Source: a virus. From it: a DNA stretch of 31,021 bases. Each line of letters starts with the position of its first letter. Position 1 is the first letter of the stretch. Under the pieces are notes generated by a model. That model had not been told where the DNA came from. It made no database searches and worked only from the letters and a program-made list of their open reading frames with translations. Where the stretch lies: positions 1-31,021 of IMG/VR virus record IMGVR_UViG_3300017764_000056; one strand, given 5' to 3'. Position numbers and translations under genes: made by a program. Below are positions 1 to 31,021 of this stretch, piece after piece.

Positions 1-62
1 CATATTCAGTAATAGAATATGTCTCTACAGAGAAATAATCAACAACGATTATTTCTTCTTAT
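1..62 (-). other. Leader region of the next (off-window) transcript with a 5' stem-loop
   Basis: No gene is visible here. On the minus strand this stretch lies just downstream of the promoter at 63-91. It carries a perfect 10-bp inverted repeat (AGAAATAATC, 6-base loop GTTGTT, GATTATTTCT) at 31-56. With a normal discriminator length the transcript would begin at about position 56, so the stem-loop would sit at the very 5' end of the RNA. A second short near-palindrome (TCTCTGTAGAGA) follows at about 22-33. An ATG on the minus strand at 3-1 could start the next gene, but it has no clear ribosome binding site and the window ends there. Confidence 0.5.
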
Positions 63-91
63 ATATTACCACTGACATTTATAAATGTCAA
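63..91 (-). promoter_or_regulatory. Sigma70-type promoter with overlapping palindrome
   Basis: On the minus strand, TTGACA (86-91) is followed after 17 bases by TAATAT (63-68). The -35 box contains the TGA stop codon of the dioxygenase gene. A perfect 18-bp palindrome, TGACATTTATAAATGTCA (73-90), covers most of the -35 box and half of the spacer, a typical operator position. It would drive genes beyond the left window edge. No T-run follows the palindrome on the minus strand, so it is not a terminator for the dioxygenase gene. Confidence 0.7.
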
Positions 92-1065
92 GTAAAAAAA
101 GTATCCAATGAAGAAATTTCTTTCTCTGCATACTTTCCAATCAATTTCTCCTGTTTCCCATATGTACCAATTGTTGCCAACCGTTTGTCACAATATGCAA
201 CACAAGAGAATCTTTCACCGTTTCCAGAAATAGGAGTTACCCCATGTAATTCACTAGAATCAGCTATAATGACGGAGTTATCTGGTGCATCAATCGCAAC
301 CCTATATCTAGGAAAGCAAAGATATGCACCTTGATAATCTCCTTCTCTGAAGACACACATACTAGTTAGACCGGCATCAGTGTCTCCAAAATCAACATGA
401 GCAGCCATTTTTGTTGACTGCCCACTATGATACCTATTTGCTGAGAGAGTTGTAAATATTCCTCTCCCAACACGATGTTCTGGTTTAATGTTTGTTTCTA
501 CAAATGATTTTTGTCTGCGATAGATTTCTTTGTCTGCTTTTTTGAAAGCACGTTCATTCCAAATAGAAATATCTTGAAGTGCATTCCATTTTTCTGGATT
601 GTCTTTTGTCCATCCAGACATATCAATTGCACCTGTGAAACGTCCTCTTTTAAATCCTATCATTACAGAATGTATTTCATTTGAATATGCAATCATTCCC
701 CACTTACCAGATTTTGTTTTCACTTGATATGAATTTGGTGTTCGTAATCTATAATGCTCACCTTCAATCAAACCCTTCTTTGCCATTTCTTCTTTATCTA
801 TTGGGCCTGAACAATTAGCACGCATTGTAGATGTATCTTCAATTGACATTAAAGTATTGCGAACTTTATCATCTGGAAATGCATTTGTAATTACAAATGC
901 AAGAGGAACACCTTTTCCATCTAAAGATTTTCCTGGCTTGTATATTACAATATCTTCATCTGATTGATAGACTTTATCATATGATGTAGAATCAAGAAAC
1001 TTTCCATTCATTGAATCAAATGTTTCTTTTCTTCCTAAATCTGTTTCTGCATAATATTCTTTCAT
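88..1065 (-). CDS. TET/JBP-like 2-oxoglutarate/Fe(II) dioxygenase, putative 5-methylcytosine oxygenase
   Basis: 325 residues. The C-terminal half carries a double-stranded beta-helix dioxygenase pattern of the TET/JBP type: N210-R211 upstream of H223-x-D225 (HVDFGD), then the distal iron ligand H274 (SSELHG) and the 2-oxoglutarate-binding R285 (GERFS). The segment around 247-258 (GAYLCFPRYRVA) also matches that family. Family members oxidise the methyl group of 5-methylcytosine or thymine in DNA. The start ATG overlaps the TGA of the upstream cytosine methyltransferase (ATGA), so the two are translationally coupled; the natural reading is methylation followed by oxidation of the same base. 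Roughly 190 N-terminal residues are not recognised and may contact DNA. A prolyl- or other small-molecule hydroxylase is the alternative, but the DNA methyltransferase partner makes this less likely. Assignment rests on motifs, not on a search. Confidence 0.8.
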   Translation of the reverse strand: MKEYYAETDLGRKETFDSMNGKFLDSTSYDKVYQSDEDIVIYKPGKSLDGKGVPLAFVITNAFPDDKVRNTLMSIEDTSTMRANCSGPIDKEEMAKKGLIEGEHYRLRTPNSYQVKTKSGKWGMIAYSNEIHSVMIGFKRGRFTGAIDMSGWTKDNPEKWNALQDISIWNERAFKKADKEIYRRQKSFVETNIKPEHRVGRGIFTTLSANRYHSGQSTKMAAHVDFGDTDAGLTSMCVFREGDYQGAYLCFPRYRVAIDAPDNSVIIADSSELHGVTPISGNGERFSCVAYCDKRLATIGTYGKQEKLIGKYAEKEISSLDTFFT

Positions 1066-2276
1066 TTCTGCGAATCCTTATATGGTTTCAGAATATTATT
1101 GTAAATATTTTCCGATAGATATTTCATCTGTAGTGGTGCAACCATTAGACCAATTCTTGCAAGGTTTTCATTTAATTTGCCTGTGAACTGATAATCTTCT
1201 GGAAGTGTCATAATTCTTTTTGATTCCTTTACAGTATAACCACGGTCTTCTGAAGGATGCAAATGTACAGCTAGACTTGTTTGCAATCCCTGTTCTGATA
1301 GTGTATGTGACGATTGATTCCAAGGAACACGGCGAGATTGAAAGAAAGAAAACTTTTCTTCTGGAACTGTTTTATTTCTTGCAGCACGATGAGCAATAAC
1401 TTTTTGATACCAAGGCTTGACTACATCATCACCTACTGAAACCACTTTCTCTGGGTTTTTTTCTAATCTCCTTAACCACTTATATTTAGCACTCTTTTTC
1501 ATTGACTCACAAAGAACTTCACTTTCTTCTATGTTTTCTTTATCATCTTTTAAATCACCAATTGCATCTTGTAATGTTGCATACTTTTTTTCTGGTTCTG
1601 GAAATATAAATCCATCTAATACTTCTGGTGAAAAACTTATAAATGGATTATTATGATTTTCTAAAATATCATTACGAACACCAACAATAAAAACTCTTTC
1701 ACGTTTTTGTGGAACACCAAAGTTACTTCCTTTCAATACTTTCCATGTAACACCATAACCAGCTTGTCTTACTGATTCAAGAACTTCTTCAAACAACTCC
1801 GTTGCATACTTCATTGTAAAACCTTTTACGTTTTCAATAATTGCAACTTTGGGTTGAAGATCTTTTATAATTTCTATTTGCTTGAATGTGAGTCTTTCGA
1901 TTTCTTTTTGTTTTTTTCCATATGCCATCTTCTCTTTACCCCAACCTTTTTGTTTTGTGCCACTCATTGAAAAAGGTGGACATGGAGGAGAGCCGTCAAG
2001 AATGTCTAGTTCACCAGGCTTTAATCCTGTCATCTCCATAATTTCTTGTGAACTGATAGAATTAATATCTTTACATAAATGTGTAGTGTTTGGAAAGTTT
2101 TTCAGATAATCATTAACTGCAACTTGCTGAAATTCATTCATGAACAAACAATCACCACCAGCAAGTTTGTACCCACAAGAAGAGCCTCCCCCACCAGCAA
2201 AAAAAGTAATGTAAGTAAATAATTTTCTATCAGAAGACTTTTTCAAATCATCAAGTGTATATCTAAAATATCTCAT
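1062..2276 (-). CDS. DNA (cytosine-5) methyltransferase
   Basis: 404 residues from the ATG at 2276. An upstream in-frame TTG at 2288 is rejected because the ATG forms the ATGA overlap with the preceding small gene that is usual here. Motifs appear in the C5-methyltransferase order: motif I FAGGGGSS (about 26-33, S-adenosylmethionine binding), motif IV GSPPCPPFS with catalytic Cys99, motif VI ENVKG (about 148-152), motif VIII QKRERVF (about 190-196), then a target-recognition region and a C-terminal conserved segment (LPEDYQF, about 355). It methylates cytosine in DNA; the target site cannot be read from sequence. No cognate restriction enzyme is adjacent. It is instead coupled to the TET-like dioxygenase downstream, which suggests genome hypermodification rather than restriction-modification. 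A weak internal promoter candidate lies at 2394-2422. Confidence 0.93.
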   Translation of the reverse strand: MRYFRYTLDDLKKSSDRKLFTYITFFAGGGGSSCGYKLAGGDCLFMNEFQQVAVNDYLKNFPNTTHLCKDINSISSQEIMEMTGLKPGELDILDGSPPCPPFSMSGTKQKGWGKEKMAYGKKQKEIERLTFKQIEIIKDLQPKVAIIENVKGFTMKYATELFEEVLESVRQAGYGVTWKVLKGSNFGVPQKRERVFIVGVRNDILENHNNPFISFSPEVLDGFIFPEPEKKYATLQDAIGDLKDDKENIEESEVLCESMKKSAKYKWLRRLEKNPEKVVSVGDDVVKPWYQKVIAHRAARNKTVPEEKFSFFQSRRVPWNQSSHTLSEQGLQTSLAVHLHPSEDRGYTVKESKRIMTLPEDYQFTGKLNENLARIGLMVAPLQMKYLSENIYNNILKPYKDSQK

Positions 2277-2470
2277 ACTATTAAACAATTTCCTTCTAAA
2301 ATAGTTTTCAATCTAACAGATGTTACCATACCATAGCCTTTCTGTTTATCTGCCAAAACTAATGGGGCTCCATTATCCCAATGAATATAGACCATACTAT
2401 CATAAGGTATGGCAGTTGTCAAGTGTTTTGCTTGTAAATAAATTAATTTTTTTACTTTTTTATCAGACAT
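2273..2470 (-). CDS. Small uncharacterised protein between genes 43 and the cytosine methyltransferase
   Basis: 65 residues from the ATG at 2470 (MSDKKVKKL). The longer frame begins with TTG at 2482, inside the end of the DNA polymerase gene; the ATG is preferred and has GGA about 10 bases upstream. The protein is basic at the N-terminus and contains no motif I recognise. Its stop overlaps the ATG of the methyltransferase (ATGA), so it is probably co-translated with it. Its function is unknown. The coding frame is supported by its tight fit between neighbours rather than by homology. Confidence 0.6.
   Translation of the reverse strand: MSDKKVKKLIYLQAKHLTTAIPYDSMVYIHWDNGAPLVLADKQKGYGMVTSVRLKTILEGNCLIV
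2394..2422 (-). promoter_or_regulatory. Possible internal sigma70-type promoter for the methyltransferase-dioxygenase pair
   Basis: Minus strand: CTTGACA (TTGACA at 2417-2422), 17-base spacer, TAGTAT (2394-2399). The -10 box has two mismatches to TATAAT. The site lies inside the small gene and about 120 bases upstream of the methyltransferase ATG. It shares the CTTGACA box with the better promoters of this window. Confidence 0.4.
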
Positions 2471-2474
2471 AAAC

Positions 2475-4991
2475 TTATCCAAAAAAACTTTCTAATGTGG
2501 CTTGAGTGCCATATGACCTATCAATATTCCATCCTATCTGTTCAAGGATAAGATTGAAAGGTTCAACAAACGCCTTCTCAAATTGTTTATCATAATCAAC
2601 ATAGGATTCTACATCAGTGCCTCTTGGCAGTTTGGTGATGAAAGAAATTACATTTGATTGTGTTGGATTGGGTTGTCTAAGGTGAAGAAATTTAATCTTA
2701 TCACCCTCTTGAATTAAAGGATACTTAGAAGTAAGTTTTTCCCTTTTAACAAGATAGTTATACATCAATGCACCCTTTGTATGAATAGGAGTGCCTTTAG
2801 TGTAAATAGAAGAGCTGTCACTGAATTGTGTCAATCCATTAACAGACCTTGGAAATGCAATCTCCTCTGGAGGTAATTGCAAAAACTCTTTACGAAAATC
2901 TTGAATGAAAGTATTTAGTTCTCTTTCATCACCTAACATAATCACCTTGAGTGATTCTTTAATTTTCTCTCTGCAAGAAAATGGTGTTGAAGATTTAACA
3001 GCTTCGATTCCCATAATCTTTAGTTTTGGTTCTTTGTATCGAACACCTTCCACATCCCAAGAGTTTAGAATGTATCTTTTCTTTGCAGTCCAAATACCCT
3101 TGTCAGCAATCACCTCACGTTTCATTTGCATCTTCTGCTGATATGCATTCATATATTTAGCAAGTTCTGCATAACATTCATCAATAAATGGTTCAATTCT
3201 TTCTTCTGTTATTTTGTCAAGAAAGTTTACAATCTTTTCAGTAGATGAATCATCATTAAACAATTTAGAAACTAGTTTATCAAATGTAATGTAAACAGAA
3301 TCAGTGTCTGAAGCAATCACATAATCCTCATCAGACGTTTCTAGAAGATTGTTTAGATATACATTGAGTTTCTTTTCAATCCATCGAATAGACAACTGGC
3401 CTGAGGTTGTCACACCTTCACCAATTGCAAGATCAAAGTATCTGAACCATTCATTTCCAATCGCACCATAAGCAGAATTCAAAGAAATCTTTCTGGCCAT
3501 CTGAATGTTTTGATACCTAGACACATCATTCAAGTATTTAGCATCCTTTGTATCCTCATACTTTTGTTGTGCATCAAGCATCTTCTTTTTGTAAATGGTA
3601 CGGTCATCATAAATCTGTTGCATCATCTCTGGAAGAAAGCCTTGTCTATCTTTTCTGAACATTGCACCATTTGGAGTCATTGTCAGATTTTGTTCTTTAA
3701 GATGTTCTGTATCAAATGCACCATCTACAAAATCTGCAATTATAGAATCACTATAATCTTTACAATTCTTTACAAGTGTTTCTGGTGAAATGTTGTACTG
3801 CATAATCAAATGAGGATACAATGAATTTAAATCAAAAGATACTACCCATTTGTGCATACCAAGCTGAGGTTCTTTGACATATGCACCGGCAAACTTTCCT
3901 TGTTTTCTTTCGTCATTAGTTTTTTGTGGAATGATAATATTTTTGGAAAGTAAATGATTGTAAATAAGAACATCCCAATAACGAACAGAAGTAAATGCAT
4001 CCGAAAAGTTGACTTTAGCCTCATATGCCATGGTCATCAACAAGTCCATCAACTTCATCTTTTCATCAATGCGTTCTACTAGTACAACATCTTGTACATT
4101 ATAATCTACAAAAGATTGATAATCTTTAGTGTACCATTCCTTAAAAGTTTCATAAGGATTTTCATCTTTACGTTCACCTAGTTCTACAAATGCAATATGG
4201 TCTAGCCGGTAAGATTCTTGATTTGTGTAAGTAAATTTTTGATAAAGTTGGAGGTAATCAATGTTTGAAACTCCCATAATATCAAAGATTGTATTTGTTT
4301 TACCATACTTACCTTTTACTTTTCTTTCATTAACTGAACCCCAAGGTGAAAGTTTGTTTACTGTCTTTACATCAAATACTCTTTTGATACGATTACAAAT
4401 ATAAGGAATATCAAAAAACTCTGTGTTCCAGCCTGTGATTGCATCAGGCTGAATCTCTTCCCACCATCCAATAAAGGATTCAAGCAAATGTTTTTCATCT
4501 TGACATGAAATGTATTTTACGTTTTCATTATCTGTATGATACTTACCAATCCCCCAAACAAGAATTTGTTCATAACCATATCTTTTTGCAGTAATTGATA
4601 ACATTTCTTCTGCTGCAAGGTCTTGATTAGGAAAACCATTTTCACACTGTACTTCAATATCAATTGTGTACACATGCATCAAAGAACGGTCAAATTGTAT
4701 CTGGCCTTTGTAAGCTTCTGCAATATAAGAATATGTGTATTGATTTATTCCAAATACTAAATTCAGTTGATTTTCATAATAAGAAAGGAATTCTTTTGCA
4801 GCCTTTATATCTTCAAACTTGATAGGTACAACAGGATTACCCTTTAGAGTTTTGAACTTAGAAGGCTTGTCAGTGGGAACGTATAAGGTAGGTTTGTAGG
4901 GAATCCGTTTATTGAATCTCTGGCCGTCTTTGACACCACGAACCAATATTCGATTTCCCCATTGAAGAACATGAGTATAAAAATTCATCAT
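2475..4991 (-). CDS. 43: DNA polymerase, family B (T4 gp43-like)
   Basis: 838 residues, slightly shorter than T4 gp43 (898). The proofreading exonuclease motifs are present: ExoI DIE (111-113), ExoII with N189 and D194 (GWNTEFFD), and ExoIII YNVQD (297-301). The polymerase motifs follow in order: motif A DLNSLYP (387-393), motif B K501 with NSAYG (505-509), and motif C SDTDS (561-565). The last residues (about 827-838, ending ESFFG) resemble the clamp-interacting tail of T4-type polymerases. This is the replicative polymerase working with clamp 45 and loader 44/62 encoded just upstream. The ATG at 4991 follows AAGGAAC at a spacing of about 11, and a second ATG follows directly. It has its own sigma70-type promoter at 5030-5058. 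Confidence 0.97.
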   Translation of the reverse strand: MMNFYTHVLQWGNRILVRGVKDGQRFNKRIPYKPTLYVPTDKPSKFKTLKGNPVVPIKFEDIKAAKEFLSYYENQLNLVFGINQYTYSYIAEAYKGQIQFDRSLMHVYTIDIEVQCENGFPNQDLAAEEMLSITAKRYGYEQILVWGIGKYHTDNENVKYISCQDEKHLLESFIGWWEEIQPDAITGWNTEFFDIPYICNRIKRVFDVKTVNKLSPWGSVNERKVKGKYGKTNTIFDIMGVSNIDYLQLYQKFTYTNQESYRLDHIAFVELGERKDENPYETFKEWYTKDYQSFVDYNVQDVVLVERIDEKMKLMDLLMTMAYEAKVNFSDAFTSVRYWDVLIYNHLLSKNIIIPQKTNDERKQGKFAGAYVKEPQLGMHKWVVSFDLNSLYPHLIMQYNISPETLVKNCKDYSDSIIADFVDGAFDTEHLKEQNLTMTPNGAMFRKDRQGFLPEMMQQIYDDRTIYKKKMLDAQQKYEDTKDAKYLNDVSRYQNIQMARKISLNSAYGAIGNEWFRYFDLAIGEGVTTSGQLSIRWIEKKLNVYLNNLLETSDEDYVIASDTDSVYITFDKLVSKLFNDDSSTEKIVNFLDKITEERIEPFIDECYAELAKYMNAYQQKMQMKREVIADKGIWTAKKRYILNSWDVEGVRYKEPKLKIMGIEAVKSSTPFSCREKIKESLKVIMLGDERELNTFIQDFRKEFLQLPPEEIAFPRSVNGLTQFSDSSSIYTKGTPIHTKGALMYNYLVKREKLTSKYPLIQEGDKIKFLHLRQPNPTQSNVISFITKLPRGTDVESYVDYDKQFEKAFVEPFNLILEQIGWNIDRSYGTQATLESFFG

Positions 4992-5029
4992 AATAAAATA
5001 GTTCCTTTTCAGAATTACAAAACAATATT

Positions 5030-5058
5030 ATTGTACTGTCTGTCATTTGAATTGTCAA
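5030..5058 (-). promoter_or_regulatory. Sigma70-type promoter of gene 43
   Basis: Minus strand: TTGACA (5053-5058), 17-base spacer, TACAAT (5030-5035). One mismatch in the -10 box. The -35 box contains the TGA stop codon of regA, the same arrangement as at the left edge of the window. It sits in the 63-base gap before the DNA polymerase gene. Confidence 0.75.
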
Positions 5059-5447
5059 GTTGTTTCTACTCTTTTTTTACCAATATTATATTTTGTCTCA
5101 AGAACCCATTCATCCTTTTCTTTAAATCCAATAATTTTAATTTGAGACAAAGGAGCCTTGGGGTCAGAGTTACCAAGAATTGATACTAAATCCCAATCTT
5201 GTAACAATGAAGAAATTGTATTTCTTCTTGCAATATCATTTTCAGTAATATTAGTTTCTTTACCATCTAAAGCAAATAATTCTTTAAAATGTACAATATA
5301 ATATTTTCCTTGTTTATGCAATATGTGACAGGATTGAAAAAGTTTCTTTTCTTTTCTGCTTGCAACTCCTATTCTTGAAAGAGTTTCACGGACTTTCAGA
5401 AAGTCATCAGGCTCTTTGATTGTTACTTCTAACATGTTATTAATCAT
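5055..5447 (-). CDS. regA: RegA translational repressor
   Basis: 130 residues; T4 RegA has 122. The sequence lines up with RegA over almost its whole length: EVTIKEPDDFLKVRETLSRI near the start, QSCHILHKQGKYYIVHFKEL (about 39-58), and KDEWVLETKYNIG near the end. RegA binds the initiation region of many early phage mRNAs and blocks their translation. Two starts are possible: ATG at 5447 (overlapping the gp62 stop as ATGA, with GGTGGAAG just upstream) and ATG at 5435, which matches the T4 start. The gene keeps its T4 position between 62 and 43. Confidence 0.95.
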   Translation of the reverse strand: MINNMLEVTIKEPDDFLKVRETLSRIGVASRKEKKLFQSCHILHKQGKYYIVHFKELFALDGKETNITENDIARRNTISSLLQDWDLVSILGNSDPKAPLSQIKIIGFKEKDEWVLETKYNIGKKRVETT

Positions 5448-5830
5448 TTTCTTCCACCTTTATTCAAACGATTTTTAATCGTAATAATTTGTTCATCAGA
5501 AAGTATCTCAAGAGCAGATTTAGCTTTCACATCACTATATCCGTAATACTCTTTCACATACTCTAAGTCTTTAAGTTTGTTTGCTTTTAACCAAGGAGCA
5601 AATCTTTTCTTAGACCTAATTGTATTTATTAAAAAGTCATTTTGAAGTTTTACATCCAAATGACAATTAAAATTCATTTCATTGACAAACAATACAGTGT
5701 CAGGAAAAGAACCTAAACAATGATTAACAATGTATGCAGGATATTTCTTTTCCCACATTTCATCATCACTGTCTAATAAGTTTTCTTTTGTATGATTAAT
5801 AGAATTCAAATAATCTTTTAATTCGTACAT
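5444..5830 (-). CDS. 62: Clamp loader small subunit (T4 gp62-like)
   Basis: 128 residues, shorter than T4 gp62 (187) but like the short forms I recall from marine T4-type phages. Recognised by the pattern LKDYLNSIN near the start, KKYPAYIVN (about 29-37), DTVLFVNEMN (about 44-53), KKRFAPWLK (about 74-82) and VKEYYGYSDVKA (about 92-103), and by its position before regA. It would assemble with gp44 to load the gp45 clamp. In T4, 44 and 62 are adjacent; here two extra genes separate them. The start forms a TAATG overlap with the preceding gene, and the stop overlaps the regA start. Confidence 0.85.
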   Translation of the reverse strand: MYELKDYLNSINHTKENLLDSDDEMWEKKYPAYIVNHCLGSFPDTVLFVNEMNFNCHLDVKLQNDFLINTIRSKKRFAPWLKANKLKDLEYVKEYYGYSDVKAKSALEILSDEQIITIKNRLNKGGRK

Positions 5831-6255
5831 TATCGCATAAACCTTTCTAAGTTAGTATTTTCTCTAGGTATATCTAAAATAATATTAATAAATTGTTCAA
5901 GTCTCACTATATGTGTTTTATAGCCACGAATAAATTCATCATCTTTAAGATGGGATATTACACATTTCCCTATATCATGATTACCTTTTATAATATAAAC
6001 TTCATCAAAATTATACTTTTTCCAGTATTTCCATACTTTATGTGGAAGTTTTTCTTCAACACTACCTCCAACATTCTGATTAGTACAATCAACATATATT
6101 TTTTTATTCCCTATTTGTATAATAAAATCTATCTCAAAATTTCCTTCTTTTTGATAGGCGTATGGTATGTTATAATATTTTAATAAATTTTTCAACTGTT
6201 TTTCTAAATTTTTACCAGACTTATTTGCAACAGATGCATCCGTTAATTTAGTCAT
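5830..6255 (-). CDS. PD-(D/E)XK-like nuclease-fold protein, putative
   Basis: 141 residues. The arrangement resembles small restriction-endonuclease-fold proteins: a helix with GKNLEKQ (about 14-20), then EIDFII (about 41-46), a strand KIYVDCTNQN (about 52-61), and GGSVEEKLPHKVWKYW (about 63-78), which recalls the GS-EK segment following the catalytic core in this superfamily. The usual catalytic Lys of the (D/E)xK motif appears as Thr in DCT, so either another residue replaces it or the protein is not an active nuclease. Its ATG overlaps the stop of the Mom-like gene (ATGA), so the two form one unit between clamp-loader genes 44 and 62. A homing-type nuclease or a modification-sensitive nuclease are both possible. 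Confidence 0.5.
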   Translation of the reverse strand: MTKLTDASVANKSGKNLEKQLKNLLKYYNIPYAYQKEGNFEIDFIIQIGNKKIYVDCTNQNVGGSVEEKLPHKVWKYWKKYNFDEVYIIKGNHDIGKCVISHLKDDEFIRGYKTHIVRLEQFINIILDIPRENTNLERFMR

Positions 6256-7046
6256 GCCATGAACTTTTCTAACGATGGAGAATTTAAACCAACATTTTTA
6301 ATGTTATATATAACATTATCAAAAGTAAATGGTGGTTTTTTTATTTCTTGTTTAGGTAGTATTGTTTTATCAAACCATTTTAAATCCTTATCTTTTGGAT
6401 ATTCTTTTGTCCATTTCATATTACTATTTTTAATATATTTTTTTGCAGAATTATTTAATGGATAAATGTATCTAAACATAAATCCTTCAATAAGCTTTAT
6501 GTTTTTATGTGTCATAAAATCTCTAGTCATCCAAAACAATTTATCCCTATTAGAATAAACACAATTTTCTTTTAAAAGATTTTTTGTACTTCTTGGATGC
6601 AATTTTTCTCCATTTTCCATCATATATACTTGAGTAAAATACTTCCCTCCATAAAGAAAATTAGATGCTTGGTAAACATATCCACATTTCCCCATGATTC
6701 CATCTGCTAGTGTATAAAGAAAAAGTAAGTTTGGATATTTTTTCTTAAGCCATCGTACTGTATGAGATAACATTTGAGATTCAGAATTACGAGGCATATC
6801 TTCACTCATACACATTTTACCTATTTCAAAATAACTTTTAGTGCTTAAGCCTGTAAACATTTTGTTAATAGTATGTTTGGGCTGTGTTCCCCACCCTAAA
6901 GTAAGAACTCCTTTTAATTTTCCGTCAATAAAAAAACCTAAAAAATGTTTAGTTAGCTTTGGCATTACTGGAGAATAGTGATATTTTTGAACAAAAAATA
7001 CAGCATTCTCTTTTGTTATGTCTCCAACTGTATACTCAAACCTCAT
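6252..7046 (-). CDS. Mom-like DNA modification protein (GNAT fold)
   Basis: 264 residues. The first 135 residues match what I know of the phage Mu Mom family: KYHYSPV (about 21-27), a GNAT-like strand pair GFFIDGKLKGVLTLGWG (about 37-53), EIGKMCMSEDMPRNSES (about 74-90, compare the Mom-family ELNRM and PRNSES signature), and YTLADGIMGKCGYVYQASNF (about 111-130). Tyr24, Asp115 and Tyr125 fall where Mom-family catalytic residues are expected. Mom adds a carbamoylmethyl group to adenine and protects phage DNA from restriction. The region beyond residue 140 is lysine-rich and not recognised. It overlaps gene 44 upstream and the nuclease-like gene downstream by ATGA junctions. The base and group modified here cannot be inferred. 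By eye it looks more AT-rich than genes 44 and 45, which fits a later insertion. Confidence 0.7.
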   Translation of the reverse strand: MRFEYTVGDITKENAVFFVQKYHYSPVMPKLTKHFLGFFIDGKLKGVLTLGWGTQPKHTINKMFTGLSTKSYFEIGKMCMSEDMPRNSESQMLSHTVRWLKKKYPNLLFLYTLADGIMGKCGYVYQASNFLYGGKYFTQVYMMENGEKLHPRSTKNLLKENCVYSNRDKLFWMTRDFMTHKNIKLIEGFMFRYIYPLNNSAKKYIKNSNMKWTKEYPKDKDLKWFDKTILPKQEIKKPPFTFDNVIYNIKNVGLNSPSLEKFMA

Positions 7047-7978
7047 TTAAACTCTACCTGTGACATAATTTCAGTTAAACAAGCCAACATGTTGATTTCA
7101 TGATCTGCAACAAATGCTGATTTGTATTGGTAATCTGCAATTATCAACACTAAGTTTGGAACTGTATTTGGAGTCACACTGGTATACAAAATATCATAAA
7201 TTTTACGATAGATTCTAGAAGGATCATTGTCAAGATTATTGACCACCCATTTACGAAGTTTACCAAATTCTTTCTCCTTTAAAAAAGAAATTAATTCTTT
7301 CATACTTTCATCTGATATATTAACAAGTATACCGGAATCAATTTTACCAGAAGCAGAATATCTCTGAAGTTCATTCAGAACTCTTCTCCAATCTGGAAAG
7401 AACTTTTCAATAATTGCAGCAACTGGTTTTCTTTCATAATCTACATTTTCTTGTTGTAGAATATGAATAATCCTTTTATAAAATTCAGCTGCAAGTCTTG
7501 GTTTTTCTTCATTTGGAATACGAAATTCAATAGTAGAACAACGTGAATGGAGTGGTTCAATAATTCGGTTTTTGAAATTGCAAGTTAATATGAACCCACA
7601 ATTTCTATGAAACTCTTCAATGAAACCACGAAGGGCAGGTTGAGTTGATTGGGGATTTAAATAATCAGCTTCATCTAATATTACAAACTTTCGGTTGGTA
7701 TCAAATGAAACTGTAGAAGCAAAGTTCTTGATTTTGTTCCTAAGAACATCAATACCAGATTCTTCAGAACCATTGATTAACATATATGTTGAACCTATTT
7801 CATTCAACATAGCCTTTGCAACAGTTGTCTTTCCAACACCCGGCCCACCAGACAAAAGTAAGTTGGGCACATTTTTATCATCAACAAACTGCTGAAATGT
7901 CCTTTTCATCTCAGCAGGTAATATACAATCTTGGATACAAAGAGGCCTATACTTTTCTACCCACAAAAAATTTTCCAT
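7043..7978 (-). CDS. 44: Clamp loader large subunit, AAA+ ATPase (T4 gp44-like)
   Basis: 311 residues, close to T4 gp44 (319). AAA+ motifs are clear: an N-terminal WVEKYRP box (6-12), Walker A GGPGVGKTT (44-52), Walker B LDEADYL (101-107), and the SRC arginine-finger motif (145-147). It hydrolyses ATP to open and load the gp45 clamp at primer-template junctions. Gene 45 lies just upstream (24-base gap). Its partner 62 is two genes downstream, separated by the Mom-like and nuclease-like genes. Confidence 0.96.
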   Translation of the reverse strand: MENFLWVEKYRPLCIQDCILPAEMKRTFQQFVDDKNVPNLLLSGGPGVGKTTVAKAMLNEIGSTYMLINGSEESGIDVLRNKIKNFASTVSFDTNRKFVILDEADYLNPQSTQPALRGFIEEFHRNCGFILTCNFKNRIIEPLHSRCSTIEFRIPNEEKPRLAAEFYKRIIHILQQENVDYERKPVAAIIEKFFPDWRRVLNELQRYSASGKIDSGILVNISDESMKELISFLKEKEFGKLRKWVVNNLDNDPSRIYRKIYDILYTSVTPNTVPNLVLIIADYQYKSAFVADHEINMLACLTEIMSQVEFK

Positions 7979-8002
7979 AATAAAAATCTCAAAAAGTATT
8001 AA

Positions 8003-8662
8003 TCAGTGTGTTTCTAAAGCAATAAAATATTCTACATCACGGTCTTTTGATTTGAAGTTAGAAATACCAACTTGTGCAACTTTTACTGTATAGTCATCTG
8101 GTAAAAGTTTTAGGTTTTCTGTTTTAAAATTACTCACTAAATTAGTTGTAGAATTGTCACCAACTACCAGTGAAAAAATATTTGAAGTTGAATTTTTTCT
8201 ATCAGTAACTGTTAATTCTACTTCACCTGTTACAGATGCATTTAATACTAAATCTGGAACACCAAGAACTGAAGCCGCACGTTGAATATTGACAAATTCA
8301 TCATGAGTCAATACAAACTCTACATCAGTTTCAGGCATATGCAAATCACTTTTTGGCTCAGTGACCATATCATTTGGTGTATAATAATATTTAATTGATG
8401 TTTTACTGCCTTCTTCTGCAATCATCATATACTTTTCTTTGAAGTCCAGAACGGGCTTCTTAAACAAAGAAAGAGCTGCAAGAAATTCATTTAAGTCATA
8501 AATTGCAAATGCTGTCTCAAAAGTTTCTTCTATTGTTGCAAGTGCAACAATATTTCTCATTGCAGACATTGTTGCAATTTGTTTTCCAGGCTTCACTAAA
8601 AGATTAGAATTGATTGATGCAAAATTCTTTAAAACGTCACGGGTTTCATTACTTAGTTTCAT
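8003..8662 (-). CDS. 45: Sliding clamp (T4 gp45-like)
   Basis: 219 residues from the ATG at 8662. The longer frame starts at 8674, but GGAG lies 6 bases before the 8662 ATG and T4 gp45 likewise begins MKLS followed by a LKNFA-x-INS segment, which this start reproduces (MKLSNETRDVLKNFASINS). Length fits T4 gp45 (228). The trimeric clamp holds the DNA polymerase on its template and, in T4, also activates late transcription together with the gp55 sigma factor, which is encoded at 15048-15569. The upstream DUF3310-like gene overlaps the start region by a few codons. Confidence 0.94.
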   Translation of the reverse strand: MKLSNETRDVLKNFASINSNLLVKPGKQIATMSAMRNIVALATIEETFETAFAIYDLNEFLAALSLFKKPVLDFKEKYMMIAEEGSKTSIKYYYTPNDMVTEPKSDLHMPETDVEFVLTHDEFVNIQRAASVLGVPDLVLNASVTGEVELTVTDRKNSTSNIFSLVVGDNSTTNLVSNFKTENLKLLPDDYTVKVAQVGISNFKSKDRDVEYFIALETH

Positions 8663-8942
8663 TTGATTCTCCATAGTTTAAATCATGATTGTGTAATGCC
8701 ATCAATGCATAATGGATTACTTTGAATAAATCTTTACGATTATACCCATTCTTTTTACCATATCTCTGAGCATATTTCAAGATATTTCCAATACAAAATC
8801 CTTCACCATGACCAGAGTCAATAATGAATTCTGTTGCTTGAAAATTGTTTTGAGAATAATGTTGAGAGTAGGTCTTATTGATATAGTGAGCAAGCTCTAG
8901 TATTAGATTATCCTCATTATATTTGTAGTCTATTTTTTCCAC
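8649..8942 (-). CDS. DUF3310-like protein
   Basis: 97 residues. The segment GFCIGNILKYAQRYGKKNG (about 49-67) followed by DLFKVIHYALMAL (about 71-83) matches the core of the DUF3310 family, small phage proteins sometimes annotated as nucleotide kinases without clear evidence. The start codon is GTG, with AGGA 7 bases upstream. It lies just downstream of the hsp20 terminator-like hairpin and overlaps the sliding clamp gene. Function unknown; its position suggests a role linked to early DNA metabolism. Confidence 0.7.
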   Translation of the reverse strand: MEKIDYKYNEDNLILELAHYINKTYSQHYSQNNFQATEFIIDSGHGEGFCIGNILKYAQRYGKKNGYNRKDLFKVIHYALMALHNHDLNYGESNETK

Positions 8943-8954
8943 TGGAACATCCTA

Positions 8955-8982
8955 AAATTAGGCACTCCAAAATAGAGTGCCC
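8955..8982 (-). terminator. Stem-loop terminator candidate after hsp20
   Basis: Minus strand: GGCACTC (8975-8981), 7-base loop, GAGTGCC (8961-8967), extended by one G-T pair, followed by TAATTTTAGG. The stem is GC-rich for this genome, but the T-run is short and interrupted, so termination may be partial. It sits 12 bases after the hsp20 stop codon. Confidence 0.6.
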
Positions 8983-8993
8983 GCATAATATTA

Positions 8994-9434
8994 TTAGTTG
9001 ATAGAAATCATTCTAGATCTTTTTTTCTCTGGAACAATTCTTTCAAGGTCAATTTTCAAAAGTCCATTTACCATGCTTGCACTTTTAACAAATACATCTG
9101 CTGATAAAGTAAATGTCCTATTGAACGCTCGTTTAGAAATACCTTTGTGAAGATACTCATCGTTAGAGCCTTCTTCATCTATCCTCTTCGGCACAATTGA
9201 ACGAATAGAAATTTTACTTTCTTTTGTTTCAATTTCAACATCCTCCTTCTCAAAACCTGCAACTGCAAGTTCAATGACGAAATGCTCATCATCTTTTTTT
9301 ATGAGATTGTAAGGTGGATAGTTGTTTCCGTATGTTGAACCTGCCGTGCTGACATTGTTCATTAAAGAATCGAAGATAGAATCAAATCCTACACTGAGTG
9401 TACGAACATGATCGTAAGTAGGTATGTTGCTCAT
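8994..9434 (-). CDS. hsp20: Small heat shock protein (Hsp20/alpha-crystallin)
   Basis: 146 residues. The alpha-crystallin domain is visible from about 45 to 135: HFVIELAVAGFEKEDVEIE (about 51-69), then KSASMVNGLLKIDLERIVPE (about 116-135) with the GLLKIDL strand typical of the family, and a short C-terminal ISI motif of the I-x-I type used for oligomer assembly. It is an ATP-independent holdase that binds unfolding proteins; hsp20 genes are common in marine T4-type phages. The ATG follows AAGGAG at an ideal distance. Its leader holds both a sigma70-type promoter and a T4 late octamer (9494-9524) plus a stem-loop, suggesting expression early and late in infection. Confidence 0.95.
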   Translation of the reverse strand: MSNIPTYDHVRTLSVGFDSIFDSLMNNVSTAGSTYGNNYPPYNLIKKDDEHFVIELAVAGFEKEDVEIETKESKISIRSIVPKRIDEEGSNDEYLHKGISKRAFNRTFTLSADVFVKSASMVNGLLKIDLERIVPEKKRSRMISIN

Positions 9435-9463
9435 TAGTTTCTCCTTATATTAAGCAAGATTAA

Positions 9464-9492
9464 AGTAGGAAACCCTTTCGGCATTTCCTACT
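9464..9492 (-). terminator. Stem-loop in the hsp20 leader
   Basis: Minus strand: AGTAGGAAA (9484-9492), an 11-base loop that can form CC-GAAA-GG, then TTTCCTACT (9464-9472). Nine perfect pairs plus a GNRA-type tetraloop. It is followed by TTAATCTTG, a poor T-run. Transcripts from the promoter at 9494-9524 should begin at about 9489, leaving six pairs of the stem at the very 5' end of the RNA. For RNA reading through from purN it could act as a weak terminator or processing site. Confidence 0.5.
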
Positions 9493-9493
9493 C

Positions 9494-9524
9494 TATTTAT
9501 ACATGAACTAGATTCAAATGTCAA
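9494..9524 (-). promoter_or_regulatory. Combined sigma70-type and late (TATAAATA) promoter of hsp20
   Basis: Minus strand: TTGACA (9519-9524), 17-base spacer, TATAAA (9496-9501). The -10 box is part of TATAAATA (9494-9501), an exact match to the T4 late promoter octamer read by the gp55 sigma factor. One site could therefore be used by host sigma early and by gp55 late. The -35 box lies in the last codons of the purN region. Confidence 0.72.
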
Positions 9525-10086
9525 GAAAAAATATTTTTTTTACAATTTCTGGAAAAAGAATATATTCAGCCTGGTGAATTCTAGTTGCAAGAGTCTTTTC
9601 TGTATCATCAGAGAAGATTGGAACTGGCCTTTCTGCAATAATGGTTCCAGTATCTATGCCTTCATCCACAAAATGAACACTACATCCTGTTACATCTTTA
9701 TGGGATTTGAAAGCATCTTTAATAGAATGAGCTCCTTTGAAATAAGGTAGAAGAGATGGATGTAGATTAATAATGTTGCCTTTCCATGTATCTAAAAGTT
9801 CAGAACCAATTATTTTCATATAACCAGATAATACTATACCATCGACATTATAAAATGTCAACACTTTTTTTATATTTTTTTCATATTCTTTTTTATCTGT
9901 AAATTCAGACAATTGGTGTGTCCAGCAAGGAACTTCATAAAACTTGACTTTTTCTACAACTGGTGCATTTGGATTATCACAAATAAGAACAACCCACTCT
10001 ACTGGAAGACATCCACTTTTTGTTGCTGAAAGAAGAACTTCAACATTACTTCCATTTCCAGATGCAAAAATTGCAAGTTTTTTCAT
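9514..10086 (-). CDS. purN: Phosphoribosylglycinamide formyltransferase PurN
   Basis: 190 residues, near the usual length of about 190-210. Catalyses the third step of purine synthesis, transfer of a formyl group from 10-formyltetrahydrofolate to glycinamide ribonucleotide. The N-terminal loop FASGNGSN (7-14), the segment LSGYMKII (about 86-93), the catalytic Asn and His in INLHPSLLPYFKGAH (about 106-120), and the catalytic Asp in VDEGIDTG (about 140-147) are all present. The ATG overlaps the TGA of purF (ATGA), so the first and third enzymes of the pathway are made together. It is one of the auxiliary metabolic genes expected to raise the purine supply for phage DNA. Confidence 0.96.
   Translation of the reverse strand: MKKLAIFASGNGSNVEVLLSATKSGCLPVEWVVLICDNPNAPVVEKVKFYEVPCWTHQLSEFTDKKEYEKNIKKVLTFYNVDGIVLSGYMKIIGSELLDTWKGNIINLHPSLLPYFKGAHSIKDAFKSHKDVTGCSVHFVDEGIDTGTIIAERPVPIFSDDTEKTLATRIHQAEYILFPEIVKKIFFLDI
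9833..9861 (-). promoter_or_regulatory. Possible promoter inside purN
   Basis: Minus strand: TTGACA (9856-9861), 17-base spacer, TATAGT (9833-9838). The spacer holds a partial inverted repeat GACATT/AATGTC, resembling the palindromic spacer of the promoter at 63-91. It lies wholly in coding sequence and could be chance. Confidence 0.25.
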
Positions 10087-11474
10087 ATATCTTTAAATCC
10101 CGTAAGTAAAGGTATATTTGTTGTATCTGGATATTCACCATTAAAACAAGCTAAACATGGAGTTGTCGAATCTTTTTTTCCTATCGACTTTATCATTGAA
10201 TCTTCTGAAATATAATACAAAGAATCTGCTTTAATTTCTTCACATATTTCATCTATAGAGAAGTTTGCAGCTATGAGTTCTGCACGGTTTGGAGTATCTA
10301 TTCCATAAACACAAGAATATCTAATTGGAGGAGAACTAACTTTTAAATGAACTTCTTTAGCTCCTGCATCTTTTAATAACTTAACAATTCTTTTACTAGT
10401 ATGCCCTCTAACTAAAGAATCATCAACTAAAATTACTCTTTTATTTTTTACTACTTTCTTAACAACTCCTAATTTCATTTTAACACTTTGAGTTCGTAAC
10501 ATTTCACTGGGCTGTATAAATGTTCTTCCTACATAGCGATTCTTAATCATACCAACTTCATAAGGTATTCCAGATGCCTCTGCATAACCTATTGCAGAAG
10601 AAATACCACTATCTGGAACACCTATTACAATATCAGCATCTGTATGAGATTCATGCCACAATTGTCTTCCCAATTTCTTTCTAGAAAGATGAACATTAAT
10701 TCCATTTATATCACTATCTGGTCTTGCAAAATATATATACTCAAAAGAACAAATTCTTTTAGGGAGAGGAGATGCATATAAAACACTTTTTAATCCAAAC
10801 TTATCTATAATTATCATTTCACCGGATTTTACATCACGAACAAATTCTGCACCTACTGCATCAAATGCACAAGTTTCTGATGCAACTACCCATGAATCAC
10901 CTAATTTTCCAATAGATAATGGTCTAAATCCTCTTGGGTCTTGTACAGCAATCAGTTTATCATTTGTCAGAACAACTAATGCATATGCTCCCCCTACTTC
11001 TCTTAATGCAGAACGTAAAGATTGTTCTACAGACAGTTTATTTCTTTTAGCCATTAGGTGTGAAATAACTTCTGTATCACTATCAGTTTGAAATATTGAA
11101 CCTTGTAACTCTAATTTTTCTTTTAAAATATCTGCATTGACTAAATTACCATTATGTGCAATTGCAACTTGTCCACCTTTATATCTGAACTTTAAAGGTT
11201 GAGCATTTGATATTGAACTAGAACCAGCTGTAGTATATCTTACATGCCCTATTGCATGATTACCTTTTAATTCTTTAATATAAGTTTTACTTATTGCTTC
11301 AACTACTAATCCCATTCCACAATGCAATTTTAATTCTTCACCATCAGATGTGCAAATACCTGCACTTTCTTGACCACGATGCTGAAGAGCATGAATACCA
11401 TAATATGTTATTTCTGAAGCATCTGTATGATTAAAAATACCAAAAACACCGCATTCATCATTTATTTCTTGCAT
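10083..11474 (-). CDS. purF: Amidophosphoribosyltransferase PurF, iron-sulfur type
   Basis: 463 residues. Catalyses the committed first step of purine synthesis, making phosphoribosylamine from PRPP and glutamine. The N-terminal glutaminase has Cys8 in ECGVFG after a seven-residue propeptide, as in the Bacillus-type enzyme. The PRPP-binding loop is VILVDDSLVRG followed by HTSKRI (about 350-366), with His where Thr is common. Four cysteines that could ligate a 4Fe-4S cluster are present: one in KRICSFEY (about 242), one in RYSCVYGID (about 391), and the pair in PCLACFNGEYP (about 443-446). This indicates the oxygen-sensitive Fe-S class rather than the shorter E. coli class. It overlaps the deformylase gene upstream by 17 bases and purN downstream by ATGA. 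Unusual as a phage gene compared with purM, purH or purL. Confidence 0.97.
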   Translation of the reverse strand: MQEINDECGVFGIFNHTDASEITYYGIHALQHRGQESAGICTSDGEELKLHCGMGLVVEAISKTYIKELKGNHAIGHVRYTTAGSSSISNAQPLKFRYKGGQVAIAHNGNLVNADILKEKLELQGSIFQTDSDTEVISHLMAKRNKLSVEQSLRSALREVGGAYALVVLTNDKLIAVQDPRGFRPLSIGKLGDSWVVASETCAFDAVGAEFVRDVKSGEMIIIDKFGLKSVLYASPLPKRICSFEYIYFARPDSDINGINVHLSRKKLGRQLWHESHTDADIVIGVPDSGISSAIGYAEASGIPYEVGMIKNRYVGRTFIQPSEMLRTQSVKMKLGVVKKVVKNKRVILVDDSLVRGHTSKRIVKLLKDAGAKEVHLKVSSPPIRYSCVYGIDTPNRAELIAANFSIDEICEEIKADSLYYISEDSMIKSIGKKDSTTPCLACFNGEYPDTTNIPLLTGFKDI

Positions 11475-12006
11475 TTTTTTGTTTAATTTTTTCTTTTTTT
11501 ATTGCCTTTGAAGCTTTTCTTTTTGCAATATCAAGTTTTAAAGGGGAAACTAATTGTGTAAAATTTCTTCCTTCCATATGGTCATATTCATGCTGAAAAA
11601 CTCTTGCTGTAATATTATCATATTCTTTTTCATATTCAATACCATCTATATCTTGATATTTAACTTTAATACTATATGGTCTACTAATATCTAAAAATAA
11701 AAATGGATAAGTTAAACAGCCCTCACTAAATACTATTTCATTTTCTGACTCCCAAATAATTTCTGGATTAAACATAGCTTCATGTACTTTATTATCCCAA
11801 TCAGTATACATTACAAACATTCTAACCATTACCCCACACTGATTTGCACTTAAGCCTATACCACCACACTCTGACATTGTTTCAAATAAATTATTATATA
11901 GTTGAGATGGTGTTAAATGATACATCTCTTCAAATGTATCAAAAGAAACATTTCCTAATTTATTTTTTAAAATTGGGTCATCTGGTCTTAAAAATTTATA
12001 TGTCAT
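11458..12006 (-). CDS. def: Peptide deformylase
   Basis: 182 residues. Removes the formyl group from N-terminal methionine of new proteins. All three family motifs are intact: GIGLSANQ (49-56), EGCLT with metal ligand Cys97 (95-99), and HEYDH with ligands His139 and His143 and catalytic Glu140. The C-terminus is short and very basic (KRKASKAIKKEKIKQKN). Phage deformylases are known from marine phages and are thought to speed processing of phage or photosystem proteins; the role here is not evident. The ATG overlaps the stop of the 3' part of gene 46 (ATGA). Confidence 0.95.
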   Translation of the reverse strand: MTYKFLRPDDPILKNKLGNVSFDTFEEMYHLTPSQLYNNLFETMSECGGIGLSANQCGVMVRMFVMYTDWDNKVHEAMFNPEIIWESENEIVFSEGCLTYPFLFLDISRPYSIKVKYQDIDGIEYEKEYDNITARVFQHEYDHMEGRNFTQLVSPLKLDIAKRKASKAIKKEKIKQKNARNK

Positions 12007-12218
12007 TCTGCTATCTCGCTAAAGTTTTTTTCTTTTTTAAATTGTATTACAGACCTAAACTTGTCAATTAAAATATCTTGTTTATGACTTATAATAAACA
12101 CATTCTGATTTGTAAAAGTATCTAATATCTTTAAAAAATCATCTGTTCCAGTTGTATCTAAAGAACTATCAAAAATTTCATCCAATATTAATAAATTAGT
12201 ATTTGTTGAATTTTTCAT
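12003..12218 (-). CDS. 46: C-terminal part of gene 46 (Walker B segment), separated by an in-frame TGA
   Basis: 71 residues if started at the ATG at 12218. It contains the Walker B strand NLLILDEIFDSS (about 7-18), a D-loop SSLD, and the H-loop ISHKQD (about 43-48), that is, the part of the gp46/SbcC/Rad50 ATPase missing from the upstream frame. It is in the same reading frame as the upstream part: codons continue from the TGA at 12263-12261 through IDLSLLFTWRAIARM to this ATG without another stop. GGAG lies about 13 bases before the ATG, so separate initiation is possible but not strong. Whether the cell makes two chains that combine, reads through the TGA, or has lost gp46 activity cannot be decided here. 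Confidence 0.75.
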   Translation of the reverse strand: MKNSTNTNLLILDEIFDSSLDTTGTDDFLKILDTFTNQNVFIISHKQDILIDKFRSVIQFKKEKNFSEIAE

Positions 12219-12260
12219 TCTTGCAATAGCTCTCCATGTGAATAAAAGAGAAAGATCTAT

Positions 12261-13712
12261 TCACATTTTTTCACCTTCAGAAAAAGATGAATATGAAAAT
12301 TCATCACGATACCTAGATTCTATTTTTTCATTAAAGTTTTCATCTAAACTAAACTTAGCATAAAAATCCATATTGGACAAATAAGTATTTACTAGTTTAT
12401 TCATAATAGGTAAATACTTTTTAATAATCTTTGTTTTTATCCCATCATCTTGTAAAAGATTTTTTGATACATCTAGATAAGCTTTATCTTCTGTTTTCTT
12501 TCTTAAATTTTCTTTTAGTATCTTAATAGATTCTTTTAACTTTATTAGCTTTAATTGTTCATCTCTAAATGATGTTTTAGATTCATAATTATTCTGTTCA
12601 ATTGTCAATTCTTTATTTGATTTATTTAAAGTTTCTAAAGAATAGATAGTATTTGCTAGTTCTATTTCTTTATCAGAAATTGTGGATTTTATTTGTTTAA
12701 TATTTGACAGTAATCTTTCATCATCTTTTAAAATTGTATTTAATTTTGATATTGCTTTTATAAGCTCATTACTTTTTTCAGTTTTTTCACTAATCTTATT
12801 ATTACGAAAATCTTCTTGTATTTCTTGTGTACAAGTTGGGCAAGTATTGTTGGAATTAAAAAAGATTAAATCCTTTTTACAATCTTGTAACCTAGTTTCT
12901 ATTTTTGTTATTGTACTACTACAGTCTTCTAGTCTTTTTAAAATTGCTCTTTCATCCGTTATTTCATTTCTAAGAAATTTTATTTCTTTCTCAATATTTT
13001 CTTTTTGATTTTTCTTTTCTATTATATCTTTATTATTATTTTTAATTTTTTTCTGTTTTTCTTCAAGTACATCTTTTTTATCGCTTTTCTTTTCTTCAAG
13101 ATATTTTAGATGCAATCCTATTTCATTTTCTTTAATAGCAATATTATTATTAATTTCTTGAATATCTTGTATCAATACTTTATTTTCAGTTTTTAAGATT
13201 ATATTCATCAATGAAAATATCTTAATATCTAATATATCCTCTACAACTTCTCTACGTTCTTTAGCTTTAAGTTGCATAAAAGGAACAAATGTAGAAGAGC
13301 CTAATATGACAACTTGAGTAAATGATTTATAATTCAGTTTTAATATTTGCTGTTCAAGATATTCTTGATAATCTCTTACTGCTGCATCTTGATTTATAAA
13401 TACATTGTTTACATATATTTCAAACTTATTTGGTTTTAGCCCTCTAAACACTTTAACAGTTTTACCTGACACCTCAAATTCGACTTCTGTTTGTAAATCT
13501 TTTTCATTTACGGAATTTATTAGTTGCGGTTTGTTAATATTGCGAAAAGGTTTTCCAAAAAGACTGAAGCAAAGAGCATCAAGTATTGTAGATTTACCTG
13601 CTCCATTTTCTCCAATAATTAATGTAGAAGATTCTTTATTTAAATCTACTTCAACAAATGCATTTCCTGTTGAAAGAAAATTCTTCCATTTAATTTTTTT
13701 AAATATAATCAT
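12261..13712 (-). CDS. 46: Recombination endonuclease subunit gp46 (SbcC/Rad50-like), truncated by in-frame TGA
   Basis: 483 residues; T4 gp46 has 560. With the 3' part (to 12003) the frame would code for about 569. Visible parts: Walker A GENGAGKST (34-42), Q-loop region FTQVVIL (131-137), long coiled-coil arms rich in Lys, Glu, Ile and Asn (about 170-440), the zinc hook CPTC (291-294), and the ABC signature FSEGEK (about 477-482). The chain stops right after SEGEKM, where the family normally continues with an Arg and then IDL. Gp46 with nuclease gp47 processes DNA ends for recombination-dependent replication. The frame is otherwise clean. A TGA from CGA or AGA by one base change explains the stop best. 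A consensus promoter lies at 14012-14039. Confidence 0.93.
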   Translation of the reverse strand: MIIFKKIKWKNFLSTGNAFVEVDLNKESSTLIIGENGAGKSTILDALCFSLFGKPFRNINKPQLINSVNEKDLQTEVEFEVSGKTVKVFRGLKPNKFEIYVNNVFINQDAAVRDYQEYLEQQILKLNYKSFTQVVILGSSTFVPFMQLKAKERREVVEDILDIKIFSLMNIILKTENKVLIQDIQEINNNIAIKENEIGLHLKYLEEKKSDKKDVLEEKQKKIKNNNKDIIEKKNQKENIEKEIKFLRNEITDERAILKRLEDCSSTITKIETRLQDCKKDLIFFNSNNTCPTCTQEIQEDFRNNKISEKTEKSNELIKAISKLNTILKDDERLLSNIKQIKSTISDKEIELANTIYSLETLNKSNKELTIEQNNYESKTSFRDEQLKLIKLKESIKILKENLRKKTEDKAYLDVSKNLLQDDGIKTKIIKKYLPIMNKLVNTYLSNMDFYAKFSLDENFNEKIESRYRDEFSYSSFSEGEKM

Positions 13713-13975
13713 AATTTAGTGCTAACAAACTTTATAGTAATTCCTGTGACTCCACATGATAGTGTATAATCATGCCAACGATTGCTAAGTTTAAAATCAA
13801 AATTTTCAAACCTAAATAAACAACATTCTTCTTCTTTTTTTGTAAAAGGCTCTGTGTAAATTCCATCTATAGTATTTGTCCAATAATCAATTCCTAAATT
13901 ATAAATATTTTGAAGTTTATAAGGTTTTAACCTAAACTCTGGTTCTAGCTCATCAATATCTATAAACAAAATCAT
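13709..13975 (-). CDS. Uncharacterised small protein between 47 and 46
   Basis: 88 residues. Acidic N-terminal half (IDIDELEPEFRLKPYKL, about 5-21), several aromatic residues, and a C-terminal half predicted to be beta-rich; no motif recognised. It overlaps both 47 and 46 by ATGA junctions, so it is translated in step with the two subunits of the recombination nuclease and may be an accessory to it. This is inference from position only. Confidence 0.75.
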   Translation of the reverse strand: MILFIDIDELEPEFRLKPYKLQNIYNLGIDYWTNTIDGIYTEPFTKKEEECCLFRFENFDFKLSNRWHDYTLSCGVTGITIKFVSTKL

Positions 13976-15045
13976 ACTTCCAGTTCACTAGCTTGTAAAT
14001 ATAAAGATTTCATTATATCAGAAAGTCTAGATTTGTCAAGGTTTATTTCTAATTGGTCAATATAATTATTTAAAAGAGATAATGTATCTTCTGATTGTTC
14101 TATAACATTATCAGATACATTACTTGCATCTAAATCTGAAAAATCTTCTACAATTTTTACATCATGAGCTCCACTTTTTAGAAGTTTATCAATAAATAAA
14201 TCAAACTTATATAAATCTTTTTTATGTACAACTATAACCTTGGTGTATTGTTGTGACACAGAATTAAAATCAAAATCATCATAATTATAAGATACATCGT
14301 CATAATAGATCTTTTTAAAAATAGTGTGTGGATTTAATACTCTGTTTAGTTCTCTAGTTTCAGTATCAAAAATATGAAACCCTCTTGAGCAATTATAATC
14401 TGCCCATGTCATTTGATATGTGCTGCCTAAATAAAAAATCTGCCCATCATCAGATTTTTTATGGAAGTGGCCGGAAAATACCATATCAAATTTTTCAAAT
14501 AATCCTTTATCATATCCTCCTTGTGCAAAATGTCCAGAATGCATTTCAAATCCATTTATCTCTAAATGTCCCATTGCAATCTGAGCTTTAGTGTTATTTA
14601 TTTCAACAATAGTTGATTCATAATTTTCACTATTAATCCAAGGAATTAATAATATTGGAACACCATCAAAATCAAGTGTTCTGCATTCATCATATATGTA
14701 AATATTATTATATCTGCCGTAAGGATGTCTTCCCACTAACTCATTTAATGAATTAACATTATTAGTATTTCTATAATATATGTCATGATTACCAACAATC
14801 ATTTTTAAATGAATATTATTATCTTCAAAAACTTGTAAAAATCTTTCTCTAAAATCTTGTGCAATTTTATATGATACAAATTTTCTTCTGTCCATTACAT
14901 CACCAAGATGAACTACAGTATCTATATTATTTTCTTTTAAATATTGAAAGAAAGTTTTTTCCCAAAACTTGTAAAAATAATCATTAAAAACTATACTATC
15001 ATTTCTTGCACCAAAATGAGTATCTGTGATAATTGCAAATTTCAT
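13972..15045 (-). CDS. 47: Recombination endonuclease subunit gp47 (SbcD/Mre11-like)
   Basis: 357 residues; T4 gp47 has 339. A calcineurin-type metallophosphoesterase: TDTHFGARND (7-16) supplies the first Asp and His ligands, HLGDVMDRR (46-54) the second, GNHDIYY (85-91) the Asn-His pair, and GHLEI and SGHFHKK further on the last His ligands. The nuclease acts with gp46 in end resection. The C-terminal third is likely the capping and gp46-binding region. It lies three bases downstream of the sigma factor 55 gene and shares its promoter. Confidence 0.96.
   Translation of the reverse strand: MKFAIITDTHFGARNDSIVFNDYFYKFWEKTFFQYLKENNIDTVVHLGDVMDRRKFVSYKIAQDFRERFLQVFEDNNIHLKMIVGNHDIYYRNTNNVNSLNELVGRHPYGRYNNIYIYDECRTLDFDGVPILLIPWINSENYESTIVEINNTKAQIAMGHLEINGFEMHSGHFAQGGYDKGLFEKFDMVFSGHFHKKSDDGQIFYLGSTYQMTWADYNCSRGFHIFDTETRELNRVLNPHTIFKKIYYDDVSYNYDDFDFNSVSQQYTKVIVVHKKDLYKFDLFIDKLLKSGAHDVKIVEDFSDLDASNVSDNVIEQSEDTLSLLNNYIDQLEINLDKSRLSDIMKSLYLQASELEV
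14012..14039 (-). promoter_or_regulatory. Consensus sigma70-type promoter inside the end of gene 47
   Basis: Minus strand: TTGACA (14034-14039), 16-base spacer, TATAAT (14012-14017). Both hexamers match the consensus exactly, and the -35 box has the CTTGACA context shared by other promoters here. It lies about 40 bases before the small gene preceding 46, so it could give 46 extra transcripts. Confidence 0.6.
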
Positions 15046-15047
15046 AA

Positions 15048-15569
15048 TTAAGCTCTACAAAATCGTTCAAGTCCTATTTTTTTTTTAATATTTTTTCTTT
15101 TAGATTTATACACCTCTTCATTAGGTAAAAAATTCTTTTGCAAATAATCTGCATAATATGCAAGCTCATCATCATCTTCTATACCTAACATGCTAGGGTC
15201 TATATTCATATTCTCTATGATTTTATGTTTAATATGCTGCTGTTTCTTTTCTTTTTGAATTCTACGAACAAATGCATAAAATACTATTTGTGTAAAATAT
15301 CCAAAAGGATTACTATACTTTTCATGATTAAAATTGTGAGCATATTGAATACAATTCTCTATACCATCAAGTATCATTTCTTCACGATATGTATAGTTTA
15401 TAAAGTTAGGTCTATAGGAAAGATGATTGGCTATCTTGAGAAAACATTCTCCTAGATATTCTGGGATTCTTGGTAGGGATTCACCTTGATTTTCTGCTTC
15501 AGCACAGGATAGCCTCCACTTCTTAATCTCTTCATAAAATACTTTATTATCAATATAATTCTTTTTCAT
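15048..15569 (-). CDS. 55: Late transcription sigma factor (T4 gp55-like)
   Basis: 173 residues from the ATG at 15569; a GTG one codon upstream is the longer alternative. T4 gp55 has 185. The central part lines up with gp55: YTYREEMILDGIENCIQYAHNF (about 59-80), then YSNPFGYFTQIVFYAFVRRI (about 84-103) followed by KEKKQQ, the sigma region 2-like segment. It would bind host RNA polymerase core and read the octamer TATAAATA promoters, activated by the gp45 clamp. Such octamers are seen before hsp20 and the tail sheath, with near matches before 20, 22 and uvsY. The C-terminal 25 residues are basic, unlike the acidic, hydrophobic clamp-binding tail of T4 gp55. Driven by a consensus promoter at 15598-15625. 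Confidence 0.93.
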   Translation of the reverse strand: MKKNYIDNKVFYEEIKKWRLSCAEAENQGESLPRIPEYLGECFLKIANHLSYRPNFINYTYREEMILDGIENCIQYAHNFNHEKYSNPFGYFTQIVFYAFVRRIQKEKKQQHIKHKIIENMNIDPSMLGIEDDDELAYYADYLQKNFLPNEEVYKSKRKNIKKKIGLERFCRA

Positions 15570-15597
15570 CACACACCATTATTATTAATTTAAATTT

Positions 15598-15625
15598 ATT
15601 ATACCACAAAATAAAAAAATGTCAA
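15598..15625 (-). promoter_or_regulatory. Consensus extended -10 sigma70-type promoter of the 55-47-46 operon
   Basis: Minus strand: TTGACA (15620-15625), 16-base spacer ending TGG, TATAAT (15598-15603). Exact hexamers plus an extended -10 TGn. It sits in the 129-base gap between uvsW and gene 55, about 30 bases before the gene 55 start. It is the strongest-looking host-type promoter in the window. Confidence 0.85.
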
Positions 15626-15645
15626 GATAAAAAAAATGTCTTGAC
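15613..15645 (-). terminator. Weak terminator-like inverted repeat after uvsW
   Basis: Minus strand: GTCAAGA (15639-15645), 11-base loop rich in T, TCTTGAC (15621-15627), then ATTTTTTT. A 7-bp stem followed by a T-run resembles a Rho-independent terminator about 55 bases after the uvsW stop. It overlaps the -35 box of the gene 55 promoter, which may instead explain the repeat. The rest of the gap (15646-15698) shows only a short TTGTACAA palindrome. Confidence 0.35.
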
Positions 15646-15698
15646 TTTGCCCTTTCACACTTGTACAATTAGCAGTGTTGGGTTTGATACGAATACCT

Positions 15699-17153
15699 CT
15701 AGATCTTTACTCTATTAATAGTATAGTCAAAATATTCAGTATTGTATATATTTATTCTTTCCATAAAATGATTCAAAGTATAATTCTTTTTCTTACCATG
15801 AGTGAAGTCATCAGCTATATCAAAAAGAGAAGCAGAGGATTTAGATTTATTTTTTCTTAATACTCTACCTATAGACTGAAGTGTACGAATCCTAGATTTA
15901 CTAGGACTAGCAAAAATAATATTATGTAGATTTTGAATATTGATACCTGTGCTAAATGTTCCATATGATGCAATAATTATTACATCATTATTTAATTCTG
16001 ACAGAGCTCTAACTTCTTCTCTCATTTCTGTATCCGTTTTACCATAAACAAAAAATACTTTTCTATCAGTTCTTGAAGAAATAAATTCATATAAGTTTTT
16101 TCCATGTTTTTCTACGAATTGAAATAATACTAGTGTATTGTATTTTAATCGTAATGTCAAGTCTGAAATAAACTTGTTTCTTCTAGGATGTTGAGTTATG
16201 TAATCCATTTCTTCTTGATATGACATGTTTTTGACTATTTTACATTCTTCTTGATTGTATGTTAGTACAATAGCTTCAATATGTAGGTCTGAAATGGTCT
16301 TATTGTCTATTAATTCCTTTGTGGTGACTACTTTCTGTACTTTACCGAATAAACCCTCAAGTACAAGTCTATGAGTTTGACTTCCGTCCAATGTACCAGT
16401 TAATCCAAATCTATATTTTGTAAGATGCAATTTATGCATTAAAGATGTAAGTGATTTGGCTTTGAATAAATGACATTCATCACCAACTACAGCACCAAAT
16501 TGTTCAAAGTATTTTATTGGAAATTTATAAAGAGATTGCCATGTAGAAATTACAACAGGTTTTGTTACAATTCTATCATGTCCAGAATAGATTTTTTGTA
16601 TGTTTGATTCCTGCCAACCATAGTCAACAAAGTCTGAAGACATTTGCTCAACAAGAGATGTAGTAGGTACAATAATAAGAAAATGATTTACTTTTTCTAA
16701 ATAATAACGAACTAAACAATAGATTATTAATGACTTGCCTGAAGCAGTAGGGCTAAGTAACAATGCCCGATGGTTTCGGAGTGCATGTGCCAATGCATTA
16801 ATTTGATAATCTCTTGCTTTAAGTTTTTTACTTTTTGTTCTAAGATTGAGTGTGTTAGTGAATGCTTGAACATCATCATCAGATATGTCAAGTCCATCTA
16901 ATAACTCCTCTGATACATCATAATTAATTTCCTGTTCTTGAAGATATTCTGTTATATAATTATAGAGCCCAACATATATTTCCCCCTTCATCATGTTGTA
17001 TAAACGTATTTTACCATCCCACACCCGATTACGAAAAGAAGGCATAAACTTTGCGCCAGGAACATCAAAAGTAAAATAATCTGATAATTGCCTTGCTATA
17101 TATGGTTCACATTCAAGTTTTAAAAAAACTTCATTCTTTTTACTAATTAACAT
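15699..17153 (-). CDS. uvsW: Recombination helicase UvsW
   Basis: 484 residues; T4 UvsW has 503. Superfamily 2 helicase motifs in order: Q-like ARDYQINAL (about 113-121), motif I SPTASGKS (134-141), motif Ia VPTTSLVEQ (about 162-170), motif II DECH (225-228), motif III GLTGT (250-254), and motif VI QSIGRVLRK (about 436-444). The N-terminal 100 residues fit the UvsW DNA-binding domain. It unwinds recombination intermediates and R-loops and favours the switch from origin to recombination-dependent replication. Its ATG lies inside the end of the upstream two-TM protein gene. It is separated from uvsY by the three membrane-protein genes. Confidence 0.96.
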   Translation of the reverse strand: MLISKKNEVFLKLECEPYIARQLSDYFTFDVPGAKFMPSFRNRVWDGKIRLYNMMKGEIYVGLYNYITEYLQEQEINYDVSEELLDGLDISDDDVQAFTNTLNLRTKSKKLKARDYQINALAHALRNHRALLLSPTASGKSLIIYCLVRYYLEKVNHFLIIVPTTSLVEQMSSDFVDYGWQESNIQKIYSGHDRIVTKPVVISTWQSLYKFPIKYFEQFGAVVGDECHLFKAKSLTSLMHKLHLTKYRFGLTGTLDGSQTHRLVLEGLFGKVQKVVTTKELIDNKTISDLHIEAIVLTYNQEECKIVKNMSYQEEMDYITQHPRRNKFISDLTLRLKYNTLVLFQFVEKHGKNLYEFISSRTDRKVFFVYGKTDTEMREEVRALSELNNDVIIIASYGTFSTGINIQNLHNIIFASPSKSRIRTLQSIGRVLRKNKSKSSASLFDIADDFTHGKKKNYTLNHFMERINIYNTEYFDYTINRVKI

Positions 17154-17652
17154 CTTTAGGTGGTAAAAAACTTTTAGGTCTAATTTCTGTTAAAGATAAT
17201 GCTCCTCCTCTTGACTTTAAAGTTCCACCCGATGAAGTAGATTCTTCTCCTTTAGTACCACTTTTACTTCCTTTCATATTATCATAAAATTGTCCTTCTA
17301 CCATCCCACCACCTTCCATTATTCTTCTAGCTCTTTCTAATTCTCTATGGTCTTCTATATTATATGGCACATATATTGCTTTAGGAATGCTTTCTCCTTT
17401 TATTATTATCCATAAATAAAAATGTTCTTCATTTTCTCCTACATAATAATTCACTAAATAAAACTGATTTTCGTTTGTTTTTGCTACTGGATAACCAAAA
17501 ATACTATCAAAATAAAAATAAGTTCCTGCAATAAAAAATAATGATAATGGTATGATGTAAATCATATGAACACTTTTCTTTAGCTCTATGAGCAAATAAA
17601 GAAAAATACTTAATAAAATAATTGCTGCAATAATTAAATATGTCATTCCCAT
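17143..17652 (-). CDS. Membrane protein with two N-terminal transmembrane segments, third gene of the ExbB/ExbD-like cassette
   Basis: 169 residues. Two hydrophobic segments at about 3-23 and 31-51 flank a short basic turn (ELKKSVH). Then comes a mixed domain (about 55-110) and a low-complexity tail rich in Gly, Ser and Lys (about 111-169). No family recognised. The start ATG at 17652 is chosen because AGGAGG lies 7 bases upstream; that sequence is itself part of the Glu codon run ending the ExbD-like gene. A second ATG at 17646 forms an ATGA overlap. Being coupled to the ExbB/ExbD-like pair it may be its partner, comparable in position to TonB or TolA, but no such similarity is visible. Confidence 0.75.
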   Translation of the reverse strand: MGMTYLIIAAIILLSIFLYLLIELKKSVHMIYIIPLSLFFIAGTYFYFDSIFGYPVAKTNENQFYLVNYYVGENEEHFYLWIIIKGESIPKAIYVPYNIEDHRELERARRIMEGGGMVEGQFYDNMKGSKSGTKGEESTSSGGTLKSRGGALSLTEIRPKSFLPPKDVN

Positions 17653-18308
17653 GGCTCTTCCTCCTCTTCTTCATCATCATTTCTAGGATGAAAATGTATT
17701 TCTGGATCTCCAATCATATCTTCAATTCTTTTTACAATATTTTTAGGAAGATAATTTATATTTTTATAATCACCATCTTCATCCATAGTAAATCTTACAA
17801 ATGTTTCTTCTTGACCTTCTTCAACAAATTCTTTACTTCCTTGATATATTACTTTAAATGGATTAATTTTTATAAGCTCTATTGATACTTTATTGCGAAC
17901 ATTTGCTTTATCTCCATTATTGTAATAAAATGCGTTTACAATATATTCACCTTTCTGAAATCCTCTAATACTAACAACTTCTCTGTTTATGTAAATAATT
18001 TTTTCAACCCCTCCATTTATAATTACATCATTTCTGTGACCTAAATCATCTTTATCTAGAAACATATTACCCTGCTGAGGATTTCTAAATCCTACTGAGC
18101 CACTTGGGCCCTGCACCCATAAATCAATATCATTATTTAAATCATCATCCCAGCTAAGAATAATCATGTATTCTGCTTTTTGCTCTACTCCTTGGTTCTT
18201 TTTAGGTTCATTTATTAGTATAAAACTAATAATAAAAAGAAAAACAAATCCTAAAATAAGATTAAAAAGTAAATCAACAAATGCAAGATTGCTATTATGA
18301 TTTCTCAT
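17643..18308 (-). CDS. ExbD/MotB-like membrane protein with a YfaP/DUF2135-like beta-sandwich domain
   Basis: 221 residues. A short N-terminal tail and one transmembrane helix (about 10-33) with an Asp at its start (FVDLLFN, Asp12) match the ExbD, TolR, MotB and ZorB arrangement, in which this Asp carries protons. Residues about 45-155 form a predicted beta-rich extracytoplasmic domain; LSWDDDLNNDIDLWVQGPSG and MFLDKDDLGHRNDV resemble the D-x-D-L-W-V and D-x-D-D segments of YfaP/DUF2135-type domains. This replaces the peptidoglycan-binding OmpA-like domain of MotB. The C-terminus is a Glu-rich tail (DDEEEEEEPWE). It overlaps the ExbB-like gene by 14 bases. I believe similar proteins occur in other marine T4-type phages but cannot verify this. 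Role unknown. Confidence 0.75.
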   Translation of the reverse strand: MRNHNSNLAFVDLLFNLILGFVFLFIISFILINEPKKNQGVEQKAEYMIILSWDDDLNNDIDLWVQGPSGSVGFRNPQQGNMFLDKDDLGHRNDVIINGGVEKIIYINREVVSIRGFQKGEYIVNAFYYNNGDKANVRNKVSIELIKINPFKVIYQGSKEFVEEGQEETFVRFTMDEDGDYKNINYLPKNIVKRIEDMIGDPEIHFHPRNDDEEEEEEPWE

Positions 18309-18735
18309 TTTCTACCATTATTAATTGACATTTAATTAATACACTTGAAATTAAACCTACAAGAGTAGTAAGAAGAGCTGTTCCCATTCCTTGTGCCATC
18401 ATCATTAAACTATTTTGCAGATTAGAAGTATCTGATAAATCTATTCCAGAAAATACGGAATATAGCATGTAAATAAATCCAATCACTGTTCCAATCATAC
18501 CCAAAGATATAACAGCTTCACTCGCAAACCATTCTTTATTATAACTATAATCTTTTTTTGTCCATAACTTGTATCCTATAACAAAAGTTGTAAAAGAAAA
18601 TATAGTTCCTATAAGTAAACTAATTTTAGTAAAATCATTTTGATAAATAAAATTTCCAAAATCAAAATATAAACTAGTTGCAATACCCATAATAATCAAA
18701 ATTAAAAACAACCACCATTTTAAAAACTTTTTCAT
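18295..18735 (-). CDS. MotA/TolQ/ExbB-like proton channel protein
   Basis: 146 residues with four predicted transmembrane helices (about 5-24, 38-58, 72-95, 115-138). The last two carry the family core: LGMIGTVIGF (about 78-87) with Thr83, and GTALLTTLVGL (about 118-128) with Thr119 and Thr123, close to the GLLGTVxG and ALxTTxxGL patterns of TolQ and ExbB. The large cytoplasmic domain of MotA or TolQ is missing, so this is a minimal channel. AAGGAG lies 9 bases before the ATG. The next gene codes for an ExbD/MotB-like partner, so together they could form a 5:2 rotary motor driven by the proton motive force. It follows uvsY by one base. Confidence 0.82.
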   Translation of the reverse strand: MKKFLKWWLFLILIIMGIATSLYFDFGNFIYQNDFTKISLLIGTIFSFTTFVIGYKLWTKKDYSYNKEWFASEAVISLGMIGTVIGFIYMLYSVFSGIDLSDTSNLQNSLMMMAQGMGTALLTTLVGLISSVLIKCQLIMVENEKS

Positions 18736-18736
18736 T

Positions 18737-19156
18737 TCAATCTACTCCTTGTGAAAATTGTTGAAATTTAATTGCATTGCTAATATGAAAACTTCTATTA
18801 TTTAATATTTTTATTACTTCTTCTAAATACTCTAAAATACTTTTTACATATTCCATTTTATCTTTATACTTGATTAATTCATCATCACCTTCTAATACAT
18901 TAGGTATTTCAGTTTTTAATAACTTGCCTGGATAAGGTCTATCCCCTTTTCCACTGTAATGTTCCCATTTGTCTCTATAACAAACTTTATATTTGTTTTC
19001 TGCTGATTTATGAATAAGTTTTATTTCAGAGTGGAGCTTTAAATACTTGTGGTGAATTTCTGGGGTTCTTAAAGATTCTTTATCTAATTGATAGATGTCT
19101 ATTTTTACATCTTTATCAAATTCATTTTGTATTTCAGAAAGGTTCATAATATTCAT
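18737..19156 (-). CDS. uvsY: Recombination mediator UvsY
   Basis: 139 residues; T4 UvsY has 137. Matches the UvsY pattern along its length: LSEIQNEFDKDVKID (about 6-20), HSEIKL (about 42-47), YSGKGD (about 67-72), EIPNVLEGDDEL (about 83-94), YVKSILEYLEEVIKIL (about 103-118) and RSFHISNAIKFQQF (about 121-134). UvsY helps load the UvsX recombinase onto single-stranded DNA coated with gp32. Two near ATGs (19156 and 19147) are possible and neither has a clear ribosome binding site. As in T4 it lies upstream of uvsW, but here three membrane-protein genes lie between. Confidence 0.9.
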   Translation of the reverse strand: MNIMNLSEIQNEFDKDVKIDIYQLDKESLRTPEIHHKYLKLHSEIKLIHKSAENKYKVCYRDKWEHYSGKGDRPYPGKLLKTEIPNVLEGDDELIKYKDKMEYVKSILEYLEEVIKILNNRSFHISNAIKFQQFSQGVD

Positions 19157-19188
19157 AATTAATTTATATAAGAATGTGTGTGTAAGTA

Positions 19189-19196
19189 TATTTATG
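19189..19196 (-). promoter_or_regulatory. Late promoter octamer candidate before uvsY
   Basis: CATAAATA on the minus strand, one mismatch to TATAAATA, overlapping the stop region of the upstream tail gene and about 33 bases before the uvsY ATG. A second near match, TATAAATT, lies a few bases before the start codon. Confidence 0.45.
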
Positions 19197-19740
19197 TGCT
19201 CGGTAAAGCAATCCTTTGAATATCAATACTCATAAATTTAAATGTTACAGTTGCACTTAACTCATTGATTGTTGTTTGCTGCACATCATAATCTAATCCA
19301 CTTAGTGCTGTGGGAAAAACATTAGTATATTTAATCTCTAGGATGGGATTATTTTTATTGCTAAGTATCAGCATGGATGCATCTGAGAACTGTGAGCCTG
19401 GTGTTTGGTCAGAATATGCTCTCATGTTGTCATATTGTTTTCCACGTTTTGGAAACCCTATTCCTTCAATCCATGTATATATTTCAAGATAATTACTTAA
19501 ATCTTCATTTACTAAAAATCTCACAGATAAATCATCATATTCAACAGTGTCTCCTCCAAATGCAATTTGTTTAAATGGAGTATTTATTTCAGCATCTCCA
19601 GAGAGTGATATTTGTGGAATGTTTGTGGCCACAATAAAATATTCTACTTCTGGTATTCTTGCTATTTGAAATCTAAATTGTGATGGTGATGCATAATCTA
19701 AATTTTCTGGCACTCTTTTTGATGCGATAATACTAGGCAT
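19192..19740 (-). CDS. Tail tube/tail terminator-like protein (gp19/gp3-like fold)
   Basis: 182 residues from the ATG at 19740, which has GGAAAA about 7 bases upstream. The longer frame begins with GTG at 19767, inside the stem of the terminator hairpin, and is rejected. The order QFRFQIARIPEVEYFI (about 22-37), NIPQISLSG, then YDDLSVRFLVNEDL (about 66-79) and WIEGIGFP resembles the tail-tube fold (strand pair, then V-N-E-D-x-x-x-x-L helix). It could be the gp3-type tail completion protein, which I recall as next to uvsY in related phages, or a second gp19 paralogue. The first gp19 is at 25231-25830. Confidence 0.65.
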   Translation of the reverse strand: MPSIIASKRVPENLDYASPSQFRFQIARIPEVEYFIVATNIPQISLSGDAEINTPFKQIAFGGDTVEYDDLSVRFLVNEDLSNYLEIYTWIEGIGFPKRGKQYDNMRAYSDQTPGSQFSDASMLILSNKNNPILEIKYTNVFPTALSGLDYDVQQTTINELSATVTFKFMSIDIQRIALPST

Positions 19741-19749
19741 ATTTTTTCC

Positions 19750-19785
19750 AAAAAAAAAGGTAGACACCCATTAAGAGTATCTACC
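19750..19785 (-). terminator. Rho-independent terminator after gene 23
   Basis: Minus strand: GGTAGATAC (19777-19785), 9-base loop, GTGTCTACC (19759-19767), one G-T pair, followed at once by nine T residues (19750-19758). The textbook arrangement makes this the strongest terminator in the window, placed to end the abundant capsid mRNA. It ends only about 10 bases before the ATG of the next tail gene. Confidence 0.85.
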
Positions 19786-19788
19786 TTT

Positions 19789-19796
19789 ATTTATTA
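19789..19796 (-). promoter_or_regulatory. Late promoter octamer candidate between gene 23 and the terminator
   Basis: AATAAATA on the minus strand, one mismatch to TATAAATA, just after the gene 23 stop codon. Transcription from it would enter the terminator hairpin within a few bases. This octamer variant also occurs by chance inside several genes here, so support is weak. Confidence 0.3.
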
Positions 19797-19813
19797 AGAA
19801 ATGTAAATACTAA

Positions 19814-21145
19814 TTACATAATATTTACAACTTGAACCCTTCGATAATATACATTATCATTAGCTTGAAGTGCTCCATCACGCTTGTTAATACCACCAGC
19901 AAATGGGTTTGATGTCATTCCGTAGCGAGTTTTAAATCCAATTTTTGGTTGGAAAGTATTTTCACCAACGGCACGAACCATCTGAAGAGGTACATATGGG
20001 CAATAGAATACACCAGCATCAGCAAAACCAGCACCTTTGTAACCAATTACATAGAACTGCTTTGCAGCTGCGTTTGCAGCATATGGGTCAATGTATACTT
20101 TGTACTTACCATTCAATACACCAGCAAAAGTATTTCCAACATCATCAGTTGAGAGGTTGTTATTTAGAGCAGGTGTGTAATCCAATGTTCCTGCATGATT
20201 CAATGCAGCAGCAACGTCTGAAGAACAAACAATTACATTTCCACGTCCTCGGCGAGTTTCTTGTGCAATAACACTTGCATCACGCTCGATTTGGAACATC
20301 ATTCCCTTAAACTTCTCTACACTCCATCGTCCGTTTGAATCTGTATCCAAATCAAAAATTCCAGAGTTTGTAGTATCAGATTGAGCTCCTGGCTTAGCAA
20401 CTACATAAATGGTACGAATTACTTCTCGATTAATTTCTTGAAGAATTTCACTTGAAAGAATATTTGACAATTCTGTTTCAGCATCCAATCCATGAACTGC
20501 TTTCAAATCTTGTGCAAGTTCCATTGAATATTCTGCTTTCAATGCACGGCTTTTAGCTGTAACTGCAAATTTCTCAAGAGAGAAAGACATTTCAGCAAAG
20601 TTTTCATAACCAGAAGTAGAACCATCACCCAATAGTTCAGCATTAGCAGTAGTCATTCCACCGTCAGCAGTATATGCGCCGGGAGAACTATCATTCAATA
20701 CTGCTGGGTTTGTTTCACCAGCAGATGAAGTACCAGCAGAGCCTGGAACGTTAGCTGTTGTACCAGCAGCAGAAAATGCAGAATCTGCTTCGTTATAGAA
20801 TGCTTCTGTATCAGAGGTTGCATTACCTTTGAAACGTGAACGCATTGCAAATACTAGTCCAGTTGGGCCAGTCATAGGTTGCACACCAGCAACTTCATAT
20901 GCAATCAAACTTGGCATAGCACGCCTTACCAAAGAAATCATGATAGGATCATAATTGGTCAGAGAACCAGTATCAGTGGTTGGAGCAGCTTCTGAAAGAA
21001 ACCCTCTCTCTTCTTTGATTGCTTTTTCTTGGTTTTCTAGAATTACAGCAGTAACTGCTTTTCTGTATGAATCTTTAATAGGCTCCAATTCTCCATGATT
21101 AAGAACTGGTTCCCATTTTTCTTGTAAATGGTCTGATTTAAACAT
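19814..21145 (-). CDS. 23: Major capsid protein (T4 gp23-like)
   Basis: 443 residues; T4 gp23 has 521 before cleavage. Identified by position after 20, 21 and 22 and by typical segments: a charged N-terminal region (about 1-50) likely removed by the gp21 protease, MISLVRRAMPSLIAYEVAGVQPMTGPTGL (about 68-96, split here as MISLVRRAMPSL and IAYEVAGVQPMTGPTGL), AKSRALKAEYSMELAQDLKA (about 195-214), and a C-terminal region with VIGYKGAGFADAGVFYCPYV (about 367-386). It forms the hexamers of the head shell; the HK97 fold is expected. Followed by a strong terminator. Base composition is less AT-rich than neighbouring genes, usual for a highly expressed capsid gene. Confidence 0.96.
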   Translation of the reverse strand: MFKSDHLQEKWEPVLNHGELEPIKDSYRKAVTAVILENQEKAIKEERGFLSEAAPTTDTGSLTNYDPIMISLVRRAMPSLIAYEVAGVQPMTGPTGLVFAMRSRFKGNATSDTEAFYNEADSAFSAAGTTANVPGSAGTSSAGETNPAVLNDSSPGAYTADGGMTTANAELLGDGSTSGYENFAEMSFSLEKFAVTAKSRALKAEYSMELAQDLKAVHGLDAETELSNILSSEILQEINREVIRTIYVVAKPGAQSDTTNSGIFDLDTDSNGRWSVEKFKGMMFQIERDASVIAQETRRGRGNVIVCSSDVAAALNHAGTLDYTPALNNNLSTDDVGNTFAGVLNGKYKVYIDPYAANAAAKQFYVIGYKGAGFADAGVFYCPYVPLQMVRAVGENTFQPKIGFKTRYGMTSNPFAGGINKRDGALQANDNVYYRRVQVVNIM

Positions 21146-21171
21146 CTTATTTTTCCTTTAAAAATGTTGTA

Positions 21172-22275
21172 TTATTTAATGCTTTTACTAATGGCAGTCA
21201 TATATTTTGCCATTGATTCGGAAACATCTTTTACTTGAATTTCCTCTTCGTGCTCAACTGATTCAGAAACAGTTTTAGTTTTTGGGAAATAACTTTCTTT
21301 CAGTGAGTTGAGTTTAAATTTGAAAGATTCTTCATCAATAAACTCTAATTCTTCTGCAAGAGATTTAAACTTTTCCTGTTCTGTATCAGTAAGGTCTTCT
21401 GAAACTTCAACAAAAATTGATTCTTTAATGTGAGTTGAAACTTGTGATTTCAATTCTACATTCTTTTCAATTTCTTCATTAAGTTTTTGTTCCATTTCTT
21501 CTAGTTGGGTTGATTGAGCTTCTACAATATCATACTTTTCATTTGGCACATCAATATAATGCTCTTCAAACAAACTTCGTAGACCCGAAATAAAGTCTTC
21601 TGCAATTTCACCTTTCAATCCACGTTCAACCGCTAATTGGTTGTCGCTCATCCATTGTTCTACAACATAATTAAGGTACTTGTCAACTTTTTCAACTAAT
21701 TCATCTTTATGCTCATTAATATATTCTTGAACTTCTAGTTCCTTTTCTTCTTCAATTCGTTGAACTTCTTCACGCAATTTTGATTTTACTGCAGCCTCAA
21801 AAATTACGGAAGCTTTTTCTTTAAACTCTTCTGTAAGATCCTCACCACTTGTGAGTGCTTCTACATCATCAGTTACATCTACTTGAGAAAGACGAGCTTC
21901 AAAATCTTCTTTGACTTTTTTCTTCATCATTTCTTTTTTCATTTTTTCTTTCTTCATCATCTCTACTTTTTCCTCATCATCATCTTCCTCATCATCATCT
22001 TTTTTAGGAGGAAATTCTTCATCCATTTCTTCTTCATCATCTTCGTCTTCTTCTTCTTTCTTCATTTTTTTAGAAGATTTGACCATTTTCATCTCATCCA
22101 TTTCTTCATCATCTTCTTCTTCTTCTTTCTTCATTTTTTCTTTCTTCATCATTTCTTTTTTCATCTTATCTTTCTTCATCATTTCATCAAGCTCTCCTTC
22201 AGAAGATTCTTCTGTATTCATTTCTTCAAGAATCTCCTCCTCTAGCTGCTCAATAGTTTTGTCTAATTCTGACAT
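21172..22275 (-). CDS. 22: Prohead scaffold protein (T4 gp22-like) with charged repeat tract
   Basis: 367 residues; T4 gp22 has 269. Forms the core on which the prohead shell assembles and is then degraded by gp21. The C-terminal two thirds (about 120-367) are helical and coiled-coil-like, as expected. Residues about 28-118 are a low-complexity tract built from KMKKE and MMKKEKMKKE-type units alternating with runs of Glu and Asp; this accounts for most of the extra length. It begins after MSELDKTIEQLEEEILEEMN. The DNA shows a long purine-rich coding strand. AAGGAGAA lies before the ATG, with an octamer candidate further upstream. Identity rests on position between 21 and 23 and on composition. 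Confidence 0.88.
   Translation of the reverse strand: MSELDKTIEQLEEEILEEMNTEESSEGELDEMMKKDKMKKEMMKKEKMKKEEEEDDEEMDEMKMVKSSKKMKKEEEDEDDEEEMDEEFPPKKDDDEEDDDEEKVEMMKKEKMKKEMMKKKVKEDFEARLSQVDVTDDVEALTSGEDLTEEFKEKASVIFEAAVKSKLREEVQRIEEEKELEVQEYINEHKDELVEKVDKYLNYVVEQWMSDNQLAVERGLKGEIAEDFISGLRSLFEEHYIDVPNEKYDIVEAQSTQLEEMEQKLNEEIEKNVELKSQVSTHIKESIFVEVSEDLTDTEQEKFKSLAEELEFIDEESFKFKLNSLKESYFPKTKTVSESVEHEEEIQVKDVSESMAKYMTAISKSIK
21910..22200 (-). repeat. Imperfect purine-rich repeat tract inside gene 22
   Basis: About 290 bases in which the minus strand is almost all purine, with ATG and GAT codons interspersed, coding for repeated Lys/Met and Asp/Glu blocks. Units such as AAAATGAAAAAAGAAATG recur at both ends (about 22135-22185 and 21910-21960). 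It is likely prone to slippage. The antisense open frames rich in Phe and Ser across this tract are shadows of it. Confidence 0.75.
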
Positions 22276-22287
22276 TGTGTTCTCCTT

Positions 22288-22312
22288 AAAAGGTTCTTTT
22301 ATTATATTTATT
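22288..22312 (-). promoter_or_regulatory. Late promoter octamer candidate and small hairpin before gene 22
   Basis: AATAAATA on the minus strand at 22305-22312, one mismatch to the T4 late octamer, overlapping the end of gene 21. It is followed by AAAAG-AAC-CTTTT (22288-22300), a 5-bp hairpin where the RNA would begin, then AAGGAG and the gene 22 ATG. Confidence 0.4.
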
Positions 22313-22955
22313 AATTTAAAGATTTAAAGAATTTTGCAAATGCAAGAGCCTGAAAACTAGTTTCTTTTTTTCTGACATTTTCTTCAATATCTTTTTTGAT
22401 TTCATTTACAGTCACTTCTTGTAAAATGCCGTTATTCCAAATCCATTCTTTACCTTCCATTATTCCTTCCACAAATGCTTGAGGAGCAGAAGGGTCTGCA
22501 ACAATATCAGCTGCAGTTGCAAGATAAAAATCATCCTTTACATAATTGACACCATTTTTAGATTCCAGAGAACCCATTCCTCTGCTAGAAACTCCAAGTT
22601 TTCCACCGTCACGAATCAGTGCCTTCGCAATTTCCCCCATTGGTGTAGACAATAATTTTGCTTCTCCAATGAAGTTATTTCCATCTGGTTCAAGGCGTGT
22701 AATCATATGCGAAACTCTATCTAAATTTACGGTTGGCCCTTCTGGATGACCTAGTTCCCCAAATGCACGCCCTTGTGTTATAAATTCTTTATTGTATCTA
22801 CTAACTTCTTTCATTAATACTTCTTTTGGATACAATCTTCCGTTTCTATTTTTTGTTTCAGCTTGCATGAAGATTCCACGAATCTTCATGTCTTTTTTGC
22901 CCTTTTCTTCAACGATGTACTCTACATCGTTAATATGTTCTGCTATTAGTTTCAT
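22311..22955 (-). CDS. 21: Prohead core protease (T4 gp21-like)
   Basis: 214 residues; T4 gp21 has 212. The herpesvirus-assemblin-like protease signature is present: catalytic His70 in GELGHPEG, Ser123 or Ser124 in LGVSSRGMGS, and the conserved N-terminal ETKNRNGRLYP (about 33-43). It cleaves gp23, the scaffold and the other core proteins at maturation. It lies in the canonical order 20-67-68-21-22-23. The N-terminus is chosen at the ATG at 22955, five bases after the stop of the preceding small gene. Confidence 0.95.
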   Translation of the reverse strand: MKLIAEHINDVEYIVEEKGKKDMKIRGIFMQAETKNRNGRLYPKEVLMKEVSRYNKEFITQGRAFGELGHPEGPTVNLDRVSHMITRLEPDGNNFIGEAKLLSTPMGEIAKALIRDGGKLGVSSRGMGSLESKNGVNYVKDDFYLATAADIVADPSAPQAFVEGIMEGKEWIWNNGILQEVTVNEIKKDIEENVRKKETSFQALAFAKFFKSLN

Positions 22956-22959
22956 GTTT

Positions 22960-23211
22960 TTACCTATGGGCTACTTTTGTAAATCTAACAGCAGCATTTG
23001 ATGCCACTTTTTCAGTTTTTTCCTTTTCAAGCAACATACTTCCATTTGAAGGAATAAAAAATTGTCCTACATTGTTATTACTAGCATCTGTTAAAGTTAC
23101 ATCATAAGAATTAGATTGGTCAGTATTTACTACAAGTAATAAAGTTGCTTCAGAAGCATTATCAGCTGACGTATAAGAATTAACCATACTTAAAAGTTTT
23201 AATTTATACAT
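22960..23211 (-). CDS. Small putative head protein upstream of gene 21
   Basis: 83 residues. Begins MYKLKLLSMVNSYTSADNAS, then a beta-rich region with NTDQSN, TLTDASNNNVGQFFIPSNGS and a short charged end. Small proteins with this opening occur, as far as I recall, before gene 21 in marine T4-type phages, but no function is known to me. It overlaps the upstream gene by 8 bases. A structural or assembly role is inferred from position. Confidence 0.65.
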   Translation of the reverse strand: MYKLKLLSMVNSYTSADNASEATLLLVVNTDQSNSYDVTLTDASNNNVGQFFIPSNGSMLLEKEKTEKVASNAAVRFTKVAHR

Positions 23212-23452
23212 TTAGAGTCTCGTTGTCAAAATATTTGGTAAGTTTATCATGACTTACTTTATGTTGTTTAGAAATGTCTTTTATTTTCTTTTCTAGAGAA
23301 GATAAAAAATCTGATGGGTTTTTTTCCATAAAAGAAAACACATCATCAACTGCTTTCTTCATTTTAGGAGAAAGTTTTTTATAGTTATCTGACATTTTAT
23401 ATTCACTTTTTTCATTTAGACTTTTAAAAAATTCTTCAAACGGCTTATACAT
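23204..23452 (-). CDS. Putative prohead core protein at the gene 68 position
   Basis: 82 residues from the ATG at 23452 (MYKPFEEFF); a GTG at 23467 gives the longer frame. Highly charged and helical, with LSPKMKKAVDDVFSFMEK (about 27-44) and PSDFLSSLEKKIKDISKQH (about 46-64). T4 gp68, a prohead core component, lies at this place between 67 and 21 but is longer (141). Composition and position fit a scaffold component; sequence identity with gp68 cannot be claimed. Confidence 0.6.
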   Translation of the reverse strand: MYKPFEEFFKSLNEKSEYKMSDNYKKLSPKMKKAVDDVFSFMEKNPSDFLSSLEKKIKDISKQHKVSHDKLTKYFDNETLNV

Positions 23453-23636
23453 TTTCTTCACTCTCACTCGGTTCAGTTGTTTTTATAAATGTCTGTGCTA
23501 CTTCTACTCTTTTTGTTTCAATTGCATTTGCAATTTTTACAGACATTGCATTGTTAAAATCATTTTCAGCAGAAACATTATCTCCATTTGCAATAGAGTT
23601 AATAAACCCTTTTAAATGTTCTGAATAATCACTCAT
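23445..23636 (-). CDS. 67: Prohead core protein, T4 gp67-like
   Basis: 63 residues; T4 gp67 has 80. A helical N-terminal segment FINSIANGDNVSAENDFNNAM (split: FINSIANGDNV, SAENDFNNAM; about 11-31) followed by ETKRVEVAQTFI (about 40-51) and an acidic tail (EPSESEENV) follow the pattern of gp67 (I-x-x-N-D, A-x-x-x-F-x-x-A-M, K-x-x-x-A-x-x-F, acidic end). It directly follows the portal gene, as 67 follows 20 in T4. Part of the internal core needed for correct head length. Confidence 0.75.
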   Translation of the reverse strand: MSDYSEHLKGFINSIANGDNVSAENDFNNAMSVKIANAIETKRVEVAQTFIKTTEPSESEENV

Positions 23637-23637
23637 A

Positions 23638-25197
23638 TTATTTTTCTCCTAGCATTTGTTTTTCATTTTTATTTACCGGCTCTTCATCATCATCTTTATA
23701 TTGAGGAGGCACATATTCTGCTTCCATATCAAATTCATCACCTTCATCACCTTCTTCATTTTCAATTTGTTTATCAATTTCTTCTATTTCTTCATCACTC
23801 ATTCTTAAAACATTTTTTCGTACCCACTCTTTAGAGAAAAATGTTCCAACATAAGCTTCTGACTGTGATAACATATCCAATCTTTCTCTCAAAACTTCTG
23901 CATTTTTTAATTCTGTAAAATGACCATCTTGAAGGAAATCAAATTGAATATGTTCTTTTAAAGAATTCCACTCTTCTTCTGCAATCACACCTTTCAAAAT
24001 AAGTTGTGTTCTCATTAAATCATGAAAGAGTGCTACAAATCTTTTTCGTATTCTTTGTACAAATTTTGTAAACTTTAATTCATCTCTTGTAATATTGTCT
24101 GAACGTCCAATAGAAAACGTAGCTTCAGATTCTAATCTAGAAATTGGTACATTCAGAGAACGGTACAATTTTTTCTTGAAATATTCAATATCATCTATTT
24201 CACCAAGATTTGAACCGCCTGGCAATGTAGTGATTTCTGTTCCTCTGCCACCTTCTCTTCTTGGTAGCCAAAAATCTTCCAACATTGACATGTGATTTCT
24301 GTCATCACGAATTTCACCAGTTTTTGCATCGTAAACTAATTTATTACGATACCGATTCATTACATCTTTTAAATACTGTTCTGCTTTTGCTTTAGGAAGA
24401 TTGCCTACATCAATATAAAAAATTCTTCTTTCTGGTGCTCTAGAAATTCTGTAAATAACTAGTGCATCTTCAATCATTCTTAATTGATTGACAGGCTTAA
24501 TAGCTTTGTGAAGATGGGAAAGTACAAGGTTTTTCTGAGCATCAATTAGACCAGATGGGCAGTATGCAATAGAATCCTTGGTCAGTCTTAAACCATTAGC
24601 TGAACCCGTGGCATACTCAATACCTTTCTCATTATAAATGTAAAATTCATCTACATTTACAATAATTTCGGCACCATTCTTGTCTTTCCCCTTTTCAATC
24701 TCTCTAACTTTTTTAATTTTTCTTGGGTCAATATATCTTAATTCTTGTAATCCAGATTTAGGATTAGATGAATCTATAATTTTATGATAGTATATTCTTC
24801 CATCAACATACCATCTACGAAAAATATCATGCCCTTTAGTATTAAAGTCTAACAGTGCAAGAATGTTATTAAATTCTTCTTTTATTTTCTTTTTAATTTT
24901 TTCAGAATATTCCAATCTGTCTAATGAAACAGAAACAGCTTGATCTCTTTCATCAGACACGATTGCTTCATTCACAATATCTTCAATTGCTGAGTCACAT
25001 TCTGGATGCAATGCAATATCACGATACCTTCTGATTAAGTCTAATTCACCCCTATCCTTGCCCTCCATGTCAAGGAATTGAGTGAAAAATCCTCCACCAG
25101 CTATATCCTGAGAACCATCATCAGAGGCTGGAAAAGTAGGTTGATCTTGTCTAACCTCTGACTTTCTGGTTATATTGAATCCGAATATTTGTGCCAT
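23638..25197 (-). CDS. 20: Portal protein (T4 gp20-like)
   Basis: 519 residues; T4 gp20 has 524. Segments typical of T4-type portals are visible: LDLIRRYRDIALHPECDSAIEDIVNEAI (about 52-79, split as LDLIRRYRDIAL, HPECDSAIEDIVNEAI), RAPERRIFYIDVGNLPKAKA (about 258-277), and LYRSLNVPISRLESE (about 340-354) with IGRSDNITRDELKFTKF. The C-terminus is acidic. It is the dodecameric head-tail connector through which gp17 pumps DNA. Placed after 17, 18 and 19. A late octamer candidate lies in the short gap before it. Confidence 0.96.
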   Translation of the reverse strand: MAQIFGFNITRKSEVRQDQPTFPASDDGSQDIAGGGFFTQFLDMEGKDRGELDLIRRYRDIALHPECDSAIEDIVNEAIVSDERDQAVSVSLDRLEYSEKIKKKIKEEFNNILALLDFNTKGHDIFRRWYVDGRIYYHKIIDSSNPKSGLQELRYIDPRKIKKVREIEKGKDKNGAEIIVNVDEFYIYNEKGIEYATGSANGLRLTKDSIAYCPSGLIDAQKNLVLSHLHKAIKPVNQLRMIEDALVIYRISRAPERRIFYIDVGNLPKAKAEQYLKDVMNRYRNKLVYDAKTGEIRDDRNHMSMLEDFWLPRREGGRGTEITTLPGGSNLGEIDDIEYFKKKLYRSLNVPISRLESEATFSIGRSDNITRDELKFTKFVQRIRKRFVALFHDLMRTQLILKGVIAEEEWNSLKEHIQFDFLQDGHFTELKNAEVLRERLDMLSQSEAYVGTFFSKEWVRKNVLRMSDEEIEEIDKQIENEEGDEGDEFDMEAEYVPPQYKDDDEEPVNKNEKQMLGEK

Positions 25198-25210
25198 AAT
25201 ATTATTCTCT

Positions 25211-25235
25211 AAATAGTTGATTTAAACTATTTATG
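25211..25235 (-). promoter_or_regulatory. Late octamer candidate overlapping a hairpin before gene 20
   Basis: CATAAATA on the minus strand at 25228-25235 (one mismatch to TATAAATA), at the stop codon of gene 19. AAATAGTT (25225-25232), 6-base loop, AACTATTT (25211-25218) form an 8-bp inverted repeat overlapping it. The repeat could be an RNA processing site between 19 and 20 rather than a promoter part. Confidence 0.4.
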
Positions 25236-25830
25236 ATGCATCCCGAACAAGGTCAGTAACATCCTCAAGACGTGCCACAACAGCACTCAATGGTTGTGAG
25301 TTTTCACCGCCACCCTTGAAGTCTGTATAACGCCATGTTACATCAAATGTTTCAATTTCACTTCTGGTATCCCAACTTAAATCAATCTGGCCAATATTAA
25401 TTGGCCAACAATTAATAAGTTCGTATGCTTTAATTGGAGCACCATTTTTTGAATATTGAATTACACCAAGATCTGCCATATAACTTATTGGCCCCAATGC
25501 ACCAATATTATCTCGCATTCCGTTAATAAGATTCATCCATCTTTCGACATCAGTTCTTACTTGGAAATCTTCATCATTAATAATTGTTGTAGTCCATGTT
25601 TCAAATGTCCTATCACCGGCAACGTATAAAGTTCTTCCTCTATATTCTACTGCCACTTCATCAATTGCTTGGCCCGGAAGTGCAGCAGATTTAACCATAA
25701 ATCTTGATTGAATTCCAGATTTATCAGTTGCACTTGCACCGTCTGGAAAATTCAATCTGACTTCAAATTGATTAGCTCTTGCACCACCACCAGCTAATGC
25801 TGCTTTAAATTCAGTAATTGTTCGTGCCAT
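25231..25830 (-). CDS. 19: Tail tube protein (T4 gp19-like)
   Basis: 199 residues; T4 gp19 has 163. Position directly after the sheath gene and before the portal is canonical. The sequence has the tube pattern: ANQFEVRLNFPDG (about 19-31), a loop, VEYRGRTLYVAGDRTFETWT (about 60-79), NDEDFQVRTDVERWMNLI (about 85-102), and a C-terminal strand region LSWDTRSEIETFDVTWRY (about 152-169). Forms the inner tube of the contractile tail. The start lies one base after the sheath stop. Confidence 0.9.
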   Translation of the reverse strand: MARTITEFKAALAGGGARANQFEVRLNFPDGASATDKSGIQSRFMVKSAALPGQAIDEVAVEYRGRTLYVAGDRTFETWTTTIINDEDFQVRTDVERWMNLINGMRDNIGALGPISYMADLGVIQYSKNGAPIKAYELINCWPINIGQIDLSWDTRSEIETFDVTWRYTDFKGGGENSQPLSAVVARLEDVTDLVRDAS

Positions 25831-25831
25831 A

Positions 25832-28069
25832 TTAACCTCCTACCTCGCTAAATGATACCCCTGTTCTGACAGCTACAAAACTTAGAGATATATAGTTAAT
25901 AGACCTTGCTGGTTTTACAAAGATTTCTGCAACAAATTCATTTCGGTCAATTACTTCTGTTGTGTTATTTGACGTATCACAAACAACACTAAAATCTGTA
26001 ATACCCCTTCTTGATTGAACATCTCTCAAGAATGGTGTAATAAGATTTCTAAATTGAGCTCTTGTGAATTCATCGTTAAACTCAAAAAGTTGAAACTTAG
26101 CAGATCTTGCAATTGACTTTTTCAACACCAAAAACAATCTTCGTACATTAATTCGATCAAATGCACTTGGTTTTGACAATGCTGTTTTGTCACCAAAGAG
26201 AACAGTTCCTTCGCCTGGGAATGAAACAACAGGATTAACCCTTGCAGGATATAGTTCATCTCTTTGTGTTTTTGATGGATTATAAGCTAATTTAACTGCA
26301 CCACGAATTTGTCCACGATTAAATCCGCCTGGCGAGAACCAAGGATCTCTAACTTGGTCAGTATTTGCACATAACCCTGCAATATCACCATTTAGTGGCA
26401 CAAATCTAAATACATCATTGTATCTATCAAACATGTACTTATAACCAGAGTCAAACACCGCATATGATGAACTTGGTAGTTGGTCAAAAAATGCTTTTAC
26501 ATTTGTTGTTTGTGTTACAGAAGAATTAACTCCAACAACATCAGATCTTTGTGGAGAAATAAACACTACACAATCTTTTCTTCCTTCAACAAAATCAATC
26601 ATGTTAATAGCATGAGTTTTTGCATCAGTATCATTAGTTGGCGATTGGCCACCTAAAATTAAATTAACATCTACAGTTTCTGCATCACTCATAAAATCAT
26701 AAGCAGTTTTAAGTTCACCTACATTTGGATTGAAATCATCAAGTCCCATTCCGCCACGAACTCTTGTAGTATTATTTGCATGCTTTAATTCCAATAATTC
26801 TAAATTAAATTCATCATTTACTGGAAGTGATAAAACTTCAAAATCTACATTTGCTCCACCTGCAACAAGGGCATTACCCCAATCTGTTCCAGTAGAAGGA
26901 TGATCCATCCAACGAATATGTGAAGAAGCACGATTAATTACTGTAGGATAATAATTTGCACCCCCTTGAACAGTTTTTGCATTTGGATGTTTTGATAAAA
27001 ATCCGTAACTTTCAATTGTTGAACCTAAACGATTTCCGGCAACATTAATTGATTTTCCAGTTACATCTCCCAAAACATCATACACAACAACATGCATTTC
27101 GTCTTTTGCTGTATTTAAATTAATACCTTTAGCATAGTCTGATGTGCCTGGAGCTGCATTAAATAAATCATAAAATCTCCACCTTCTACGAATTTGAGTT
27201 GAAGCTGGAATTGTTGATTTTAATCCACCACCATTAATATTATCTAATTGTCTAATAGTTAAAGCATTAGATGTTATACTTTCTATTTCATACTGTTGAC
27301 CATTATCATAGTATTCAGATTTACTTGCATCAAAAAAACTTATAATGTCACCAGCTACAAAACTAGTTCCTTGCCCAACATTAACAACTCCTGTTGAAGC
27401 TCCTACAGTAGTTGCAGGATTTGACCCAGATGTACTACCTGCATTGTCTTTTTGATATGCATCTGCTCCTGCACAAATAGAAACTCCTATTGAATTTCCT
27501 ACTTCGCCAGGAAACTTTGCAGCCCAATTTCCTACACTATTTGCTCCAGAGGAATAGTTATTATCATAATCATCGTCATTTGTAATACGAATTCCTTTGT
27601 CTACCCGTATTTGAACTGAGGATGCTTGAGAAGATCCAAAAGTTAATGTATCTCCACCCGTATTAATAGTAAAGTCTGTTGTTACTACTCCACCCAGATA
27701 AACCTTTAGTAAGGAAGTATCTGTACCGGCATTAGAAACGGACAAATCAGCACTATCTGCTCCTGTTCCATTAAAAATATTATTAATGCTAGAAGTTGCA
27801 GTTCTAGCACCTGTTTCTGCTCGAACAACTTTCAAATTATTTCCATACTGTAAGAAATTTGCAGCAGCAAACCAAGTTTCAAAATTTGAATTGTTTGGAT
27901 TACCAAAAATTTCTATAAGTTGTTTTTCTGATTCAATTGTGGTCACTTGATTCATTGGGCCCTTTGCAAAGGCACCAGCAACTGCACCAATTGAAGTAGC
28001 AGAAGCAGGGACAACATTTGTAAGATCAACTTCTTGCGTTTGAACGCCTGGACTTACTTGAAATCCCAT
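25832..28069 (-). CDS. 18: Tail sheath protein (T4 gp18-like)
   Basis: 745 residues; T4 gp18 has 659. The N-terminus SPGVQTQEVDLTNVVPASAT (about 6-25) is the standard sheath opening, followed by GAFAKGPMNQVTTI. The conserved C-terminal region has YPARVNPVVSFPGEGTVLFGDKT (about 606-628, split YPARVNPVVSF, PGEGTVLFGDKT), INVRRLFLVLKKSIARSAKF (about 644-663) and the closing TGVSFSEVGG. The middle (about 110-310) is the variable protruding domain and explains the extra length. AAGGAG precedes the ATG, and an exact late octamer lies about 70 bases upstream. Confidence 0.96.
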   Translation of the reverse strand: MGFQVSPGVQTQEVDLTNVVPASATSIGAVAGAFAKGPMNQVTTIESEKQLIEIFGNPNNSNFETWFAAANFLQYGNNLKVVRAETGARTATSSINNIFNGTGADSADLSVSNAGTDTSLLKVYLGGVVTTDFTINTGGDTLTFGSSQASSVQIRVDKGIRITNDDDYDNNYSSGANSVGNWAAKFPGEVGNSIGVSICAGADAYQKDNAGSTSGSNPATTVGASTGVVNVGQGTSFVAGDIISFFDASKSEYYDNGQQYEIESITSNALTIRQLDNINGGGLKSTIPASTQIRRRWRFYDLFNAAPGTSDYAKGINLNTAKDEMHVVVYDVLGDVTGKSINVAGNRLGSTIESYGFLSKHPNAKTVQGGANYYPTVINRASSHIRWMDHPSTGTDWGNALVAGGANVDFEVLSLPVNDEFNLELLELKHANNTTRVRGGMGLDDFNPNVGELKTAYDFMSDAETVDVNLILGGQSPTNDTDAKTHAINMIDFVEGRKDCVVFISPQRSDVVGVNSSVTQTTNVKAFFDQLPSSSYAVFDSGYKYMFDRYNDVFRFVPLNGDIAGLCANTDQVRDPWFSPGGFNRGQIRGAVKLAYNPSKTQRDELYPARVNPVVSFPGEGTVLFGDKTALSKPSAFDRINVRRLFLVLKKSIARSAKFQLFEFNDEFTRAQFRNLITPFLRDVQSRRGITDFSVVCDTSNNTTEVIDRNEFVAEIFVKPARSINYISLSFVAVRTGVSFSEVGG

Positions 28070-28091
28070 ATGTTTTCTCCTTTAGAAATAC

Positions 28092-28146
28092 GTTAAGATA
28101 TTATGAACTTTTTTTACATTTTCAAATCTTAACACTATTATTTATA
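28092..28146 (-). promoter_or_regulatory. Late promoter (TATAAATA) with downstream stem-loop before gene 18
   Basis: Minus strand: TATAAATA at 28139-28146, an exact T4 late octamer, in the 89-base gap between genes 17 and 18. GTTAAGAT (28126-28133) and ATCTTAAC (28092-28099) form an 8-bp inverted repeat with a 26-base loop, and the RNA should start at about its first base. The gap also holds the sheath ribosome binding site. Confidence 0.7.
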
Positions 28147-28158
28147 AAAATATGATTT

Positions 28159-29826
28159 TTACCAATTGCTATCATGACTTCTTACAACTGGGCTCCATTT
28201 TGTACCGTATTCATCAACCATCATTTCATCAGACTCATAATCATTTAATCCATCATCAATAAATCCAAATGGAGCCATATCTTGTTCCATTTGAAATTGT
28301 TGTTCCATAAACATTCGAGCTCGAATATCATCATCTGTTAATTCTTTAAAATAAGCTTGCTGAACTGCCCATCCAAATAAAACACAACACATTGCAAGGT
28401 CATCTGAATGTCCTTCTTCAGCTTCATAAGAACTTCCTCTTAAAATAAATGTAGACCATTCATTTATTAAGTCATAATCTTGTATAATAAGTTTGTCTGA
28501 TTCTATAATTTGTTTTATATTTGAACAACCTGTTGCTTTAACTGCTTTAGATGTTTTCACTCCCATCTGTGCTTTTCCACCAGAAAACCCACCACCAAGA
28601 ATTTGTCCAGCTCGTCCTCTCATTGCAGCCATGACCATGTTATCATATTCTAAATCAAATTGTAATGCATTTGCAACTTGATCTCCAATATCATTTACTT
28701 CAATTAAAACATATGCTTTATTATACCCTTTTGCAACATCATGTATTACATTTGGAAATAGCATAGGTTTTATTTCATTGTTTCTATACTTTGCAACAAT
28801 TTTATATGGAACTGTTGAAACATCAAAAACAATGAATGCAGAATAATCATTCTGTGTTCCTCTTGCAACATCAGCCACAAGAAAATATGTTCCATTTTTT
28901 TCTGGGTTTTCATATACATCTAACCCTGCACTAGATTGTAGTGGAGCTCTGTATGCCATTGTACGAATCTTTGTTGGATGTATAAGTGTATTTGTTGAAC
29001 CAAGAAAATTACATTCAAATTCTCTAGAAAACTGTTCTTCTGAAGTATTTGCAATTGTTTCCTTTTTCCATTTTTCATCACGGCCTGGAACTTCACTCCA
29101 ATGTACTTCAATTGGAACATAAGAATTTATTTCATTTTCTGCATCACTCCAAAGTTTATAAAATAGGTTCATTCCGTTTGGAGTTGAAATAATTACTACT
29201 TTTGTAGACTTACCAGAAGAAATTGTAGGATAAACAGATGAGAAAAAATCTTCAGCAATGTTCTGAGGAACGAATGCAAATTCATCAAGGAAAATCATGT
29301 TGTATGACCCTCCCCGAACAGCAGAGGAGGATGTTGCAGATGCTACGATGCGTGAGCCGTTCTCTAGTTCAAGAGAACCCTTGTTCCAGGCCAGAACTCC
29401 TTGCTGTAACCACTTTGGAAGATGTTCGTATGCAAGTTGAAGTCGAGAAAGAATGTCTCTTGCAGTTGCAGCTTTGTTTGCAAGAATTGCAACATTGATG
29501 TTATTATTGAAGAGAACATAATGAAGAATGTATGCAACAAGAGTTGTTGTCTTTCCAGACTGCCGAGGAAGTTTACATATTGTAAAACGATTTTTATGTA
29601 TTGTTCCTACTATTTCTTTTTGAAATGGAAATAAATCAAAAGAAACAACACCATCATCAAGAGATACAATTTTAATGTATTTTTGAATAAAATATAGTGG
29701 GTCTACCATGCATCTCTGATATTCAGAGATGTTTTCTTCTGTCCATTCTACTGAAACATTTGCACGTTTCAGTAGAGGATTTCCTAGATAATGTGAAGTT
29801 TTATCAAGCTCAATTATATCATTCAT
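28159..29826 (-). CDS. 17: Terminase large subunit (T4 gp17-like)
   Basis: 555 residues; T4 gp17 has 610. The ATPase half has Walker A PRQSGKTT (87-94), Walker B IFLDEF (178-183) with the catalytic Glu, and coupling motif ISTPNG (213-218). The RNase H-like nuclease half has Asp319 in LVADVARG, Glu376 in VLIEVNDIG, and a C-terminal Asp pair in GHSDDLAM (about 476-483). It cuts concatemeric DNA and pumps it through the portal. No small terminase is seen in the window. The start is the ATG at 29826, 13 bases after the preceding stop, with GGAAGA about 17 bases upstream. Confidence 0.97.
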   Translation of the reverse strand: MNDIIELDKTSHYLGNPLLKRANVSVEWTEENISEYQRCMVDPLYFIQKYIKIVSLDDGVVSFDLFPFQKEIVGTIHKNRFTICKLPRQSGKTTTLVAYILHYVLFNNNINVAILANKAATARDILSRLQLAYEHLPKWLQQGVLAWNKGSLELENGSRIVASATSSSAVRGGSYNMIFLDEFAFVPQNIAEDFFSSVYPTISSGKSTKVVIISTPNGMNLFYKLWSDAENEINSYVPIEVHWSEVPGRDEKWKKETIANTSEEQFSREFECNFLGSTNTLIHPTKIRTMAYRAPLQSSAGLDVYENPEKNGTYFLVADVARGTQNDYSAFIVFDVSTVPYKIVAKYRNNEIKPMLFPNVIHDVAKGYNKAYVLIEVNDIGDQVANALQFDLEYDNMVMAAMRGRAGQILGGGFSGGKAQMGVKTSKAVKATGCSNIKQIIESDKLIIQDYDLINEWSTFILRGSSYEAEEGHSDDLAMCCVLFGWAVQQAYFKELTDDDIRARMFMEQQFQMEQDMAPFGFIDDGLNDYESDEMMVDEYGTKWSPVVRSHDSNW

Positions 29827-29839
29827 AATGTATTATTTT

Positions 29840-31021
29840 TTATCTTCCACGAGCATAAGAAAAAGGTAATTCAGCAAATGCCATGTAGATGTGTCTTATT
29901 CCATCAATCCCACTATAGGATGCAGTGCCATCTAAAATTCTGAATCCGTTGGAAAGTAGATCAATTCCTCCGACTGTTCCACTCCCATTCCCAGCAACCC
30001 CTTCAGTATGACTAGCATTTGCGTAAAGTGGTTTCACAGCAGGATTATAATCATCTCTAGCAGTATCAAAGATTGACCAACCTTGATATGAATTGAGACC
30101 ATTATCGTCAACTCCTTTAATCATAATGAAAGCAGGTCTAAATCCAATATAGACAAACGGTTGAGGATTTGAACCTTTGCCGATATAACTTCCAAATACA
30201 GAATAGCCGGGGACTGAGTGCCAACAGTATGCTATGAAGTTTTCTCCATTTTCGCTAATACTACCACCTTGACCAATACTAAATACTTGATTAGTTGGTG
30301 CAGTATCATTCCAAACAGTCGCATCAGCTGCTGCAGCAGTTGTGTTTAATACTAAATAATCTGTTTCAGCATCTGATGCTACACTTTTATGATAAACTAC
30401 CCAAGCATCTGCTGAATCAAGATTTTTAACGATAATCATTTCCGGTGCTTTACCTAGACCGTGAGGCACAGTAGAACTTGAAGCACTACTTCCTCCGTAC
30501 TTAACGATACTAAAGCCTTGCTTAGTACCAATTGACATGCGTTTTGGATATATTGTTGGTGATCCACTTGGTGTATAACTGCTTTGTAAAACACCGTCTA
30601 ATGAAACACTACTGGCAGAACTAGATGCTGCTGAACCGTTAGCATTCATAGCACCAGAAGTAGCAGTATTATCATGCGTTGGCGCACCACCGGCACGGAA
30701 GCACCAAGCAACATAGTCTGAACCGTTATCATTTACTAGATTATTGGGTGCTGATCCATCAGAACCTGCTTTGACTGTAAATCCATCAGAATTCATAGAT
30801 AATAAATAGCCGTGCGCATCATTAGTACCTGCTATGTCAGCAGTATGATAAAGAGATTTCCCAGTACCTACCCCTGAGACTGAATCAGTCCGAATATGAC
30901 CAGCACCGCCTGAACCATTCGTATCACGTTTTTTTATCCAAACAAAATCCGGCTTAAACCCTACAGTAGTAATTGGTTTATTATTTGCATCTCCATTGCC
31001 AGAATAATTAACACACTTGAA
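29840..31021 (-). CDS. Tail fibre-like repeat protein, 5' end outside the window
   Basis: At least 393 residues; the frame is open to the window edge beyond the internal ATG at 30796, so the start lies outside. Three related modules are visible, each with a G-F/L-x-P/A strand and an I/V-K turn: VGFKPDFVWIKKRD (near the edge, about 30920-30960), HGLGKAPEMIIVKNLD, and IGFRPAFIMIKGVD. They alternate with NSDGFTVKAG or SNGFRILDG and with YVAWCFRAGG, FIAYCWHSVPG or IYMAFAELPF strands. Rich in Ser, Gly and Ala. Such repeats are common in adhesion or decoration proteins of marine phages, and I recall the family as DUF7483-like. It lies just before gene 17, where a small terminase or neck gene would be expected. 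Host-recognition function is inference. Confidence 0.7.
   Translation of the reverse strand, partial: FKCVNYSGNGDANNKPITTVGFKPDFVWIKKRDTNGSGGAGHIRTDSVSGVGTGKSLYHTADIAGTNDAHGYLLSMNSDGFTVKAGSDGSAPNNLVNDNGSDYVAWCFRAGGAPTHDNTATSGAMNANGSAASSSASSVSLDGVLQSSYTPSGSPTIYPKRMSIGTKQGFSIVKYGGSSASSSTVPHGLGKAPEMIIVKNLDSADAWVVYHKSVASDAETDYLVLNTTAAAADATVWNDTAPTNQVFSIGQGGSISENGENFIAYCWHSVPGYSVFGSYIGKGSNPQPFVYIGFRPAFIMIKGVDDNGLNSYQGWSIFDTARDDYNPAVKPLYANASHTEGVAGNGSGTVGGIDLLSNGFRILDGTASYSGIDGIRHIYMAFAELPFSYARGR

Follow-up and report, generated by a model that had tools for sequence, protein, structure and literature searches.

Known roles of MotA/ExbB-class motors are motility and gliding, the import of nutrients, maintenance of the outer membrane, and defence. 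This proton motor family has been reviewed (PMC9389320), and Ton and Tol are three-component motors (PMC12215075). A survey of MotAB relatives describes, in the passages matched by term, generic ion transporters that have added domains and no known function, and these passages do not mention the three genes analyzed here (PMC12505986). Our search of the literature on phage-encoded ExbB/ExbD, TerD with ExbB, phages with SbmA and ClpP, and DUF2135 found no description of the trio, with subscription papers and preprints lying largely outside its coverage. We read the trio, P1-P2-P3, as an unnamed three-gene branch of the MotA/ExbB-class motors. With a probability of roughly 0.7, it forms a self-contained motor of the MotA/TolQ/ExbB class, driven by the proton motive force (PMF), in which the B subunit and the third subunit are both new.

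Gene layout and the proposed channel subunit P1

The window (the whole stretch of DNA analyzed, 31 kb) is a fragment of a marine T4-type phage and carries genes for terminase, sheath, tube, capsid, sigma 55, gp46/47 and DNA polymerase. The features of the locus, in the minus-strand order uvsY, P1, P2, P3, uvsW, are as follows.

18737..19156, minus strand: uvsY, neighbor upstream of the trio; PF11056, E 2.7e-32
18295..18735, minus strand: P1 (A subunit), 146 aa; MotA/TolQ/ExbB family, without a large cytoplasmic loop
18634..18636, minus strand: P1 Asp34 codon, in the loop joining hydrophobic segments 1 and 2; invariant in 43/43
18487..18489, minus strand: P1 Thr83 codon in GMIGTVIG, third hydrophobic segment; T in 40/43 homologues
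18364..18366, minus strand: P1 Thr124 codon in ALLTTLVGL, fourth hydrophobic segment; T/S in 43/43
17643..18308, minus strand: P2 (B subunit), 221 aa; one transmembrane (TM) helix, 11-strand beta-sandwich, acidic tail
18273..18275, minus strand: P2 Asp12 codon, putative proton carrier; invariant in 69/69 aligned homologues
17143..17652, minus strand: P3 (third subunit), 169 aa; two TM helices, then an OB/SH3-like barrel
15699..17153, minus strand: uvsW helicase, neighbor downstream of the trio; PF21241; phrog_16, E 2.8e-104

A sequence-only reading of this DNA had placed three overlapping genes between uvsY and uvsW, and the open reading frames were recovered there. The junctions consist of a 1-bp gap, between the uvsY stop and the P1 start, or overlaps of 10–14 bp, including that of P3 with the start of uvsW. 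Such packing makes joint translation of P1, P2 and P3 probable. For the late-promoter motif TATAAATA, allowing one mismatch, we counted 139 sites against 113 expected, and they are so numerous in this AT-rich DNA that no promoter was assigned from the motif. Elsewhere in the window, we observed a DNA methyltransferase gene (1062-2288), a gene for a Mom-like DNA modification protein (phrog_1384) amid clamp-loader genes (6252-7046), a cluster encoding Hsp20, phosphoribosylglycinamide formyltransferase, a glutamine amidotransferase-like protein and peptide deformylase (8994-12006), and two tail-tube-like (phrog_45) genes within this one phage fragment (19192-19767 and 25231-25830).

P1 matched the MotA_ExbB profile PF01618 with an E value of 8e-8 and 32.5 bits, above the curated cut-off of 22.9, in agreement with the MotA/TolQ/ExbB-type channel proposed earlier, and the profile was also matched by 42 of the 43 aligned homologues (E<=0.01). 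A PDB profile search using 12 P1 homologues retrieved MotA (8gqy, E 1.8e-5), ZorA and, weakly, TolQ chains. The hydrophobicity of P1 shows four segments (about 3-30, 35-54, 69-98 and 116-143), with the motif helices last, as in MotA; the description of P1 as ExbB-like thus holds for the family profile but not for the number of segments, which is three in ExbB. The phage protein has about 146 aa and most bacterial homologues about 200–280 aa; most of the difference lies in the cytoplasmic loop that joins segments 2 and 3, which the phage form lacks. Among the 43 homologues, D34, G79, G82 and G127 are invariant. Polar residues are conserved in both channel helices, at position 83 (Thr in 40) and position 124 (Thr or Ser in each of the 43), and these two threonines may face Asp12 of P2.

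The nearest relative of P1 in PADLOC is ZorA (E 1.6e-6), and ZorA structures also rank high. Such similarity would fit a Zorya-like membrane motor that serves in superinfection exclusion or in defence against other phages, but this role is unlikely, as P1 has no long ZorA tail, P2 has no OmpA domain and ZorC, ZorD or ZorE do not recur beside the trio. The adjacent helicase is the core gene uvsW, which adjoins the trio in the window lineage only.

Proposed subunits P2 and P3

The AlphaFold2 model of P2, built with 69 sequences (pLDDT 88), consists of a TM helix (5-32) followed by an 11-strand beta-sandwich (45-185). Asp12, near the start of the helix, is the sole invariant helix residue in 69/69 aligned P2 sequences, which were picked to align from near the N-terminus, a choice that favors conservation at this position. 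An independent draw of Pseudomonadota genomes contained one chromosomal subfamily (L197-L203) with the Asp about one helical turn earlier. The single helix headed by Asp12, as read from the sequence, was recovered in the model, and both Asp12 and the paired gene are conserved among the homologues. In the sandwich region, W53, D60, D62, L84, D87, D88, G90, E110 and F173 are invariant, and the invariant motif DxDLW...LxxDDxG formed there points to a possible metal site at its acidic residues.

Neither P2 nor any of its 69 members matched PF02472 (ExbD/TolR) at E<=0.1, and the MotB and OmpA profiles of Pfam matched none of them. Membership of P2 in the ExbD/TolR or MotB families was therefore rejected, and its earlier classification as a MotB/ExbD-type protein was not supported by profile. 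The same reading had P2 without a peptidoglycan-binding domain, which agrees with our data: none was detectable by Pfam, and the modelled fold is a beta-sandwich. Neither P2 nor P3 could be assigned to a family by searches of PHROGs, NCBIfam and PADLOC.

The beta-sandwich had been likened to YfaP/DUF2135. A sandwich is indeed modelled, but the likeness to DUF2135/YfaP is weak by sequence, and TerD-type chains are the best match by fold. DUF2135 (PF09906) matched 7 of the 69 members at E<=0.1 (best 0.018), none above the cut-off, and hhalign aligned P2 with YfaP at P 7.3e-5 and a probability of 62, with SWD..D.DLxV..P.G as the common motif. In the fold search (VIA), TerD-type chains came top (Z 11.3, 10.3 and 9.8), led by 3ibz (Z 11.3, rmsd 3.7, 141 aligned), and the DUF4425 group reached Z 6.4. 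Homology to TerD is not supported by sequence: TerD ranks first by fold, yet the profile comparison gave a probability of 0.3%, and no TerD appeared in the PDB profile search. TerD and DUF2135 were also sought in ten host genomes, and neither was found.

With its conserved aspartate, the channel might simply let protons through, and the trio might then collapse the PMF without mechanical work. This explanation is very unlikely, because it leaves no need for P3 or for the P2 sandwich, which is large, conserved and marked by invariant residues.

The AlphaFold2 model of P3 (pLDDT 81) shows helices at 2-23 and 27-52 and a small barrel at 60-157. A positively charged KK loop joins the two TM helices, and by the positive-inside rule both ends of P3 would be periplasmic. 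No P3 family was found in Pfam and the collections named above, and no PDB chain was convincingly similar. P3 had been described as a two-TM protein of unknown family; the two helices and the lack of a family match are as described, but the C-terminal beta-barrel had been overlooked.

Distribution and gene neighborhoods

The order P1-P2-P3 is kept in 88 of 98 IMG/VR loci, which do not represent 98 different phages because some contigs were taken repeatedly with different flanks. In INPHARED, P2 is present in 27 records, all of Rhizobium/Sinorhizobium phages, including Pootjesviridae and phage 16-3. The genes had been expected to stand unannotated in related phages, and in these records P2 is indeed called "hypothetical" or given a gene number only. 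GIY-YIG (Seg-like) homing endonuclease genes lie between P1 and P2 in Rhizobium phages (L027:5096-5833 and L028:5063-5821), and a similar-looking secreted protein of no known family is encoded after the trio at two chromosomal loci (L205:8136-8831 and L206:8172-8885; genomes G256 and G241).

More than 80 loci emerged when bacterial genomes were scanned. They lie in Alpha-, Beta- and Gammaproteobacteria, where the trio is a stand-alone chromosomal operon, apart from a few in MAGs that bear the label Nitrospira or Patescibacteria and may be misbinned. Of 80 bacterial loci, 74 have the complete trio recognized and 78 have P1 with P2, and these loci have no recurrent neighbors. In the even draw of 299 Pseudomonadota genomes, P2 was found in 13, the query genome included; at the 12 places followed, P1 was adjacent in 12/12 and P3 in 11/12. 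Overall, several phage lineages and a few per cent of the sampled Pseudomonadota species carry the trio. The P2 tree requires three changes between phage and bacterium, sets the 16-3 group apart from the marine group, and nests some chromosomal copies among phage copies. Close pairs have dN/dS of ~0.09-0.2, and the 13-row alignment of homologues was too diverse for locus scans. Because the order is kept across phages and bacteria, Asp12 is invariant and dN/dS is low, the trio is not a chance arrangement, and the strong purifying selection in phages indicates that it probably does something useful in infection.

The stand-alone operon in Pseudomonadota is consistent with a Tol-like motor for envelope maintenance, with which the phage would stabilize or remodel the envelope of the infected host; the chromosomal copies may serve the bacterium in the same way, and Ton and Tol likewise have three components. 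However, no Pal-, TolB- or TonB-like or outer-membrane partner gene recurs beside the trio and no peptidoglycan-binding domain was found, so we regard this role as unlikely.

The genomic context of the trio varies. The setting between uvsY and uvsW, as first described, applies to the window lineage only, and other loci lie among neck/tail genes, beside suf genes, near a late sigma factor or in bacterial chromosomes. The position among late neck/tail genes in several T4-type contigs, together with a lysozyme gene some genes upstream in RHph_TM3_3_14B and RHph_X2_25, would suit a device for lysis or lysis timing that acts on the envelope late in infection. Such a device is quite unlikely, since the trio is common in bacterial chromosomes, is often near replication genes in rhizobiophages and showed no holin or spanin linkage. 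In two viral contigs, L018:3-4521 and L017 (IMG/VR 3300034375_009923 and 3300004369_000730), sufB, sufC-like, sufS and sufE genes adjoin the trio by Pfam, along with a GroES-like gene, ClpS and additional SUF-like ORFs.

The best new lead is that the viral gene neighborhoods favor a link to periplasmic proteolysis, which was absent from the earlier proposals. One viral group comprises 42 loci (L063-L104), which are not fully independent because they fall into 20 clusters when P2 is grouped at 90% identity. In 41 of them, a protein with a signal peptide and the motifs SxGG, CxSxC and GFH is encoded, directly upstream of P1 in 40 cases. It had no match in the Pfam search; by its motifs it is a putative ClpP-fold serine protease and may be active as one. 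The same group encodes SbmA (PF05992, E 9e-122) in 34/42 loci, mostly directly after P3, and ClpP in 36/42. In the nearest relatives of the window (L008/L037, L035 and L036), SbmA lies ~3 kb downstream, and ClpS directly follows P3 in L017/L018. SbmA/BacA peptide transporters were seen in viral contigs at, for example, L089:7041-8015 and L008:12714-13685, and SbmA in the isolated-phage collection was confined to four records, all looking like bacterial contigs.

In the 16-3 group, a gene for a trypsin-like protease precedes P1. Of the 27 phage records with P2, 24 encode such a protease (23 found with tblastn and RHph_N3_19 with Pfam), against ~15 of the remaining 50,670 records, and several of those ~15 resemble bacterial contigs; the figure of 24/27 is an association and not a test, because these phages share hosts and ancestry. 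Phages encoding the trypsin-like protease were predicted to have the trio as well. This held for RHph_X2_25 and failed for phiM9, whose whole genome was covered, and for LP.1 and MT835589, and the trio was not found in the portions read of KZY1 and MW462191, despite their protease. The protease link is absent from most window-like loci. The ClpP-fold, SbmA and ClpP families were found at 0/80 bacterial trio loci, and no such protease, SbmA or ClpP gene was seen in the annotated parts of the window.

Proposed mechanism and comparison with known systems

In the motor that we propose, P1 would form a multimeric ring in the inner membrane, pentameric by analogy with 5:2 motors. Two P2 helices would sit inside the ring and carry protons one by one on Asp12, and proton passage would move the periplasmic beta-sandwich of P2. 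P3, with two helices and a periplasmic barrel, may gate the channel or pass force on to a target in the host envelope, as TonB and TolA do. As to its role, we tentatively prefer that the trio assists proteolysis in the periplasm, since a secreted serine protease, the peptide importer SbmA and ClpP are encoded alongside many of the viral versions; this is possible rather than probable. A fuller version, which we regard as doubtful, is that an undescribed three-subunit PMF motor pulls or unfolds envelope proteins for the secreted serine protease, after which the phage SbmA would import the peptides, ClpP would finish them and the amino acids would feed the phage. If the protease link is true, it would represent a new way of powering extracytoplasmic proteolysis. 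The trio is open to experiment in hosts and phages that are in culture (Azospirillum; Rhizobium phages 16-3 and P10VF).

Compared with known systems, P1 shares the channel helices of MotA, TolQ and ExbB (PF01618; MotA 8gqy), including the GxxGTxxGF and AxxTTxxG motifs, whereas the cytoplasmic loop of MotA and of the bacterial P1 homologues is almost absent from the phage form. P2 resembles ExbD/TolR and MotB in its single N-terminal helix, one invariant Asp and a gene beside that of the A subunit, and as a B subunit with one TM helix and a conserved Asp it is also like those of 5:2 rotary motors. Its periplasmic part, unlike theirs, is a beta-sandwich and neither an ExbD/TolR domain nor an OmpA-like peptidoglycan binder. 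The sandwich has a sequence motif in common with DUF2135 (E. coli YfaP), by a weak match, and its predicted fold is closest to TerD, but no P2 member exceeds the DUF2135 cut-off and there is no sequence similarity to TerD. To our knowledge, a membrane helix with such an Asp has been described for neither family.

The likeness to Zorya ZorAB lies in ZorA as the nearest PADLOC relative of P1. In contrast to ZorA, P1 ends after its last hydrophobic segment, P2 is without the OmpA domain, no ZorC, ZorD or ZorE recurs and P3 resembles no Zorya part. Membership in Zorya was therefore rejected for the lack of tail, OmpA domain and partners, uvsW being a core T4-type gene and not ZorD. P3 may be compared with TonB and TolA only by analogy: the motor pair is likewise encoded together with one more membrane protein, but instead of a long linker P3 combines two helices with a small barrel.
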